Shown in pieces: positions 1 to 64,000 of a stretch of DNA of 64,000 bases (position 1 is the first letter of the stretch; each line of letters begins with the position of its first letter). The DNA is from Asanoa sp. WMMD1127 (GTDB lineage: Bacteria; Actinomycetota; Actinomycetes; Mycobacteriales; Micromonosporaceae), in contig NZ_JARUBP010000001.1 in assembly GCF_029626225.1 (NCBI RefSeq), forward strand, positions 868,001 to 932,000, in the 5' to 3' direction. Below the pieces are notes generated by a model. The model did not search any database and was not told the DNA's origin. It saw only the letters and a program-made list of their open reading frames with translations. A program made the position numbers and the translations under genes.

Positions 1-326
1 ATGCGACTGCAGACGGTGGCGGTGCTGGGGTACGCGCCCACGACGCTCGACCGCACCATGCTGCGCCGCACCGGCTGCCCGCCGACGGTGAACTCGAGGA
101 ACGGGCAGTCGGTGCCGGGCGTGACGTACCGGATCTGCGCGCCACCGGGCACGAGCTGGGTCCACGCCCAGGCGGTCGGGTTGGGCAGGTTCGGCGGCCC
201 GTACCCGTCCGCGACCACGTCCGGCCTGGCCGTCGCACCCGGCGCCGCCGTGAGAACCGCCGCGAATACGAGCGCCACCGCGACCGCGATCCGCCCTCCA
301 AGCCTCAGATCCACGCCGCGGATCAT
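1..326 (-). CDS. Secreted protein, N-terminal part (possible metallophosphoesterase)
   Basis: The gene runs off the left edge, so only the first 108 codons are visible. From ATG at 326 the protein opens with a basic stretch, a hydrophobic Ala/Val core and an Ala-Pro-Gly-Ala region typical of a secretion signal. A short export-type domain follows, with a Cys before PFLEFTVGG and another near the cut end. This arrangement resembles the N-terminal beta domain that precedes the catalytic part of actinobacterial secreted calcineurin-like phosphoesterases, but no metal-binding motif is visible, so the family call is weak. It could be any exported protein. Confidence 0.5.
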   Translation of the reverse strand, partial: MIRGVDLRLGGRIAVAVALVFAAVLTAAPGATARPDVVADGYGPPNLPNPTAWAWTQLVPGGAQIRYVTPGTDCPFLEFTVGGQPVRRSMVRSSVVGAYPSTATVCSR

Positions 327-400
327 TCCAGGATGGACACCGCCGATGAGGCAGCGACACCCGCTTTGTCCACATTCGCCGGGCCGGCGACACGCAGCCG

Positions 401-1006
401 TCAGGCCTCGACGACGGCGCCGTAGCAGGAGGCGACCAGGGCGGCCTGGGCCAGGTCGATGCGGACGCCTTTCAGCTCGACCTCGTCGAGGTGGATCTCG
501 CGCAGGTCGGCGCCGCGCAGGTCGGCGTCCTTCAGGGCCGCGTGCCGCAGGGTGGCGCCGTTCAGGTCGGCGCCGCGCAGGTCGCAGCGGGTCAGGTCCG
601 CGTCGGTGAATTCGGCGCCGCGCAGCTTCACGCCGGCCAGGGCCACGCCGCTGAGCTTCGCGCCGCGGGCGACGACGAACGACCAGTCGCCGCCCGTGAC
701 CGTCAGGGGGCGCAGGTCGCAGTCGTCGAACGTCGTGCCGGTCAGCTTGCAGTCGTCGAGCCGCGCGTTGAAGAACGGCGACTTGCGGATCGTGCAGCGC
801 AGCAGGGCGCACCGGGTCAGCACCGCGCTGCTGAGCTTGACCATCGACAGGTCGCACTCGATGAACTGGCAGCCGGTCAGCTCCGCCTCGGTGAGGTCGA
901 CGTCGTCGAAGGCGCAGCCCTCGAAGGTGACCCGTTCCAGCTCGTCGAGGGCCCAGTCCTCGACCGCGAACCGCTCCCCGGCATATGTCGCACCCGCTTC
1001 GATCAC
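401..1006 (-). CDS. Pentapeptide-repeat protein, MfpA/Qnr-like
   Basis: This 201-residue protein is built almost entirely of pentapeptide repeats with Leu or Phe at the central position (for example CDLRG, ADLNG, ADLRG) from about residue 25 to 180, which predicts a right-handed quadrilateral beta-helix. The C-terminal DLAQAALVASCYGAVVE resembles the end of MfpA/Qnr-type proteins that mimic DNA and protect gyrase. That function is inferred from shape only; many such proteins have unknown roles. The GTG start at 1006 is chosen because it overlaps the TGA of the upstream methyltransferase gene (GTGA), which suggests translational coupling. Confidence 0.85.
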   Translation of the reverse strand: MIEAGATYAGERFAVEDWALDELERVTFEGCAFDDVDLTEAELTGCQFIECDLSMVKLSSAVLTRCALLRCTIRKSPFFNARLDDCKLTGTTFDDCDLRPLTVTGGDWSFVVARGAKLSGVALAGVKLRGAEFTDADLTRCDLRGADLNGATLRHAALKDADLRGADLREIHLDEVELKGVRIDLAQAALVASCYGAVVEA

Positions 1007-1803
1007 CCCGACAGCATGCCAACCGGTCCGCCGCCCCGCACACCCGGCAACGCGCGTGCGGTCGCGAGGTGCACCTCGATCGGGGCGGCCACGGCGCCGC
1101 TCGGGCTGACGAACCCGGCGAGCGCGGTCCGGCACTCGTCGACGATCGCGCGCCGCGTCCGGTGGTCGACGGCGTCCGCCAGCGGGAGCAGCTCGGCCGC
1201 CAGGAACGTGTCGAGGGAGTCCAGCCGGGTCGCGCTCGTCCACGACCGGAAGCGGTCGACGAGCAGCCCGGCCCGGGTGAACAGGCGGAAGAGGTGGGCC
1301 GGCTCGCCGACGCTGAAGTACCCGTTCAGCAGCTCGCTCGCCGCCGGGCCCGCATGCCGCCCCACCACCTCGGCCAGGGCCCGGTAACCGGCGCTGGCCG
1401 CGAGCCGCCCCGGCACCTGGACCACCACCCGGCCGGCCACCCGCCCCATCTCGCGCAGCGCCGCCACCGGGTCGCCGAAGAACATCAGGCCCGCCTGCGA
1501 CACGGCCACGTCGAACGTGCCCGCCGCGAACGGGAGCGCGCACGCGTCACCGAGCCGCCAGCTCAGGTCGGGGCGGAGTCGCCTGGCGACCGCGAGCATC
1601 GCGGGGTTCGCGTCCAGACCGACCACAGTGCAACCGCGGTCCGCGGCGGCGCGGGCCACCACCCCGGTGCCACAGGCCACGTCGAGCACCGACCGCCCGG
1701 GCGCCAGGCCCGCGACCGCCCGCTCGGCCCACTCGGCGAACAACGCCGGCACGAACGTCGACTCGTAGAACTCGGCCGCCTCGGCCGACAGCGCGTAGGT
1801 CAT
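1003..1803 (-). CDS. SAM-dependent class I methyltransferase
   Basis: The 266-residue protein has the class I methyltransferase fold signature: motif I VLDVACGTG at residues 39-47, an acidic residue at the end of beta2 (VVGLDANPAM), and a following motif with a low-conservation C-terminal half. The family is UbiE/Methyltransf_11-like, and the substrate cannot be read from sequence. The ATG at 1803 is preferred to a longer upstream option because the homologous region starts there and the longer version would run into the divergent promoter region. It is transcribed divergently from an HxlR regulator 109 bp away, its most likely regulator, and is coupled to the pentapeptide gene downstream. 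Confidence 0.85.
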   Translation of the reverse strand: MTYALSAEAAEFYESTFVPALFAEWAERAVAGLAPGRSVLDVACGTGVVARAAADRGCTVVGLDANPAMLAVARRLRPDLSWRLGDACALPFAAGTFDVAVSQAGLMFFGDPVAALREMGRVAGRVVVQVPGRLAASAGYRALAEVVGRHAGPAASELLNGYFSVGEPAHLFRLFTRAGLLVDRFRSWTSATRLDSLDTFLAAELLPLADAVDHRTRRAIVDECRTALAGFVSPSGAVAAPIEVHLATARALPGVRGGGPVGMLSG

Positions 1804-1912
1804 GGGCCCAGCACAGCGCTTCCGGCTCCGGCCCAGAAAGTGCGAATTCTGGACCACCGAGGTACGAAGAACGGACTTCCGCTCCCGCCGCCGCGCCCGG
1901 GATGGTGGGCAG

Positions 1913-2584
1913 ATGCGCAGCTACGGCCAGTACTGCCCGATCGCGCTGGCGGCCGAGGTGTTCGCCGAGCGCTGGACGCCCATCATCATCCGCAACCTGC
2001 ACCTCGGCTGCGCCCGCTACAACGAGATCCTCGACGGCGCGCCCGGCCTGCCGCGCAGCGTGCTGTCCCAGCGCCTCCGCGCGCTCGAACACGCGGGCGT
2101 GGTGAGCCGCGTGACCACCGGCCGGGCGACCAGCTATCGGCTGACGGAGAGCGGCCGGGACCTGGCCGACGTCGCGATCGCGCTGGGGGCGTGGGGGCAC
2201 CGCTGGCGTTCGGCCGTCCCGGCCGACCAGGACCCCTACCTCGCCCTCTGGACGATCGCGCGCCTCATCGCGCCGGCGACCCTGCCGCGGCTCCGGATCG
2301 TCGTCGAGTTCCACGTCCGGGACCGCCGGGCACCCGACCGCTTCTGGCTCGTCCTGTCGCGCACCGGCAACGAGGTCTGCGCGCGCTCGCCGGGATTCCC
2401 GGTCGACGGCCTCGTCAGCGCCGACACCGCGACCCTGGTCCGCTGGTACGCCGGTGAGATCGCGCTCTCGACCGCCCAGCGCGGCGGTGGCATGTCGGTC
2501 AGCGGGCCGCGCTGGCTGGTCGAGCAGCTTCGCGCGTGGGGGCGGCTGAACCCGTACGCGACGAAAGGGCCCACCCGCGCCTAG
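1913..2584 (+). CDS. HxlR-family transcriptional regulator with C-terminal SCP2-like domain
   Basis: The first 95 or so residues form a winged helix of the HxlR type (YCPIALAAEVFAERWTPIIIR, then the recognition helix SVLSQRLRALEHAGVV and the wing with YRLTESGRDL). The remaining 120 residues look like the sterol-carrier-like domain often fused to this group. The total of 223 residues fits that fused subfamily. ATG 1913 has GGTGGG just upstream. The gene is divergent from the methyltransferase and probably controls that operon and itself; the ligand is unknown. It converges with icd, and a shared terminator overlaps its last codons. Confidence 0.85.
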   Translation: MRSYGQYCPIALAAEVFAERWTPIIIRNLHLGCARYNEILDGAPGLPRSVLSQRLRALEHAGVVSRVTTGRATSYRLTESGRDLADVAIALGAWGHRWRSAVPADQDPYLALWTIARLIAPATLPRLRIVVEFHVRDRRAPDRFWLVLSRTGNEVCARSPGFPVDGLVSADTATLVRWYAGEIALSTAQRGGGMSVSGPRWLVEQLRAWGRLNPYATKGPTRA

Positions 2585-2597
2585 CGCGAGTGGGCCC
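2567..2597. terminator. Bidirectional terminator between HxlR gene and icd
   Basis: A 14-bp inverted repeat starting GGGCCCAC and ending GTGGGCCC, with one mismatch and a 3-base loop, overlaps the stop codon of the regulator and lies 15 bp from the icd stop. There is no clear U-tract on either strand, which is common in high-GC actinobacteria. Confidence 0.7.
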
Positions 2598-2611
2598 CGG
2601 AGGAGAAGCGG

Positions 2612-3829
2612 TCAGGCTCCGAGCTTGCGGGCCAGGTTCTCGTCGAGCGCGTTCATGAACTCGTCGGTGGTCAGCCACGGGGCGTCCCGCGAGATCAGCA
2701 GGGCCAGGTCCTTGGTCATCTGGCCGCCCTCGACGGTCTCGATGCAGACCTGCTCGAGCTTGTTGGCGAACTCGGTGACCGCCGGCGTGTTGTCGACCTT
2801 GCCCCGGTGGGCCAGGCCGCGGGTCCAGGCGAAGATCGACGCGATCGGGTTCGTCGAGGTCTTCTCGCCCTTCTGCCACTGCCGGTAGTGCCGGGTGACG
2901 GTGCCGTGCGCGGCCTCGGCCTCGACGGTCTTGCCGTCGGGGGTCATCAGCACCGAGGTCATCAGGCCCAGCGAGCCGAAGCCCTGCGCCACGGTGTCGG
3001 ACTGCACGTCGCCGTCGTAGTTCTTGGCGGCCCAGACGAAGCCGCCCTCCCACTTGAGCGCCGCGGCGACCATGTCGTCGATCAGGCGGTGCTCGTAGGT
3101 GATGCCGGCGGCCGCGAACTCGTTCTTGAACTCGGCGTCGAAGACCTCCTGGAACAGGTCCTTGAACCGACCGTCGTACGCCTTGAGGATCGTGTTCTTG
3201 GTCGACAGGTAGACCGGGTAGTTGCGCTCCAGGCCGTAGCGGAACGAGGCCCGGGCGAAGTCGCGGATCGACTCGTCGAAGTTGTACATGCCCATCGCGA
3301 CGCCGCCGCCGGGGAAGTCCGCGATCTCGAACTCCATCGGCTCCGAGCCGTCGGCCGGGGTGTAGGTGATGGTGACGCGACCCGGGCCGGGGACCACGAA
3401 GTCGGTTGCCTTGTACTGGTCGCCGTGGGCGTGGCGGCCGATCACGATCGGCTTGGTCCAGCCGGGCACCAGGCGGGGGACGTTGGACATCACGATGGGC
3501 TCGCGGAACACGACGCCGCCGAGGATGTTGCGGATCGTGCCGTTGGGCGAGCGCCACATCTTCTTGAGGCCGAACTCCTCGACCCGCGCCTCGTCGGGGG
3601 TGATGGTCGCGCACTTCACGCCGACGCCGTGCCGCTTGATCGCGTTGGCCGCGTCGACGGTGACCTGGTCGTCGGTCGCGTCGCGGTGCTGGATCGACAG
3701 GTCGTAGTACTCGAGGTCGACATCGAGGTACGGCTGGACCAGCTGCTCGCGGATCTGCTTCCAGATGATCCGGGTCATCTCGTCGCCGTCGAGCTCGACG
3801 ACCGGGTTCGCTACCTTGATCTTGGCCAT
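2612..3829 (-). CDS. icd: NADP-dependent isocitrate dehydrogenase, homodimeric type
   Basis: The enzyme oxidatively decarboxylates isocitrate to 2-oxoglutarate in the TCA cycle and makes NADPH. The 405 residues match the eukaryote-like dimeric subfamily: an N-terminus [12 protein letters not shown], the substrate-binding segment [12 protein letters not shown], and the metal-binding YKNE-equivalent region around [18 protein letters not shown]. The C-terminal stretch [10 protein letters not shown] carries NADP-specificity residues. ATG 3829 is preceded by GAGAGGAG. mdh and sucCD are also in the window but not in the same transcript. A palindrome in the divergent promoter region (3860-3877) may be an operator. 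Confidence 0.97.
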
Positions 3830-3859
3830 CGGCCGGCGCTCCTCTCGGACTTCTCGTTA

Positions 3860-3877
3860 GCAGTACGAGCGTACTGC
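3860..3877. promoter_or_regulatory. Perfect palindrome in the icd / hydrolase intergenic region
   Basis: GCAGTACG and CGTACTGC are separated by two bases, 31 bp upstream of the icd start and 49 bp upstream of the divergent hydrolase start. On the icd strand it contains a TACGCT that could serve as a -10 element. An operator role is inferred only from symmetry and position. Confidence 0.45.
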
Positions 3878-3925
3878 AGCGGTGCGGGGCCGTCGCGCCG
3901 GGCCTCACCGTGGGACCATCGGGCG

Positions 3926-4716
3926 ATGCCCCTCCAGCGCCAGGTCGGAGAAGCCACGATCATCGCCCTGCCTGATGGCGAAGGTCCCTTCTTCGAGCCC
4001 CGAACGAAGGCATTTCCCACCGCAACTCCGGATGTTTGGCGCAAAGCCGACGAAACCGATCCGGCCTCGGTGACCGCGGGCGGCGACTGGCTGCTGCGCT
4101 TCCGCTGCTTCGCGATCCGCCTCGGCCGCCGCACCGTGCTCGTCGACGCCGGCATCGGGCCGGCCGACTCGCCCGCCGCCGCGTGGGCGCCGGTGCCGGG
4201 CCGACTACCCGCCTCGCTCGACGAGGCCGGCATCCACCCCGACGAGGTCGACACGGTCGTGCTCACCCACCTGCACACCGACCACATCGGTTGGGCCGTG
4301 CGGGCCGGCGAGCCGTTCTTCCGCAACGCGCGCTACCTGATGCAGCAGACCGAGATCAAGGCCATCGAGGAGTACGCGGCCCCGGCCGGCCCCTACGCCC
4401 TCGAACCGCTGCGGGCCGCCGGCCAGCTCGACGCCGTCGACGGCGACCACCGGCTCGGGCCGGGGTTGCGGGTGATCCACACTCCGGGGCACACCCCCGG
4501 CCACCAGTCCGTGCTGCTCGAGGACGGCGCCGACACGGTGCTGGTCACCGGCGACCTGCTGGTGCACGCGGTGCAACTCGTCGCGCCCGAGACCGCTTAT
4601 GCCCACGAGATGGATCCGGATCTCGCCCGCACGACCCGGGTCGCCCGGCTGGCGGAAGCCCGCGAAAAAGGGGCCACCCTGGCGGTTTCCCACCTGGGTG
4701 ACCCCTTCGTAACGCT

Positions 4717-4720
<4 letters not shown>
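3926..4720 (+). CDS. Metallo-beta-lactamase-fold hydrolase
   Basis: The 264-residue protein carries the full metal-binding set: HLHTDH near residue 112, a second-shell His in TPGHTPGH, Asp in VTGDLL and the terminal His in VSHLGDPF. This predicts a dinuclear zinc hydrolase of the AttM/lactonase or glyoxalase-II-like group. No secretion signal is present, so it is cytoplasmic. The substrate is unknown; quorum-lactone or other ester hydrolysis is possible but unsupported. Its TAG stop shares a CTAG palindrome with the convergent mdh stop, so the two genes overlap by four bases. Confidence 0.85.
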
Positions 4721-5667
<947 letters not shown>

Positions 5668-5736
5668 GGTCGCCTCAACTCCCTGTTACCGGCAGATTTC
5701 CCGCGACCGTATCAGCGCGCAGCGGGCCGACCGGAC

Positions 5737-6894
5737 CTAGGGGCACCAGCCGTTCAGCGGGTCACTGCGGCCGGTCCAGAGGAACGCGTTGCTGACCCAG
5801 CTGCCGTCGGAGAGCTTGTCCCACTGGTTCGTCCGGTAGCCGTCGCGGCCGGTGTGCGTGGTGCCGCGGGCCGAGCACACGATGTCGACCGTCGCGCCGT
5901 CCGCCGTCTGCCCGACGGTGGCGTAGTTGGTGCCCGGACCCCGCCGGCGGTTGACCTTCGTGCTGCCGTTGGTGTCGACGACGCCCTGGCGGAACCCGAG
6001 CTTGCCGTAGTTGTAGAGGCCGCCACCGACGTTGACCCGCTTCGAGCCGTGTAGCGCGTACCCCGCGTAGTTGGCGGCGGTCTGCCGGATCGCCCACTTG
6101 CCGACGTTGAACTTGTCGATCGCGATGTACTTGTTCTTGTAGCGCAGCGAGAAGTGCACGTGCGCGCCCGTCGACGAGCCGCCGCAGGAGACGTCGTTGC
6201 CGATGTTGCCGAGGAACGTGCCCTCGTCGACCTTCTTGCCGCTGGCCGCGATGTTGCCGGACAGGTGGTAGTAGTCGGTGGCGAACCCACGGTCGTGGAT
6301 GACCCGCAGCCAACCCCGGCCGGACGAGCACATCGTGTACGCGAGCCCACCGCGCGCCGCCAGCACCCGCCCGTCACCACCGGCCAGATCGATCGAGCTG
6401 CGGATCGTGCCGCTCATCTGGTGCGGCCCGCCGGTGAGCCGCCACGTCTGGCCGAGGGCGTAGGGCAGCCGCAGGCCGGTGCGCCGGTCGAGCGCCGTCG
6501 CCTCGGCCCGGTTGCGGTTGACGCCGAAGGCCCGCTTCTCGTCGGCGCTCAGGATCGGCGAGCGCGCGGCCAGGTCCGCGAACGTGGGCTCGCCCTCCAG
6601 CGCCGCGGTCCAGCCGCGCCGGTCGCGGTAGGCGATGAAGAGCCAACCGTCGGGGTACGCGCCGGCGGTCGCGGGCGCCGGCAGCACCGCGGTGCCGAAG
6701 CCCCACGTGCCGGTGGTCCGCTTGGCGAGGTTCACCTGAGGGTCGGGTGCGGCCGCCCGGCTGCGGGCTAGCAGAATCTGGCGCACGACCTGGATGAGAT
6801 CGTCTTTGGGGCCGGCGTGCGCGGGCGCGACTCCGGCAGATCCGATCAATGCGGTTAGGACGGCAGATGCGGCTATTGCGATACGGAGTCGCAT
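5737..6894 (-). CDS. Secreted LasA-type M23 metallopeptidase with C-terminal SH3-like domain
   Basis: The 385-residue protein has a signal peptide (cleavage near AHA-GP, residue 27). A central peptidase domain carries the M23A pattern: His and Asp in GGPHQ...SSIDLAGG, and the HxH motif HVHF. The C-terminal 90 residues resemble an SH3-type wall-binding domain (RRGPGTNYATVGQTADGATV) and end in paired Cys. It should act outside the cell on peptide cross-links of peptidoglycan or on proteins, as LasA and beta-lytic protease do. Start ATG 6894 lies directly downstream of an 11-bp palindrome, CCGATAATCGG (6898-6908), which overlaps a likely -10 region. That suggests a short or absent 5' leader. Confidence 0.88.
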   Translation of the reverse strand: MRLRIAIAASAVLTALIGSAGVAPAHAGPKDDLIQVVRQILLARSRAAAPDPQVNLAKRTTGTWGFGTAVLPAPATAGAYPDGWLFIAYRDRRGWTAALEGEPTFADLAARSPILSADEKRAFGVNRNRAEATALDRRTGLRLPYALGQTWRLTGGPHQMSGTIRSSIDLAGGDGRVLAARGGLAYTMCSSGRGWLRVIHDRGFATDYYHLSGNIAASGKKVDEGTFLGNIGNDVSCGGSSTGAHVHFSLRYKNKYIAIDKFNVGKWAIRQTAANYAGYALHGSKRVNVGGGLYNYGKLGFRQGVVDTNGSTKVNRRRGPGTNYATVGQTADGATVDIVCSARGTTHTGRDGYRTNQWDKLSDGSWVSNAFLWTGRSDPLNGWCP

Positions 6895-7288
6895 ACCCCG
6901 ATAATCGGAAATTCGGGCATCTCGGTCACGTCGCCACGCCGATCGCCGGTCCGGCAGCCCGTTCGGCCACTAGTCACAGTGGGTAGTCGCGCGCTCGCCG
7001 AACCCACCCTCCATTTCCGACATATCGGTCTGAGGGACGGGCCGTTTCGTTCCGGAACCTGAGGCATAATTTTCCCCGGCCACCCTCGTGACCTTGCGCT
7101 GCGTGGCCGCTCCACAACAGACGAAGAGCTTGACCCGCAACACTTGCGGACCGCGTCGTGACCCCGCCGTGACCCGCCGGTTTGGGCTGAGGGAGTCCAT
7201 TGACTTACCTTTGCCGTCGTTGCACTGCGTCACCCGACCGGTGGCGCGTCGACCCGCGCGCGCGAGCAAGTGCCACCAAGGAGGCTCC
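6895..7288. other. Divergent promoter region, M23 peptidase / peptide-binding protein
   Basis: No gene is seen in these 394 bases. A palindrome CCGATAATCGG (6898-6908) abuts the M23 gene. TTGACT at 7200-7205 followed 15 bases later by TGCACT is a possible promoter for the peptide-transport operon. A good ribosome binding site, AAGGAGG, sits at 7278-7284 before the ATG at 7289. Confidence 0.5.
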
Positions 7289-8923
7289 ATGCAGGTTCGC
7301 AGGCTGATCGCCGGAACCGTCGTTCCGCTGGCCATCACCGCCGGTCTGGTCGGATGCAACAGCGGTGACCAGGCGAAGGTCGACCCCACCGGCGTGGTCA
7401 GCATCCAGATCGCCGAACCGCAGCACCTCACGCCGGCCAACACCAATGACGCCAGCGGCATCCAGGTGCTCTCGGCGCTGTTCGCCCCCTTGGTGAGCTA
7501 CGACAAGGACTTCAAGCCCGTCCCCGACGCGGCCGCCTCGATCGAGTCGTCCGACGACCACAAGGTTTGGACCATCAAGCTCAAGGACGGCTACACGTTC
7601 CACAACGGCGAGAAGGTAACCGCCGACAACTACGTCAACGCCTGGAACTACGCCGCCTACGGCCCGAACGGCCAGAACAACGGCTACTTCTTCAGCCGGA
7701 TCGCCGGCTGGTCCAACACCCAGTCCAAGGACGAGGACGGCCCGGAGGGCCCGAAGAAGGCGCCGGCGCCGAAGGCCGAGACGATGAGCGGCCTCAAGAA
7801 GGTCGACGATCTCACCTTCCAGGTCTCGCTCGCCGAGCCCTTCACCGAGTTCGAGACCATGCTCGGCTACAGCGCGTTCTACCCGCTGCCCAACGCCGCG
7901 TTCGCCTCTCCCGGCGTGCTCAAGGAAGACTTCGAGAGCGCCCCGATCGGCAACGGCCCGTTCATGATGAACGGCAAGTGGGACCACGACGCCAAGGTCG
8001 AGGTGGCCAAGTACGACGCCTACCCGGGCACCAAGCCCAAGGTCGGCGGCGTCGAGTTCCGGATCTACCTCCAGCCCAGCGCGGCGTACGCGGACGTGCT
8101 CTCCGACAACCTCGACGTGATCCCGCAGATCCCGACCGAGAGCATCCCCACCGCGCCCGACGACCTCGGCGACCGCTTCCAGCGCAGCTCCGCCTCGCAG
8201 TTCCAGTTCCTCGCCTTCCCCACCTACGAGGCCGAGTTCTCGAAGCCCGAGGTGCGCAAGGCGATCTCGATGGCGATCGACCGTGACGAGATCGTGCGGT
8301 CGGTGTTCAAGGGCTCCCAGCAGTCGGCCCGATCGTTCGTCTCGCCGGTGGTCGCGGGTTACCGCGAGAACACCTGCGGCGAGGCCTGCGAGTTCGACGC
8401 GGCCAAGGCCAAGCAGCTCTACGACGCGAACGGCGGCCCGAAGAAGTTGCAGCTGTCCTACAACTCCGACGGTCCGCACAAGGACTGGATCGACGCCACC
8501 TGCAACCAGCTCAACGCCAACCTCGGCGTCGAGTGCACCACGGTGCCGGAGGCGAAGATCGCCGACCTGCTGACCAAGGTCGAGGAGCGGACGCCGGTCG
8601 GCATCTTCCGGCTCGGCTGGATCATGGACTACCCGTCGATGGAGAGCTACCTCGGCCCGCTCTACAGCACCAGCGGTTCGTCGAACTACTACGGCTACAG
8701 CAACGCCCAGTTCGACAAGTTGGTCGAGGAGGGCGCGTCCGCCAAGTCGCCGGACGAGTCGATCGCCAAATATCAGGCGGCCGAGGACATTCTCGCCCAG
8801 GAGTTGCCGGTGATCCCGCTGCGCTTCGCGCAGAACAACTACGGCTACTCGACCCGCGTGCAGAACGTCGTGGTCGACCTGTTCAGCCGGATCGACCTCG
8901 ACCAGATCGAGGTGCTCGGCTGA
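7289..8923 (+). CDS. Peptide ABC transporter substrate-binding lipoprotein (family 5)
   Basis: The 544-residue protein has a short signal and a lipobox LVGC near residue 23, so it is anchored to the outer face of the membrane. The SBP_bac_5 fold is visible in EPQHLTPANTNDASG at the mature N-terminus, the W-T-I-K-L-KDGYTFHNGE segment, the YGPNG...FFSRI region and the C-terminal IPLRFAQNNYGYS. It should deliver oligopeptides or related solutes to the permease pair encoded next. The start is fixed by AAGGAGG seven bases upstream. A strong hairpin follows the gene and may set a higher level of this protein than of the permeases. Confidence 0.92.
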   Translation: MQVRRLIAGTVVPLAITAGLVGCNSGDQAKVDPTGVVSIQIAEPQHLTPANTNDASGIQVLSALFAPLVSYDKDFKPVPDAAASIESSDDHKVWTIKLKDGYTFHNGEKVTADNYVNAWNYAAYGPNGQNNGYFFSRIAGWSNTQSKDEDGPEGPKKAPAPKAETMSGLKKVDDLTFQVSLAEPFTEFETMLGYSAFYPLPNAAFASPGVLKEDFESAPIGNGPFMMNGKWDHDAKVEVAKYDAYPGTKPKVGGVEFRIYLQPSAAYADVLSDNLDVIPQIPTESIPTAPDDLGDRFQRSSASQFQFLAFPTYEAEFSKPEVRKAISMAIDRDEIVRSVFKGSQQSARSFVSPVVAGYRENTCGEACEFDAAKAKQLYDANGGPKKLQLSYNSDGPHKDWIDATCNQLNANLGVECTTVPEAKIADLLTKVEERTPVGIFRLGWIMDYPSMESYLGPLYSTSGSSNYYGYSNAQFDKLVEEGASAKSPDESIAKYQAAEDILAQELPVIPLRFAQNNYGYSTRVQNVVVDLFSRIDLDQIEVLG

Positions 8924-8936
8924 GCTGGCGCCCGGC

Positions 8937-8970
8937 ACGACCGCCGGTCCCCGCAGGGACCGGCGGTCGT
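8937..8970 (+). terminator. Intra-operon hairpin after the binding-protein gene
   Basis: A perfect 15-bp stem (left arm ACGACCGCCGGTCCC) closes a 4-base loop, without a U-tract. It lies between the binding-protein gene and the first permease gene. In ABC operons such hairpins often give partial termination or protect the upstream mRNA. Confidence 0.65.
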
Positions 8971-9042
8971 CGGCCGTTCGGGAACCCGGGGTAAGTTCAC
9001 CTTCCGACTCCACCCCACCCGGCGCACAGAGAACTGGCACGC

Positions 9043-9969
9043 ATGGCTCGTTACGTCATCAGGCGTCTGCTCCAGATGGTCGTCACCTTCATCGGGACGA
9101 CCTTCGTGGTGTATGCGCTGATGTTCGCGAACCAGAACGACCCGATCCAGGCGTTGGCCGGCGACCGCCCCGTCAACGACAACGTGCGCCAGGTGCTCAC
9201 CGAGCAGTACCACCTCGACGAGCCGTTCGTGGTGCAGTACGGCTACTACATGCGCGGCCTGCTGACCGGCGACTTCGGCAAGACGCTCACCGGCCGGCCC
9301 ATCGGCGACGTCATGTCCGACGCCTGGCCCAACACGATCAAGCTGGCGCTGCTCGCACTGCTCTTCGCCACCGCGTTCGGCATCGCCGCGGGCCTGGTCG
9401 CCGGCCTGCGCCGGGGCAGCGTCTTCGACAACACCACGCTGGCGCTCACCCTGGTCGTCGTCGGCCTGCCGATCATCGTGCTGGCGCCGATCGCCCAGCT
9501 CGTGTTCGGCATCAAGCTCGGCTGGTTCCCGACCACGGCCGGCGCCCGACCCAGCCTCTACGGGTTGATCCTGCCCGCGCTCGTGCTCGGCGCCGCGTCG
9601 ACCGCCACCATGCTCCGGCTGACCCGGGCGTCGGTGGCCGAGAACGTGCGGGCCGACTACGTGCGCACGGCCCGGGCCAAGGGGCTCGCCGTCCGCCGGG
9701 TCGTCGCCGTGCACGTGCTGCGCAACTCGCTGATCCCCGTGATCACGCTGATCGGCGTCGACCTCGGGACGCTGATGGCCGGCGCGATCGTCACCGAGGG
9801 CGTGTTCAACATCCCCGGCGTGGGCTCCAAGCTGCTCCAGGGCATCCAGACCGAGGACGGCCCGCTGGTGGTGGGCTTCGTCAGCGTGCTGGTCGTCGTC
9901 TTCCTGGTCACGAACCTGCTCGTCGACCTGCTCTACGCCGTACTCGACCCGAGGATCCGGTATGAGTGA
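9043..9969 (+). CDS. Peptide ABC transporter permease, OppB/DppB type
   Basis: The 308-residue membrane protein has six predicted hydrophobic segments. It starts with ARYVIRRLLQMVVTFIG, the standard DppB N-terminus, and contains the EAA coupling loop around DYVRTARAKGLAVRRV (residues 205-220) that contacts the ATPases. A periplasmic-side loop after TM1 carries the usual QNDPIQALAGD-type region. With the next gene it forms the heterodimeric channel. Its 3' end overlaps the next permease gene by eight bases. Confidence 0.93.
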   Translation: MARYVIRRLLQMVVTFIGTTFVVYALMFANQNDPIQALAGDRPVNDNVRQVLTEQYHLDEPFVVQYGYYMRGLLTGDFGKTLTGRPIGDVMSDAWPNTIKLALLALLFATAFGIAAGLVAGLRRGSVFDNTTLALTLVVVGLPIIVLAPIAQLVFGIKLGWFPTTAGARPSLYGLILPALVLGAASTATMLRLTRASVAENVRADYVRTARAKGLAVRRVVAVHVLRNSLIPVITLIGVDLGTLMAGAIVTEGVFNIPGVGSKLLQGIQTEDGPLVVGFVSVLVVVFLVTNLLVDLLYAVLDPRIRYE

Positions 9970-10909
9970 CCTGGAGATGGCGGCGACCACCGAGCTCGGC
10001 GCCCGACCGCCCGCCGACCCGCCACCCGCGGGCGGCCCGACGCCCACGCCGAGGTCGCGCAGCCTGGCCGCCGACGCCTGGTACGACCTGCGCCGAAACT
10101 GGATCTTCTGGGTCGCCGCCGCCCTCGTCGTGCTCGTCGTGCTGATGGCCGTCGTGCCCGGCCTGTTCAGCTCGGCCGACCCGACCGCCTGCAACACCCG
10201 CCGCCAGTTCGCCGGGCCCTCCGGCGGCGCCCTGTTCGGCTACGACTTCCAGGGCTGCGATGTCTTCTCCCGCACGGTGCACGGCGCCCGCGCGTCGGTG
10301 CTGGTCGGCGTGTTCGCCGTGCTCCTGACCGGGGTGATCGGTCTGGTCTTCGGCATGCTGGCCGGCTACTTCGGCGGCTGGCTCGACGCGGTGCTCTCCC
10401 GGGTGGTCGACGTCGTGCTCGGCATCCCGCTGCTGCTCGCCGCGATCGTGCTGAGCAAGCGGCTGGCCGCCGACCGGCAGGGCTCCGGCATCCTGACGGT
10501 GGTCATCGTGCTCGGCCTGCTCGGCTGGACCACGGCCGCCCGGGTGATGCGCTCGTCGGTGCTGGCCGCGCGCAGCCAGGACTACGTCGCCGCGGCCCGG
10601 ATGCTCGGCGCCGGCCCGCTGCGGATCATGTGGCGGCACATCCTGCCGAACGCGCTCGCGCCGTTCATCGTCGTGCTGACGATCGCGCTCGGCACGTTCA
10701 TCGCGACCGAGGCGACGCTGTCGTTCCTCAACATCGGCCTGCGACCGCCGGCGATCTCGTGGGGGATCGACATCGCCACCGCCGGCAAGCACGTGCGCGA
10801 GGCGGCCATGCCGCTGGTCGCGCCCTCGCTGTTCCTCACCCTGACGGTGCTCGCCTTCATCATGCTGGGCGACGCCATCCGGGACGCCTTCGACCCGAAG
10901 CTGCGCTGA
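9962..10909 (+). CDS. Peptide ABC transporter permease, OppC/DppC type
   Basis: The 315-residue partner permease has a cytoplasmic N-terminal tail rich in Ala/Pro, then a first membrane helix near residue 50 and a large external loop with two Cys (PTACNTRRQF and DFQGCDVF). Four or five further helices follow, with the EAA loop at DYVAAARMLGAGPLRIMWRHILPN. The two Cys in the outer loop are common in actinobacterial homologues and may form a disulphide. Its TGA overlaps the ATG of the ATPase gene by one base (TGATG), indicating coupled translation. Confidence 0.93.
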   Translation: MSDLEMAATTELGARPPADPPPAGGPTPTPRSRSLAADAWYDLRRNWIFWVAAALVVLVVLMAVVPGLFSSADPTACNTRRQFAGPSGGALFGYDFQGCDVFSRTVHGARASVLVGVFAVLLTGVIGLVFGMLAGYFGGWLDAVLSRVVDVVLGIPLLLAAIVLSKRLAADRQGSGILTVVIVLGLLGWTTAARVMRSSVLAARSQDYVAAARMLGAGPLRIMWRHILPNALAPFIVVLTIALGTFIATEATLSFLNIGLRPPAISWGIDIATAGKHVREAAMPLVAPSLFLTLTVLAFIMLGDAIRDAFDPKLR

Positions 10910-12081
10910 TGACCTACTCCTCGTATCCGCCCCCGGACTACCACCAGCCACAGAGCTATCCGCCTGCCGAGCAGCCGTCGACCGCGCCCGTCGTGGCCGG
11001 CTGGGGCGACGAGCGCACCGGCTGGGACACGCCGACGGCGGCCTGGTCGACCGCGCCGACCCGGGCCCGGGTCACCCCGCCGCGTTCCGGGGAGCACCTG
11101 CTCGACGTGCGCGACCTGTGGGTGGAGTTCGGCATCCGGGACGGCGTCGCGCGGGTGGTCAACGGCGTCTCCTTCCACGTCGACCCCGGTGAGACGCTGG
11201 CGATCCTGGGCGAGTCCGGCTCCGGCAAGTCGGTCACGGCCCAGGCCGTCATGGGCATCCTCGACAGCCCACCCGCTGTCGTACGCGGCGGCCAGGTGCG
11301 CTTCGGCGGCGAGGACCTGCTGACCGTGGCGCCCGAACGCCGTCGCCAGGTGCGCGGCCAGGAGATCGCGATGATCTTCCAGGACGCGCTGTCGGCGCTG
11401 AACCCGGTCTACCCGGTCGGCTGGCAGATCACGGAGGCGCTGCGCTCCCGGCGCGGGATCAGCAAGTCCGACGCCCGTCGCCGCGCCGTCGAGCTGATGG
11501 ACCTCGTCCAGATCCCCGCGGCCAGCCAGCGGGTCGACGACTATCCGCACCAGTTCTCGGGCGGCATGCGGCAGCGCGTCATGATCGCGATGGCGCTCGC
11601 GCTGCGGCCCAAGGTGCTGATCGCCGACGAGCCGACCACCGCCCTCGACGTCACCGTGCAGGCCCAGATCATGGACCTGCTGGCGACGCTGCGCGCCGAG
11701 CTCGAGATGGCGCTCATCCTGATCACGCACGACCTGGGCGTGGTCGCCGACGTGGCCGACCGGATCACCGTGATGTACGCGGGCCGCGTCGTCGAGCACG
11801 CCGACGTGCACACGCTGTACGGCGCGCCCGCCCACCCGTACACCCGTGGTCTGCTTGCCTCGGTGCCGCGCCTGGAATATCGCGGTCACGGCCTGCACTC
11901 GATCAGTGGGACGCCGCCGAACCCGGTGGCCATCCCCGAGGGCTGCGCGTTCCACCCGCGGTGCCCGTGGGCGCAGCAGGTGTGCCGGATGACCGAGCCG
12001 CCGCTGACCCGGATCGGCCGGCTCGACCGGGCCAGCGCCTGCCACTTCCCGCCGGAGGCCCTCGATGCCCGTCTCGCATGA
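10909..12081 (+). CDS. Peptide ABC transporter ATPase, OppD/DppD type, with Pro/Tyr-rich N-terminal extension
   Basis: The 390-residue protein contains a full ABC domain: Walker A GESGSGKS, signature FSGGMRQRV, Walker [12 protein letters not shown] and the switch His in LITHDL. The C-terminal oligopeptide/HPY region has Cys residues ([18 protein letters not shown]) that in this family bind an iron-sulphur cluster. Unusually, about 65 residues rich in Pro, Tyr and Ser precede the ABC domain; most family members begin only a few residues before it. A later start is possible, but the overlapping ATG at 10909 is well placed for coupling to the permease gene. Confidence 0.9.
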   Translation: MTYSSYPPPDYHQPQSYPPAEQPSTAPVVAGWGDERTGWDTPTAAWSTAPTRARVTPPRSGEHLLDVRDLWVEFGIRDGVARVVNGVSFHVDPGETLAILGESGSGKSVTAQAVMGILDSPPAVVRGGQVRFGGEDLLTVAPERRRQVRGQEIAMIFQDALSALNPVYPVGWQITEALRSRRGISKSDARRRAVELMDLVQIPAASQRVDDYPHQFSGGMRQRVMIAMALALRPKVLIADEPTTALDVTVQAQIMDLLATLRAELEMALILITHDLGVVADVADRITVMYAGRVVEHADVHTLYGAPAHPYTRGLLASVPRLEYRGHGLHSISGTPPNPVAIPEGCAFHPRCPWAQQVCRMTEPPLTRIGRLDRASACHFPPEALDARLA

Positions 12082-13075
12082 GCCGATCCTGCGGGTCGAG
12101 AACGCCGTCAAGCACTTCCCGATCACGCGGGGCGTGGTGCTGCCCAAGAAGGTGGGCGCGGTCAAGGCGGTCGACGGCGTCAGCTTCGAGCTGCGGCCCG
12201 GCGAGACGCTCGGCCTCGTGGGCGAGTCGGGATGCGGGAAGTCGACGCTGGCCAAGCTGCTGATGCGGCTGGAGACGCCGACCGCCGGCCGGGCGTACCT
12301 CAAGGGTCATGACCTGTTCCGGATGCGGGCCGGCGACCTGCGGCGGCTGCGGCGGTCGATGCAGATGGTCATGCAGGACCCCTACACGTCGCTCAACCCG
12401 CGGATGACCGTCGCCGACATCGTGGGCGAGCCGTTCGACATCCACCCGGACGCGGCCCCGAAGGGCAACCGCGACCTGGCCGTACGCGAGCTGCTCGAGC
12501 AGGTCGGCCTGGCGCCGGAACACGCGAACCGCTACCCGCACCAGTTCTCCGGCGGCCAACGCCAACGCATCGGCATCGCCCGCGCGCTGGCCCTGCGCCC
12601 CGAGGTGATCATCTGCGACGAGCCGGTGTCGGCACTCGACGTCTCGGTGCAGGCCCAGGTGGTCAACCTGCTGGAGCGGCTGCAGGACGAGCTGGGGCTG
12701 GCGTACATCTTCATCGCGCACGATCTGTCGGTGGTGCGGCACATCAGCGACCGGATCGCCGTGATGTATCTCGGCCGCATCGTCGAGACGGGCACGTCCG
12801 ACCAGGTCTATTTGCGCCCGACCCACCCCTACACCCAGGCCCTGCTGTCGGCGGTCCCGGTCCCGGACCCGAACGCCCGGGCGCGCCGCCAGATCATCCG
12901 GCTGTCGGGCGACGTGCCGTCACCGGCCGACCCGCCCAGCGGCTGCCGCTTCCGCACGCGATGTTGGAAGGCCCAGCCGCGCTGCGCGAGCGAGGAACCA
13001 CCCCTGTCGCAACGCGCCGTCGACCCGCACCCGTCGGCCTGCCACTACGCGGAACTGCACCACGTCATCGCCTGA
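12065..13075 (+). CDS. Peptide ABC transporter ATPase, OppF/DppF type
   Basis: This is the second nucleotide-binding subunit (336 residues), completing a five-gene Opp-type importer. Visible motifs are Walker A GESGCGKS, signature FSGGQRQRI, Walker [11 protein letters not shown] and the C-terminal Cys cluster [15 protein letters not shown]. The start ATG at 12065 overlaps the previous gene by 17 bases. The 3' end overlaps the convergent HD-domain gene by 11 bases, leaving no room for a separate terminator. Confidence 0.93.
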   Translation: MPVSHEPILRVENAVKHFPITRGVVLPKKVGAVKAVDGVSFELRPGETLGLVGESGCGKSTLAKLLMRLETPTAGRAYLKGHDLFRMRAGDLRRLRRSMQMVMQDPYTSLNPRMTVADIVGEPFDIHPDAAPKGNRDLAVRELLEQVGLAPEHANRYPHQFSGGQRQRIGIARALALRPEVIICDEPVSALDVSVQAQVVNLLERLQDELGLAYIFIAHDLSVVRHISDRIAVMYLGRIVETGTSDQVYLRPTHPYTQALLSAVPVPDPNARARRQIIRLSGDVPSPADPPSGCRFRTRCWKAQPRCASEEPPLSQRAVDPHPSACHYAELHHVIA

Positions 13076-13502
13076 CCGGGTGGCTGGCCTGATAAGCCAG
13101 CCGTCGATCCGCCCCCACGGCGATCGCGTCGAGGACGTCGTCGAGCCCCGCGAAGGCCGCCCACCTCTCGATGCCGCAGCTTTCCGCGAGGCGGGCGGTG
13201 ACCAGGTCGAGCAGCGCGTGGCCGGCGGGCTCGTGGGCGGAGCCCGGGCCGCTCAGCTCCTCGGGGTGGATCACCTTGCCGATGTCGTGGGTGGCGGCGC
13301 CGTAGTGGACGGCTTCGCGGTCGAAGATCAGGGCGGGATAGCGCGCCCGTAGCGCGGTGGTGAGCTGGCAGGCGACGTCGTGGACGGCGCGGAGGTGGGC
13401 CGCGAGCCGCGGCGGGGCGTCGAGCGCGACCAGCAGGTCGGCGACCTCGACCGGCAACGGTCGCAACAGGGTGTCGTCAGGGTCGAGGGCGCGCGCGAGC
13501 AT
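13065..13502 (-). CDS. HD-domain phosphohydrolase-like protein
   Basis: The 145-residue protein has the HD-superfamily pattern: an early His in RAVHDVACQ, the HD doublet in GAATHDIGKVIHPEEL (about residues 70-84) and a downstream His in HEPAGHALLD. This predicts a metal-dependent phosphohydrolase, but it is shorter than most characterised members and the substrate is unknown. It starts only 24 bp from the divergent SUMF1-domain gene, so the two promoters must overlap or one transcript must be leaderless. Confidence 0.75.
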   Translation of the reverse strand: MLARALDPDDTLLRPLPVEVADLLVALDAPPRLAAHLRAVHDVACQLTTALRARYPALIFDREAVHYGAATHDIGKVIHPEELSGPGSAHEPAGHALLDLVTARLAESCGIERWAAFAGLDDVLDAIAVGADRRLAYQASHPVRR

Positions 13503-13526
13503 CGGACAACCTTAGGAGGTCTCCCG

Positions 13527-14171
13527 GTGGAGCTGGTGCCGGTGCCGGCGGGGACGGTGACGCTGGCGGATCGGCGCACGCAGAGCAGCTGGTCGGTCGA
13601 GGTTCGGCCGTTCCGGCTCGGGGTGTTTCCGGTGACGCAGGCGGAGTACGCGGCGGTCACCGGCGAGTGGCCGAGCTCCTCGCGGGGCGATCGGCTGCCC
13701 GTCGAGAGTGTGTCGTGGCGGGACGCCGCGCGGTTCTGCGTGGCGCTGTCGCGGCGCGAAGGGCTGCCGCCGGCGTACGCCATCGTCGGTGACGTCGTCT
13801 CGTGGGATCCCGCCGCTTCCGGGTACCGGCTGCCGACCGAGGCCGAGTGGGAGCACGCGTGCCGGGCCGGCACGACGGGGCCCCGCTACGGGCCGCTCGA
13901 CGAGATCGCCTGGTACCGCGGCAACTCGGGCGAGCGGATCCACGAGGTGGGCGGGCGGCGCCCGAACGCCTGGGGCCTGCACGACATGCTCGGCAACGTC
14001 TGGGACTGGTGCTGGGACCGCTACGACCCCGAGGTCTACGGCACCTACCGCGTCCTGCGCGGCGGCGGCTGGTTCGACGAGCACTGGAGCTGCCGCGCCT
14101 CGGTCCGCCGCCGCAGCCACCCCACCTTCCGCGTCGACGACGTCGGCTTCCGGGTGGCGCGCTCCGGATAG
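13527..14171 (+). CDS. SUMF1/FGE-fold protein lacking the second catalytic Cys
   Basis: The GTG at 13527 is fixed by AGGAGGT seven bases upstream; the protein is 214 residues. It has the C-type-lectin-like SUMF1 fold signatures: FRLGVFPVTQAEY, LPTEAEWEHACRAG, NAWGLHDMLGNVWDWCWD, VLRGGGWF and DDVGFRVAR. True formylglycine-generating enzymes have a Cys-x4-Cys copper site here. This protein has one Cys followed five residues later by Arg (SCRASVR), as in SUMF1-domain proteins of other or unknown function. It is therefore probably not a sulfatase activator, and no sulfatase gene is nearby. Confidence 0.8.
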   Translation: MELVPVPAGTVTLADRRTQSSWSVEVRPFRLGVFPVTQAEYAAVTGEWPSSSRGDRLPVESVSWRDAARFCVALSRREGLPPAYAIVGDVVSWDPAASGYRLPTEAEWEHACRAGTTGPRYGPLDEIAWYRGNSGERIHEVGGRRPNAWGLHDMLGNVWDWCWDRYDPEVYGTYRVLRGGGWFDEHWSCRASVRRRSHPTFRVDDVGFRVARSG

Positions 14172-14236
14172 CCGGCACCGGTTTGCCGGGAAGGCATGGG
14201 GGAATTTCCTCACCATCGGCACGAAAGGAGGCCGCT

Positions 14237-14563
14237 ATGCCGGCGGGATCGAGCCCCAAGCGGGAGCGGCAGTACGAGCACATCAAGGACAGCGCCCAGA
14301 AGCGCGGCGCGTCGTCCGGGCGGGCCAAGGAGATCGCCGCCCGCACGGTCAACAAGGAGCGGGCCAGGTCGGGCGAGTCGCGTACGGCCAGCCGGTCCTC
14401 GGTCAAGGACATCTCGTCCGGGCAGCGAGGCGGCAAGCGGTCGCACAGCGGCGCCCAGGGCCGCACCAAGGAGCAGCTCTACAACGAGGCCAAGAAGCGC
14501 AACATCCAGGGCCGCTCGAGCATGAGCAAGGCCGAGCTGGAACGAGCGCTGTCGAAGCGCTGA
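14237..14563 (+). CDS. Small basic protein with Rho N-terminal/SAP-like C-terminus
   Basis: The 108-residue, strongly basic protein begins PAGSSPKRERQYEHIKDS, matching a common actinobacterial family often labelled plasmid-stabilisation protein. It ends with a helix-extended-loop-helix motif (TKEQLYNEAKKRNIQGRSSMSKAEL, split here at QG) similar to the Rho-N/SAP nucleic-acid-binding fold. A DNA or RNA-binding role is likely. AAAGGAGG lies five bases before the ATG. It stands alone, with no toxin partner, so the plasmid-stabilisation label should not be taken literally. Confidence 0.75.
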   Translation: MPAGSSPKRERQYEHIKDSAQKRGASSGRAKEIAARTVNKERARSGESRTASRSSVKDISSGQRGGKRSHSGAQGRTKEQLYNEAKKRNIQGRSSMSKAELERALSKR

Positions 14564-14600
14564 CGGGAACCACGACCGGGCGCCGCGGCTCTGCCATTAC

Positions 14601-15035
14601 ATGGTCATGAGTGTGCGGCGTCCCGGTGTGCTGCTGGCCGGGCTGTTGTTGGCGGCGGCCGGCTGCTCGGGGGACCGGGACGCCGCCCCACCGCCGACGT
14701 GCTCCTCCCCCGTCCACAGCGAGCTGCAGGGCACGGGGTCGCTCTGGGCGCTGTTCTTCCCGCGGCCCGGCCAGACCGCGCCGGTGGTCGCCGGCGAGGA
14801 GACGAAGATCGTCTGGAAGATCGGCGGCACCGGCGACTTCACCATCGCCGCGACCGGACCCGACGGCGCCACAGCCGAGCTGGTCTGGGGCCCGACCGGC
14901 CACGGCGCCAGCACTTGGGAGCGGCCGGGCACCGAGTACGGCACGGGCTTCCTGTTCCCCAGGGCCGGCTGCTGGACCGTGACGGCCGAACGCACCAGCG
15001 GCGAACGCGGCGAGCTCTTCCTGACTGTCGCCTAG
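14601..15035 (+). CDS. Small secreted lipoprotein of unknown function
   Basis: The 144-residue protein has a signal peptide ending in lipobox AAGC (about residue 22) and a mature part of about 120 residues. Two further Cys (PPTCSS and RAGCWTV) could form a disulphide across a beta-sandwich-like domain ([21 protein letters not shown]). I do not recognise the family. The start may be ATG 14601 or 14607; neither has a clear ribosome binding site. The 3' end overlaps the convergent purH stop by four bases. Confidence 0.65.
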
Positions 15036-16588
15036 TGGAAGAAGTGCCGGGCGCCGGTGAAGAACATCGTGACGCCGGCGGCGTTGGCGGCGGCGATGAC
15101 CTCCTCGTCGCGGACCGAGCCGCCCGGTTGGACCACCGCGCGGACGCCCGCGTCGGCCAGGATCTGGAAGCCGTCGGCGAACGGGAAGAACGCGTCCGAC
15201 GCCGCCACCGCTCCCTCGGCCCGCTCCGCGCCCGCGCGGGACACCGCCAGCCGGGCCGAGTCGACGCGGTTGACCTGGCCCATGCCGACGCCGACCGAGG
15301 CGCCGTCGTGCGCCAGCAGGATGGCGTTGGACTTCACCGACCGCACGGCCCGCCAGGCGAACGCCAGGTCGGCCAGCACGTCGTCGCCCGCGGCCGGGCC
15401 GGCGACCAGGCGCCAGGCCGCCGGGTCGTCGCCCGGCGCGTCGATCGCGTCGCGCATCTGCACCAGCACGCCGCCGGTGATGGGGCGCCACTCGGCCGGC
15501 AGCGGCGCGAACGGCGGGGCCTGCAGCAGCCGGATGTTCTTCTTGCGGGTGAGCACGTCCAGCGCGCCCTCCGCGAACGCCGGCGCCACCAGCACCTCGG
15601 TGAAGATCTCGGCGACCTGCTCGGCCATCTCGACGGTGACCTCGCGGTTGGCCGCGATCACGCCGCCGAACGCGGAGACCGGGTCGCAGGCGTGCGCCTT
15701 GCGGTGCGCCTCGGCCACGTCGTCGCCGACCGCGATCCCGCACGGGTTGGCGTGCTTGATGATCGCGACTGCGGGCGCGTCGAAGTCGTGCGCCGAGCGC
15801 CAGGCCGCGTCCGCGTCGACGTAGTTGTTGTAGGACATCTCCTTGCCGTGCAGCTGCTCGGCCTGCGCGAGTCCGGGCGGGGCCGCCGGGTTGGTGTAGA
15901 GCGCGGCCTGCTGGTGCGGGTTCTCGCCGTAGCGCAGCGGGGTGTCGGCGTGCAGGTTGAGCCCGGCGAAGGTTGGCCATTCGGCGGGCGCGACGCTGGT
16001 GGCGAAGAACTCCGCGACCGCGACGTCGTAGTCGGCGATGTCGGCGAACGCCCGCGCCGCGAGCGTGCGGCGCTCGGCCAGGGTGAAGCCCCCGTCGGCC
16101 AACGCATTAACGATCATGGGGTACGCCGAGGGCGACGTCACCACCGCGACCGAGGCGTGGTTCTTGGCGGCCGCGCGGACCATCGCCGGCCCGCCGATGT
16201 CGATCTGCTCGACGCACTCCTCGACCGAGGCGCCGGAGGCGACCGTCTCCTGGAACGGGTACAGATTGGACACCAGCAGCTCGAACGGAGCGATGTCCAG
16301 CGTGGACAGCTGCTCGAGGTGCGCCGGCACGCGGGTGTCGGCGAGCAGGCCGGCGTGCACCCGGGGGTGCAGCGTCTTGACCCGGCCGTCGAGCACCTCG
16401 GGGAAGCCGGTCAGGTCCTCCACCCGGGTGACCGGGACGCCGGCGTTCGCGATCGTGGTCGCGGTCGAGCCGGTCGACACGATCTCCACCCCGCCGGCGT
16501 GCAGGGCGGCGGCGAGCTCGGTCAGCCCCGTCTTGTCGTACACGCTGACCAGGGCGCGCCGCAGCGGCCGCCGCGCGTCGTCGTTCAT
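15032..16588 (-). CDS. purH: Bifunctional AICAR transformylase / IMP cyclohydrolase
   Basis: The enzyme performs the last two steps of de novo IMP synthesis. The 518-residue protein has an N-terminal MGS-like cyclohydrolase domain ([15 protein letters not shown], then the [13 protein letters not shown] phosphate loop, up to about residue 140). The C-terminal transformylase domain includes the invariant [11 protein letters not shown]. The C-terminus ends GARHFFH, as is typical. The ATG at 16588 overlaps the purN TGA (ATGA), so the two are translated together. Confidence 0.97.
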
Positions 16589-17208
16589 GGGATGGTGACC
16601 TTCCTTCCGGTGATGGTCCAGCCCTCGCGGACCAGGCGGCCGACGGTGTCGACGAGTTGCTGGCGCTCGGCCACCTTGATCCGCTCGGTGAGCGTCTCCT
16701 CGGTGTCGTCGTCGAGGACCGGGACCGCGACCTGGGCGACGATCGGTCCGGTGTCGACACCCGCGTCGACGAAGAACAGCGTCGCGCCGGCCAGCTTGAC
16801 CCCGTAGGCGAGGGCGTCGCGGGGACCGTGGATCCCCGGGAACGCCGGCAGCAGCGCGTTGTGGGTGTTGAGGTAGCGGTCGCCGAACGCGCCGAGGAAC
16901 GTGTCGCCGACGAGCTTGAGGAAGCCGGCCGAGATGACCAGGTCGGGCTTGTGCTCGGCGACCCGGTGGGTCAGCGCCTCGTCCCAGGCCGCCCGGGTCG
17001 GATGGTCCTTCACCCGTTCGACGAAGGTCGGCAGCCCGGCCGCGGTCGCCCGGTCGAGGCCGGCGATGCCGTCGCGGTCGGCGCCGACGGCCACCACCGT
17101 CGCGCCGTAGCCGGGGTCGGCACAGGCATCGAGCAGGGCGGCCAGGTTGCTGCCGGAGCCGGAGATCAGAACCACGATGCGAGCGGACGCGGGCACGTAG
17201 ACAGACAC
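16585..17208 (-). CDS. purN: Phosphoribosylglycinamide formyltransferase
   Basis: PurN transfers formyl from 10-formyl-THF to GAR, step 3 of purine synthesis. Recognisable parts are the N-terminal [15 protein letters not shown], the catalytic [12 protein letters not shown] with the Asn-His pair, and the conserved Asp in [13 protein letters not shown]. With GTG 17208 as start the product is 207 residues, the usual length; a longer frame upstream would add non-homologous residues. It is the first gene of the purN-purH pair. Confidence 0.95.
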
Positions 17209-17301
17209 TACCGGCCGCCCCGCCCACCCCACGCGACCGGCCTTGACGCAGTGATGATCTTCCAGGAGCATCGGCTGGCTGACTAGCTGGAAGGACGTTC
17301 G

Positions 17302-17610
17302 GTGACCAACCCATACCCGCCCCAGGGCTACGGCCCGCCGGCCCAACCCCAGAACACCCAGGGTCTCGTGTCGATGATCCTCGGCATCGCCTCGATCCCG
17401 CTCGCCTGCTGCCGCGGCATCGGCACGCTGCTGGGCATCGCCGCGATCGTGCTGGGCTACCTGGGCAAGCAGAAGGTCGCGCAGGGCCTCGCCAACAACG
17501 GCAGCCAGGCCCAGACCGGCTTCATCACCGGGATCATCGGCACCGCGCTCGGCCTGCTGATCCTGATCCTGGCCGTGGTGCTCAGCGTCGTCGACCTGCC
17601 CGGCCAGTAG
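17302..17610 (+). CDS. Small DUF4190 membrane protein
   Basis: The 102-residue protein starts with a Pro/Tyr-rich tail ([16 protein letters not shown]), then has two hydrophobic segments separated by a short basic loop ([14 protein letters not shown]), the DUF4190 pattern. The function is unknown; such proteins are abundant in actinobacteria. GTG 17302 has AAGGACG upstream. A second, larger protein of the same family lies at 19328, on the other side of the PerM-like gene. Confidence 0.75.
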
Positions 17611-17618
17611 GGTCCGGT

Positions 17619-17649
17619 CCCTCGCCGGATCCTCAGGGTCCGGCGAGGG
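17619..17649. terminator. Convergent-gene terminator hairpin
   Basis: An 11-bp perfect stem (CCCTCGCCGGA with its complement) and a 9-base loop lie between the DUF4190 stop and the PerM-like gene stop, partly inside the latter's 3' end. Confidence 0.6.
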
Positions 17650-19174
17650 CCCTGGTCGCGGCCGCGCCCACGGTCGCGCCGATGGTCATCACGAGCGCGC
17701 CGGCCAGCGCGACCTGCCAGGCCACCGGCCCCATCTCGGCCAGCCGTGGCCCGCCGACCGGCCCGCGCGACACCTGCGCGGCCAGGCCGAGCAGCAGCCC
17801 CGCCACCGGGCCACCGACCGCGGCGGCGCCGACCAGCGAACCCCACGAACGGTGCCGGCCGTACGCGTCGCCCGCCCGCAACCGCAGCACCCGGCGGGCC
17901 AGCAGCCAACCGGCGACCATGCCGGCCAGCAACGGCGCCGCCAGCAGCAGCGCGCCCAGCCCGCCGACCGGGCCCTGCGGGATCCCCGCGGCCAACGGCA
18001 ACGGCAGCAGCGTGCCGACGTCGACCTCGGTGGTCCGGACGATGGTGTCCACACCCACGGCGAACCCCGGACCCAGGAGGTACGCGGCGGCCCAGATGGC
18101 GGCGTTCGGCGCGTACGCGAGGCAGATCAGCGTGATGCCCACCTGGCCGGCGACGCCGGTGCGGTAGGCGCCGAGCACGTCCGCCGCGTCGCCGCCACTG
18201 AGGGCGACCGACAGGCCGGCCATCGCGGCGCCCGTGCCGAGCACGAGAACGGCCCCGACCACGCCGGTGCGGATCCCGTCGCGCAGCACCGGCGGCATCC
18301 GCACCGCCATGACCCGCAGCGCTCCGGTCACCCGCAGGGCGCCGACCAGCGCCGAGAGCGTGCCGAACACGAGACAGTGGACGAACGCGCGCAGGGCGGA
18401 GACCTCGAGCCCGGGCTGGTCCGCCAGCAGCGCGGCGGCCGTGCCGACGACGCCGTAGCCGAGGCCCACGGTGCCGGCCACGGTGGCCGCCTGGAGCGGG
18501 GAGCCGCGCTGGGCGATGCCGTACGCCCGGCTGGTGTGCACGCCGGCCCGGCTGACCCGCCACGCGGCGAACGCGGCCACGGCGAGCGGCGGCAGGCCGA
18601 GCGGGCCGAGCGAGGTGCCCGGCGGCACGCCGTGAGCGAGGAGCCAGCCGGCCAGGCCGGCCCGGACGGCGTCGCCGAGCTCGCTCACACCGGCGGTCAA
18701 CTGGGCCAGCGCCAGCGCGGCGGCAACCGGCAGGAACGAGAAGGCGGCCGCGAACAGCGCCGCGACCGCGCCCGCGATCAGCAGCGGGGCGCGGTTGGTG
18801 GGTGGGGCCGGGCGCTGCCGCGGCAGCCGCACCGTGGGGCGGTTGCCGACGTCGATGGGCTCGGTCGGCCGGTTGCGGACATCGGACGGGTCGGGCCGGT
18901 CGGTCGGCCGGTCGCGGACGTCGATCGGCTGGGTCGGCCGGTGGCGGACGTCGTCGAGTCCGGGTTCGGCCCCCGCTGCCGGGTCTGGATCGGTCTCGGG
19001 CTCAGGATCGGGTCGAGCGGCTGCGGTGCGCCGGACGAGCGGCGGGTCGTCGTGGCGCGGCAGGTCGATGCCGATCGCCTCCTGGTCCGTGCCCATGCCG
19101 CGGACCGGGCCCGCCGGCGGGTCCCGTCGGTCGTCGGCGGCCGGGGTCTGGCCGTCGGGGGTCGGACTGCGCAT
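17633..19174 (-). CDS. Multi-spanning membrane protein, DUF6350/PerM-like
   Basis: The 513-residue protein has a 125-residue hydrophilic N-terminus and then about ten hydrophobic segments. The N-terminus contains imperfect repeats of the form DVRxRPTxPI (DVRHRPTQPI, DVRDRPTDRP, DVRNRPTEPI, DVGNRPT). Placement next to purN/purH and near sucCD matches Rv0955 (PerM) of M. tuberculosis, a membrane protein linked to cell division under stress. That comparison rests on position and topology, not on alignment. It is transcribed as a single gene in the same direction as purNH, separated from them by a DUF4190 gene on the other strand. Confidence 0.75.
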   Translation of the reverse strand: MRSPTPDGQTPAADDRRDPPAGPVRGMGTDQEAIGIDLPRHDDPPLVRRTAAARPDPEPETDPDPAAGAEPGLDDVRHRPTQPIDVRDRPTDRPDPSDVRNRPTEPIDVGNRPTVRLPRQRPAPPTNRAPLLIAGAVAALFAAAFSFLPVAAALALAQLTAGVSELGDAVRAGLAGWLLAHGVPPGTSLGPLGLPPLAVAAFAAWRVSRAGVHTSRAYGIAQRGSPLQAATVAGTVGLGYGVVGTAAALLADQPGLEVSALRAFVHCLVFGTLSALVGALRVTGALRVMAVRMPPVLRDGIRTGVVGAVLVLGTGAAMAGLSVALSGGDAADVLGAYRTGVAGQVGITLICLAYAPNAAIWAAAYLLGPGFAVGVDTIVRTTEVDVGTLLPLPLAAGIPQGPVGGLGALLLAAPLLAGMVAGWLLARRVLRLRAGDAYGRHRSWGSLVGAAAVGGPVAGLLLGLAAQVSRGPVGGPRLAEMGPVAWQVALAGALVMTIGATVGAAATRALAGP

Positions 19175-19327
19175 CGCCGCCTACTTTTTCACGCCGGCCG
19201 CGTGGGCCCGGCGCGACACCACGGACCTCGATCATCGCGTCAAGCTCCAAAGCGGACAAGCTTCGTAAATTAGGGGATAACATACGGCGAACCGTGTAAT
19301 CGGTCTCGAACGACCGGGAGGCGTCGC

Positions 19328-20035
19328 ATGACCGCCGAGTATCCGCCCCGTGGGCAGGAGCCGGACGAGCCGCACCCACCAGCCGGCTCGCCGCCGCCCG
19401 GCGGCCCCACGCGGGATCCGTGGGCGCCGCCGGACCCGACAGGACCGTCGTATCCGCCGGGCGGTCCCGTCACGCCCGCGTCGCAGCAGGACCCGCCGGG
19501 CGGATATCCACCGCCGCCGTCGGGGTCGCCCGAGAACTATCCCGGGCAGGAGGCCGGCTATCCGTCGTACCCGCCGCCGGGTCAGGAGCCGCCGCCCGGG
19601 GGTGGCTATCCGCCGCCGGGCCAGCAGCCGCCACCGGGGTACGGGCCGCCCGGGGGTTATCCGCCCGGCCAGGAGCCGCCGCCGGGCTACCCACCGCCCG
19701 GCTATCCGCCGGTCGGGGGCGGTCCGGGCGGGCCCGGTGGTCCCGGGGGGCCGGGTGGTCCGGGCGGGCCGGGTGGTCGCAATCCGTTCGGTCGCGGTTC
19801 CGCCTGGGGCGGTCAGGACCACACCACGCTGTGGGGCTGGCTGGGCATCGTCATCGGCCTGATCTGCTGCGGCATCCTCGGCATCCTCTTCGGCGTGCTG
19901 TCGATCCGCGACGCCCGCCGGTTCGGCAAGTCCCAGACGATCGGCTGGGTGGCGATCGTGCTCAGCGTGGTCAACATCGTGGCCAGCCTGGTGCTCAACT
20001 TCACCCGGCAGTACCCAGGCGTCTACTACAACTGA
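19328..20035 (+). CDS. DUF4190 membrane protein with long Pro/Gly/Tyr-rich N-terminus
   Basis: The first 155 or so of 235 residues are low-complexity: repeats of YPPPG, GQEPPPG and a run of GGP units. The last 80 residues form two membrane helices (TLWGWLGIVIGLICCGILGI and a later one) with the DUF4190 pattern. The disordered tail is probably cytoplasmic and could be a condensate-forming or binding region. GGGAGG lies before ATG 19328. A TAACAT at 19278-19283 is a plausible -10 element. Confidence 0.75.
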   Translation: MTAEYPPRGQEPDEPHPPAGSPPPGGPTRDPWAPPDPTGPSYPPGGPVTPASQQDPPGGYPPPPSGSPENYPGQEAGYPSYPPPGQEPPPGGGYPPPGQQPPPGYGPPGGYPPGQEPPPGYPPPGYPPVGGGPGGPGGPGGPGGPGGPGGRNPFGRGSAWGGQDHTTLWGWLGIVIGLICCGILGILFGVLSIRDARRFGKSQTIGWVAIVLSVVNIVASLVLNFTRQYPGVYYN

Positions 20036-20039
20036 GAAC

Positions 20040-20066
20040 GGGGGACGGCGCCGAGCGCCGTCCCCC
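20040..20066. terminator. Terminator between DUF4190 gene and sucD
   Basis: A perfect 12-bp stem (GGGGGACGGCGC and complement) closes a 3-base loop and is followed on the plus strand by GCTTTC. It lies between convergent genes and probably serves both. Confidence 0.8.
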
Positions 20067-20081
20067 GCTTTCAGCGACCCG

Positions 20082-20969
20082 TCAGCGGCTTTGGATGATC
20101 TCGCGCATCAGGCGGGCGGTCTCGCTGGGCGTCTTGCCGACGCGTACGCCGGCCGCCTCGAGCGCCACCTTCTTCGCGTCGGCCGTGCCGGCCGAGCCCG
20201 AGATGATCGCGCCCGCGTGCCCCATGGTCTTGCCGGGCGGGGCGGTGAAGCCGGCGATGTACGCGACCACGGGCTTGGTCACGTTGTCCTTGATGAACGC
20301 GGCCGCGCGCTCCTCGGCGTCGCCGCCGATCTCGCCGATCATGACGATCGCGTCGGTCTCCGGGTCGTCCTGGAACGCCGCGAGCGCGTCGATGTGCGTC
20401 GTGCCGATCACCGGGTCGCCGCCGATGCCCACGCTGGTCGAGAAACCGATGTCGCGCAGCTCGTACATCAGCTGGTAGGTCAGCGTGCCGCTCTTGCTGA
20501 CCAGGCCGATGCGGCCGGCGGGGGTGATGTCGGCGGGGATGATGCCGGCGTTGGAGGCGCCGGGCGACGCGATGCCCGGGCAGTTCGGACCGATGATCCG
20601 CGTCTTCTGCCCCTTCTCGACGTTGTAGGCCCAGAAGGCGGCGGTGTCGTGCACCGGCACGCCCTCGGTGATCACCACGGCCAGCGGGATCTCGGCGTCG
20701 ATCGCCTCGACCACGGCCGCCTTGGTGAACTGCGGCGGCACGAAGATGACCGACACGTCGGCGCCGGTCTCCTTCACCGCGTCAGCCACGGACGCGAAGA
20801 CCGGCAGCGCGGTGCCGTCGAAGTCCAGCGTCTGGCCCGCCTTGCGCGGGTTGACGCCGCCGACGACGTGGGTGCCGGCGGCCAGCATGCGCCGGGTGTG
20901 CTTGGAACCCTCGGAGCCGGTCATGCCCTGCACGATGACCTTCGAGTCCTTGGTCAGCCAGATTGCCAT
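20082..20969 (-). CDS. sucD: Succinyl-CoA synthetase alpha subunit
   Basis: It binds CoA and carries the phosphohistidine intermediate in the TCA-cycle conversion of succinyl-CoA to succinate with NTP formation. The 295 residues show the CoA-binding N-terminus [16 protein letters not shown], the [11 protein letters not shown] segment and the active-site His in [10 protein letters not shown] near residue 250. It follows sucC by three bases in one operon. Confidence 0.97.
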
Positions 20970-20972
20970 GTC

Positions 20973-22151
20973 TCAGACCCCCGCAGCCGCGAGCTCGGCG
21001 GCACGCTGCGCCGCACCGTCCATCGTGTCCACCCGCTCGACCAGCGGGTTGGCCGCGCCGTCCAGGATCGCGCGACCGGCCTCGGCGTTGTTGCCGTCCA
21101 GCCGGACGACCAGCGGCTTGGTGACCGCCTCGCCGCGCTGCTCGAGCAGCGCCAGTGCCTGGATGATGCCGTTGGCCACCTCGTCGCAGGCGGTGATGCC
21201 ACCGAAGACGTTGACGAAGACGCTCTTCACGCTGGGGTCGGAGAGCACGATCTCGAGGCCGTTGGCCATCACGGCCGCGCTCGCGCCGCCGCCGATGTCG
21301 AGGAAGTTGGCCGGCTTGACGCCGCCGTGCTGCTCACCCGCGTAGGCGACGACGTCGAGCGTCGACATGACCAGCCCGGCGCCGTTGCCGATGATGCCGA
21401 CCTGGCCGTCGAGCTTGACGTAGTTGAGGTCCTTCTCCTTGGCGGCCCGCTCCAGGGGGTCGACCGCGCTCTGGTCGACCAGCGCCTCGTGGTCGGGGTG
21501 CCGGAAGCCGGCGTTCTCGTCGAGCGTGACCTTGGCGTCGAGGCAGAGGACGCGGCCGCTGGAGACCTTGGCCAGCGGGTTGACCTCGACCAGCGTGGCG
21601 TCCTCGGCGACGAACGCCCGCCACAGCTTGATCGCGATCTCGATGATCTCGTCGGCGGCCTCGGCCGGGAACTGCGCCTTGGCGACGATCTCCTTGGCCA
21701 CCGCGACGTCGACGCCCTTGTTGGCGTCGATGGCGACCTTGGCGACCCGGTCCGGCGTCTCGGCGGCGACCTGCTCGATGTCCATGCCGCCGGCCACGCT
21801 CGCGATGCACAGGAACGTGCGGTTGGCGCGGTCCAGCAGGTAGGAGAAGTAGTATTCCTCGGTGATCTCGGCCGTCTCGGCCAGCATCACCTTGTGGACC
21901 GTGTGGCCCTTGATGTCCATCCCGAGGATGTCGGTCGCCCGCGCCACCGTCTCCTCCGGCCCGTCGGCCAGCTTGACGCCGCCGGCCTTGCCGCGGCCGC
22001 CGACCTTTACCTGGGCCTTCACGACCACGCGGCCACCGAGGCGTTCGGCGATCGCGCGGGCCTCCTCCGGGGTCTCGGCGACACCACCGGCGAGCACGGG
22101 CAGCCCGTGCCGCTCGAAGAGATCGCGCCCCTGGTACTCGTACAGGTCCAC
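20973..22151 (-). CDS. sucC: Succinyl-CoA synthetase beta subunit
   Basis: The ATP-grasp subunit is 392 residues. It starts at GTG 22151 ([18 protein letters not shown]), contains the nucleotide-binding [16 protein letters not shown], the metal site EVNPLAKV and the subunit-interface Gly-rich [13 protein letters not shown]. Upstream ATG options lie in non-conserved sequence. It is the promoter-proximal gene of sucCD, with a 327-bp gap before the next gene. Confidence 0.96.
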
Positions 22152-22478
22152 GTTTACGCGTCCCGTCCTCGTCTCCGCGGCGCACCCTTGCGCCGCGCCC
22201 ATTCTGGTGTTTGAGGGGAGCCTATCCACGCCACGCGGGTCGGCAACCCGGCCGGGTCACGGGTGTGCGGCACCGCACAGGGTCCGGCTTCCCGGAAATT
22301 TCTGAGATGGCGCGTAACCGCCGGATAAGGGCGTCGTTGACTTCAGTGTCGGCACGGAAGCGACAAAGCCGACGAAGACGGCCGATGCCCTGTCGGTCGA
22401 GGGGTGGCGGCGGGGCATCGTGCATAGAGAGGCCGGGCGTGTGAGGGGTGCGTCCGGCCTCTCCCCTTTTCTCGTGCT
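22152..22478. other. Intergenic region upstream of sucC
   Basis: No protein gene is convincing in these 327 bases. They must hold the sucCD promoter (minus strand). On the plus strand TTGACT at 22337-22342 precedes a two-hairpin element (22384-22470, listed separately) that ends like an intrinsic terminator. Confidence 0.5.
22384..22470 (+). ncRNA. Candidate small structured RNA, two hairpins with matching loops
   Basis: Hairpin 1 pairs GATGCCC (22384-22390) with GGGCATC (22413-22419). Hairpin 2 pairs GAGAGGCCGG (22427-22436) with CCGGCCTCTC (22454-22463) and is followed by CCCTTTT, so on the plus strand it looks like an intrinsic terminator. Both loops contain the same 8-mer GAGGGGTG (22399-22406 and 22443-22450). 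On the minus strand the loops would read CACCCCTC, reminiscent of the C-rich loops of the actinobacterial 6C RNA, but the neighbourhood is not the 6C locus and the T-run favours the plus strand. Orientation and reality as an RNA are uncertain; hairpin 2 may simply terminate transcription. Confidence 0.35.
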
Positions 22479-22883
22479 TTAGCCGACCGGCTGAGCGACG
22501 TTTTCGCGTACCCAGTCGACGATTGCCTGCGTAGGCGCTCCCGGCGTGAAGATCTTGGCCACGCCCATTTGCTGCAATTCGGGAATGTCCGCTTCAGGAA
22601 TAATGCCGCCGCCGAACACGACGATGTCGCCGGCGCCGCGAGAGTCGAGCAGTTCGAGTACGCGCTTGAACAGCGTCATGTGCGCGCCGGAGAGGACGGA
22701 CAGCCCCACCGCGTCGGCGTCTTCCTGGATCGCGGTCTCGACGATCTGCTCCGGGGTCTGGTGCAGCCCCGTGTAGACGACCTCCATGCCAGCGTCGCGC
22801 AGCGCCCGCGCGACAATCTTGGCGCCCCGGTCGTGCCCGTCCAGGCCGGGCTTCGCCACCACAACCCGTACGCGTGAGCTCAT
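22479..22883 (-). CDS. Standalone B12-binding domain, IcmB / methylmalonyl-CoA mutase C-terminal type
   Basis: The 134-residue protein is a single cobalamin-binding domain. It has the DxHxxG base-off motif (DGHDRG, with His the cobalt ligand), the conserved LSVLSGAH and [13 protein letters not shown]. Length and sequence match the small subunit of isobutyryl-CoA mutase (IcmB) and free MCM C-terminal domains. No catalytic large subunit is in this window, so it must pair with one encoded elsewhere or act as a B12 carrier or sensor. ATG 22883 is chosen over an upstream frame extension. Confidence 0.88.
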
Positions 22884-23230
22884 GTCGGTCCTCCACAAGG
22901 GCTTCGTTGCCTGAACGAACGGTAACCCGGTCGGGCCCCTAGGGGCGACACCGGGTGCGGCGTGCCACATAACAATAAGTAATGCTCGATATCACAGAGA
23001 GCTATTAACGAGGCTCCCCACAAAAGGTTACGAAATCAGGCATTCCACTGCGGACGGTCGGACTTAATGTCCGCGAAACACTCGTCCAACTTGAGAGTCG
23101 CTTAAGGGTTGGCTACCGTGTCCCACGGCTGCCAATCCGTTCCCCCCGGAATGGCACTGCGGATCACCGGCGTTCACCCCCCGTGACAAACGCCGCGTCC
23201 GCCCAACTGTTCCGACAACGGAGGGTGTGC
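22884..23230. promoter_or_regulatory. Divergent regulatory region, B12-domain gene / M23 gene
   Basis: There is no gene in these 347 bases, which are locally AT-richer than the neighbours. Visible structure: CGGAC-N5-GTCCG (23059-23073), and a hairpin TTGGC-TA-CCGTG-TCC-CACGG-CT-GCCAA (23109-23135). Two GGTTAC/GTAACC-like half sites (about 22920 and 23026) are reminiscent of sites found near cell-wall hydrolase genes. I looked for the c-di-AMP (ydaO) riboswitch often found upstream of actinobacterial wall-hydrolase genes and did not find its conserved blocks. Confidence 0.4.
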
Positions 23231-23935
23231 GTGCGCCAGCGCTTGTCGTCTGAGAAGGACCGTTATCGCGGTCGGCGACGCGTCCCTACCCCGCCTCGCA
23301 GCCGCTACGCGATCGTCGTCACCGGCGCCTTCGTCGGCGCGGGCGTGGTCGCGATGGGCGCGAGCGCGATGCCCGACGCCAAGGCGGTCGACCCTCAGGT
23401 CCTGGCCGGCCTCAACGGCACCTCGGTCGACAACGCTCTCCAGGAGCGTGCCGACCAGGCCAGCAAGGCTTCGCGGTCCGAGCGCACCGACAAGATGGAG
23501 ACCTCGCTCGCCGAGTCTCCCGACGTCTGGCAGCTCCCGCTCTCCGGCTACACCTTCACCAACCCCTACGGCATGCAGGGCAAGCAGCTGCACGCCGGGA
23601 TCGACCTCGTCGCCCCCGAGGGCACCCCGTTCGCCGCGGTGCACGACGGCGTCGTCAAGGAAGCCGGCTGGATCGGTGGCTACGGGATGGCCGTGATCAT
23701 CGACCACGGCGACGGCACCGAGGTCATCTACGGCCACGCCAGGCAGGTTCTGGTGCAGAAGGGCCAGCAGGTCAAGGCGGGCGACATGATCGGCCTGGTG
23801 GGCAGCACCGGCCACGCCTACGGGTCGCAGCTCTGCATCGAAACCCAGGTCGACGGGGAGTCTACGGACCCGATCCCGTTCTTCAAGGAGCGCGGAGTGG
23901 ACATCCAGCTACAAGTCGCCTCAATTTACGGCTGA
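23231..23935 (+). CDS. LytM/M23-domain protein lacking the HxH motif
   Basis: GTG 23231 is set by GGAGGG five bases upstream, giving 234 residues. After a basic cytoplasmic stretch and one membrane or signal segment (YAIVVTGAFVGAGVVAMG), a LytM domain follows. It keeps the first metal ligands (LHAGIDLVAP) and YGHA, but where active M23 peptidases have HLHFE it reads QLCIE. Both His of the HxH motif are gone, so it is probably catalytically dead and may act as a regulator, as degenerate LytM factors such as EnvC do. Position relative to sucCD matches Rv0950c of M. tuberculosis. It is followed by an active-looking paralogue at 24228. Confidence 0.85.
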   Translation: MRQRLSSEKDRYRGRRRVPTPPRSRYAIVVTGAFVGAGVVAMGASAMPDAKAVDPQVLAGLNGTSVDNALQERADQASKASRSERTDKMETSLAESPDVWQLPLSGYTFTNPYGMQGKQLHAGIDLVAPEGTPFAAVHDGVVKEAGWIGGYGMAVIIDHGDGTEVIYGHARQVLVQKGQQVKAGDMIGLVGSTGHAYGSQLCIETQVDGESTDPIPFFKERGVDIQLQVASIYG

Positions 23936-24227
23936 GTAGCCGCCCCTGCACGCAGGGTATTGTCCGTCGAACCGCCCGTCGCGAATGCGATGGGCGGTTT
24001 CTTGTTGCCGTAAGGCCGGCAAAGTTTCCTACGCCACAGTGACCGTTGTGACCCCGGTCACTGATCTTGGTGGCGCCCGTACCGGTAAGTAGCGGTTCAG
24101 ATCGGGACATAGCCTCCCTCACTCAGCGCGGTCATCGACACGGCATACGCATGGCTGTCGCCGCGTTGAACACGGCTCGTACAACCATTTGCCGGTCCGT
24201 GCCGCACAACCACGGAGGTTCCCCCTC
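23936..24227. other. Intergenic region between the two M23 genes
   Basis: It holds the terminator at 23970-23999 and the promoter region of the second M23 gene, including a tandem GTGACCGTTGTGACCCC segment around 24039-24056. GGAGG at 24214-24218 is the ribosome binding site for GTG 24228. No other gene is seen. Confidence 0.4.
23970..23999 (+). terminator. Intrinsic terminator after the first M23 gene
   Basis: AACCGCCC pairs with GGGCGGTT, with an inner TCGC/GCGA stem, and is followed by TTCTTGTT on the plus strand. It is one of the few hairpins here with a T-rich tail. Confidence 0.85.
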
Positions 24228-25091
24228 GTGCAATCGAACTACCCGTACGACCAGCAGCCGGAGCAGGAGTTTCACGCTCAGAACGGCGAGATCGAGCCGA
24301 CGCCGCAGGCGCCGCTCGGCTTCCGCGACCGCGTGCGCACGTCGCTCGCCGGCCGCGGTCGCGTGGTCGCGCTGGCCGCCGTCGGCCTGCTCGGCCTCGG
24401 CATAGCGGGTGGCGCTGTCGCTACTCTCGGTGACGACGACTCGACGTCCCCCACCACCATCGCGGTAGCCGACCAGCAGGCCCGCATCGACGCGGCCGGC
24501 CGCGCCGACCGCTCGCTGCGCTCCCCCGTCGCGATCCCGTCCGTGAGCCCGACCACCGAGACCGCCACCCCCAAGGCCTCGGAGTCGCCCAAGGCGCCCA
24601 AGGCGGAGAAGAAGGCGCCGGTCACCAAGAAGGCCGCCCCCAAGGCGCCCGCGAAGCCCAAGACCTCCGGCCCGAAGATCTCGAAGGCCGGCTGGACCTC
24701 CCCGATGATCGGCGCCGAGGTCACCTCGTGCTTCGGCATGCGCTGGGGCGTCCCGCACCAGGGCATCGACTTCGCGATGCCCGAGAACACCCCGGAGCGC
24801 GCCACCGCCGCCGGCACCGTGACCGCGGCCGGCTGGGCGTTCACCGGCTACGGCATCTCGGTCGTCATCGACCACGGCGACGGCTACTTCACCCACTACG
24901 CCCACATGAACCGCACCGCGGTCGAGGTGGGCGACACGGTGAAGGCCGGCCAGATCATCGGCTACGAAGGCTCCACCGGTGACTCCACCGGCCCGCACCT
25001 GCACTTCGAGGTGCACCAGGGCGCCATGTGGAACCAGATCGACCCCGCGCCGTTCCTGAAGGCGAAGGGCGTGCCGGTCGACGGCTGCTGA
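24228..25091 (+). CDS. Membrane-anchored LytM/M23 peptidase with Lys/Pro/Ala linker
   Basis: The 287-residue protein has a cytoplasmic tail, one membrane helix (about residues 50-70) and a low-complexity linker rich in Lys, Ala and Pro (residues 110-150). A complete M23 domain follows: HQGID for the first zinc ligands, THYAH and the HxH motif PHLHFE. It should cleave peptidoglycan stem-peptide cross-links from the outer face of the membrane. GTG 24228 has GGAGG nine bases upstream. Its pairing with the degenerate M23 protein just upstream suggests an enzyme and partner arrangement, though separate terminators and promoters indicate separate transcripts. Confidence 0.9.
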   Translation: MQSNYPYDQQPEQEFHAQNGEIEPTPQAPLGFRDRVRTSLAGRGRVVALAAVGLLGLGIAGGAVATLGDDDSTSPTTIAVADQQARIDAAGRADRSLRSPVAIPSVSPTTETATPKASESPKAPKAEKKAPVTKKAAPKAPAKPKTSGPKISKAGWTSPMIGAEVTSCFGMRWGVPHQGIDFAMPENTPERATAAGTVTAAGWAFTGYGISVVIDHGDGYFTHYAHMNRTAVEVGDTVKAGQIIGYEGSTGDSTGPHLHFEVHQGAMWNQIDPAPFLKAKGVPVDGC

Positions 25092-25113
25092 GGCTTACCC
25101 CGCCCCCCGGAAA

Positions 25114-25149
25114 CGATGGGTCCGGCTCCTTCGGGAGCCGGACCCATCG
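25114..25149 (+). terminator. Very strong terminator hairpin with TTCG loop
   Basis: A perfect 16-bp stem (CGATGGGTCCGGCTCC and complement) closes a stable TTCG tetraloop 22 bp after the M23 stop. No T-run follows. Confidence 0.85.
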
Positions 25150-25184
25150 TCGTCGTGGCGCTTGGTCGTGGCGCTTGGTCGTCG

Positions 25185-25257
25185 CGCCCCAGGCAGGAGT
25201 CGAACCCGCAATCGGCCGCTTCAGCAGCGGATGCCCGACCCGTCGGGCGGCTGGGGC
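25185..25257 (-). tRNA. tRNA-like element (degenerate; anticodon position reads CUG)
   Basis: Read on the minus strand from 25257, 73 bases fold exactly like a tRNA. There is a perfect 7-bp acceptor stem (GCCCCAG/CTGGGGC), a 4-bp D stem GCCC/GGGC with 8-base loop containing GGG, an anticodon arm with 4 good pairs and 7-base loop TGCTGAA, a 5-base variable loop, and a T arm GCGGG-TTCGACT-CCTGC with canonical T-loop. It lacks normally invariant bases (C instead of U8, G instead of A14, G instead of U33) and has no encoded CCA. It is more likely a decayed tRNA gene or a tRNA mimic than a working tRNA-Gln. A 13-bp direct duplication (GTGGCGCTTGGTC twice) abuts its 3' side. Confidence 0.45.
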
Positions 25258-25774
25258 CTGTTGCCCTCAATTGATAATGACGCGCCAGAGCGGGCTGGCG
25301 TTGCACGTGTCACTCAAGTGGGCGCAGAGATCGAGGGCCAAGGGCATGGGGCCGGCTCGGTCACGGCGAAGGGCCGTGGATGCGGCCACGCCGGTCAAGA
25401 GCGCGACAGCCACGGCCGCCGATCGGTGGCGCGCCGGCCCGCACGGGGCCGGCCCGGTCACGGCGAAGGCCGTGGATGCGGCCACGCCGGTCAAGAGCAC
25501 GACAGCCACGGCCGCCGATCGGTGGCGCGCCGGGCCGCACGGGGCCGGCCCGGTCACGGCGAAGGCCGTGGATGCGGCCACGCCGGTCAAGAGCACGACA
25601 GCCACGGCCGCCGATCGGTGGCGCGCCGGCCCGCACCGGCCGGCCCGGTCACGGCGAACGCCGTGGATGCGGCGCGCTGATCAAGAGCGCGACAGCCACG
25701 GCCGCCGATCGGTGGCGCGCCGGGCCGCACGGCGCCGGCCCGGTCGCGGCGAACGCCTGGTTGCGGCGCGCTGA
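25258..25774. other. Gene-free stretch occupied mostly by 96-bp repeats
   Basis: Beyond the tRNA-like element, this stretch holds a small hairpin CGCCAG-N6-CTGGCG (about 25282-25299) and then the tandem repeat array described separately. Long open frames cross it in several directions, but they consist of repeated units and show no recognisable domain, so no gene is called. Confidence 0.5.
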
Positions 25775-25820
25775 TCAAGAGCGCGACAGCCGTGGCCGCC
25801 GATCGGTGGCGCGCCGGGCC
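25346..25820. repeat. Five-copy 94-96-bp tandem repeat
   Basis: The landmark GATCGGTGGCGCGCC recurs at 25421, 25517, 25613, 25707 and 25801, giving periods of 96, 96, 94 and 94 bp. Each unit also carries GGTCAAGAGC, GCGACAGCC or CACGACAGCC, and a GC-rich inverted segment around GGGGCCGGCCC. The 16-mer GCCGCCGATCGGTGGC is itself near-palindromic. The last copy lies inside the 3' end of the minus-strand membrane-protein gene, so the array looks like repeated duplication of that gene's tail. Early units are 32 codons long and keep frame; later ones do not. Confidence 0.85.
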
Positions 25821-26719
25821 CCGCGTGCCAGGCCGAGGCCCGCGAAGGGTGCGGCCAGGAGGAGGAGCGCCAGCAGCGTCGGTGGAGGGTCGGAGATGGC
25901 GTTGCTGGCCAGCACCACCGCTGCGACCGGAAGCGCCAGCACCGCGGCCCGCCAGCGGACCCCGCGGCGCTGGGCAAGCACGGCGGCCACCAGCAGCGAG
26001 CCGACCAGCGCCGCCGCGAGGAGGCCGAGGCCGCCGGCCTCGTATCGCCAGCCTCGGCCGATCGGCAGCCAGGGGACCGTGGCCGCGAACTCCGCGCGCG
26101 GCAGCCACCCGGTCAGGATCCCGATCGCCCCGGCGGCCACGGCGGCCGCCAGCGGCCGGCCGCGGAGTCGGGAGCCGGCGCCCACCAGCCACACCGCCAG
26201 CGAGCCGGTGGTCACCACCGCGGCCACGACGGCGATCGGCACGCGCTCAACGCCGAAGATCCACACCCCGAAGGCGGTCTCCCCGACCAGGCCGAGCCCG
26301 GCGGCGACGACCGCGAGCCCGCGCCAGCCGGCGACGGCGGCCACCGCCGCCAGCAGCCACAGGCCCAGCTGACCGAAGACCAGCACGACGAGCCAGAACG
26401 GGATGGGCAGGCTCGCGTCGAACAGCCCGTGCCAGATCCCGGCGCCGCGCAGCGCGCCCGCCGACATCCCGATCGCGCCGATCGTCCCGACGACACCGGC
26501 GGCGGCCGGCCAGGCCGACCCGCCGAGCCGCCCGACCGTGTGCGCGGCGAGGGCGGCGCGGGCCAGGTCGGCAACCTCGCCCCGCCGCGGGAAGCGCTGG
26601 CCCTCGTCGGCGGCGGCCAGCAGGGCGGCGAGCATCTCGGCCTCGTAGTCGGCGCGATGGCGGCGCGGGAAGAGGCGGAGCAGGCGCCGGTAGCGCCGCT
26701 CGAGGTCGGCGGCCGTCAC
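25775..26719 (-). CDS. PadR-associated multi-spanning membrane protein
   Basis: The N-terminal 60 residues (DLERRYRRLLRLFPRRHRADYEAEML) are the short helical domain commonly found in membrane proteins encoded next to PadR regulators. After it come about eight hydrophobic segments; the total is 314 residues. GTG 26719 overlaps the PadR stop codon (GTGA). The last 15 or so residues (RRATDRRPRLSRS) are encoded by one unit of the 96-bp repeat, so the original C-terminus has probably been altered. The function is unknown, possibly related to anti-sigma or envelope-stress control. Confidence 0.75.
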   Translation of the reverse strand: MTAADLERRYRRLLRLFPRRHRADYEAEMLAALLAAADEGQRFPRRGEVADLARAALAAHTVGRLGGSAWPAAAGVVGTIGAIGMSAGALRGAGIWHGLFDASLPIPFWLVVLVFGQLGLWLLAAVAAVAGWRGLAVVAAGLGLVGETAFGVWIFGVERVPIAVVAAVVTTGSLAVWLVGAGSRLRGRPLAAAVAAGAIGILTGWLPRAEFAATVPWLPIGRGWRYEAGGLGLLAAALVGSLLVAAVLAQRRGVRWRAAVLALPVAAVVLASNAISDPPPTLLALLLLAAPFAGLGLARGARRATDRRPRLSRS

Positions 26720-27060
26720 GCCGGCTCACCGCGGGCCAGCGCGACCTTCAAACGGGCCGCCGCCGCAGTGGCGTGGCGGGTGAGCCGCTCGGTCTCGGCC
26801 GCGAGCCGGCGCGTGCCGTCGGCGGTGAGTCGGTAATAACGGCGCAGGCGGGAGTCGACGATCTCCTCGCGGTCGACCTCGATGAGGCCGTCGGCGCGCA
26901 GGCGGTCGATCGCCGTGTAGAGGGTGCCGACGCCGATGACGACGCGACCCGCGGAAATGTCACGGACGTCCTCGATCACGGCGTAGCCGTGCCGAGGACC
27001 GGCGGCCAGCGAGGTGAGGATGAGGTAGGTCGGCTCACGCAACGGCGCGTCGTCCTTCAT
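26716..27060 (-). CDS. PadR-family transcriptional regulator
   Basis: The 114-residue protein is a PadR winged helix: EPTYLILTSLAAGPRHGYAVIEDV, then GTLYTAIDRLRADGLIEV and the wing RRYYRLTADGTRRLA, with a short C-terminal dimerisation helix. A perfect palindrome ten bases upstream of its ATG is the expected operator, so the operon with the downstream membrane protein is probably self-repressed. The inducer is unknown. Confidence 0.92.
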   Translation of the reverse strand: MKDDAPLREPTYLILTSLAAGPRHGYAVIEDVRDISAGRVVIGVGTLYTAIDRLRADGLIEVDREEIVDSRLRRYYRLTADGTRRLAAETERLTRHATAAAARLKVALARGEPA

Positions 27061-27069
27061 GGACGAACA

Positions 27070-27090
27070 ATACATCGGTAGCCGATGTAT
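27070..27090. promoter_or_regulatory. PadR operator palindrome
   Basis: ATACATCGG and CCGATGTAT are separated by TAG, a perfect 9-bp inverted repeat 10 bp before the padR start. It overlaps the position expected for the -10 element. Confidence 0.75.
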
Positions 27091-27657
27091 ATCAATCGTT
27101 GGTCGCGGTTGGTCAGCGGGCGGTGGTCGCCGGCGGCAACGCACCGGTTGCGGCGACGACCGGCACGGGGTTGGCGCGGACGTGAGCCATCGTCGGGTGG
27201 TCTCGCTTCCCCTGGCCGCAAGCCCCGCGGTTGCATTCAGCCGCACGTTCCACGGGCACGAGCGCTCAGCACATCGCGAGAAGATGAGGACGCGGGCCCC
27301 CTGACCCAGTGCGTCGCATCAAGTCGACCAGCACCGCCCGCACATGATCGTGTGCGCCTTACCATGACGGCTGGCGGCGTCTCATCCAGACGACGTTCAC
27401 ACGATCGCGCCAGATCCCCACCTCAGGCCGGACCCAGCGCACATGATCACCGGCGAAGCCACGCGCTAACCCGCACTGCCCGGGTCGGCCGCGACAAGCC
27501 GCAACGTCGCGACCACCCAAGCACAGCGGGCGGGAATGACGGGAACAAGGCGGAGCGCCGAGCCCGACGAACGACCTCGCCCCCATGCGAACAGCATTGT
27601 GCGGTCGAGCGAGGACCGGACGAGGAGGTCCGCCCCGGGGTGAAGCGCAGCCGCGGG
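27091..27657. other. 567-bp region without a recognisable gene
   Basis: Open frames here show no domain and mixed codon use. Visible structure: an inverted repeat GATCGTGTG (27346-27354) / CACACGATC (27398-27406) with a 43-base loop, overlapping an 18-bp near-palindrome that begins CGCACATGATCG at 27339, and a weak hairpin CGGAC-N6-GTCCG near 27617-27633 downstream of pcrA. It could hold a decayed gene or an untranslated regulator; nothing more can be supported. Confidence 0.4.
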
Positions 27658-30084
27658 CTAGAGCTTCTCCACCGGCGCGTGGCGGAGGACCAGCCACATC
27701 GTCTGGTCGCCGAAGTCGATCTGGGCTCGGGCGCTCGGGCCCTGGCCTTCGACGGCGAGCACGCGGCCCAACCCGTAGCGCTGGTGGTTGACCCGGTCCC
27801 CGACCGCCACCTTCGGCGCGGCCTGGCGCAGCTCGCTGGCCGTCGACAGCTTGCTGCCGTCGATGCCCAGCCGGGCCGCCAGCGCCGCGGCCTTGGGCGT
27901 GCCGCCCGAGAAGCCGCCGCCGCGCGCGGCACCGCCGCCGGACGCACCCACGCCGCGGTTCCCCACGCCTCCACCGGTGCCGGACCAGGACGTGTAGGCC
28001 CCCTCCGTGCGCTCCCAGCGCACCAGTTCCTCCGGCAGCTCGGCCACGAAGCGCGACGTCGGGTTGTAGGACGGCGCGCCCCAGGCCGACCGCGTCACCG
28101 CCCGCGACAGGTAGAGCCGCTGCCGGGCGCGGGTGATCCCCACGTACGCCAGCCGGCGTTCTTCTTCCAGCTCGGTGTTGTCGCCCAGCGCGCGCATGTG
28201 CGGGAACACGCCGTCCTCGAGCCCCGTCAGGAAGACGATCGGGAACTCCAGGCCCTTGGCCGTGTGCAGCGTCATCAGGGTGACCACGCCCTGGTGGTCG
28301 GGGTCGTCGGCGGGGACCTGGTCGGCGTCGGCGACCAGGGCCACCTGCTCCAGGAAGCCGGCTAGGGTGGCCTGCTCGTCGTTGCCCTCGACGCGTTCGG
28401 TGAACTCGCGGGCCACCGAGACGAGCTCCTGCAGGTTCTCGACCCGGCCCGCGTCCTGCGGGTCGGTGCTCTCCTCCAGCTCGGCCAGGTAGCCCGACCG
28501 GGTCAGCATGGCCTCGAGGACCTCCTCGGGCGGCGCCGTGTCGGACAGCTCGCGCAGGCCGTCGAGCAGCGCGACGAAGTCGCCGATGCCGTTGAGGGCC
28601 CGGCTGGAGATGCCGGGGGCCTCGCTGGCCCGGCGCAGCGCGGCGCCGAACGAGATGCGGTCGCGGGACGACAGCGCCTCGACGGCTCCCTCGGCACGGT
28701 CGCCGATGCCGCGGCGCGGGGTGTTCATGACGCGGCGGATGCTGACCGTGTCGTCGTCGTTGACGATCGCGCGCAGGTAGGCGAGCGCGTCGCGGACCTC
28801 GCGCCGCTCGTAGAAGCGGACGCCGCCGACCACCTTGTAGGGCAGGCCGACGCGGATGAACACCTCTTCGAAGACCCGGGACTGCGCGTTGGTGCGGTAG
28901 AAGACCGCGACGTCGCCCGGGCGGGCGCCGGCGTCGTCGGTGAGGCGGTCGATCTCGCGGGCGACCCAGTCGGCCTCGGCGTGCTCGGTGTCGGCGACGT
29001 AGCCGACGATGCTCTCGCCGGCGCCCTGGTCGCTCCACAGCCGCTTGGGCTTGCGGGACGGGTTGCGGCTGATCACCGCGTTGGCGGCGTTGAGGATGGT
29101 CTGGGTCGAGCGATAATTCTGCTCGAGCAGGATCGTGCGCGCGTCGGTGTAGTCGCGCTCGAACTCGAGGATGTTGCGGATCGTCGCGCCGCGGAAGGCG
29201 TAGATGGACTGGTCGGCGTCGCCGACGACGCACAGCTCGGCCGGCTCCAGCCCCTCGGTGCCGGAGACCAGCTCCTTGATCAGCACGTATTGCGCGTGGT
29301 TGGTGTCCTGGTATTCGTCGACCAGCACGTGCCGGAAGCGCCGCCGGTAGGTCTCGGCGACGTGCGGGTGCGACTGGAACAGGTGCACCGTCGTCATGAT
29401 CAGGTCGTCGAAGTCGAGGGCGTGCGCTTCCTTGAGGCGGCGCTGATAGAGGGTGTACGCCTCGGCGACCGCCCGTTCCATCGGACCCTTGGCCCGCTCG
29501 GCGAAGGTCTCCGGGTCGACGAGCTCGTTCTTGAGGTTGGAAACCTGGGCGGCCAGGCCGCGGGCCGGGTGGCGCTTGGGGTCGAGGTCGAGCTCGCGGG
29601 CGACGAGCTGCATGAGCCGGCGCGAGTCGTCGGCGTCATAGATCGAGAACGTCGACTTGAGGCCGGCGTGGTCGTGCTCGGCACGCAGAATGCGTACGCA
29701 CGCGGAGTGGAACGTCGACACCCACATCTGCCGCGCGCGGCCACCCACCAGCGCGGCGACGCGTTCCTTCATCTCGCCGGCGGCCTTGTTGGTGAACGTG
29801 ATCGCGATGATCTGGCCGGGGTGCACGTCGCGCGCGGCCAGCAGGTAGGCGATGCGGTGCGTCAGCACCCGGGTCTTGCCCGAGCCCGCGCCGGCCACGA
29901 TCAGCAGCGGTGAGCCGGCGTGGGTGACCGCGTCGCGCTGCGGGCCATTGAGGCCGGTGACCAGCGCTTCGGGGTCGAGCTGGGGTCGCTTCGGCCGCGC
30001 GGCGCCGCCGTCGGCCGCGGAGTCGGCAGCGGCGAGCACGGCGGGCCGGCCGTCGGCATCGGAGATTTCGAAGAGAGCACGCAT
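27658..30084 (-). CDS. pcrA: ATP-dependent DNA helicase, UvrD/PcrA
   Basis: The superfamily I 3'-5' helicase acts in nucleotide-excision repair and replication restart. The 808 residues contain Q-motif LNGPQRDAV, Walker A GAGSGKT (about residues 65-71), motif Ia ITFTNKAAGEMKERV, Walker B DEYQDTN, motif III VGDADQSIYAFRGA, motif IV LEQNYRST, motif V TLHTAKGLEFPIV and motif VI AYVGITRARQRLYL. A C-terminal extension ends with a PcrA-type Tudor-like segment (GDRVNHQRYGLGRVLAVEG). The start at ATG 30084 excludes an upstream non-conserved stretch. The neighbourhood with chorismate mutase and sucCD matches uvrD1 of mycobacteria. No LexA box is evident upstream. Confidence 0.96.
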   Translation of the reverse strand: MRALFEISDADGRPAVLAAADSAADGGAARPKRPQLDPEALVTGLNGPQRDAVTHAGSPLLIVAGAGSGKTRVLTHRIAYLLAARDVHPGQIIAITFTNKAAGEMKERVAALVGGRARQMWVSTFHSACVRILRAEHDHAGLKSTFSIYDADDSRRLMQLVARELDLDPKRHPARGLAAQVSNLKNELVDPETFAERAKGPMERAVAEAYTLYQRRLKEAHALDFDDLIMTTVHLFQSHPHVAETYRRRFRHVLVDEYQDTNHAQYVLIKELVSGTEGLEPAELCVVGDADQSIYAFRGATIRNILEFERDYTDARTILLEQNYRSTQTILNAANAVISRNPSRKPKRLWSDQGAGESIVGYVADTEHAEADWVAREIDRLTDDAGARPGDVAVFYRTNAQSRVFEEVFIRVGLPYKVVGGVRFYERREVRDALAYLRAIVNDDDTVSIRRVMNTPRRGIGDRAEGAVEALSSRDRISFGAALRRASEAPGISSRALNGIGDFVALLDGLRELSDTAPPEEVLEAMLTRSGYLAELEESTDPQDAGRVENLQELVSVAREFTERVEGNDEQATLAGFLEQVALVADADQVPADDPDHQGVVTLMTLHTAKGLEFPIVFLTGLEDGVFPHMRALGDNTELEEERRLAYVGITRARQRLYLSRAVTRSAWGAPSYNPTSRFVAELPEELVRWERTEGAYTSWSGTGGGVGNRGVGASGGGAARGGGFSGGTPKAAALAARLGIDGSKLSTASELRQAAPKVAVGDRVNHQRYGLGRVLAVEGQGPSARAQIDFGDQTMWLVLRHAPVEKL

Positions 30085-30280
30085 CGCACCGCGAAGTCTA
30101 TTCCGACCGTCCGACAACTTCCGGCGGCGGCACTGCGCCCGTACCACCCGCTCGTGTCCCTATCCGACACCCTGTCGTCATCGGCCTGGCCTGGCGTCTT
30201 GTCACCCGAAAGAGAACGATGGCCTCTGTCGCGTCTCCCCGTCCGGGTGACGCCCCGTTCGATCACACACAGGATGTGAA

Positions 30281-32107
30281 ATGCCGATCACGAGTCGACC
30301 TGGCCGGTGGCTGCGCTACCTCGCGGCGCCGGCCCTCACCCTCGGGGTGATCGTCGCCCTGCCCGGCGCCGCCCCGTCCCCCGCGGCCGCGGCGCCCGCC
30401 CTGACGCCCGTCTCGGTGTCGTTCGGCCACGGCGGCACGCTGGCCGAGGGCAACCTGCTCGGGTTCAACGACTTCCACGGCTCCATCGACCCGCCCACCG
30501 GGTCCGGCGCCGCCGTCAACGGGGTCCCCGCCGGTGGCTCCGAATACCTCACCACCGCCGTCAAGCGGCTGCGGGCCGAGGCCAAGGCCGAGGGCCGCCT
30601 GAGCACCACCGTCGGCGCCGGCGACATGGTCGGCGCGACGCCGCTGGTCAGCGCCGCGTTCCACGACGAGCCGACGATCGAGATGCTCAACGTGATGGGC
30701 ATGGAGATCACCTCGGTCGGCAACCACGAGTTCGACGAGGGCACCGACGAGCTCAAGCGCCTGCAGTACGGCGGCTGCCACCCCGTCGACGGCTGCCAGG
30801 ACGGCGACCCGTTCTACGGCGCCGACTTCACGTACCTCGCGGCCAATGTCGTCACCAAGCGGCTCAACCTGCCGCTGCTGCTCCCCTTCAACATCCGCAT
30901 CGTCGACGGCGTGCCGGTCGGCTTCGTGGGCATGACGCTGGAGGGCACCCCGAGCATCGTGAACCCGGCGGGCATCCAGGACGTCGACTTCAAGGACGAG
31001 ATCCAGACCGCCAACAGGTACGCCGCGCTGCTGCGGCTGTTGGGCGTGAAGTCGATGGTCCTGCTGCTCCACGAGGGTGGTTCCCAGTCGGGCAGCCCGC
31101 AGCCGGTGGACGGCTGCAACAACTTCGCCGGCCCGGTGGTCGACATCGTCAAGGGCCTGCGCCCGGAGTACGGCATCGTCGTGTCCGGTCACACCCACCG
31201 CTTCTACTCGTGCGCGCTGCCGAACTCGGCCGGTGCCAATGTGGTGGTCACCAGCGCCGGCACCAACGGCCAGCTGGTCACCGACATCGACTACGCGCTC
31301 GACAAGAAGACCGGCAAGTTCGCCTCGATCACCGCCCGCAACGTGATCGCGGAGAACGGCGTCCGCAACCCGGACGGCACCTACCAGACGAACCCGGACG
31401 GCACGTTCGTCCGCAACGCGGCGCTGGTCGACCCGGCGGCGAAGCGGCTCGCCGACAAGTACCGGACCGCCGTCTCGCCGATCGCCAACGAGGTCGTCGG
31501 GGCCATCTCCGCCGACATCGTCCGGGACGTCCGGCCCAACCAGGAGAGCCCGCTCGGTGACGTGATCGCCGACGCGCAGCTGGCCTGGACCCAGGACGAC
31601 GGCGCGCAGATCGCGTTCATGAACCCGGGCGGCATCCGGGCGTCGCTCTCGTACGCCAACTCCCCCGGCGGCGAGGCGCCCGGCCAGGTCACCTACGGCG
31701 AGGCGTTCACCGTGCAGCCGTTCAACAACCTGGTCGTCACCCAGACCTTCACCGGCGCGCAGATCAAGGACGTGCTGGAGCAGCAGTTCGTCGGGTTCGG
31801 CGGGCAGACCACCCAGCGGGTGCTGCAGGTGTCGGCGGGCTTCACGTACACCTATGACACGACGCTGCCGGCGGGTTCCCGGGTGAGCGCGATCGCGCTC
31901 AACGGCACCCCGATCGACCCGGCGGCGACCTACCGCGTCACCACCAACGACTTCCTGGCCAACGGTGGCGACGGCTTCACCAACCTCAACGTGCGCACCG
32001 ACCGCACCACGGCGCCCGGCTTCGACGTCGACGCGCTGGTCGCCTATCTGGGCGAGAACGCCCCAGTGGCGCCCGGCCCGGCCGACCGGATCACCCGCGT
32101 CGGCTGA
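30281..32107 (+). CDS. Secreted 5'-nucleotidase / 2',3'-cyclic phosphodiesterase-like protein
   Basis: The 608-residue protein has a signal peptide (to about residue 38). Its N-terminal calcineurin-like metallophosphatase domain has NDFHG, GAGDMVGATP, GNHEFDEG, LLLHEG and SGHTH. The C-terminal 5'-nucleotidase substrate domain (TYGEAFTVQPFNNLVV, YRVTTNDFLANGGDGF) is also present. It should hydrolyse nucleotides outside the cell for phosphate and nucleoside salvage. AGGA lies seven bases before ATG 30281. It is divergent from pcrA and ends at its own terminator. Confidence 0.93.
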   Translation: MPITSRPGRWLRYLAAPALTLGVIVALPGAAPSPAAAAPALTPVSVSFGHGGTLAEGNLLGFNDFHGSIDPPTGSGAAVNGVPAGGSEYLTTAVKRLRAEAKAEGRLSTTVGAGDMVGATPLVSAAFHDEPTIEMLNVMGMEITSVGNHEFDEGTDELKRLQYGGCHPVDGCQDGDPFYGADFTYLAANVVTKRLNLPLLLPFNIRIVDGVPVGFVGMTLEGTPSIVNPAGIQDVDFKDEIQTANRYAALLRLLGVKSMVLLLHEGGSQSGSPQPVDGCNNFAGPVVDIVKGLRPEYGIVVSGHTHRFYSCALPNSAGANVVVTSAGTNGQLVTDIDYALDKKTGKFASITARNVIAENGVRNPDGTYQTNPDGTFVRNAALVDPAAKRLADKYRTAVSPIANEVVGAISADIVRDVRPNQESPLGDVIADAQLAWTQDDGAQIAFMNPGGIRASLSYANSPGGEAPGQVTYGEAFTVQPFNNLVVTQTFTGAQIKDVLEQQFVGFGGQTTQRVLQVSAGFTYTYDTTLPAGSRVSAIALNGTPIDPAATYRVTTNDFLANGGDGFTNLNVRTDRTTAPGFDVDALVAYLGENAPVAPGPADRITRVG

Positions 32108-32116
32108 CCGTTGGTT

Positions 32117-32151
32117 GCCCGGCCCGTCCCGCTTGTCGGGATGGGTCGGGC
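32117..32151 (+). terminator. Terminator after the 5'-nucleotidase gene
   Basis: A 15-bp stem with two G-U pairs: GCCCG-G-CCCGTCCCG pairs with CGGGATGGG-T-CGGGC around a 5-base loop. It isolates the downstream chorismate mutase leader from read-through. Confidence 0.75.
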
Positions 32152-32169
32152 GCCACACCCCGGTGGCTC

Positions 32170-32199
32170 TTGCGCCGGTTTGGGGGCCGCGGGCATACT
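32170..32199 (+). promoter_or_regulatory. Promoter of the chorismate mutase leader transcript
   Basis: TTGCGC (32170-32175) and CATACT (32194-32199) are spaced by 18 bp, fitting an actinobacterial sigma-70-type promoter. Transcription would begin about seven bases after the -10, at or next to the GTG at 32207, so the leader peptide would be translated from a leaderless mRNA. Confidence 0.6.
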
Positions 32200-32206
32200 T
32201 GCCCAC

Positions 32207-32275
32207 GTGATCCAGCAGCCGCGATTTTACTTTTACTACGGCACCGGGAGTCCGGCAGCTGTAGGTCGCGCCTGA
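32207..32275 (+). CDS. Phe/Tyr-rich leader peptide of a putative attenuator
   Basis: From GTG 32207 to TGA 32273-32275 runs a 22-residue peptide, (M)IQQPRFYFYYGTGSPAA followed by VGRA. Five consecutive aromatic codons (TTT TAC TTT TAC TAC, 32225-32239) are the hallmark of a leader peptide that senses Phe- and Tyr-tRNA. Both Phe codons are TTT, which is rare in such a GC-rich genome. The peptide sits between a promoter and a strong terminator, upstream of a chorismate mutase gene, the first committed enzyme for Phe and Tyr. There is no ribosome binding site, but a leaderless start is likely. Confidence 0.75.
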   Translation: MIQQPRFYFYYGTGSPAAVGRA

Positions 32276-32323
32276 GCACAAGACCTGCAAAAAGCCCCGG
32301 GCTCCTGGAGCCCGGGGCTTTTT
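32244..32323 (+). promoter_or_regulatory. Attenuator: terminator with competing antiterminator
   Basis: The terminator pairs AAAAAGCCCCGGGCTC (32289-32304) with its perfect complement (32308-32323) over a 3-base loop, ending in five Ts. The competing pairing is CCGGGAGTCCGG (32244-32255) with CCGGGCTCCTGG (32297-32308): twelve contiguous pairs including two G-U. This would break the terminator's left arm. Segment 32244-32255 begins five bases after the aromatic codons, so a ribosome stalled early in the run would leave it free, and one that reaches the stop codon would sit on the spacer between the two. The mechanism is inferred by analogy with phe, trp and his operon attenuation. Confidence 0.7.
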
Positions 32324-32386
32324 CGGCCTCGGGATCCGGCGGCCGCCGAGACGAGAAGACCTGACATGGCCCCCGAGGAGCATGAG

Positions 32387-32680
32387 ATGAGCACCAACGC
32401 CGTCGCCCAGCCGACCACCGGCACCGAAGACGCCGCCGCGGCGCAACGCATCCGCGCGATGCGCGAGCGGATCGACGAGATCGACACCGCCATCATCGAG
32501 CTGTGGCAGGAGCGAGCCAACCTGTCGCAGCAGGTCGGCGCGACCCGCGTCGCCTCCGGCGGCACCCGCCTCGTGCTGTCCCGCGAGCGGGAGATCCTGG
32601 AGAAGTTCCGCACCGCCCTGGGCGCCGACGGCACCCAGCTCGCGCTGCTGATCCTGCGCGCGGGCCGCGGCGCCCTCTAG
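32387..32680 (+). CDS. Chorismate mutase, AroQ class (intracellular actinobacterial type)
   Basis: It converts chorismate to prephenate, the entry to Phe and Tyr. The 97-residue all-alpha protein shows the AroQ pattern: RIRAMRERIDEIDTAIIELWQERANL, then ASGGTRLVLSRE and the C-terminal LLILRAGRG. It closely resembles Rv0948c of M. tuberculosis, which has low activity alone and is activated in complex with DAHP synthase through its C-terminus. ATG 32387 is chosen because GAGGAG lies six bases before it; an in-frame ATG at 32366 lacks a good site. The 5' leader encodes an aromatic-rich peptide and an attenuator. Confidence 0.92.
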   Translation: MSTNAVAQPTTGTEDAAAAQRIRAMRERIDEIDTAIIELWQERANLSQQVGATRVASGGTRLVLSREREILEKFRTALGADGTQLALLILRAGRGAL

Positions 32681-32692
32681 CGGCCTGCCCGC

Positions 32693-32924
32693 GATCGGCT
32701 CACGGTCGGCTCGCGGCCGGCTTACGGTCGGCTCACGATCGACCCACGATCGACCCGCGATCGGCCCGCGATCGGCCCGCGACCGACCCGCGAGGCCGCG
32801 ACCGACCCGCGAGGCCGCGACCGACCCGCGAGGCCGCGACCGACCCGCGAGGCCGCGACCGACCCAGGAGGCCGCGACCGACCCACGATCGGCCCGCGTC
32901 GACCCGCGATCGACCCGCGATCGG
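32693..32924. repeat. 11-bp and 19-bp tandem repeat array
   Basis: Eight degenerate 11-mers with consensus GRTCGRCYCRC run from 32693 to 32780. Then the 11-mer GACCGACCCGC alternates with an 8-bp insert GAGGCCGC, giving an exact 19-bp period (starts at 32781, 32800, 32819, 32838, 32857, 32876). A few more 11-mers follow. The array fills the space between the convergent chorismate mutase and FtsX-type genes. No gene is seen in it. Confidence 0.9.
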
Positions 32925-32946
32925 CAACACACCGACGCTTCGCGGC

Positions 32947-35031
32947 TCACTCGTAGCGGATCGCCTCGTGCCGCGTGGCCAGGCCGAGCAGCGGGAGCGC
33001 GAACGACGCGAACACCAGGGCCGCCAGCACGCCGGCGCCGATCATGCCGAGCACCGGCAGGCCCGGCCACGTCCAGACCAGGTTGTCGCCGCGGGTGGTC
33101 GCGTAGGCCGCGACCAGGCCGAGCGCGACCCCGACGAGCGAGGTCACCAGCATCGTCGCCGCCGTCTCGACCAGCAGCACCAGGCGCAGCTCGCCCAACC
33201 GCACCCCGGATGCCCGGAGCAGGGCGAACGGTCGCCGCCGCTCGGCCAGACCGCCGATCACGCCGCCGGTCAGGCCGAACGCGCCGAGGACGAGCACGAA
33301 CACCGCGGCCAGGCCGGCCAGGCGGTCGAAGTCGAGGAAGATCGTCTCGAGGTGGTAGTCGACCGGGTCCCGGTCGGTGTTGATGATCGCGTTGGGGACC
33401 AGTTTGGCCGCCTGGGTGCGCACCCGGTTCTCCGCGGGCAGGCTGCCGTCGGTCGGCACGTAGAGCTGGGCCACGGTCATGCCGGCGACGTCCGAGTTGG
33501 GCTCCACCGGGCCCCACTCGCTGGCGGGGTGCGGGCAGGTCGCGTACCGCACGCGGGCGAGGTCGGCGCACGAGATCACCGACCGGCCGCCCCACCGTTC
33601 GGCCACCGCGCCCGCCGCCAGCAGCGGCGCGACGACGTCCGGCGACACTGGACCGGTGTTGATCTGGACCACTCCCGGCCGCAGCCGCTGGTCTTCCTGG
33701 TCCGGCGGCGGTCCGGGCCGGTCGGCCGTGCTGGCGAGGAACGTGGCCGCCATCGCGGCGAGCGCGACGACGCCGACCGAGCGGAACGTCGACCGTGGGT
33801 CGTGCGCGATCCGCCGTGCGGCGAGCAGCGCGGGCGCCCGCCGGCTGACTCCCGCGACCGCGCGGGCCGCCAGCAGGCAGAGCCAGGGTCCGATCAGGAC
33901 CGCGCCGACGACCTGGAGGAGCACCAGGATCGGCTGGAGCTGGTCGACCGTCGTCGCGGGCAGCTCCAGCGGGATCAGGGCGAGCTGGCCGACGACGCCG
34001 ACGGCGAGGGGCAGGGCGGCCCACCGGGTCGGCGCCGGGCGGATCGTGCGCCGGTGCACGGCCAGCGGGGTGGCCTGCACGGGCCAGAGCGAGGCGAACG
34101 TCGTGCCGACGGCCAGCAGCGGCGCGCCGACCAGCACCAGCGCGAGCACCCAGCCGGGCACGGCGAGGTCGGCGAGCCAGAAGTGTCCACGTTGGAACAC
34201 GACGGTGGCGGCGAGCACCCGGCGGCCCAGCTCGTAGCCGCCCCAGGCGAGCAGCGCCCCGGCCCCGGCGGCCAGCGCCGTCTCGGCCGCGGCCAGCAGC
34301 GCCGTCTGCGCGCGGGTAGCGCCGACGAGCCGCAGCATCGCCAGGCGCCGCTCCTGTTGGGCGGCCGCCACCCGGGTCATCAGCACAAGGAAGATCAGCA
34401 CGGGTACGAGGACGAAGACCGCCACGCCCATGCCGAGGCCGGCCGCCTGCAGCGCGAGGATCCCGCCCCGCGGCGAGGTCCGGTAGAAGCCGTGCACCTC
34501 GCCGACCGAGCGCACGCCGCGCAGCTGCTCGGGCGTGCGGCCGATGACGGCGACGAGCTCGTCGGCGTGGGCCAGCCCGGCCGGGCCGATCGTCATCGTC
34601 GGCCGGCCCGGGAACCGGTCGTCGAGCTGGTCGTCGGGCGTGTCGGCGAGCAGCCGGCGCATGGCCGGTGACACCGCGATCTCGCCCGCGCCGGGCAACC
34701 GGTCGAGGCCCGGCGGCAGCGGCGGGTCAGCGCCGAGCGGGGCCACGTACGCCCGGATCATCGGGGTGCCGTCGAAGTAGTCGCTGACGGCGAGGAAGAG
34801 GGCGCCGTCGGCCTTCTCGGCCGGCGGGTCAGGAATCTCGTCGGTGACCGCGGCCGTCGCGGCGTCCTGCCAGCCGACGCGGGCGTCGCGCCCGATGGCC
34901 GCGAACGGCGCACAGATGCCGAGCAGCAGCAGCGTCGCGCCGACACCGACGCCGGTGGCGGTGAACGCCCGGCGGAGCCAGTGCTCGCGACCGCCGGCCA
35001 GCGCCAGCCGCAGCGCCGTCAGCGGGTTCAT
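32947..35031 (-). CDS. ABC transporter permease, FtsX/MacB-like, two FtsX domains
   Basis: The 694-residue protein has an N-terminal membrane helix (TGVGVGATLLLLGICAPF), a large extracytoplasmic domain of about 200 residues, a first FtsX block of three helices near residues 210-330, further helices, a second outer domain and a final FtsX block ending LPLLGLATRHEAIRYE. It forms an exporter or envelope-remodelling complex with the ATPase encoded upstream, whose stop overlaps its start (ATGA). The substrate is unknown; antimicrobial peptide or lipoprotein handling is typical for the family. Confidence 0.85.
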   Translation of the reverse strand: MNPLTALRLALAGGREHWLRRAFTATGVGVGATLLLLGICAPFAAIGRDARVGWQDAATAAVTDEIPDPPAEKADGALFLAVSDYFDGTPMIRAYVAPLGADPPLPPGLDRLPGAGEIAVSPAMRRLLADTPDDQLDDRFPGRPTMTIGPAGLAHADELVAVIGRTPEQLRGVRSVGEVHGFYRTSPRGGILALQAAGLGMGVAVFVLVPVLIFLVLMTRVAAAQQERRLAMLRLVGATRAQTALLAAAETALAAGAGALLAWGGYELGRRVLAATVVFQRGHFWLADLAVPGWVLALVLVGAPLLAVGTTFASLWPVQATPLAVHRRTIRPAPTRWAALPLAVGVVGQLALIPLELPATTVDQLQPILVLLQVVGAVLIGPWLCLLAARAVAGVSRRAPALLAARRIAHDPRSTFRSVGVVALAAMAATFLASTADRPGPPPDQEDQRLRPGVVQINTGPVSPDVVAPLLAAGAVAERWGGRSVISCADLARVRYATCPHPASEWGPVEPNSDVAGMTVAQLYVPTDGSLPAENRVRTQAAKLVPNAIINTDRDPVDYHLETIFLDFDRLAGLAAVFVLVLGAFGLTGGVIGGLAERRRPFALLRASGVRLGELRLVLLVETAATMLVTSLVGVALGLVAAYATTRGDNLVWTWPGLPVLGMIGAGVLAALVFASFALPLLGLATRHEAIRYE

Positions 35032-35699
35032 CCGGCACCGACCAGCACCGTCTCGCGGCCGTCGCGGACCAGCACCCGGCGGTCGGCGTACGCGGCGACG
35101 CGCGCATCATGGGTGACCAGCAGGACGCTGGCGCCCTGCGCCCGGGCGGCGTCCACCAGCAGCTCCATCACCTGGTCGGCGGCAACCGAGTCGAGCGCGC
35201 CGGTCGGCTCGTCGGCGAACACCACCGCCGGCCCGGCGACCAGCGCGCGGGCCAGCGCCACCCGTTGACTCTCGCCGCCGGACAGCTCGCCCGGCATGCG
35301 CTCCTCGAGGCCGGCCAGGCCGAGCCGGTGCAGCCAGTCCCGCCCGGCCGCGAGGGCGTCCCGGCGGCGGCGACCGGCCAGCAGCAGCGGCAGCGCCACG
35401 TTCTCCACCGCGGGCAGCTCCGGAACGAGCTGGCCGAACTGGAAGACGAACCCGAACGCGGTGCGGCGCAGGTGCACCCGCTCGCGGTCGGGCAGGTCGT
35501 CGACGCGGCGGTCGCCGAGCCACACCTCGCCGGAGTCCGGCCGCAGGATGCCGGCCAGGCAGTGCAGCAGCGTCGACTTGCCGGAGCCGCTGGGCCCCAT
35601 CACCGCGACGATCTCGCCCTCGGCCACCGCGATCCCGGCGCCGCGCAGGGCGTGCGCGCTGCCGAACGACTTGTGCAGGTCACGGCCGGTCAACAGCAT
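35028..35699 (-). CDS. ABC transporter ATPase, MacB/LolD-like
   Basis: The 223-residue ATPase has Walker A GPSGSGKST, Q-loop FQFGQLVP, signature LSGGESQRV, Walker B VVFADEPTGALD and switch His VTHD. The FQFGQLV and DEPTGALDS features mark the LolD/MacB exporter group. It overlaps the PadR gene upstream by 20 bases and the permease downstream by four, so the three form one operon. Confidence 0.92.
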   Translation of the reverse strand: MLLTGRDLHKSFGSAHALRGAGIAVAEGEIVAVMGPSGSGKSTLLHCLAGILRPDSGEVWLGDRRVDDLPDRERVHLRRTAFGFVFQFGQLVPELPAVENVALPLLLAGRRRRDALAAGRDWLHRLGLAGLEERMPGELSGGESQRVALARALVAGPAVVFADEPTGALDSVAADQVMELLVDAARAQGASVLLVTHDARVAAYADRRVLVRDGRETVLVGAG

Positions 35700-36222
35700 C
35701 GCGCACCTCGTCGGCCAGCACGCCGAGCCGGGCCGAGGTGTGGTCGATCCACCGCAGGTCGGCCTCGATGTGGAAGAGCTGGTAGTCGGCCAGGATCGCG
35801 TCCTGGTTGCTGGTGGCGGCGCGCCGCGCCCGGGTCAGCGCGGCCATCGCCTCGAGGTGCAGGGCCCGCTGGGCGTCTAGGTAGCGGTCGGCCGGACGCC
35901 CGGAAAGCAGCGCCAGCACCACTTTGGTGAACAGCACCGGCTGCAGCAGTGGCTGCGGGGCCTCGGGCTCGCCGAGCCAGGCGCCGAGGTCGGTGACCCC
36001 GTCGTCGGTGATCGCATAGCGCTTCCGGTCGGGACCGGCGCCGGCCTCGACACCGACGACCTCGATCAGCCCGTCGCGGGTGAGCTGGGCGAGCGCGCGG
36101 TAGACCTGACCGAACCGGACGGGCTTCACCCCACCGAACCGCTTGTCATAGGACTGCTTGAGGTCATAGCCGTGCCGGGCGGACCGTTCGAGCAGACCGA
36201 GCAACGCGTACGAGACAGTCAC
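35680..36222 (-). CDS. PadR-family regulator with C-terminal Vir-type domain
   Basis: The 180-residue protein has an N-terminal PadR winged helix (SYALLGLLERSARHGYDLK, QVYRALAQLTRDGLIEV, KRYAITDDG) and a C-terminal helical dimerisation domain (residues 95-180), the larger PadR subclass. It heads the exporter operon, a layout common for drug-responsive exporters. GTG 36222 lies seven bases downstream of TATAGT (36230-36235, minus strand), so the mRNA is probably leaderless. Confidence 0.9.
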   Translation of the reverse strand: MTVSYALLGLLERSARHGYDLKQSYDKRFGGVKPVRFGQVYRALAQLTRDGLIEVVGVEAGAGPDRKRYAITDDGVTDLGAWLGEPEAPQPLLQPVLFTKVVLALLSGRPADRYLDAQRALHLEAMAALTRARRAATSNQDAILADYQLFHIEADLRWIDHTSARLGVLADEVRDAVDRP

Positions 36223-36229
36223 AGGCGTG

Positions 36230-36248
36230 ACTATACCCAGTGAGTATA
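36230..36248. promoter_or_regulatory. Operator/promoter of the PadR-ABC operon
   Basis: TATAC (36232-36236) and GTATA (36244-36248) are inverted around CCAGTGA and overlap the TATAGT -10 element of the minus-strand operon. This is consistent with autorepression. Confidence 0.6.
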
Positions 36249-36252
36249 CACA

Positions 36253-36663
36253 ATGGAAGTAGTCGGGGTTGCATCTCCACCCGCCAACCACCGCCGCTGG
36301 GACCTCGCGGCGGTCGCCCGCCTCGACCTGGTCCGGACCCTCCGGGATCTCGGCCTCGACCTGCCGACGATCAAGGGCGTGCTGGCCGAGGACCTGACCG
36401 TCGCTGACCATCGAGGTGCGCGACCGGGTCACCGAGGCGATCGCCGCCGGCATCGACCCGGCGACGCCGGCGGCGGCCGCAGTGCTGGCCGACGTGGTCA
36501 CCCGCTCGCCGAGACGTTCGAGACGGCGGACAGCGTCGACTATCGCGGCACGCTGCTGGAGCGGCTGCGCACCGCGAACGACCCACGGGTCGAGCGCTAC
36601 GTCCGCCTGATCGGGATCATCAACGACTGGCCGGCCACGCCACCGCCGGCGCCGGTTGGCTGA
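36253..36663 (+). pseudogene. MerR-family regulator remnant (truncated and frameshifted)
   Basis: Three blocks resemble one MerR-type regulator but sit in two frames. Block 1 (to about 36405) reads WDLAAVARLDLVRTLRDLGLDLPTIKGVL, which begins in the middle of the HTH region, so the N-terminus is missing. Block 2 (about 36408-36505, other frame) reads VRDRVTEAIAAGIDPATP. Block 3, back in the first frame, reads TADSVDYRGTLLERLRTANDP and ends VERYVRLIGIINDWP, like the C-terminal effector region of such regulators. At least two frameshifts and an internal deletion explain this. Confidence 0.7.
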
Positions 36664-36666
36664 TCA

Positions 36667-36699
36667 CCGCTCTCGGCCACCACCGGCGGCCGTGAGCGG
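36667..36699 (-). terminator. Terminator of the second peptide-transport operon
   Basis: CCGCTC-TC-GGCC pairs with GGCC-GT-GAGCGG around a 9-base loop, three bases beyond the stop of the last ATPase gene. Confidence 0.6.
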
Positions 36700-36701
36700 A
36701 C

Positions 36702-37739
36702 CTACCTGATGACGCCGTCCTCCGGGAAGTGGCAGGCGGCCGCCGCGCCGTTGGGCTTGATGGTCAGCGGCGGCTCTTCGGTCGCGCAGACCTCCTGCGC
36801 CTTCCAGCACCGGGTGCGGAAGCGACAGCCCGACGGCGGGTTCAGCGGCGTCGGGACGTCGCCTTCGAGGCGGATGCGGCCCGATGCGCCCATCTTGGTC
36901 ACGTCCGGCACCGCCGAGAGCAGCGCCCGGGTGTACGGGTGGGCCGGGCGCTCGTAGATCGCGTCGCGGTCACCGATCTCGACGATCTTGCCGAGGTACA
37001 TGACGGCGATCCGCTGGCAGAAGTGGCGCACCACGGCCAGGTCGTGCGCGATGAAGACGAACGCGAGGTCGAGCTCGCGCTGCAGCTCGCGGAGCAGGTT
37101 GATGACCTGGGCCTGGATCGACACGTCGAGGGCCGACACCGGCTCGTCGGCGACGATGATCTTCGGCCGCAGGGCGAGCGCGCGGGCCACGCCGATGCGC
37201 TGCCGCTGACCGCCCGAGAACTCGTGCGGATAGCGGTTGTAGTGCTCCGGGTTGAGGCCGACCAGCTCGAGCAGCTCCTGGACGCGCTTCTTCACGCCAC
37301 CAGGCGGGTTGATGCCGTTGACCTGCAGCGGCATCGCCACGATCCGGCCCACCGTGTGCCGCGGGTTCAGCGACGCGTACGGGTCCTGGAAGATGATCTG
37401 CATGTCCTGCCGCAGCTGCCGCAGGCCGCCGCCCTTCGCGTGGGTGATGTCCTTGCCCTCGAAGGTGATCCTTCCGGACGTGGACTCCAGCAGGCGGACC
37501 AGCATGCGGCCGGTGGTCGTCTTGCCGCAGCCCGACTCGCCCACGAGGCCGAGGGTCTCGCCCGGGCGCACCGAGAAGCTCACATCGTCGACCGCGCGCA
37601 CCAGACCGGTCTTGCCGAACATGCCGGACCGCACCGGGAAGTGCTTGGTGAGGTTTTCGACGACCAGCAACGGCTCGCCGGACGGGCGGGACGGCTCGAC
37701 CGGCTGCGTGCCGGGCTGCTGGACCAGGGTCTCGGTCAT
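36702..37739 (-). CDS. Peptide ABC transporter ATPase, DppF type
   Basis: The 345-residue ATPase has Walker A GESGCGKT, signature FSGGQRQRI, Walker [12 protein letters not shown] and a C-terminal Cys cluster [15 protein letters not shown]. It is the last gene of the second complete peptide importer in this window, in the order permease C, binding protein, permease B, ATPase D, ATPase F. Its start overlaps the previous ATPase stop by four bases. Confidence 0.94.
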
Positions 37740-38818
37740 TGCGCGACTCCAGCGGACGGTGCGATGTCTTCGGCGTAGAACTTCTTGCGGTCCGCCTCGG
37801 ACAGATGACAGGCCACCAGGTGACCGCGTTCCTGCACCTGGTGCAGCTCGGGCACGTCGGTGAACGAGCGGTCGCCGTTGCGGCCCGCGTAGCGGCAGCG
37901 CGGGTGGAAGGCACAGCCGCTCGGCAGGTTGATCAGCGAGGGCGGGTTGCCCTTGATCGGCACGAGGTCGGCCTCGGCGTTGCCGTGCAGCGAGGGCACG
38001 CTGGCCAGCAGACCCCAGGTGTAGGGGTGCTGGGGGCGGCGCATGACCTGCTCGACGCTGCCGAACTCGACGGCCCGGCCGCCGTACATCACCAGCACCT
38101 CGTCGGCGACCTGGGCGACCACGCCGAGGTCGTGGGTGATCATGATGATCGCGGAGTTGAACTCGCGCTGCAGGTCTTCGAGCAGGTCGAGGATCTGGGC
38201 CTGCACGGTGACGTCGAGGGCGGTGGTCGGCTCGTCGGCGATCAGCAGGTCAGGGTCGTTGACCAGGGCCATCGCGATCATCGCGCGCTGGCGCATGCCG
38301 CCCGAGAACTCGTGCGGGTAGGAGTCCGCGCGGCGTGCCGGCTGCGGGATGCCGACCCGGCCCAGCATGTCGATCGCGCGCTTCTTGGCCTCGCTCTTCG
38401 ACGCGTTGGGGTGGTGGACCTTGTAGGCCTCGGCGATCTGGGCGCCCACCTTGTAATAGGGGTGGAGCGCGGACAGCGGGTCCTGGAAGATCATCGACAT
38501 GTCGCGGCCGCGCAGCCGCCGGCTCTGCTCCTCGGACATGCCGACGACGTTGCGGCCGCCGACCGAGATCTCGCCGGAGATGCGGGCCCGCTTGGTGTTG
38601 TGCAGGCCCATGATGGTCAGCGACGTGACGCTCTTGCCGGATCCGGACTCGCCGACGATGCCGAGGGTCCGGCCGCGCTCGACCTCGAACGACACCCCGT
38701 CGACAGCCTTGACGACGCCGTCTTCGGTCGGGAACTGCACCCGGAGGTCCTTGACCCGCAGGTACGGGCCGGTGTCGTTGGTCGTCGGGCTCTGCGGCGC
38801 CGAGGCTGGTGCGGTCAC
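37736..38818 (-). CDS. Peptide ABC transporter ATPase, DppD type
   Basis: The 360-residue ATPase has Walker A GESGSGKS, signature FSGGMRQRA, Walker [12 protein letters not shown], switch His ITHDLG, and a C-terminal region with [12 protein letters not shown], which has fewer Cys than its paralogue at 10909. The N-terminus is short, in contrast with the Pro/Tyr-rich extension of that paralogue. Confidence 0.94.
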
Positions 38819-38837
38819 TGTTGTTCTCCCTCGCGCT

Positions 38838-39830
38838 TCAGCTCAGCCGGACCCGTGGGTCGATCACGGCGTACAGCACGTCAACGATCAGGTTGGCCAC
38901 GACGATGAACACCGCGGCCAGGAGCACCGTCGCCACCACGATGGGCAGGTTCAGGAAGTTGACCGCTTCGACGGTCTCCTTGCCCAGCCCGCGGAGGCCG
39001 AAGATGGTCTCGGTGATGAACGTGCCACCGAGCGACGCGCCGATGTCGAGGCCGGCGATCGTCACGATGGGCGTGATCGCCGCGCGCAACGCGTGCTTGG
39101 TGTAGACCCGGCGCAGCGGCAGACCCTTGGAGCGGGCGGTGCGCACGTAGTCCTCGGAGAGGGTCTCCAGCATCTGGGCACGGGACAACCGGGCGTAGAT
39201 CGCCGAGTTGAGGAAGCCCAGCGTGACCCAGGGCAGAATGAGCCCGCTGGCCCACTTGAGTGGGTTCTCGGTCAGCGGGGTGTAGGACGGGAACGGCAGC
39301 AGGCCGGTCGCGTAGACGAACGCGTAGAGCAGGATCAGGCCGAAGAAGAACACCTGCATCGACGCGCCGGTCAGCGAGATGCCGATCGCCACCTTGTCGA
39401 ACATGGTGCCTCTGCGGAGCGCCGAGATCATGCCCAATGAGACGCCTATCAGCAACCACAGGACGGCCGCGCCGAAGACGATGCTGGCGGTGACCGGCAG
39501 GGTCCGGCCCAGGATGGCGGTCACCGACTCGTTGTTGCGGAACGAGAAGCCGAGGCAGGGGGCGTCGCAGCGCTGCTCGAAGGCGGTGCCCTCGGCGTAC
39601 GTGCGCCCGACGAAGACGCCCTTCATGAAGCCGGTGTATTGCTCGACGATGGGTTCGCGCAGACCGAGGCGCGTCTCCACCGCCGCGATGCTGGCCGGGT
39701 CGCAGTTCTTCCCGCACATGACCTTCGCCGGCGACGAAGGCACCGCGAAGAACAGCCCGAAGACGATGATGCTGATCGCGATGATCGTCGTGAGGCCGAC
39801 GAGCACGCGGCGCGTGATGAACCGGACCAT
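38838..39830 (-). CDS. Peptide ABC transporter permease, DppB type
   Basis: The 330-residue membrane protein starts VRFITRRVLVGLTTIIAISI. It has a large external loop with four Cys (KVMCGKNCDP and QRCDAPCLGF), six helices and an EAA loop DYVRTARSKGLPLRRVYTKH. The four loop Cys, probably two disulphides, are typical of an actinobacterial subgroup. ATG 39830 is chosen because AGGTG lies six bases upstream; a GTG at 39839 is possible. Confidence 0.92.
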   Translation of the reverse strand: MVRFITRRVLVGLTTIIAISIIVFGLFFAVPSSPAKVMCGKNCDPASIAAVETRLGLREPIVEQYTGFMKGVFVGRTYAEGTAFEQRCDAPCLGFSFRNNESVTAILGRTLPVTASIVFGAAVLWLLIGVSLGMISALRRGTMFDKVAIGISLTGASMQVFFFGLILLYAFVYATGLLPFPSYTPLTENPLKWASGLILPWVTLGFLNSAIYARLSRAQMLETLSEDYVRTARSKGLPLRRVYTKHALRAAITPIVTIAGLDIGASLGGTFITETIFGLRGLGKETVEAVNFLNLPIVVATVLLAAVFIVVANLIVDVLYAVIDPRVRLS

Positions 39831-39861
39831 TGGGGGCACCTATCCGATGGAGATCGCCGGC

Positions 39862-39903
39862 CGGGTGCGGGTGGCTGTCCTGGTGGGAAGCCACCCGCAC
39901 CCG
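39862..39903 (-). terminator. Intra-operon hairpin after the second binding-protein gene
   Basis: A perfect 15-bp stem (plus-strand left arm CGGGTGCGGGTGGCT) with a 12-base loop lies between the binding-protein gene and the downstream permease gene. It parallels the hairpin at 8937-8970 in the first peptide operon. Confidence 0.65.
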
Positions 39904-39920
39904 ATCAGTAGCGGAACGGG

Positions 39921-41669
39921 TTACTGCTTGACGTAGATCTTGTTGAGCTGGATCACGCCGAACGCGTCACTCAGGAAGGCATTGCCGACCTTCGAGCCGA
40001 ACAGCTCGTGAGTGGCGTCGTAGTAGGCCGGGATCTCGGGCAAGTAGTCAGTCATGATCTTCTTGTCGAGAGCCATCCACGCGGCGTCCTGCTCGGCGGC
40101 CGGCAGGGTCTTGATCCGGTCGATCTCCGCGTCGACGGTCGGCTCGGCGAAGTAGGCCAGGTTCTGGTTGCCCTCGTCGACGATCTCGCGGCTGTCGTAC
40201 AGCGGCGGGATGATCGTCGAACCGGTCGGCCAGTCCGAGCCCCAACCGTGCAGGTACAGGTCGAACGGAGTGTTCTTCCGGCCAACCTCGTCGTAGTAGC
40301 TGGTCGCCTCGATCGCCTTGAGCGTCACCTGGAAGCCGGCCTTGACCAGGCTGGCCCGGATCGCCTCGGCCTGCGCCGTGCGAAGCGGGGTGTTGCTGTG
40401 GGCGAGCACCAGCGGCGGCGGGGTGGTGCCGCCGAGGATCTCCTTGACCTTGTTGACGTCACCGGTCGCCGGAGCGTTGTAGGCGTCGTACTTCTCGAAG
40501 CCCGCGGTGGTCGGGGACATCAGCGTGCTGGCCGGCGTGCCGGCCGAGGTGCCACCGATCGCCTTGAGCGCGGCGTCGCGGTCGAGGCCGTAGTAGAGCG
40601 CCTCACGGATCTTCTTGTCCTTGATCCGCTGGTTGTTGACACCCAGGTACCAGACGTACTGCGTCGGGCCCTTGGCGACCCGCTCCGCGACACCAGCGGC
40701 GGTGGTGCGAGGCAGGACGGCCGGAGGCGTGTCACCCCAGGTCAGCGACGCCTGGTCGGCCGGCGCGTCGGCGACGAGCCGCTCCGCGATCTGCTGCTGC
40801 TCGAGACCGAACGAGAACTTGATGCTGTCCGGGTAAGCGGTGCGGATCGGGTCGGTGTTGGCGTCCCAGTTGGGGTTGCGCTCGAGCTCGAGCAGGTTGT
40901 CACGGGTGTAGCTCTTGACCTTGTACGGGCCCGAGGAGAACGGACGCAGGTCGTACTGACCCTTGGTGTCCTTCGCCTGCGGAACCGGCGCGGTCGTCGG
41001 CAGCGCGGCCGCGTACGGCATGTCGCAGTGCGGGTCCGCGAAGGTGAACTTGATGGTCTTGTCGTCCGGGGTCTCGACGCCGGCCGGCATCTGGCCACCC
41101 TCGTAGGGGCCCTTGTAGGTGGCGTTGTAGGTGCCACCCGGGTAGAGCCACTGCTGGATGTAGTGCGGACCCTCGTTGAGCTCGGGGGCGAAGCTACGGG
41201 CCAGGCCGTAGGCGACGTCCTTCGAGGTGACCGCCGAGCCGTCCTCGTACTTCAGGCCGTCGCGGAGCTTGAACTCCCAGACCTTGCAGTCCTTGTTGAC
41301 GTCGGTGCCCGGGTTGGTGGCCAGGTCGCCGACCAGCGTCATCTTGCCGCTGCCGTCCTCCTGGTAACCGTTGAGCGACCGGTAGATCAGGTTGCCCATG
41401 ACCTGCTGGACGTTGACGTAGTTACGAGCCGGGTCGAGGTGCTCGACGTCCGACAGCTGCATGACCGTGATGGTGCCGCCCTTGGTGGCGCCATCGACGG
41501 CCTTGGCCGGGCCAGTGTTGTCGGCGGCCTCGTAGGAGATCGACCCCGTCTGGGTCTTGGCCTCCGTCGAGCCACCGTTCTCACCACCGGACGTGGTTTC
41601 AGAACAACCCGCGGCGGTAATCGCCACGGCAAGAGCGCCGACGATCAGCGCCCCTCCCTTAATTCGCAC
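39921..41669 (-). CDS. Peptide ABC transporter substrate-binding lipoprotein (family 5)
   Basis: The 582-residue protein has a signal peptide and a lipobox TAAGC near residue 22, followed by a Ser/Gly/Thr linker. Family signatures include MQLSDVEHLDPARNYVNVQQ at the mature N-terminus, CKVWEFKLRDGLKYEDGS, and the C-terminal DAFGVIQLNKIYVKQ. It should capture peptides for the adjacent permeases. GTG 41669 has GGGAGA six bases upstream. It differs clearly from the binding protein at 7289, so the two importers probably have different substrates. Confidence 0.93.
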   Translation of the reverse strand: MRIKGGALIVGALAVAITAAGCSETTSGGENGGSTEAKTQTGSISYEAADNTGPAKAVDGATKGGTITVMQLSDVEHLDPARNYVNVQQVMGNLIYRSLNGYQEDGSGKMTLVGDLATNPGTDVNKDCKVWEFKLRDGLKYEDGSAVTSKDVAYGLARSFAPELNEGPHYIQQWLYPGGTYNATYKGPYEGGQMPAGVETPDDKTIKFTFADPHCDMPYAAALPTTAPVPQAKDTKGQYDLRPFSSGPYKVKSYTRDNLLELERNPNWDANTDPIRTAYPDSIKFSFGLEQQQIAERLVADAPADQASLTWGDTPPAVLPRTTAAGVAERVAKGPTQYVWYLGVNNQRIKDKKIREALYYGLDRDAALKAIGGTSAGTPASTLMSPTTAGFEKYDAYNAPATGDVNKVKEILGGTTPPPLVLAHSNTPLRTAQAEAIRASLVKAGFQVTLKAIEATSYYDEVGRKNTPFDLYLHGWGSDWPTGSTIIPPLYDSREIVDEGNQNLAYFAEPTVDAEIDRIKTLPAAEQDAAWMALDKKIMTDYLPEIPAYYDATHELFGSKVGNAFLSDAFGVIQLNKIYVKQ

Positions 41670-41758
41670 GATCTTCTCCCTTCCCGCCCGGCTGGGGCTC
41701 CCTCAGCTCCCGAGATTTCCGAACGAAACGTGCGTGTGCAAAGACTTGTGGTCGCGGG

Positions 41759-42808
41759 TTATCGCGTGGACTTCGGGTCCAGGGCGTCACGCAGTGAGTC
41801 ACCGAGCAGGTTGAATGCCAGGACCAGAATGAAGATCGTCAGGCCGGGCCACAGCGTGTAGAACGGGTCGCTGGCGACGTAGGCGATCGAGTTGAAGATC
41901 ATCCGACCGAGGTCGGGGGTGGGCTCGATGACACCGATGTTGACGAAGGCCAGCGCGGCCTCGGTGGTGATGAAGGCCGGCACGTTGAGCGACAGCGTGA
42001 CCAGGATGGGCGCCCAGATGTTGGGCAGCAGCTGCCGGAAGAGGATGTGCCGGGTGCCCGCGCCGGCCGCCCGGGCCGCCTCGACGAACTCGCGCTCGCG
42101 CAGGGCGATCACCTGGCCGCGCACGAGGCGGGCGGTGTAGGTCCAGCTGAACAGGCCGAAGGTCGCGATGATCAGGCCGACCCGGAAGCTCGCGGGGATC
42201 GCGTCACGCTCGCCGAAGAAGCGGTCCTCGACGATCGGGATGACCGCCAGCGCGAAGATCAGGAACGGGAAGGCCAGCGTCAGGTCGATCACCCAGTTGA
42301 TCGCGCTGTCGAGCCAGCCCCGGGCGTAGCCCGCCATGATGCCGATCAGCACGCCGATGGTCGACGCGACGATCGCCGAGGCGAACGCGATCAGCAGCGA
42401 CGTGCGCATGCCGTAGACCAGCTGCATCAGGATGTCGCGGCCGTTGCCGGGCTCGAGGCCGAGCCAGTGGGTGCCGTTCATGCCGCCCGCGTAGCCGAGC
42501 GGCATCGCGAACTCGTTGAGCCGGTCGGTGAACGGCTGCGTCGGCGTCATGCCGCGCAGCTTGCCGATCAACGGCGCCGCCAGCGCGATGATGCCGAGAA
42601 TGGCGAGCGTGATCGCGCTGACCTTCGCCGTATTGTCGCGCTTGAGTCGCAGCCAGGCGAGCTGACCGGGGGAGCGACCGACGAACTCCTTCGCCGCCTT
42701 CTCGACGGGGGCATCGACCGGGGAATTGACCTCCAACGCGACGGTGCCACCCAAGCCGTCGGTAGCGCCGGCCGCGGGGACGTCGGGCGCCGAGTCGGTC
42801 TTCCTCAT
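41759..42808 (-). CDS. Peptide ABC transporter permease, DppC type
   Basis: The 349-residue protein is the first gene of the second peptide operon. It has a 65-residue cytoplasmic N-terminus, then six hydrophobic segments, and an EAA loop EFVEAARAAGAGTRHILFRQLLPN. An operon beginning with the C-type permease, before the binding protein, is a common actinobacterial order. AGGAGG precedes ATG 42808 by nine bases. Confidence 0.92.
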   Translation of the reverse strand: MRKTDSAPDVPAAGATDGLGGTVALEVNSPVDAPVEKAAKEFVGRSPGQLAWLRLKRDNTAKVSAITLAILGIIALAAPLIGKLRGMTPTQPFTDRLNEFAMPLGYAGGMNGTHWLGLEPGNGRDILMQLVYGMRTSLLIAFASAIVASTIGVLIGIMAGYARGWLDSAINWVIDLTLAFPFLIFALAVIPIVEDRFFGERDAIPASFRVGLIIATFGLFSWTYTARLVRGQVIALREREFVEAARAAGAGTRHILFRQLLPNIWAPILVTLSLNVPAFITTEAALAFVNIGVIEPTPDLGRMIFNSIAYVASDPFYTLWPGLTIFILVLAFNLLGDSLRDALDPKSTR

Positions 42809-43293
42809 GGACGGGGGCCTCCTAGATCGGACGAAGGGTCGCTTCGCCTGTTCGGCAAAAGCTAGCCCGCATGAAGCGAGTTCGGAATAGTCGAATGCAT
42901 CGTTCAGATAACAGTGACGTCTCTGAACGAGCAGTCGGGTGTAACAGCGAGCCGACTGTGCACATCAGACAGAAGGTCGCGCAAACCGGACCAATCGACC
43001 TCGATTAGCGTGGTCGATTCGGTCGGTTTTGCGACCTTCCACATGTGAGCCCAGCGCCACCCGCCATCATTCCGGCACGCTCCGTGCAGATGACGAGACG
43101 CGACGGCGGAGATTTTAGGTTGCACGATTGGGGGAACATCAGGGTGGAGTCTTGCGGCCACACGGCGGGTCATGCCACCGCGGTGGGACGTCGATCAGAT
43201 CAACACAGCCGGCGGCGCGGCGCAAGTCGTGGAGCCGGACGAAACAAAGCCTTCACACGGGCGTACGCCGTGATTGCGGTTAAATCCGGAGAT
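42809..43293. other. 485-bp intergenic region, AT-richer, with a long imperfect hairpin
   Basis: It lies upstream of the second peptide operon and downstream of the response-regulator gene. Base composition is lower in GC than the flanks. A 28-bp imperfect inverted repeat at 42972-43039 is its main feature. A 46-codon minus-strand frame (42904-43044) crosses the hairpin, but its third positions are not GC-rich, so it is not called. Confidence 0.5.
42972..43039. repeat. Long imperfect hairpin
   Basis: GAAGGTCGCGCAAACCG-N4-AATCGACC (42972-43000) pairs with GGTCGATT-N4-CGGTTTTGCGACCTTC (43012-43039), about 25 paired bases with a small bulge and an 11-base loop. No T-run follows on either strand. 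It could be the terminator of the two-component operon, a transcript-stability element, or a small mobile-element remnant. Confidence 0.65.
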
Positions 43294-43965
43294 TCAGACT
43301 AGGCGGCGGTCGGCAGCCCAGCGGGACAGCTCGTACCGGTTCGACATCTGGAGCTTGCGCAGCACGTTCGACACGTGCGTCTCCACCGTCTTGATGGAGA
43401 TGTAGAGCTCCTTCGCGATCTCCTTGTAGGCGTAGCCGCGGGCCAGCAGCCGCAGCACCTCGCGCTCCCGGTTGGTGAGCTGGTCGAGCTCGGGGTCGGC
43501 GACCGCGGTGTCGGACCGGCTGGCGAAGGCGTCCAGCACGAAGCCGGCCAGCCGCGGGCTGAAGACGGCATCGCCGTCGGCGACCCGGCGGATCGCGGCG
43601 GCCAGCTCCTCAGAGGAGATGGTCTTGGTGACGTAGCCCCGGGCACCCGCGCGGATCAGGCCGATCACGTCCTCGGCGGCGTCGGAGACGCTCAGCGCCA
43701 GGAAGCGGACCTGCGGATGGGTGCGGCGGACGACCTCGAGCACGGCCCGGCCACCACCGTCGGGCATGTGCACGTCGAGCAGGACCACGTCGGGCTCAAG
43801 CGCGCCGATCCGGCTGACCGCCTCGGCCACGGTGCTGGCCTCCCCGATGACGTCGACCCGACCGGCCAGCTCGGCCCGGACCCCGGCGCGGAACATCGCG
43901 TGGTCGTCGACGACGAAGACCCGCAACGCCTCGGGCGCGTCGGTCGGCGTGGGGTTCTCGCTCAT
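43294..43965 (-). CDS. NarL/LuxR-type response regulator
   Basis: The 223-residue protein has a receiver domain (VFVVDDHAMFRAGV with the Asp pair, phospho-acceptor Asp in VVLLDVHMPDGGG, switch Thr/Ser ALSVSD, Lys in YVTKTIS) and a C-terminal LuxR HTH (LTNREREVLRLLARGYAYKEIAKEL). It is the partner of the kinase encoded directly upstream. ATG 43965 is 7 bases after the kinase stop, with AGGTGAG as binding site. Confidence 0.94.
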   Translation of the reverse strand: MSENPTPTDAPEALRVFVVDDHAMFRAGVRAELAGRVDVIGEASTVAEAVSRIGALEPDVVLLDVHMPDGGGRAVLEVVRRTHPQVRFLALSVSDAAEDVIGLIRAGARGYVTKTISSEELAAAIRRVADGDAVFSPRLAGFVLDAFASRSDTAVADPELDQLTNREREVLRLLARGYAYKEIAKELYISIKTVETHVSNVLRKLQMSNRYELSRWAADRRLV

Positions 43966-43972
43966 CAGGGGC

Positions 43973-45244
43973 TCACCTGTCCTTGCTGCTGGCATTGGCC
44001 GACGCCGGCGCCGGCGCCGACGCGCGGGCGATCGGCAGGAACAATCGCACCTCGGTGCCGGTGCCGGGCTCGCTGCGGATCTCGGACCGGCCGCCGTGCC
44101 GGGCCATCCGACCGATGATCGAGCCGCGTACGCCGTGCCGGGTCTCTTCCACTGTAGAGGGGTCGAAGCCGGCGCCGCGATCGCGGACGAAGACGCTCAG
44201 CTGGTCGGGCTCGACCTCGGCGTAGAGCGAGACGGTCTGGACCTTGGCGTGCCGGGCGGCGTTGACCATGGCCTCGCGGGCCGCGGCGACCAGGGCGCCG
44301 ACCCGCTCGTCGGTCTCCCGGTCGCCGACCACGACGGTCTCGACCGTGATCGCGAAGGTGTCCTCGACCTCGGCGGCCGCCTGCTCGAGCGCGGCCGCGA
44401 ACCGTTCGGTCGGCGAGGCGGTGGGCTTGTAGAGCCAGTTGCGCAACGACCGCTCCTGGCCGCGGGCGAGCCGCTGGACGACCTTGACGTCGCCGGCGTT
44501 GCGCTGGATCAGCGCGAGCGTGTGCAGCACCTGGTCGTGCACCATCGCGGCGACCTCGGCGCGCTCCGTCTCCCGGATGCGGCCCTCGCGCTCGGCGCGG
44601 AGCTGGTTGAAGGTGCGCCACAGGGCGGGACCGGCCACCACCGCGACGCCGAACAGGCCGACCAGCGCGAAGATCACGCCGTTGACCACCGCGCCGATGT
44701 TGCCGGCCGGCGCGTAGACGGCGACCACGCCGATGATGCCGGTGGCGACCAGCACGCCGCCGCCGATGAAGCGCAGCAGAAAGGCCCGCCGGTCGCTCTC
44801 GTCGACCACGGCGGCCAGCCAGGGCATCCGCGGCAACGTCTCGCTCCACTGGCGGCGGCGTTCCGGGTCCGACTGGTGCCAGATGACGCCGGCGCCGACC
44901 GCGACCAGCGCGATCAGCCAGCCGCCGGTGGCCGCGGCCCCGACCGAGTTGAACACGATGCCCTGCGTCACCAGGACGCCTATGCCGATGAGCACGAACG
45001 GCAGCACCTGGGCGGCGCCGCGGCGGGTGGTGTCACCGGGCGTGCGCGGCCGCTGGGGCAGCACCGCCCAGAACGCCGCGTAAAGGAGCAGGCCGAGGCC
45101 GCTGAAGCCCAGCAGCAACAGGAACGCCAGCCGCACCCGGAACGCCGGCACGCCCAGGTGCTCAGCCAGCCCGGCCGCCACACCGGCGACCATGCGTCGG
45201 TCACGGGCGCGGTAGAGGCGGGGTGCGGTCTGCGCGGTGGTCAC
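43973..45244 (-). CDS. PspC-domain sensor histidine kinase
   Basis: The 423-residue kinase begins with a PspC domain (LYRARDRRMVAGVAAGLAEHLG, residues 10-65) and has further membrane helices to about residue 200. A HisKA_3 dimerisation helix follows with phospho-acceptor His in AAMVHDQVLHTLAL, and then an HATPase domain (N-box AREAMVNAARHAK, G1 VRDRGAGFDPS). PspC suggests sensing of envelope stress. GTG 45244 is preceded by GAGGAG. It is divergent from another PspC gene at 45395. Confidence 0.93.
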   Translation of the reverse strand: MTTAQTAPRLYRARDRRMVAGVAAGLAEHLGVPAFRVRLAFLLLLGFSGLGLLLYAAFWAVLPQRPRTPGDTTRRGAAQVLPFVLIGIGVLVTQGIVFNSVGAAATGGWLIALVAVGAGVIWHQSDPERRRQWSETLPRMPWLAAVVDESDRRAFLLRFIGGGVLVATGIIGVVAVYAPAGNIGAVVNGVIFALVGLFGVAVVAGPALWRTFNQLRAEREGRIRETERAEVAAMVHDQVLHTLALIQRNAGDVKVVQRLARGQERSLRNWLYKPTASPTERFAAALEQAAAEVEDTFAITVETVVVGDRETDERVGALVAAAREAMVNAARHAKVQTVSLYAEVEPDQLSVFVRDRGAGFDPSTVEETRHGVRGSIIGRMARHGGRSEIRSEPGTGTEVRLFLPIARASAPAPASANASSKDR

Positions 45245-45329
45245 GGGGCTCCTCTCGGTGATTCCGATCGTCACACGTAGGTCGGCCCGGTGACCACGGG
45301 GAGGCCCCCTAACCTGGGACGCCGGATTT

Positions 45330-45348
45330 CTCAGGGTGGGCTCAGGGT
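45330..45348. promoter_or_regulatory. Direct repeat upstream of the PspC gene
   Basis: CTCAGGGT occurs at 45330-45337 and 45341-45348, exactly one helical turn (11 bp) apart, between the divergent kinase and PspC genes and 47 bp before the PspC start. A binding site for the adjacent response regulator is a reasonable guess. Confidence 0.4.
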
Positions 45349-45394
45349 CGGCGCCGGAGGCCGCTCGGGCGGGCGCGCCGCCAGTATCGACGCT

Positions 45395-46855
45395 ATGACC
45401 GAGACCCCCGAGACACCGGCCGGCGGCCCGCGCCCGGCGGACGAGGCCGCCGCCCCGCCGCCCGGCCCACCACCGCCGCCACCGCCCGGCGCCGGCCCCG
45501 TGCCCGGCACGGCCGGCTTCGCCACCCGCTACGGGCTGGTCCGCCCGCACAACGGGCGCTATCTCGCCGGGGTCTGCGCCGCGATCGGGCGCGCCACCAA
45601 CACCGACCCGATCCTGTGGCGGGTGTTGTTCGCCGTGCTCACCGTGTTCTTCGCGGTGGGTGTGCTGCTCTACGTGACGGCGTGGCTGCTCACCCCGGCC
45701 GAGGGCGACACCGCCTCGCCGATCGAGTCGGTGCTCGGCAAGGGCCGGTCCAGCATGTCGCCGGTCACCGCGATCATCCTCGGCGTGGGCTGCACGGTGC
45801 TGTTCGGCTTCCTGGTCACCGACCCGTTCCGCGCCGTCCTGCTCGGCGCCGTGATCCTCGTGGGAGGAGCGTTGCTGCTCAACCGCAACCAGCACGGGCC
45901 GCAGCCGGTGCCCTCCGGCGGCCCCGTCGACCAGCGGCTGACCTGGTCGACCGTCTCGCCGTGGGCCGGCAGCGCCCCGTGGCAGTCGACGGCGCAACAG
46001 CCGGCCCAGGCCGCGCCCGTCACCGCCCCCGCCGCGGCCCCGCCGCCGGTCGCGGTCGACGAGCCGACCCGGGCGTACGAGCAGCCACCGCCGACCGCGC
46101 CGTTCCCGCCCGCCACCGGGCCGTTCCCGCCCCGGCAGCAGCCCGGCTACCAGCCGCCGTTCGCGCCCCACGGGCCGTACGGTGGCCCGCCGCCCCCGCC
46201 TCCCCCGGCGCCCGTGCGGCCTCCCAAGCCGCCGAAGCCGCCCAAGGAGCGCTCGGCCCTGGGCTTCGCGACGTTCTCCATGATCTTCGTGGCGATGGGC
46301 GTCGTGGCGATGCTCGACCTGCTCAACGTGCTGCGCGTGCGGCCGACGACGTACTTCGCCGCCGCCTTGCTCACCATCGCCCTGGGCCTGCTGGTCGGCG
46401 CGTGGCTCGGCCGGGCCCGGTGGCTGATCGCGCTCGGACTGGCCGCCGCCGCGGCGCTGGGCATCTCGTCGATCGCGGAATATCAGGTCGACCACGACCG
46501 GCTCGGTGGGCGCGACGTCGTCTGGGAGCCGCGCTCGATGACCGAGCTCCGGCCCAGCTACCGCCTGCCGTTCGGCGACGCTCGGCTCGACCTGACCACC
46601 CTCGACTTCACCGGCCAGACCCGCGAGGTCGACGTCACCCTCAACGCCGGCGACCTGGAGATCCGGGTGCCCGAGAACGTCGACGTCGTGGCCGACGTCA
46701 ACATCGACGCCGGTGACGCGGACGTCTTCGACCGGTCGCTGAGCGGCATCGGCCAGCAGACGACCGTGGCCGACAACGGCGCCGACGGCGTCGGCGGCGG
46801 CACGCTGCGCCTCTACGTGCACGTCAACACCGGACGGGTGGAGGTGACCCGATGA
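45395..46855 (+). CDS. PspC-domain membrane protein with proline-rich linker and C-terminal adhesin-like beta domain
   Basis: The 486-residue protein has a short Pro-rich N-terminal tail and a PspC domain (RYLAGVCAAIGRATNTDP...VLLYVTAWLL). Two more helices follow, then a long Pro/Ala-rich linker (residues 170-280), another set of helices, and a C-terminal beta-rich region with repeated short strands (DVTLNAGDLEIRVPENVDVVADVNI, split after GDL). The tail resembles bacterial DUF4097/cell-wall-active domains. It is probably the output or input of the kinase system encoded divergently. ATG 45395 is chosen over an upstream GC-rich extension. Confidence 0.82.
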   Translation: MTETPETPAGGPRPADEAAAPPPGPPPPPPPGAGPVPGTAGFATRYGLVRPHNGRYLAGVCAAIGRATNTDPILWRVLFAVLTVFFAVGVLLYVTAWLLTPAEGDTASPIESVLGKGRSSMSPVTAIILGVGCTVLFGFLVTDPFRAVLLGAVILVGGALLLNRNQHGPQPVPSGGPVDQRLTWSTVSPWAGSAPWQSTAQQPAQAAPVTAPAAAPPPVAVDEPTRAYEQPPPTAPFPPATGPFPPRQQPGYQPPFAPHGPYGGPPPPPPPAPVRPPKPPKPPKERSALGFATFSMIFVAMGVVAMLDLLNVLRVRPTTYFAAALLTIALGLLVGAWLGRARWLIALGLAAAAALGISSIAEYQVDHDRLGGRDVVWEPRSMTELRPSYRLPFGDARLDLTTLDFTGQTREVDVTLNAGDLEIRVPENVDVVADVNIDAGDADVFDRSLSGIGQQTTVADNGADGVGGGTLRLYVHVNTGRVEVTR

Positions 46856-47169
46856 AGCCGCACCGCACCGACCTGCTCTCGCTGATCTTCGCGATCATCT
46901 TCCTGGCCATCTTCGGCTGGTGGGTGTTCGCCCAGGTCGTCCACGTCGACGTGCCGGCCGCCGGCTGGTGGGTCGCCTTCGGGCTGATCCTTCTCGGCCT
47001 GCTGGGCCTGGTGGGCGCCATCCGGTCGGCCCGCAACGCGAACGCGGCCCAACAGCCGGCCGTCGATCCGGACACGTCGATCGACCTCGAGCCGGTGTCA
47101 CCGGCCGAGCCCACGGCCGACCTCGGGGAGCCGGTCTCGACCCCGCCGCGCGGTCAAAGCCACGCCTAG
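46852..47169 (+). CDS. Small two-helix membrane protein
   Basis: The 105-residue protein has two hydrophobic segments (LLSLIFAIIFLAIFGWWVF and WWVAFGLILLGLLGLVGAI) and a hydrophilic acidic C-terminal tail. It overlaps the PspC gene by four bases (ATGA), so it is co-translated with it and probably part of the same envelope module. No named function. Confidence 0.7.
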   Translation: MKPHRTDLLSLIFAIIFLAIFGWWVFAQVVHVDVPAAGWWVAFGLILLGLLGLVGAIRSARNANAAQQPAVDPDTSIDLEPVSPAEPTADLGEPVSTPPRGQSHA

Positions 47170-47285
47170 CGCGCCGAGCCACCTATGCTGGCCGGTGGAG
47201 GTTCTGCCTCCGCCGGCCAGCGCCATGTTCCGGTCCTGCCGAGCCGCCGGCCTGTTGATCTCGACTGCTGAGGAGCCAGCCCGTT

Positions 47286-48533
47286 ATGACCGCCTCGCCC
47301 GCGCACTCGGCCGACCGCGGCCGCGACAGCTTCGGCCCGCGCGCCGCGCGCACGCTCGCCGCCGAGCTCGCCCGCCACGCCGGCCCGAAGACCGGCCTCG
47401 TGGTCGGAGCGGCCCCGGGGTCGGCGGTGCTCCAGGCCGCGTTCGACGCGCTGCTGCCCGGCGACGCGCTGGTCGTCACGCCCGGCGCGGGCACCACCAG
47501 CGCCGCGCTGCGGGCCCACGTCCACCAGCAGGGCCAGTGGATCGCCGACCGCGTGCGGGTCGCCGAGTCCGTCGGTGAGGCCGACCCGGCCCAGGCCGTG
47601 ATCATCGCCGAGCCGCTGACCGGGTCCGCCGAGGACGCCCGGGCCACCGTCGACGGGCTGGCCAAATACCTGGCCGACGGCGGCGTGCTCACCGTCGCCG
47701 CGCCCGCGCTGCCAGGATTGACCGGTGGCGCCGCCGCCGAGCTCGACCGGCAGGCCGCGCTGTTCGGTGTCGGCTCCGACCTCGTGCTGGCCAACCGGCC
47801 GCCGATGCGGGTGCACCGGCTGCGCTTCTCCCCCGCCGACGTCGCGACGGCCGACCGGCTGGCGCCGGCCTACCGGCCGTCGAGCGTCCCACTGACCCGC
47901 ACGATGCACATCGACTCCAACGGCGTCGCCGCCGCCGGGATCGCCCTCGGTGTGGCCGCGCTGACCCGCCGGGCCCGGCCGCAGTCCAAGCTGTGGCTGG
48001 TGCCGGCGCTGGCGGCGCTGCCCGTGGCGGCGTTCTTCCGCGACCCCGAGCGAGACGTGCCGGAAGATGCGACCGCGGTGGTGGCCGCGTCCGACGGCAA
48101 GGTGCTGTCGGTCGACCGGGTCACCGACGAGCGGTTCGGCGACGGCGAGTTCCTGCGGGTCGCCGTCTTCCTCTCGGTCCTCGACGTGCACGTCAACCGC
48201 AGCCCGGTGGCCGGCAAGGTGGTCGACTACTTCGTCACCGACGGCGGCTACGCGGCGGCGATGAACCCGGCGGCCGAGCACAACGTGGCGGCCTACACCG
48301 TGCTCGACACCGCGCGCGGCACCGTCGTGGTGGCCCAGCGGACCGGCCTGATCGCCCGCCGGATCGTGCAGCGGGCGCCGGTCGGCGCGCTGCTGGCCCG
48401 CGGCGAGCGCTTCGGCCTGATCCGGTTCGGCTCGCGGACCGACGTCTACCTGCCCGCCGGCACCGCCGACGCGCTGGTGGCGCCCGGCGACCGCGTGGTC
48501 GGCGGCGCCTCGGTGATCGCCCGCTGGCGTTAG
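47286..48533 (+). CDS. psd: Phosphatidylserine decarboxylase with N-terminal methyltransferase-like domain
   Basis: The C-terminal half is a proenzyme of the archaeal-type Psd family: FLSVLDVHVNRSPVAGKV, the catalytic AAEHNV segment and the self-cleavage site FGS (RFGSRTDVYLP), where Ser becomes the pyruvoyl group. It makes phosphatidylethanolamine. The N-terminal 190 residues are unusual for Psd and look like a Rossmann/methyltransferase-type domain (GLVVGAAPGSAVLQAAF, ALVVTPGAGTTSAAL, ADGGVLTVAAPAL), possibly non-catalytic. Total 415 residues. The partner pssA lies 5 kb away, beyond the biotin operon, instead of directly adjacent. Confidence 0.88.
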   Translation: MTASPAHSADRGRDSFGPRAARTLAAELARHAGPKTGLVVGAAPGSAVLQAAFDALLPGDALVVTPGAGTTSAALRAHVHQQGQWIADRVRVAESVGEADPAQAVIIAEPLTGSAEDARATVDGLAKYLADGGVLTVAAPALPGLTGGAAAELDRQAALFGVGSDLVLANRPPMRVHRLRFSPADVATADRLAPAYRPSSVPLTRTMHIDSNGVAAAGIALGVAALTRRARPQSKLWLVPALAALPVAAFFRDPERDVPEDATAVVAASDGKVLSVDRVTDERFGDGEFLRVAVFLSVLDVHVNRSPVAGKVVDYFVTDGGYAAAMNPAAEHNVAAYTVLDTARGTVVVAQRTGLIARRIVQRAPVGALLARGERFGLIRFGSRTDVYLPAGTADALVAPGDRVVGGASVIARWR

Positions 48534-49126
48534 TCGATGCCGCGGGCGGTGAGCGCGTCCGCGAGGTCGTCGGAGTGCTTGAGCGCCATGATCAATAGAG
48601 GCACGACAAAGGCCAACGGCGCCACGGGTACGCCGCGGGCGCGCTGTGCCTCGCGGATCTGCGCGGCGTAGCCGGCGATGACCGGGATCGTCGTGATGGT
48701 CATCGAGAGCATCAGGGCGACCCGGCTCGGGTTGACGCCGAACCGGCGCAACGGCGTCAGCGCCCGCTCGATCGCGTCGACGAGATCCTCGGTGCGGGTG
48801 GTCAGGGTGACGAGGTTGGCCAGCAGGATCACCACGACCACCCGCGCGACGTTGGCCGCCACGGTCAGCGCCGGCAGGAAGAAGACCTGGCCGAGCACCA
48901 TCACCAGCACCACCCAGCGCAGCCGCCAGGCCTGCCGGCCCAGCTCCGGCAGGCCGAGGCCGGCGAGCAGATAGCCGGCGGCGACCGCGGCGGCCATCCC
49001 GCCCAGCGTCCACGGGCTGGTCGGAGCCAGCGAGACGGCCAGCGCGACGGCCATCACCACGAGCAGCTTCGGCCCGGCCGGCAGCCGGTGCAGCACGCTG
49101 TCGCCGGGGCGATAGAGCGAGATCAC
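48530..49126 (-). CDS. bioN: ECF transporter transmembrane component, BioN-like
   Basis: The 198-residue membrane protein is the T-component of an energy-coupling-factor importer, with the family's coupling helices and Ala-Arg-Gly signature: SRVALMLSMTITTIP and EAQRARGVPVA. It is short, as BioN proteins are. GTG 49126 overlaps the ATPase stop (GTGA). With BioY and the ATPase in the same operon it should form the BioMNY biotin transporter. Its stop overlaps the convergent psd stop by four bases. Confidence 0.87.
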   Translation of the reverse strand: MISLYRPGDSVLHRLPAGPKLLVVMAVALAVSLAPTSPWTLGGMAAAVAAGYLLAGLGLPELGRQAWRLRWVVLVMVLGQVFFLPALTVAANVARVVVVILLANLVTLTTRTEDLVDAIERALTPLRRFGVNPSRVALMLSMTITTIPVIAGYAAQIREAQRARGVPVAPLAFVVPLLIMALKHSDDLADALTARGID

Positions 49127-49812
49127 GCCGCGTCCTGGTCGCGTTCGTAGCGGGCGATCACCGGGCCCGGCTCGCCCAGGTCGACCAGCTTGCCCTCGTC
49201 GAACCGGAGCGCGATGTCGCACCGGGCGGCCAGTCGCAGGTCGTGGGTGGCCAGCACGAGCTGCTGGTCCATCTCGTCGAGCAGGAAACGGGCGATCCGC
49301 CGGCTGTTGGCCGCGTCCAGGTAGGCGGTCGGTTCGTCCGCCACGACCAGGCTCGGCTCGCCGATCAGCACCGCGCAGAGGGCGAGCAGCTGCTTCTGGC
49401 CGCCGGAGAGCGTGTGTGCCGGCGAGTCCGCGTACTCGGTGAGGCCCATCCTCCGCAGCGCCGCCGCGACGCGCGCGCGGACCTCCGGGCGGGACAGGCC
49501 GCGCCCGCGCAGCGAGAACGCCGCGTCCTCCGCGACCGTCGGCATGATGATCTGGGTGTCGGGGTTGCTGAACACGAAACCGACCCGCCGGCGCAGCTGC
49601 CGCGACTGCCGGCCGGGGTCGAGCCCGTGCACGCGTACCTCGCCGGTGGTGGGGCTGACCAGGCCGTTGAGCGTGCGGGCGAAGGTGGACTTGCCGGAGC
49701 CGTTGGCGCCGATCACCGCGATCCGGCGCTGGTCGAGCCGCACCGAGACGTCACGCAGGGCCGTCCGGCCGGGGTACTCGACCGTGACGCCCGTCAGGGC
49801 GATGTCCCTCAT
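49123..49812 (-). CDS. bioM: ECF transporter ATPase, BioM-like
   Basis: The 229-residue ABC ATPase has Walker A GANGSGKST, Q-loop FSNPDTQIIMPTV (the NPDTQ form typical of ECF ATPases), signature LSGGQKQLL, Walker B LVVADEPTAYLD and switch His LATHD. It starts at ATG 49812, overlapping the thiolase stop by four bases. It energises uptake by the BioY/BioN pair. Confidence 0.9.
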   Translation of the reverse strand: MRDIALTGVTVEYPGRTALRDVSVRLDQRRIAVIGANGSGKSTFARTLNGLVSPTTGEVRVHGLDPGRQSRQLRRRVGFVFSNPDTQIIMPTVAEDAAFSLRGRGLSRPEVRARVAAALRRMGLTEYADSPAHTLSGGQKQLLALCAVLIGEPSLVVADEPTAYLDAANSRRIARFLLDEMDQQLVLATHDLRLAARCDIALRFDEGKLVDLGEPGPVIARYERDQDAA

Positions 49813-50927
49813 CTGACCACCTGGAACAGCGCGGCGACCCCGAGGCCCCCACCGACCGCGGCGGTGGCCAGGCCCAGCGTGCCGGCCGGGGCGCCGCCGC
49901 GGACCAGCCGGCTGAACAGCCGCACGACGCTGACCGCGGCGCTGGCGCCCCACGGGTGGCCGAGCGCGAGCGCGCCGCCGTCGGCGCAGACGCGGGCGTC
50001 GACGTCGGTGCCGTCGGCCAGGCCGAGTCGGGTGAGGGCGGCCAGCGCCTGCGCGGCGAACGCTTCGACGATCTCGATGGCCGCGACGTCGTCGAGGGTG
50101 GTTCCGGCTTCTCGCAGGAGGCGCTCGACGGCCGGCACCGGGCCGAGGCCGGGCAGGGCGGGGTCACACCCGACGGTGGCGGCGGCGACGAGCGCTAGAC
50201 CGGGGCCGCCGGGCGCGAGCATGACCGCGGCGGCGCCGTCGCTGTCGCGGCAGGAGTTGCCCGCCGTGAGGGTGCCGCCATGCGCGGGGAAGAGGGGCGG
50301 AAACCGGTCGAGCATCCCGGGTACGCGGGCCCGCGGGCCCGTGTCGGCCGCGACGTCGCCGAGTGGCACCAGTTCGGCCCGGAAGCCGCCGCTGTCCCGG
50401 GTGTGCACGGCGCGGCGGTGGCTGCGGGCGGCGTACGCGTCCTGGCGTGCGCGGTCGATGGTGTCGTGGACGGCCAGGTCCTGCGCGGCCCGGACCATGT
50501 CGGGGTCGGGATGGCCGGGCGGCGCGAACGGCGCCCGGGCGTAGGGCCGGCCGTCGGCGATCCGGGTCGGCGCGGTCGAGCAGCTCTCGACGCCGCCGGC
50601 GATCCGTGGGCGGTGGTCGCCGGCCTGGATGGCCTGTGCGGCGGTGATGATCGCCGCGAGGCCGCTGCCGCACTGGCGGTCGATGGTCATCCCGGGCACC
50701 GCGGTGTCGAGGTCGGCGGCGAGGGCGGCGACTCGGGCGATGTTGCCACCGGGACCCATGCAGTTGCCCAGCACCACGTCGGCCACGTCGCCCGGCGCGT
50801 CGTCCACGCAGGCCCGGATCACCGGTGCGGCCAGCTCGGCGGCGGTCAGGTGGGCGAGGGCGCCGCCTTTCGCGGCGATCGGCGTGCGCCGGGCAGCGAC
50901 GACGACAGCGGTGTGCGGCTCAACCAA
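49809..50927 (-). CDS. Thiolase-family protein lacking the second active-site Cys
   Basis: The 372-residue protein has the thiolase nucleophile Cys in DRQCGSGLAAI (about residue 84) and the catalytic His of GGALALGHPWGAS. The second Cys expected in a segment such as TMCIGGGMG is replaced (TAAVGGGLG). It may therefore lack ordinary thiolysis or Claisen activity, or work with an altered base. It sits in a biotin-transport operon, after an acyl-CoA ligase gene. The start is probably TTG 50927, overlapping the ligase stop. A role in converting an acyl-CoA related to pimelate is speculative. Confidence 0.78.
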   Translation of the reverse strand: MVEPHTAVVVAARRTPIAAKGGALAHLTAAELAAPVIRACVDDAPGDVADVVLGNCMGPGGNIARVAALAADLDTAVPGMTIDRQCGSGLAAIITAAQAIQAGDHRPRIAGGVESCSTAPTRIADGRPYARAPFAPPGHPDPDMVRAAQDLAVHDTIDRARQDAYAARSHRRAVHTRDSGGFRAELVPLGDVAADTGPRARVPGMLDRFPPLFPAHGGTLTAGNSCRDSDGAAAVMLAPGGPGLALVAAATVGCDPALPGLGPVPAVERLLREAGTTLDDVAAIEIVEAFAAQALAALTRLGLADGTDVDARVCADGGALALGHPWGASAAVSVVRLFSRLVRGGAPAGTLGLATAAVGGGLGVAALFQVVR

Positions 50928-52131
50928 TCCGGGTCACCCGTCCCTCGATGGCGGCGTGCTTGATCTGCTCGCGGGCCGGCTTGCCCGCCGCGGTGCGCGG
51001 CAGCCGGTCGGTCCAGAACCAGCGGCGCGGGCGGTGGCTGCCGGTGAGCAGCGAGCCGGCGCTGGCCCGCAGTTCGGCCACGGTCGGCGGGCGCCGGCCG
51101 GGCTCGGTCTCGATCAGGGCAGCGACCAACTCGCCGGTCCGCTCGTGCGGGAGCGCGAACACCACGGCGTCGGCGATGCCGTCGATGCCGAGCAGGGCCG
51201 CCTCGACGTCTTCGGGCACGACGGTCGCGGCGGCGGTGAGGATCGCGCCGTCGCTGCGGCCGCGCAGCCGGAGCGGTGCGTCGGTGTCCACGAGATCGCC
51301 CACGGTGCCCCAGCCGTCGGCGGTGCGGCGGAAAGGGCCGTCGGCGGTGCCCAGGTAGCCGCTGGCGAAATAGGCGGAGCGCACCCAGAGCACGCCGTCC
51401 TCGACCCGCAGCTCCACGCCGTCGAACGGGCGGAGCCCCTGCCCGTCGGGGTCGACGGCGACGAACGACAACTCGGCGGCGCCGTAGTAGCTGATCACCT
51501 GGATGCCGCCGGCCTCGGCCCGTCGGCGCAGCGCCGGGTCGAGCCGGGCGCCGCCGATCAGCGCGACCCGCAGCCGATGGGTGGCCCGGGACTCGACGAC
51601 GTCACGCAGCGCGTACGGGGTGCCGTGCAGGACGGTGGCCTCGGTCAGATCCGATGTGGACACCGCGTGTCGGCGGGGCAGCACCACGGTGGCACCGATG
51701 CTCCGGGCGTGCGCGACGGAGAACATCGTCACCGAGGAGACCAGCGGCGACGGCAGGTAGACGACGTCGTCCTTCGTCAGCCCGGTCAGCCGCTCGACGC
51801 CGGCGAAGGAGGCGGCCCAGGACGCGGCGGTCCGCACGATCATCCGGGGCGCGCCGGTGCTGCCCGAGGTGAACGTGCCCCACCCCATCCCAGGTACGGG
51901 CGCCGCGGCCTCGACCCGCCCCCGCAGGCGGGCCCAGTAGTCGTCGTCCCAACGGTCGTCACCGATCAGCGGCACGCCGCCGGCGTCGTGCACCGCGAGC
52001 GCCGTCAGCAGCGCCTCGACCCGGTCCCGCGCGCGGATGGGCACCACCCGCCCCGGCACGTCGACGCCGCTCGCGGCCGTGCTCCGGCCAGGCAGGTCGA
52101 CGGTGGTGTCTCCACACCGCAGCACGCTCAT
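50920..52131 (-). CDS. Acyl-CoA ligase (AMP-forming), short form, in the biotin operon
   Basis: The 403-residue adenylate-forming enzyme has the P-loop FTSGSTGAPRM, SYYGAAELS, the GDLVDTD Asp, the hinge LRGRSDG and the C-terminal catalytic Lys in RTAAGKPAR. At about 400 residues it is shorter than typical fatty acyl-CoA ligases and nearer in size to MenE-type enzymes. Co-transcription with bioY suggests it activates a biotin-pathway acid such as pimelate, or another carboxylate imported or salvaged with biotin; this is inference. ATG 52131 overlaps the bioY stop (ATGA). Confidence 0.82.
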   Translation of the reverse strand: MSVLRCGDTTVDLPGRSTAASGVDVPGRVVPIRARDRVEALLTALAVHDAGGVPLIGDDRWDDDYWARLRGRVEAAAPVPGMGWGTFTSGSTGAPRMIVRTAASWAASFAGVERLTGLTKDDVVYLPSPLVSSVTMFSVAHARSIGATVVLPRRHAVSTSDLTEATVLHGTPYALRDVVESRATHRLRVALIGGARLDPALRRRAEAGGIQVISYYGAAELSFVAVDPDGQGLRPFDGVELRVEDGVLWVRSAYFASGYLGTADGPFRRTADGWGTVGDLVDTDAPLRLRGRSDGAILTAAATVVPEDVEAALLGIDGIADAVVFALPHERTGELVAALIETEPGRRPPTVAELRASAGSLLTGSHRPRRWFWTDRLPRTAAGKPAREQIKHAAIEGRVTRIG

Positions 52132-52715
52132 GCGCCGGCTCGCCGGAAGCCGGTCGGATTGCCGAAAGCACGGGGGTACGCGCGCCAGAGCGCCATCGTT
52201 ATCACCGTGGCGGCGACGGTCTTGAGCAGGTCGCCGGGGAGGAAGGCGGCGCTGGTGACCGCGGTCTTGGCCACGGACAGGCCGGTGATCGCCGACTGCA
52301 CCGGGATGCCGATCGCGTACACCACCAGCGCTCCGCCCACGAAGCAGCCGAGCGCGGTGCGCCACCAGACCGGCGGCCGGTTGGCGAGCCGCACGATCAG
52401 CCCGACCACGAAAGCGCCGAGGATCCAGCCGATCAGGAAGCCGGCCGAGGGACCGACGAAGACGCCGGCGCCGCCGCGGCCGCCGGAGAGCAGCGGCAGC
52501 CCGGCCAGCACGAGCACGAGGAAGACGACCACGGCGGCCGCCCCACGCCAGGCGCCGAGCACCGCGCCGGCGAGCATGACACCGAGGGTCTGGGCGGTGA
52601 TCGGCACCGGACCGCCGATCGGTATCGCGCCCGGAATACCCAGCACCGCCAGGATGGCCGCGAAGGCCACGATCCTGGTGATGTCGCGCGTCTCGAACCT
52701 GCGCGCCTCGTCCAT
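52128..52715 (-). CDS. bioY: Biotin ECF transporter S component
   Basis: The 195-residue BioY has six hydrophobic segments and family motifs: PIGGPVPITAQTLGVMLAGA near the N-terminus, GLPLLSGGRGGAGVFVGPSA (the Gly-rich substrate loop) and GFLIGW. It is the first gene of a five-gene operon, bioY-ligase-thiolase-bioM-bioN, in which every junction overlaps. GGAGAGGG precedes ATG 52715. Three TetR-type operators lie immediately upstream. Confidence 0.93.
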   Translation of the reverse strand: MDEARRFETRDITRIVAFAAILAVLGIPGAIPIGGPVPITAQTLGVMLAGAVLGAWRGAAAVVVFLVLVLAGLPLLSGGRGGAGVFVGPSAGFLIGWILGAFVVGLIVRLANRPPVWWRTALGCFVGGALVVYAIGIPVQSAITGLSVAKTAVTSAAFLPGDLLKTVAATVITMALWRAYPRAFGNPTGFRRAGA

Positions 52716-52729
52716 CGGCTCCCTCTCCT

Positions 52730-52772
52730 TGAACGCCGTTCACCTGAACACCGTTCTCCTGAACGGCGTTCA
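52730..52772. promoter_or_regulatory. Three BioQ-like operators
   Basis: TGAACGCCGTTCA (52730-52742), TGAACACCGTTCT (52745-52757) and TGAACGGCGTTCA (52760-52772) are three TGAAC-N3-GTTCA palindromes, each starting exactly 15 bp after the last. They fill the space between divergent bioY and the tetR gene. The motif matches the general form of BioQ sites known from corynebacterial and mycobacterial biotin regulons. Confidence 0.85.
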
Positions 52773-52785
52773 CTATAGTGGCGGC

Positions 52786-53391
52786 ATGCCGAGATCGGAT
52801 AGCGCCCGCAACACGCGCGAGGATGTCGTCAGCGCGGCTCTAGGAATCCTGGACCAGCAGGGCCTCCCCGACCTGACGATGCGCCACCTGGCCACGACCC
52901 TCGGCGTCGCCGCCAGCGCCCTCTACTGGCACTTCCCCAACAAGCAGACCCTGCTCGCGGCGGTCTCGGACCGCATCATCGCGGGCGCCCGCCCGCCGGC
53001 CCCGGCCGACGACTGGCGATCCGCGGTCCGCGGGGAAGCCGCAGCGCTGCACGACGCACTACTGGCCTACAAGGACGGCGCGGAGGTCGTGTCGAGCACG
53101 CTGGCGTTGGGCTTGGGCGGGTCGGGCCTGCAGCGGCGGCTGGCCGTCGCGATCGGCGGGGGCGGCTTCGACGACCAGACCGCGGACCTGGCGGCCGAGA
53201 CCATGGTCCATTTCATCGTGGGCCACGCCTTCCACCGCCAGCAGCGCATCCAGGCCGACAGCTTGGGCGCGGTCGCCGAGCCCCACTCCCTGGACCATGC
53301 GGATCCGACGGCGCCGCAGGCCTTCGACCTCGGCATCACGCTGCTCGTGGCCGGCCTGGAAAGCCAGGCCCGGTTGGCCGGCGGAGGGTGA
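52786..53391 (+). CDS. bioQ: TetR-family repressor, BioQ-like
   Basis: The 201-residue protein has a TetR HTH (TREDVVSAALGILDQQGLPD, TMRHLATTLGVAASALYWHFPNK) and a helical ligand/dimerisation domain. Its position divergent from bioY with three TGAAC-N3-GTTCA sites between them argues for BioQ, the actinobacterial biotin-regulon repressor. ATG 52786 follows TATAGT (52774-52779) by six bases, so the transcript is probably leaderless and its promoter is covered by the third operator. Confidence 0.8.
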   Translation: MPRSDSARNTREDVVSAALGILDQQGLPDLTMRHLATTLGVAASALYWHFPNKQTLLAAVSDRIIAGARPPAPADDWRSAVRGEAAALHDALLAYKDGAEVVSSTLALGLGGSGLQRRLAVAIGGGGFDDQTADLAAETMVHFIVGHAFHRQQRIQADSLGAVAEPHSLDHADPTAPQAFDLGITLLVAGLESQARLAGGG

Positions 53392-53407
53392 TTCTCGGAG
53401 CCGACAT

Positions 53408-53435
53408 GCTTTGGCATGTACGTACGTGCCGAAGC
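53408..53435. promoter_or_regulatory. 28-bp near-perfect palindrome
   Basis: GCTTTGGCATGTAC is followed by its near-complement (GTACGTGCCGAAGC); only two symmetric positions fail to match. It lies 17 bp after the tetR stop. Function unknown; it could be an operator or a cruciform-forming terminator. Confidence 0.55.
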
Positions 53436-53478
53436 AGGTGCGCTCCCGCGACGTCACCCCGCCCGCAGGCTGTGGATC

Positions 53479-53500
53479 GCTGGTGTTGATCAACACCAGC
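53479..53500. promoter_or_regulatory. 22-bp perfect palindrome
   Basis: GCTGGTGTTGA is followed immediately by its exact complement, with no spacer. Such loop-free symmetry is poor as an RNA hairpin but typical of a dimer-binding operator. No gene start is adjacent (the nearest genes end here), which is odd. Confidence 0.55.
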
Positions 53501-53550
53501 TCGCATACCAAACCCAGGTGCCCACGGGTCACCGCATTCGTGGCGCAACG

Positions 53551-53588
53551 ACCGCGGCCCCCGCCCGAAGAAGGGCGAGGGCCGCGGT
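53551..53588. terminator. Terminator downstream of pssA
   Basis: A 16-bp stem with one mismatch (left arm ACCGCGGCCCCCGCCC) and loop GAAGAA lies 14 bp beyond the pssA stop and 160 bp after the tetR stop. It may serve both convergent genes. Confidence 0.75.
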
Positions 53589-53602
53589 GTGCGACGGGAA
53601 GG

Positions 53603-54415
53603 TCAGGCGGCGCGGCGCTGGCGGAGCCAGAGGACCGGGCCGCTCGCCAGGTAGGCGACGACGATCGCGAAGAAGGTGATGCGGATGTCGAGCAGGCCGC
53701 CTACGACCGGGAGGAGCAGGACCCACGGCGGGAGTTTCACCAGGCGCGCCAGCTTGGCGTAGGGGAAGCTCGAGACCATCGCGAAGGCCAGCAGCGCCAC
53801 GCCGGCGACGACCACCGTGCCGGAGACGGGCAGGCCGATCAGGACCGCCAGGGCCAGGACCGCGGCCGCCATCGTGGTCGGGACTCCGCAGAAGAAGCGG
53901 CCGTCCTTCGGCGAGACGTTGAAGCGGGCCAGGCGGATCGCGGCGCAACCGGCGACCAGGGCGCACGCCACCGCGGCGGCGGCCGTCGAGACCGTGCCGT
54001 GCAGGGACGCGTAGACCACCACCGGCGCCGCCAGGCCGAAGGAGCACATGTCGGCCAGGGAGTCCATCTGGGCGCCGAACGGGCTGGCCACGCCGAGGCG
54101 GCGGGCGAGGATTCCGTCGAGGCCGTCGAAGACCACGCAGGCGACCAGGCAGATCGCCGCGATCTGCACGTCGCCCTGCATGGCCAGGAAGATGGCCAGC
54201 AGGCCGAGGCCCAGGCTGGCCAGGGTGCAGCCGTTGACCAGGGCGAACTTCGCGCGGCGGGCCGCGGTGCGCTCGCCGGGGAGCAGGGGGATCGCCATGC
54301 CCGCGGCGGGTGCCGCCTCGCTCGGGCCGACCGCGGGGCTGACCGGCGCGATCGCCTGGATCTCGCGGACCGCCAGTGGGTCGATCGAGTGGCTGTCGGG
54401 GTGCACCACGGTCAT
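53603..54415 (-). CDS. pssA: CDP-diacylglycerol--serine O-phosphatidyltransferase
   Basis: PssA makes phosphatidylserine, the substrate of Psd. The CDP-alcohol phosphotransferase motif is complete: DGILAR-x8-G-AQM-D-SLA-D near residues 90-115 (FDGLDGILARRLGVASPFG). About eight hydrophobic segments follow to a basic C-terminus. With ATG 54415 the protein is 270 residues; ATG 54448 would add 11. Further upstream in-frame sequence is not conserved-looking. psd and pssA are normally adjacent; here the bio operon sits between them. Confidence 0.93.
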   Translation of the reverse strand: MTVVHPDSHSIDPLAVREIQAIAPVSPAVGPSEAAPAAGMAIPLLPGERTAARRAKFALVNGCTLASLGLGLLAIFLAMQGDVQIAAICLVACVVFDGLDGILARRLGVASPFGAQMDSLADMCSFGLAAPVVVYASLHGTVSTAAAAVACALVAGCAAIRLARFNVSPKDGRFFCGVPTTMAAAVLALAVLIGLPVSGTVVVAGVALLAFAMVSSFPYAKLARLVKLPPWVLLLPVVGGLLDIRITFFAIVVAYLASGPVLWLRQRRAA

Positions 54416-54823
54416 CCGGGAACGCCGGCCGACCGCTCGCACTCGCATGACCTGCCGGGCGAGGGTGCCGCTGCGTCGCAGGCCCGGCCACCGGCGACCG
54501 CCGGGGCGTGGGCTGTCGAACGCGAGTCGCGGACTATCGGTGGTGATACGCCGACGCCAAGGGGCTCTCGGCACGTGGTCCTCCAGGTCCGGAATCGGAT
54601 CTCCTTCGCCGCCAGAATCGAGCGACGACCGCCCGATCTTGCGGTCTACACCATCGCACAGATGGGGCTGATTGGCGAGACTCGTACACGGTTCAATCGG
54701 ATGAACCAGCACGAATGAGACAGTTTTCACTTAGACGGCATAGCCGGCGGTTCGAGCTCTTGGCCCAACCACCGATTATACGGCCTAGGCGGCAACATTG
54801 GTGATTTGTGACGTCTGAGCAGC
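54416..54823. other. Intergenic region upstream of pssA
   Basis: A consensus TATAAT on the minus strand (54775-54780) suggests a promoter and a leader of about 350 bases before the pssA start. An inverted repeat GGTTCA-N6-TGAACC is at 54690-54707. The in-frame extension of pssA through this region has AT-richer codon use and no recognisable domain, so it is treated as untranslated. Confidence 0.45.
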
Positions 54824-55732
54824 TCAGGCCACCCACGACCGCACCGCCACAGCGGCCACATCGGTCAGCGTCAGCGCCGGCAGCTCCCCGGGCGTGAACC
54901 AGCGCGCGTCGACCGTCGATCCCCCCACCTCGGCGACGCGCGGCTCGGTGGGCACGGCGACGTCGACCCGATAGACGACCCGCACCGCGTGCCAGTCGAT
55001 CGGATAGCCCTCAGGACCCAGCGCACGCGGGTTGCGGTGATCCGAGACCGCCAGCAGCTCGACGATCTCGCCGACCTGGCCCGACTCCTCCGCCAGCTCG
55101 CGCAGCAACCCGGCCGCCGGCTGCTCACCGAAGTCGGTGCCGCCGCCGGGCAGGTGCCACTTGCCGGCCCCGGGAAAACCTTCAGAGATCCTGGTCAGGA
55201 GTACGCCGCGCGGCGAGGTCACCAACCCGTAAGCCGCGAAGCGCTGGCCGCGGTCGGTCCGCAGCGGTGGAGGCGGCAGCCGCCGGCCGAGCGGGTGTGG
55301 CGCGGCGAAGTCCAGCGGCACGACCGGCTGGCCGAGCAGCTCGGCGGTGAACGGCATCACGCGCAGGTCGGCCAGGTCCCGCTCGGCCACCCAGGCGACG
55401 TCGTCGCTCGTGCCGGCCACCTCGCGCCGCAGGGTGCCGCGGAGCACGCGGGCCTCGTACACGATCAGGTCGAAATGCCAGGAGACCTCGATGTCCCGGA
55501 GCTCGCGGACGGACGCCAGCGCGGTCAGCGGCCGGACGATCTCGATCTCCAGCCCGGTCTCCTCGCGGAACTCCCGGACCAGCGCGTCGGACGGCGCCTC
55601 GCCGTGCTCGAGACCGCCGCCGGGGATCTGCCATACACCCGGAAAATAAGACTTGTCGGACGCTCGGGCCAGTAGCACCCGATCTCCGTCCCGGCACAGC
55701 CCGTACGCGCCGATCCGGCGCCGTTGCTCCAT
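54824..55732 (-). CDS. Twin Nudix-domain protein (copy A)
   Basis: The 302-residue protein has two Nudix domains. Domain 1 (residues 5-140) has a canonical box GGLEHGE-x7-REFREETGL; domain 2 (about 160-300) has GGTDFGE-x7-RELAEESGQ. Both retain the metal-binding glutamates. It should hydrolyse nucleoside diphosphates linked to another moiety; the substrate is unknown. The next gene upstream is a paralogue with the same twin arrangement, 12 bp away, so the pair is an operon. Confidence 0.87.
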   Translation of the reverse strand: MEQRRRIGAYGLCRDGDRVLLARASDKSYFPGVWQIPGGGLEHGEAPSDALVREFREETGLEIEIVRPLTALASVRELRDIEVSWHFDLIVYEARVLRGTLRREVAGTSDDVAWVAERDLADLRVMPFTAELLGQPVVPLDFAAPHPLGRRLPPPPLRTDRGQRFAAYGLVTSPRGVLLTRISEGFPGAGKWHLPGGGTDFGEQPAAGLLRELAEESGQVGEIVELLAVSDHRNPRALGPEGYPIDWHAVRVVYRVDVAVPTEPRVAEVGGSTVDARWFTPGELPALTLTDVAAVAVRSWVA

Positions 55733-55744
55733 GATCGGACGATC

Positions 55745-56728
55745 TTACGGCTGCGGCTGCTCCGGGAAGGCGGCGCGGACGGCGTCGGCGGTCACCTCGG
55801 TGATCGCGTCGTCAGGAAGGCCGCGGAGCTCCTCGACCGGGAACCAGCGGGCCGCGTCCGTGGAGCCGCCGACGTCGGCGACCTTGGGGATCACCGGGGT
55901 CTCGACGGCGACCCGGTAGAACGCGCGGACACCGTGCCAGTCGATCGGATAGCCCTCGGGACCGAGCGACGCCGCGTCGCGGTGGCTGGCCACGCCGAGC
56001 AGGGAGACCAAGCGGCCGGCCTGGCCGGTCTCCTCGACGAGCTCGCGGAGCAGGGCCTCGCCGGGCTGCTCACCGAAGTCGGTGCCGCCGCCGGGCAGGT
56101 GCCAGCAGCCGGCGCCCGGGTAGCCCGCGGCGACCCGGGTCAGCAGCACGCGGCCGGCCGGGTCGGTGGCGACCGCGTAGGCCGCGAAGCGCTGCGCGCG
56201 GTGCAGGCCGTCGGGACCGGGGGCGGCGTAGAACGACGGGAAGTCGGGCGTCTCGTCGGGGCGCATGTCGATCGAGCCGGGCGGCAGGCCGAGCGCGTTG
56301 GCCGTGAACGGGCGCAGCGGCAGGCCCTTGGCCTCGTCGAGGGTGTGCCAGCGGGCCAGGTCGGTGGGCTGGCCGACCCGGTCGACCAGGGTGCCGCCGC
56401 GCACCGAGGCGGCGTAGATCAACCGGTCGGTGTGGATGGTGACGCCGCGGTGCGGCAGGGCGCGCATGTCGGCGAGCACGTCGCGCAGGCCGGTCACGGT
56501 GATGGACAGGCCGGTCTCGGCGGCGCTCTCGCGGACGACCGTGTGGTTGGGGTCTTCGCCGTGATCGACCGCGCCGCCCGGAAGGGACCAGGCGCCCGGC
56601 GTGCCCGACCGGGTGGACGCCCGCACGAGCAGCACGCGGCCGCTGCCGCCGGTGCAGACGGCGTAAGCGGCGATGCGGCGGACAGGCTCGAGCGCGGGGG
56701 TCACAGAGGGAGATTCTTCCCGAATCAC
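55745..56728 (-). CDS. Twin Nudix-domain protein (copy B), first domain with altered box
   Basis: The 327-residue paralogue of the downstream gene also carries two Nudix domains. Domain 1 has GGAVDHGE-x7-RESAAETGL, where one of the paired metal-binding glutamates (EE) is replaced by Ala, so this half may be inactive or structural. Domain 2 is canonical (GGTDFGE-x7-RELVEETGQ). GTG 56728 is chosen because GGAGGT lies just upstream. Both copies share DWH-VR (GYPIDWHAVR, GYPIDWHGVR) after domain 2, showing descent from one duplicated gene. Confidence 0.86.
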   Translation of the reverse strand: MIREESPSVTPALEPVRRIAAYAVCTGGSGRVLLVRASTRSGTPGAWSLPGGAVDHGEDPNHTVVRESAAETGLSITVTGLRDVLADMRALPHRGVTIHTDRLIYAASVRGGTLVDRVGQPTDLARWHTLDEAKGLPLRPFTANALGLPPGSIDMRPDETPDFPSFYAAPGPDGLHRAQRFAAYAVATDPAGRVLLTRVAAGYPGAGCWHLPGGGTDFGEQPGEALLRELVEETGQAGRLVSLLGVASHRDAASLGPEGYPIDWHGVRAFYRVAVETPVIPKVADVGGSTDAARWFPVEELRGLPDDAITEVTADAVRAAFPEQPQP

Positions 56729-56850
56729 TCGACACCTCCGGGGCTGGAGTCGGATTGCTGACACTTGATCACCCGCAGGGGTCAAGTTTCAGGGTACGGC
56801 TCCGGGCGGTTCCCGAGGTAGGACCGTCCTGTCGGGTGGACCGTAGAAGC

Positions 56851-57210
56851 ATGACGACGAGCGTGAACCCACCGTACAAACAGCTACGCCGGACCAGTGA
56901 CGACAAGATCATCGCAGGTGTCTGCGGCGGCCTCGCCCGTTACTTCGGCGTCGACCCCGTGCTGATGCGGGTGATCTTCGCGGTCACCGTGGTCCTTACC
57001 GGCGGCCTGGCCCTGCTCGCCTACCCGGTGCTCTGGTTCCTGATGCCGGAGGCGCCGCCCGGGGCCGACGTGTGGCCGGGCGCGACCGGGCAGAACTGGC
57101 AGACCCAGACCCACGGCGCGAGCCCGTACCAGCCGCCGACCTACCAGCCGCCGGCGCCGGGCCCGCAGGCCGGGACCGGGACGAACGAAGGAGATGCGCC
57201 CCGCGCCTGA
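56851..57210 (+). CDS. PspC-domain membrane protein
   Basis: The 119-residue protein has a PspC domain (RTSDDKIIAGVCGGLARYFGVD, split by convention at AGV) with one amphipathic and one membrane segment, followed by a Pro/Gln/Tyr-rich tail. It is the third PspC-containing protein in the window. It lies divergent from the Nudix pair and converges on guaA with only ten bases between stops. Confidence 0.85.
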   Translation: MTTSVNPPYKQLRRTSDDKIIAGVCGGLARYFGVDPVLMRVIFAVTVVLTGGLALLAYPVLWFLMPEAPPGADVWPGATGQNWQTQTHGASPYQPPTYQPPAPGPQAGTGTNEGDAPRA

Positions 57211-57220
57211 CGGCGTGGGG

Positions 57221-58774
57221 TCACTCCCACTCGATGGTGCCCGGCGGCTTGCTGGTGACGTCGAGGACGACCCGGTTGACCTCGCGGACCTCGTTGGTGA
57301 TGCGGGTCGAGATCCGGGAGATCACGTCATAGGGCAGCCGGGACCAGTCGGCGGTCATCGCGTCCTCACTGGACACCGGCCGGAGCACCACCGGGTGGCC
57401 GTAGGTGCGGCCGTCGCCCTGGACGCCGACGCTGCGCACGTCGGCCAGCAGCACCACCGGGAACTGCCAGACGTCGCGGTCGAGGCCGGCGGCGGTGAGC
57501 TCCTCGCGGGCGATCAGGTCGGCCGCGCGGAGCACCTCGAGCCGGTCGCGGCTGACCGCCCCGATGATCCGGATGGCCAGGCCCGGCCCCGGGAACGGGT
57601 GGCGCCAGACCATCGCGTCGGGCAGGCCGAGCGCGGTGCCGAGCGTACGCACCTCGTCCTTGAACAGGGTCCGCAGCGGCTCGACGAGTGAGAAGGCCAG
57701 GTCGTCGGGCAGCCCGCCGACGTTGTGGTGCGACTTGATGTTGGCGGTGCCGGTGCCGCCGCCGGACTCGACCACGTCCGGGTAGAGCGTGCCCTGCACG
57801 AGGAACTCGACGTCGCCCGCGGCGGCGACCTCGCGGGCCGCCTGCTCGAAGACCCGGATGAATTCGCGGCCGATGATCTTCCGCTTCTGCTCGGGGTCGG
57901 TCACGCCGTCGAGGGCGGCGAGGAAGCGGTCGGCCGCGTCGACCACCTTGAGCTTGACGCCCGTGGCGGCCACGTAGTCCTTCTCGACCTGCTCCGCCTC
58001 GCCGGCCCGCAGCAGCCCGTGGTCGACGAACACGCAGGTGAGCTGGTCACCGACGGCCTTGTGGACGAGCGCCGCCGCGACCGCGGAGTCGACGCCGCCG
58101 GACAGGCCGCAGATGACCTCCTTGTCGCCGACCCGTTCCCGGATCGCGGCGACCTGGTCGTCGATGATGTTGGCGGGCGTCCAGCTCGGCTCGATGCCGG
58201 CGATGTCGTAGAGGAACCGGGTCAGCACGTCCTGCCCGTGCGCGGTGTGCATGACCTCGGGGTGGAACTGCGTGCCGGCCCGCCGCCCGGCCAGGTCCTC
58301 GAACGCGGCCACCTGGGCGCCTGGCGTCGCGGCGGTGACGGTGAAGCCCTCCGGCGCCGCGGTCACGCTGTCGCCGTGGCTCATCCAGACCGGCAACGTC
58401 GACGGCAGGTCACGCAGCAGCACACCGGCCTCGGGGGCCACGCGCAGCTGGGTGCCGCCGAACTCCCGCTTGCCGGTGTGGGCGACCGTGCCACCGAGCG
58501 CCTGGGCCATCGCCTGGAAGCCGTAGCAGATGCCGAACACCGGGACACCGGTCTCGAACAGGTCGCTGGCGACCTGCGGGGCGCCCACCTCGTAGACGCT
58601 GGAGGGGCCGCCGGACAGGATGATCGCGACCGGGTCCTTGGCCAGCATCTCCGCGACCGGCATGGTGTGCGGCACGATCTCCGAGTAGACCTTGGCCTCC
58701 CGCACCCGGCGCGCGATCAGCTGTGCGTACTGCGCGCCGTAGTCGACGACGAGAACCGGGCGAGGCGTGGTCAT
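57221..58774 (-). CDS. guaA: GMP synthase (glutamine-hydrolysing)
   Basis: It aminates XMP to GMP. The 517-residue protein has an N-terminal class I amidotransferase domain ([17 protein letters not shown]; nucleophile Cys in [10 protein letters not shown]; His/Glu in QFHPEVMHT) and an ATP pyrophosphatase domain ([18 protein letters not shown]). The C-terminal dimerisation domain ends [11 protein letters not shown], the near-invariant GuaA C-terminus. guaB3, another guanine-nucleotide gene, lies at the right edge. Confidence 0.98.
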
Positions 58775-58849
58775 GTGTCCGGAGTTTACCGACCGTGTCG
58801 GTGGCCCCGACGGGCGAGGACGGCGTGCGCACCCGGTCGGTAACCAAGG

Positions 58850-60529
58850 TCACCGCTCGCGCAGCGCCCCCGGTGCGTCGGCCGGTACGGCGGGGCGCAC
58901 GGGCCACACGCGGGGCACCTGTGCGTAGTGCGAGCCCAGTGGCGGACGCGCGTCCGGCGAACCCTTGTTGGGCCAGAACGACAGCGCCCGCTCGGCCAAC
59001 GCGGTGATCGTCAGCGACGGGTTGACGCCCAGGTTGGCCGGCACCGCCGCCCCGTCGACGACGTGCAGACCCGGGTGCCCGTAGACGCGCTGGTAGCCGT
59101 CGACGACCCCCGTGGACGGATCGGCCCCGAGCGCCGCGCCGCCGAGGATGTGCGCGGTCAGCGGGATGTCGAACGCCTCGGTCAGCGAGCCGCCGGGCAC
59201 GCCGCCGATCTCCTCGGCCAGCAGCCGGGCGGCCGTGTTGCCGGCCGGCACCCAGGTCGGGTTCGGCGCGCCGTGCCCGGGCCGGCTGACGAGCCGGCCG
59301 CCGAACCGCCCCGCCCGCCAGTCCAGCGTCAGCGAGTTGTCGAGCGACTGCATGACCAGCGCGATCACGGTGCGGCGCGACCAGTCCCGCACCGACAGGG
59401 CGCGCAGGTAGGTCAGCGGCCGGGCCGCCAGCGTGGCCACCAGCCGCCGGACCCGGTGCGGGCCACCGTCGACCAGCGCCGACTGCAGCAGGCCCATCGC
59501 GTTGGAGCCGCGCCCGTAGCGGACCGGTTCGATGTGCGTACGCCCGTCGGGGTGGAACGAGCTCGTGATGGCAGCGCCCTCGGAGTAGTCGACGGCGCTG
59601 CGCCCCGGCACCGTGGCGCCGAGGATCGACTCGGAGTTGGTGCGCACCAGCGCGCCGAGCCGGGGCGACAGACCCGGCAGCGCCCCGCTCGCCCGCATCC
59701 GGTGCAACAGCGACACGGTCCCGAGCGCGCCGGCGGCAAACACGACCTGGTCGGCGTGCACAGTGCTCCGGCGCCGGCCACCCGTCCGCACGGTCTCGAC
59801 CGCGTAACCGCCGGACGCGGGCCGCACCGCCACCACGGTGGTCAACGGCCGCACCTCCGCGCCGAACCGCTCGGCCAGCCACAGGTAGTTCTTCACCAGG
59901 CTGTTCTTGGCGCCGAGCCGGCAGCCGGTCATGCAGGCGCCGCAGTGCGTGCACCCGGTCCGCGCCGGCCCGGCACCGCCGAAGTAGGGGTCGGCCACCG
60001 TCTCGCCCGGCCGGCCGAAGTGGATGCCGACCGGCGTCGGGTGGAACGTCGCGCCGGCGCCCATCCGGTCGGCCACCGCGCGCATGGCCCGGTCGGCGGC
60101 CGTCGTACGCGGGTACGTCGCGACGCCCAGCATCCGTTTCGCCTGGTCGAAGTGGGGCGCGAGCTCGGCCTGCCAGTCCGCGATGCCGTGCCACTGCGGG
60201 TCGGCGTAGAGGTCGGGCAGCGGCTCGTAGAGCGTGTTGGCGTAGACCAGCGACCCACCGCCGACACCCGCCCCGGAGAGGACGAGCACCTTGTCGCCCC
60301 GCGACCGCCGGCCGGCCGGGCGCAGCACGCTGATCCGCTGGATGCCGAAGCAGCGCAGCCGGGGTGCCCAGAGGAAGCGGTGCAGGCGCCAGGACGTGGC
60401 GGGCAGCTCGTCGTCGGCGAACCGCCGCCCGGCCTCCAGCACGAGCACCGAATAGCCCTTCTCCACCAGGCGCAACGCGGCCACCGAGCCGCCGAAGCCC
60501 GATCCGATGACGACCACGTCGTACCGCAT
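58850..60529 (-). CDS. GMC-family oxidoreductase (cholesterol-oxidase-like)
   Basis: The 559-residue flavoenzyme has an N-terminal FAD dinucleotide site VVIGSGFGGSVAALRL and the GMC signature VLSGAGVGGGSLVYANT. It also has a ferredoxin-like Cys cluster GCTHCGACMTGC and a C-terminal AAVPANLGVNPSLTITALAER region. It belongs with choD-like proteins (Rv3409c in M. tuberculosis, which also lies near guaB3/guaB2). A sterol or alcohol oxidase role is inferred. No signal peptide is present. A palindrome immediately upstream looks like a TetR-type operator. Confidence 0.85.
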   Translation of the reverse strand: MRYDVVVIGSGFGGSVAALRLVEKGYSVLVLEAGRRFADDELPATSWRLHRFLWAPRLRCFGIQRISVLRPAGRRSRGDKVLVLSGAGVGGGSLVYANTLYEPLPDLYADPQWHGIADWQAELAPHFDQAKRMLGVATYPRTTAADRAMRAVADRMGAGATFHPTPVGIHFGRPGETVADPYFGGAGPARTGCTHCGACMTGCRLGAKNSLVKNYLWLAERFGAEVRPLTTVVAVRPASGGYAVETVRTGGRRRSTVHADQVVFAAGALGTVSLLHRMRASGALPGLSPRLGALVRTNSESILGATVPGRSAVDYSEGAAITSSFHPDGRTHIEPVRYGRGSNAMGLLQSALVDGGPHRVRRLVATLAARPLTYLRALSVRDWSRRTVIALVMQSLDNSLTLDWRAGRFGGRLVSRPGHGAPNPTWVPAGNTAARLLAEEIGGVPGGSLTEAFDIPLTAHILGGAALGADPSTGVVDGYQRVYGHPGLHVVDGAAVPANLGVNPSLTITALAERALSFWPNKGSPDARPPLGSHYAQVPRVWPVRPAVPADAPGALRER

Positions 60530-60539
60530 GCCCTCATCA

Positions 60540-60553
60540 TTACCGACCGGTAA
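60540..60553. promoter_or_regulatory. TetR-type palindrome before the GMC oxidoreductase gene
   Basis: TTACCG-AC-CGGTAA is a perfect inverted repeat, 11 bp before the GMC start and 38 bp before the divergent LCP gene. ACCGACCGGT cores are frequent TetR operators in actinobacteria. Confidence 0.6.
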
Positions 60554-60590
60554 CTATTGCGCCATCGCGAACTTCCGTCATCATTTCGGC

Positions 60591-61724
60591 GTGACAGAGG
60601 CGGGGAACGGCGCGATCGGTCAACGGTTCGGCGGACGCAGGGCCCTGCTGGTGGTCGCGGCGGCGGTCGTCGCGGTGCTGCTCATCGGCGGCGTGGTGTT
60701 CGCGGTGACCCGCGGCGGCGACCCGGCTCCCCCGGCGGCCGCGCCAGGGACGTCGAACCCGCCGGCCGAGAGCGCGCCGACGCCGAGCCCCACGCCGACC
60801 GTCCAACCCGGAGCGGACATCAAGGGACCGCTCGACATCCTGCTGGTCGGGGTCGACACCCGGGTCTCCGTGCCCGGCTGGGAGCCACACGCCGACGCGG
60901 TGCTGATCCTGCACGTGACCGAGAACCTCGACCGCGGCTACCTGTTCTCGCTGCCCCGCGACCTGGTCGTCGACATCCCGCGGTTTCCGAAGTCGGGCTA
61001 CAGCGGCGGGCGGACCAAGCTGACCCACGCGATGAGCTACGGCAGCCGGCGCGGCAAGGGCGAGCCGTCGGCGACCCAGGGTTTCGAGCTGCTGCGCCAG
61101 ACGGTCAGCCGCTACACCGGGATCAAGACGTTCCAGGCCGGCGCGATCCTCAACTTCGGCGGCTTCTCGAAGCTGGTCGACGAGCTCGGCGGCGTCGACA
61201 TGTACGTGGACCAGAAGGTGGTGTCGCAGCACCGCCAGCCCAACGGCAAGCCGCGGACGCTGCGCGGGGGTGGCTACGTCGGCCCCCAGGCGACCTACAA
61301 CCCGGGCAACCGGCACTTCGCCGGCTGGCAGGCGATCGACTACGCGCGGCAGCGCTACACGGCCGGCGGCGACTACACCCGGCAGCGCCACCAGCAGCAG
61401 CTCATCAAGGCGATCCTGGCCAAGGCCATGTCGACCGGCCTGCCGACCGACGCGGCCGGGATCGAGCGGCTGTTCAAGGCGCTGGGCAACTCGGTCGACG
61501 TGATCGCCGGCGAACGCACCCCGATCGAGTACGGCTTCGCCCTGTCGAAGCTGGGCCCGGCGAACCTGACGCTGGTCGCACTGCCCGGCGCGAGCGTCGG
61601 TCGGGGCAGCGGCTACCGCGGCGAACAGCTGACCTCGGTCGGCCGCGGGTTCATCAGTCAGCTCCGGGCCGGCAAGGCCGACGCCTATCTCAAGGCCAAC
61701 CCGAAGCTGGTGGTCAAGCGCTAG
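60591..61724 (+). CDS. LytR-CpsA-Psr (LCP) family cell-wall polymer ligase
   Basis: LCP proteins attach teichoic-acid-like or arabinogalactan-type polymers to peptidoglycan from lipid carriers. The 377-residue protein has one membrane helix (residues 20-40), a Pro/Ala/Thr linker, and the LCP domain with LDILLVGVDTR, FSLPRDLVVDIP, DELGGVDMYV and DYARQRYTAGGDYTRQRHQQQ. GTG 60591 opens the frame; a CATCAT six bases before it could be a -10 of a leaderless transcript. Its TAG shares a CTAG with the convergent aminopeptidase stop. Confidence 0.9.
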   Translation: MTEAGNGAIGQRFGGRRALLVVAAAVVAVLLIGGVVFAVTRGGDPAPPAAAPGTSNPPAESAPTPSPTPTVQPGADIKGPLDILLVGVDTRVSVPGWEPHADAVLILHVTENLDRGYLFSLPRDLVVDIPRFPKSGYSGGRTKLTHAMSYGSRRGKGEPSATQGFELLRQTVSRYTGIKTFQAGAILNFGGFSKLVDELGGVDMYVDQKVVSQHRQPNGKPRTLRGGGYVGPQATYNPGNRHFAGWQAIDYARQRYTAGGDYTRQRHQQQLIKAILAKAMSTGLPTDAAGIERLFKALGNSVDVIAGERTPIEYGFALSKLGPANLTLVALPGASVGRGSGYRGEQLTSVGRGFISQLRAGKADAYLKANPKLVVKR

Positions 61725-63127
61725 CCGGCGGGCTTCGGCGGGGCGGTTTTCGAGGTCAGCCAGGTCATCAGGAACTCGCGCAGCGGCTTGCCGGAGATCC
61801 GCTCAGCCAGGGCGATGAACTCGTCGGTGGTCACGCTGGCGTTGCGCTTCTGGGCCGTCCACTCCTTGAGGATCCGGAAGAACGTGTCGTCGCCGACCTC
61901 GAGGCGCAGCGCGTGCACGGCGACGCCGCCGCGGACGTAGACGGAGTTGCCGAACAGCCCCGCCGTGCCCGGGTCGTAACTCGGGTCGGTCCAGTTGACG
62001 CTGGCGTACGCCCGGTCGAAGGAGGTCTGCACCGGCGTGCCGGTGTCGTGCTCGGCCCACAGCCACTCCGCGTAGGTCGCGAAGCCCTCGTTGAGCCAGA
62101 TGTCCTTCCAGGCGCCGATCGACACGCTGTCGCCGAACCACTGGTGGGCCAGCTCGTGCGCGACCACCCACTCACTGCTCGAGGTCGAGAAGAACGAGTC
62201 GCTGTAGACCGGCCGCGACTGGGTCTCCAGCGCATAGCGGATCCGGTCGTCGTCGACCACGATGCCGCCGTACGCGTCGAAGGGGTAGGGCCCGAACTGG
62301 GTGGCCAGGAAGTCGGCGACCTCGCCGGTGCGGGCCATCGCCCGGTCCGCGTCGGAGTCCTTGGCGATCGTGTTGGCGACGGCGTTGACCAGCGGCTTGC
62401 CCGCGTGGGTGCCCGTGGTGACCCGGTAGTCGCCGATCACCATCGTGGTCAGGTAGCTGGCCAGCGGCTCGTTCTCGGTCCACCGCCAGGTGGTCCAGCC
62501 GCCCTGCGTGGACTTCTCGCCGGGCACGCCGTTGCTCAGCGCGGCGATCCCGTCCGGCACGGTCATCTCCACCGCGAAGGTGGCCTTGTCGCGCGGGTGG
62601 TCGTTGACCGGGTACCAGCTGCTCGCCGACTCCGGCTGCCCGAGGGCGATCGCGCCGGTCGGAGTGGCCAGCCAGCCGCCCGTGCCCAGCTCGGGGCTGG
62701 TGATCGGCTGCGGCACCCCGGCGTAGGTCACCACCGTCGTGAACGTGGCGTCCTTGCGCAACCCGCTGCCCGGCGTGACGACCAGCTCGTCGGTCTCGCG
62801 CTTCTGCTCGGCGGCGGCACCGTCGACGGTCACGGCGGAAACCTCGGGGCCGCGGAAGTCCAGGTTGAACCGCGACAGGTTCTGGGTGGCGGTCGCGGTG
62901 ATCGTCGTCGTGCCCTCGAGCCGATCGCTGGCCGGGTCGTAGCGCAGCTTCAGGGCGTAGTTGGTGACGTCGTAGCCACCGTTGCCGTAGGTCGGGAAGT
63001 AGGGGTCGCCGATGCCCGCCGCTCCCGGGGAGAAGTCCTCCCCGGCCTGGCCGGAGTCGGTGCAGGCGGCCGCGCCGCCGATGGTCAGGGTCGCCAGGAC
63101 GGCGATGGCAGCTCGCCTGATCATCAT
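61721..63127 (-). CDS. Secreted M1-family aminopeptidase (lipoprotein)
   Basis: The 468-residue protein has a signal peptide with a possible lipobox (GAAAC, about residue 22). Its N-terminal beta domain of about 220 residues precedes the M1 catalytic domain with HELAHQWFGDSVS and the third zinc ligand Glu in WLNEGFATYAEW. The large C-terminal helical domain of full M1 enzymes is absent, as in the shorter actinobacterial secreted forms. It should act as a zinc metallopeptidase outside the cell. The start is at ATG 63127; adjacent GTG 63130 or ATG 63124 are equally placed. Confidence 0.9.
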   Translation of the reverse strand: MMIRRAAIAVLATLTIGGAAACTDSGQAGEDFSPGAAGIGDPYFPTYGNGGYDVTNYALKLRYDPASDRLEGTTTITATATQNLSRFNLDFRGPEVSAVTVDGAAAEQKRETDELVVTPGSGLRKDATFTTVVTYAGVPQPITSPELGTGGWLATPTGAIALGQPESASSWYPVNDHPRDKATFAVEMTVPDGIAALSNGVPGEKSTQGGWTTWRWTENEPLASYLTTMVIGDYRVTTGTHAGKPLVNAVANTIAKDSDADRAMARTGEVADFLATQFGPYPFDAYGGIVVDDDRIRYALETQSRPVYSDSFFSTSSSEWVVAHELAHQWFGDSVSIGAWKDIWLNEGFATYAEWLWAEHDTGTPVQTSFDRAYASVNWTDPSYDPGTAGLFGNSVYVRGGVAVHALRLEVGDDTFFRILKEWTAQKRNASVTTDEFIALAERISGKPLREFLMTWLTSKTAPPKPAG

Positions 63128-63150
63128 CACCAGAGCCTATTCTTCCGGGG

Positions 63151-63798
63151 TCACGACCGCGTCTCAGGACGCGGCCTCTGCGCGGAGAAGCGTTGCACCA
63201 CGAACAGCAAGAGGAGCGAAAGCAGCCCGGCGTTGCGGTTGACCAGCGTCAGCAGGATCGCGAGCGCGAACACGGCGGTGGTGCCGACGGTCGGCAGGAT
63301 CTGGTCGCGCAGCGAGCGGGGGTCGTCGGGGTCGCGCAGTTCCGGGTGCATGGCGATGTACCACGCCTGGCACAGCATCAGCGCGCCGATGCCGAAGAGC
63401 ACGAGCAGGTAGAAGATGGCCGCGCCCGCGTCGTTGGCCTCCGTGGAGAACAGCCGGGCGGTCGGGTACGGCAGGAAGACGATCAGCAGCAGCCAGAGCG
63501 TGTTGATCGTGAGCAGGCGCTCGTCGAGGTCCACCAGGTAGGCCCACAGCCGGCGGTGCGCGCCCCAGAATTGCGCGATCACGAGGAACGAGACCACGAA
63601 CCCGAACGCCTGCGGCGCGAACCGGTCGAGCTGGTGGAGGATCGGCTCCTCCGGGTCGTCGGTGGCGATGTCCACCAGCGGCAGCACGAGCAGGGTCAGC
63701 GCGATCGACATGACGGCGTCACTGAAGCTGACGGCGCGGTCGAGGGTTCGACCGCGCCGTTCGCGTTCCGAGGCCGGGGTGCCCGCTGGATCGGACAT
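63151..63798 (-). CDS. TMEM175-like potassium channel protein (DUF1211)
   Basis: The 215-residue protein has six hydrophobic segments and the family's hallmark near TM1, RAVSFSDAVMSIALTLLVL, containing the FSD motif conserved in TMEM175 channels. Bacterial members form leak-type K+ channels as tetramers. ATG 63798 starts 17 bases after the guaB3 stop, so it may be co-transcribed with guaB3, although no functional link is evident. Confidence 0.85.
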   Translation of the reverse strand: MSDPAGTPASERERRGRTLDRAVSFSDAVMSIALTLLVLPLVDIATDDPEEPILHQLDRFAPQAFGFVVSFLVIAQFWGAHRRLWAYLVDLDERLLTINTLWLLLIVFLPYPTARLFSTEANDAGAAIFYLLVLFGIGALMLCQAWYIAMHPELRDPDDPRSLRDQILPTVGTTAVFALAILLTLVNRNAGLLSLLLLFVVQRFSAQRPRPETRS

Positions 63799-63815
63799 AA
63801 GCCCCAGTATGGCGG

Positions 63816-64000
63816 CTACCGGTCGATGACCAGGCCGACCTTCTGGAACTCCTTGAGGTCGCGGTAGCCGCACTTGGCCATCGCGCGCTTGAGGCCACCG
63901 AACAGGTTGAGCTGCCCGTCGGGGTCGTCGGCCGGGCCGAACAGCAGCTGCTCGAGGCTGCCCAGGGGCGGTCCGGCCACGCCGAAGGCGCCGCGGGGCA
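63816..64000 (-). CDS. guaB3: GuaB3-family IMP dehydrogenase-related protein, C-terminal end
   Basis: Only the last 61 codons are inside the window; the gene continues beyond the right edge. The visible part, PRGAFGVAGPPLGSLEQLL followed by LNLFGGLKRAMAKCGYRDL and KEFQKVGLVI, matches the C-terminus of the actinobacterial GuaB3 family. In mycobacteria it lies next to guaB2 and choD. Confidence 0.85.
   Translation of the reverse strand, partial: PRGAFGVAGPPLGSLEQLLFGPADDPDGQLNLFGGLKRAMAKCGYRDLKEFQKVGLVIDR

Follow-up and report, generated by a model that had tools for sequence, protein, structure and literature searches.

The chorismate mutase locus

The window, meaning the whole 64,000-nucleotide stretch of DNA that was analysed, carries on its plus strand a chorismate mutase (CM) gene preceded by a compact leader region, whose elements are collected in Table 1. 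The gene had been called a chorismate mutase in an earlier note made from the sequence alone, and profile searches agree: the downstream ORF matches the NCBIfam chorismate mutase model NF005894 at 1.3e-31 and also Pfam CM_2. Its start codon is ATG 32387, with a Shine-Dalgarno sequence GAGGAG at 32375–32380, and an alternative in-frame ATG lies at 32366. According to an excerpt of PMC11802643, the CM product is prephenate, from which Phe and Tyr are made. The upstream neighbour on the plus strand is a 5′-nucleotidase-like gene (30281–32107); some 60 nt separate its end from the −35 element. As the next family-matching gene past CM lies on the minus strand (32947–35031), CM looks to be transcribed as a monocistron. 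Right behind CM we observed a degenerate G+C-rich tandem repeat (32688–32925 of the window), in which a 19-bp unit, CCGCGACCGACCCGCGAGG, is present in about 7.9 copies at 32755–32909.

Table 1. Features of the CM leader and gene in the window.
Feature	Position	Strand	Basis and remarks
−35 element TTGCGC	32170..32175	+	sequence and partial conservation
−10 element CATACT	32194..32199	+	18-nt spacer from −35; sequence and conservation
Leader peptide ORF	32207..32275	+	GTG start, 22 codons, TGA stop; sequence and family alignment
Regulatory codons TTT TAC TTT TAC TAC (Phe-Tyr-Phe-Tyr-Tyr)	32225..32239	+	sequence, family counts
1:2 hairpin 5′ arm UACGGC (spans the last Tyr codon and the Gly codon after it)	32237..32242	+	alignment pairing
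1:2 hairpin 3′ arm GCUGUA (mostly GCCGUA in the aligned relatives)	32258..32263	+	alignment pairing
Antiterminator 5′ arm AGUCCGG	32249..32255	+	96.5% of alignment cells paired
Antiterminator 3′ arm CCGGGCU, within terminator 5′ arm	32297..32303	+	alignment pairing
Antiterminator inner helix 5′ arm GUAGGUC, overlapping 1:2 3′ arm	32261..32267	+	95.4% and 93.2% of cells paired (two segments)
Antiterminator inner helix 3′ arm GACCUGC	32282..32288	+	alignment pairing
Intrinsic terminator 5′ arm	32289..32304	+	16 perfect pairs, loop of 3; 95.2% of cells paired
Intrinsic terminator 3′ arm, UUUUU at its end	32308..32323	+	pairing with 32289..32304; conservation
Chorismate mutase (CM), monofunctional, 97 aa from ATG 32387	32387..32680	+	NCBIfam, Pfam

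Direct reading of 32207–32275 gave the leader peptide MIQQPRFYFYYGTGSPAAVGRA and thus confirmed the 22-residue, GTG-opened peptide with five consecutive aromatic codons (32225–32239) described before. Since GTG 32207 is located only 7 nt downstream of the −10 element CATACT, the message is probably leaderless. For the promoter proposed with it, TTGCGC-18-CATACT, the letters and the spacing are present and the −10 is conserved, but the promoter is absent from a simple sigma-70 consensus scan of the leader region (threshold 9 of 12 consensus letters), so the call rests on conservation. Likewise, the reported 16-bp terminator does form 16 perfect pairs (32289–32304 with 32308–32323), but its T-tail is short: the five U’s make up the base of the 3′ arm and are followed directly by CGGCC. 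The terminator is near-palindromic and scores on the minus strand too. Folding of 32200–32335 beats all of 200 dinucleotide shuffles (z −3.79), and the aromatic pattern TTYTAYTTYTAYTAY occurs a single time in the 7.97-Mb genome, at the window leader. Rfam leader and T-box families gave 0 gathering-score matches in the whole window, the best leader family, Thr_leader, reaching 26.5 bits where the cut-off is 55, and the peptide matched no NCBIfam model.

Conservation of the leader in the family

To assess the conservation of the leader we turned to the window’s family, where CM was detected in 148 of 150 sampled genomes. Upstream DNA was read for 90 CM loci (L037–L126) from 86 of these 148 genomes; the 30 best-scoring loci were taken, and the remainder was hand-picked for breadth and second copies. 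A leader is present before 85 of the 90 loci, a count that includes the window itself, one site fetched twice (L126 = L064) and the divergent L091. The other five are L092, with a candidate leader recognised by eye only, and four second CM copies (L105, L117, L118 and L119) that are devoid of a leader and perhaps serve secondary metabolism. Unlike these second copies, which belong to four other genomes, the two CM copies of genome G034, L091 and L092, each have their own divergent Phe-bearing leader; the peptide of L091, VTSALFTGFLGFTGPSPKPCRA, is Phe-rich.

The leader scan gave 87 rows, with none for L092, L105 and L118. After removal of L117 and L119 (second copies, leader absent), L126 and L091, the alignment A1 contained 83 rows and 82 distinct leaders. 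A covariance model of the leader, R1, was used for genome searches. Of 291 relatives in a named collection the 80 best were retained, and R1 located a sense-strand leader ahead of CM in all 80. This set is not independent of A1 in that some genomes, e.g. Asanoa hainanensis, are shared. These named loci include Asanoa, Micromonospora, Actinoplanes, Salinispora, Dactylosporangium and Glycomyces. CATACT or CATAAT precedes the start codon by 6–7 nt in 81 of 84 family leaders, in a scan that demanded a −10-like hexamer, and a −35 element with at least four of six letters, at the best of spacings 15–19, was found in 59 of 84.

Elsewhere in the window’s own genome, the next-best R1 match after the window leader and its antisense scored 24.8 bits (L129). 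It sits before an ABC-transporter-like ORF and has no Phe/Tyr run, and we rejected it as a second copy of the leader. Aromatic-rich short ORFs were found neither within 700 nt upstream of the DAHP synthase gene (PF01474) nor within 700 nt upstream of the prephenate dehydratase gene, which is unlinked to CM. A control pattern for trpE, TGGTGGTGG, occurred 458 times versus 488 for the reversed control; being no commoner than the latter, it is uninformative on trpE.

Codons and RNA in the leader

The aromatic run is shared by the related leaders, as anticipated by the earlier proposal of an attenuator: each of the 83 aligned leaders has three to six in-frame Phe/Tyr codons. All 81 leaders that carry a conserved GG in frame have Tyr directly ahead of it, and 66 of them have Phe at the third codon back; the two remaining leaders, with the GG out of frame, were left out of the count. 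The 3′ half of the leader is read in one frame in 66 of 83 cases and in another in 15, probably a single lineage that includes Glycomyces, while the GG itself is shifted in 2. Because the 3′ half is conserved in sequence but falls in two main frames, the alignment argues that it is maintained as RNA and not as peptide.

This bears on the idea that the nascent peptide FYFYYGTGSPAAVGRA itself arrests the ribosome, for which the nearly invariant C-terminal peptide of many family leaders could be taken as a sign. The same RNA, however, is read in the other frame in the 15 leaders mentioned (with endings such as GRRSR and SRRSR), and the frame is shifted also in two Streptomyces-like leaders, L151 and L156, leaving peptide arrest a very improbable explanation.

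We also compared codon choice. Of the Phe codons, 124 of 168 are TTT in the leaders, against 0 of 86 in six ORFs of the window (Fisher P 6e-35). This is a first estimate, since many related genomes contributed leaders whereas a single window supplied the background. TAT/TAC usage does not differ between the leaders and the six ORFs. The TTT excess may reflect either rare-codon sensing or avoidance of pairing.

Three competing helices

To the pairings described earlier we added a third helix, the 1:2 hairpin, which begins at the last Tyr codon (UACGGC 32237–32242 with GCUGUA 32258–32263). Over A1 it is paired in 98.8% of cells with 6 double-change cells, a number reached in 0 of 500 shuffles; the number of pairs showing a double change was reached in 9 of 500. 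In five leaders the change of the Tyr codon from TAC to TAT is matched by G to A in the opposite arm. The terminator is paired in 95.2% of cells, and its 53 double-change cells are matched by none of 500 shuffles.

The antiterminator had been drawn as a 12-bp pairing of 32244–32255 with 32297–32308. All 12 pairs are standard (two are G-U), but the outer five are not conserved, with pairing in 65.9% of cells. We therefore rejected the 12-bp form as a conserved element and retained 7 bp of it, together with an inner helix that likewise has 7 bp. So defined, the antiterminator is paired in 95.6% of cells and shows 4 double-change cells, a count equalled or exceeded in 9 of 500 shuffles; 28 of 500 shuffles reached its covariation score. 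Of the covariation looked for in both pairings, that of the terminator is thus strong and that of the antiterminator modest, and the antiterminator 3′ arm is constrained by the terminator as well. When the helices were slid along the alignment as a control, at most 62.5% of cells were paired for any of the three, and at most 48.6% for the antiterminator.

The arrangement is that expected of an attenuator: the antiterminator uses, and so excludes, the terminator 5′ arm, and over A1 the 1:2 hairpin both overlaps the regulatory codons and competes with the antiterminator. In 81 of 83 leaders, 12 nt lie between the first base of the last aromatic codon and the antiterminator. A ribosome holding this codon in its A site would have its leading edge nearby, as that edge lies about 12 nt ahead of the A-site codon.

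A simpler reading is that the hairpin merely terminates the upstream 5′-nucleotidase gene, whose stop lies at 32107, and that the aromatic run arose by chance. The end of that gene on the same strand about 60 nt before the −35 element, the score of the near-palindromic terminator on the minus strand and the lack of a listed promoter between gene and hairpin in the consensus scan would all fit. Yet a conserved −10 element and ORF lie between the gene and the hairpin, the Phe/Tyr codons, the 1:2 hairpin and their spacing are all conserved, and similar leaders stand ahead of CM in other families (see below). We regard such a coincidence as extremely unlikely.

Attenuation model and folding with a masked ribosome

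We consider it highly likely, judging from the sequence comparison, that the leader is a ribosome-mediated transcription attenuator for CM. Attenuation by Phe/Tyr codons had been proposed before and is now well supported by leader conservation, reading frames and covariation. The start site, leader translation, stalling and read-through are all proposed. Transcription would begin at or 1–2 nt from GTG 32207, and ribosomes would translate the leaderless 22-codon ORF behind RNA polymerase. When charged Phe- or Tyr-tRNA is scarce, the ribosome would stall at the TTT/TAC run, where it occupies the 1:2 hairpin 5′ arm and leaves the 3′ side free to pair downstream (GUAGGUC with GACCUGC, AGUCCGG with CCGGGCU). 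This pairing would capture the terminator 5′ arm, and polymerase would continue into CM. With both tRNAs plentiful, a ribosome at UGA 32273 would cover the inner helix, so that the terminator forms and CM stays untranscribed. In most relatives, an untranslated leader should be biased towards termination by the 1:2 hairpin. The cell would thus very probably make CM only when Phe/Tyr run short.

We examined these states by folding RNA that stops short of the terminator 3′ arm, with the ribosome modelled as a 26-nt mask centred on a codon, a footprint convention found in an excerpt of PMC13236596. The antiterminator probability exceeds 0.5 in 31% of the 83 leaders without a ribosome, in 86% with a ribosome at the first Phe/Tyr codon and in 77% with one at the last. 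Static folding thereby supports stalling as the predicted trigger in most relatives. A ribosome placed on the stop codon blocks the inner helix, whereas the outer helix keeps a mean probability of 0.74 and exceeds 0.5 in 75% of the 83. In the model this speaks against the simplest reading, unless the helix cannot close sterically around the ribosome.

For the window RNA, truncated and ribosome-free, the probability of the 1:2 hairpin, which here contains a G-U pair, is near 0 and that of the antiterminator 0.99; the off state in the window’s species was not reproduced by static folding. The antiterminator reaches 0.99 with the ribosome on any of the first four aromatic codons and 0.28 with the ribosome on the last Tyr, where the median over the 83 leaders is 0.79. 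The earlier note had cautioned that a ribosome at this codon would cover part of the antiterminator. The 12-nt distance between the last aromatic codon and the conserved antiterminator, kept in 81 of 83 leaders, lessens the concern without dispelling it, as the value for the window shows.

Leaders outside the family

R1 matches 164 of 394 genomes of the class at E ≤0.05; many of the weak matches span only model positions 84–113, i.e. the terminator, and were not counted as leaders. The strongest matches outside the family precede CM, in the genus g70 and the families f3, f4 and f34. By its inferred name g70 is a large Streptomyces-like genus, with peptides such as MRKQLSFLFTYGTGRSGRHGSS. We read 48 of the 51 CM places outside the family (L277 with just 116 nt upstream; L145 is the leader ahead of the CM of L270). 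A Phe/Tyr-rich short ORF lies within 420 nt upstream in 25 of these 48 loci versus 3 of 624 control segments, and was not found by the same test in the other 23. The leader motif, which was chosen after the data had been seen, is present in 33 of 48 loci and missing in 15, versus 0 of 624 control segments; all control segments were drawn from 28 longer loci only. A hairpin of at least 6 pairs at the Tyr codon occurs in 32 of the 33 motif loci, yet also in 36% of shuffles. Family f2 has Phe/Tyr leaders at 6 of 12 loci, and all six belong to g45, a Mycobacterium-like genus by its inferred name; their peptide ends in RRFFYGYRPAVPVV or a close variant of it.

Family f20 raises the question of whether the leader governs access to the CM ribosome-binding site, i.e. 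attenuation of translation. Ten of its 13 fetched loci keep the TTT-TAY codons and the Tyr hairpin (L275, L276, L278, L279, L282, L283, L287, L289, L291 and L292) with no strong U-tract terminator found: a crude test called none in six, and only 7-bp stems with scattered T’s in four. In the six f2 leaders this test called no terminator in four and mistook the 1:2 hairpin for one in two, even though a G+C-rich hairpin followed by T’s is legible by eye; since the test misses these hairpins, the f20 negatives are weak. In addition, f20 has a hairpin with compensating changes that could hold the GAAAGG site before the start codon. It is paired in 91.7% of cells and has 6 double-change cells; for the joint structure, 7 of 500 shuffles scored as high. 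The hairpin is clear in only about 3 of 10 single-sequence minimum-energy folds. From these sequences, f20 may have swapped the terminator for a ribosome-binding-site hairpin, i.e. a translational output. In the window, by contrast, the Shine-Dalgarno sequence lies 51 nt past the 16-bp terminator and outside it, and we give translational attenuation there very little credence, preferring attenuation of transcription.

The distribution may tentatively be read, at somewhat less than even odds, as an old Phe/Tyr sensor (leaderless ORF, TTT Phe codons and a hairpin at the last Tyr) joined to different outputs across several Actinomycete families, with TTT as a tuned part. If so, the output would be termination in the window’s family and in the Streptomyces-like genomes and ribosome-binding-site closure in f20, and TTT, which is absent from the counted window genes, would be a tuned sensor component.

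Significance and comparison with known systems

CM diverts chorismate from Trp synthesis into that of Phe and Tyr, and aromatic supply in Actinomycetes also feeds natural products. Through the attenuator, tRNA charging would govern the Phe/Tyr branch point throughout a large Actinomycete group. Moreover, the 82 distinct aligned leaders form a data set on ribosome-RNA spacing in attenuators.

The kind of control is already known from pheL-pheA and aroR-aroF, while the CM attenuator of this group is apparently undescribed. We found none for Actinobacteria in the literature searched, which was mostly open-access, and excerpts of PMC4633059, PMC9094748 and PMC2965389 do not mention chorismate. In the parts available, a comparison of Actinobacteria names no conserved structures beyond those for Trp, Cys and Leu and the ileS T-boxes (PMC1262725), and most of 8 leaders in S. 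lividans are leaderless, with none for Phe/Tyr (PMC8079986).

As far as excerpts of PMC1262725, PMC8079986 and PMC13236596 go, actinobacterial trp and ilvB leaders share a short ORF, a terminator and an alternative pairing with the window leader; they carry Trp or branched-chain codons, whereas the window leader carries Phe/Tyr codons. Excerpts indicate that evidence favours attenuation of transcription by an upstream ORF in the ilvB1 leader of M. tuberculosis (PMC13236596), and that mutation of the candidate codons ahead of S. coelicolor ilvB had no effect (PMC1262725). Going by the title of Canestrari 2020, the leaderless polycysteine short ORFs of mycobacteria are also said to sense an amino acid; they resemble the window leader as leaderless amino-acid-sensing short ORFs but sense cysteine. 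In an excerpt of PMC13236596, the polycysteine control of M. smegmatis is termed translation attenuation.

For Phe and Tyr there are two precedents. The attenuator of aroR-aroF in C. glutamicum was reportedly described in 2014 by Neshat. As described in PMC11802643 and PMC7356990, it too has an actinobacterial leader peptide with Phe-Tyr-Phe and stalling under Phe limitation, but it controls DAHP synthase, whereas the window leader precedes CM. Excerpts differ on its effector: AroR responds to Phe, with Tyr having no effect, in PMC11802643, and both Phe and Tyr are spoken of in PMC7356990. Because of these differing reports, a response of the window leader to both Phe and Tyr rather than to Phe alone is uncertain. 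The pheL-pheA system of E. coli, regulated by charged Phe-tRNA according to an excerpt of PMC11802643, likewise has a leader peptide ahead of a gene with CM activity. E. coli pheA, however, encodes a bifunctional CM/prephenate dehydratase, whereas the window CM is monofunctional, and the window leader differs further in lacking an NCBIfam peptide match, in its probably leaderless translation and in mixing Tyr codons into the regulatory run.
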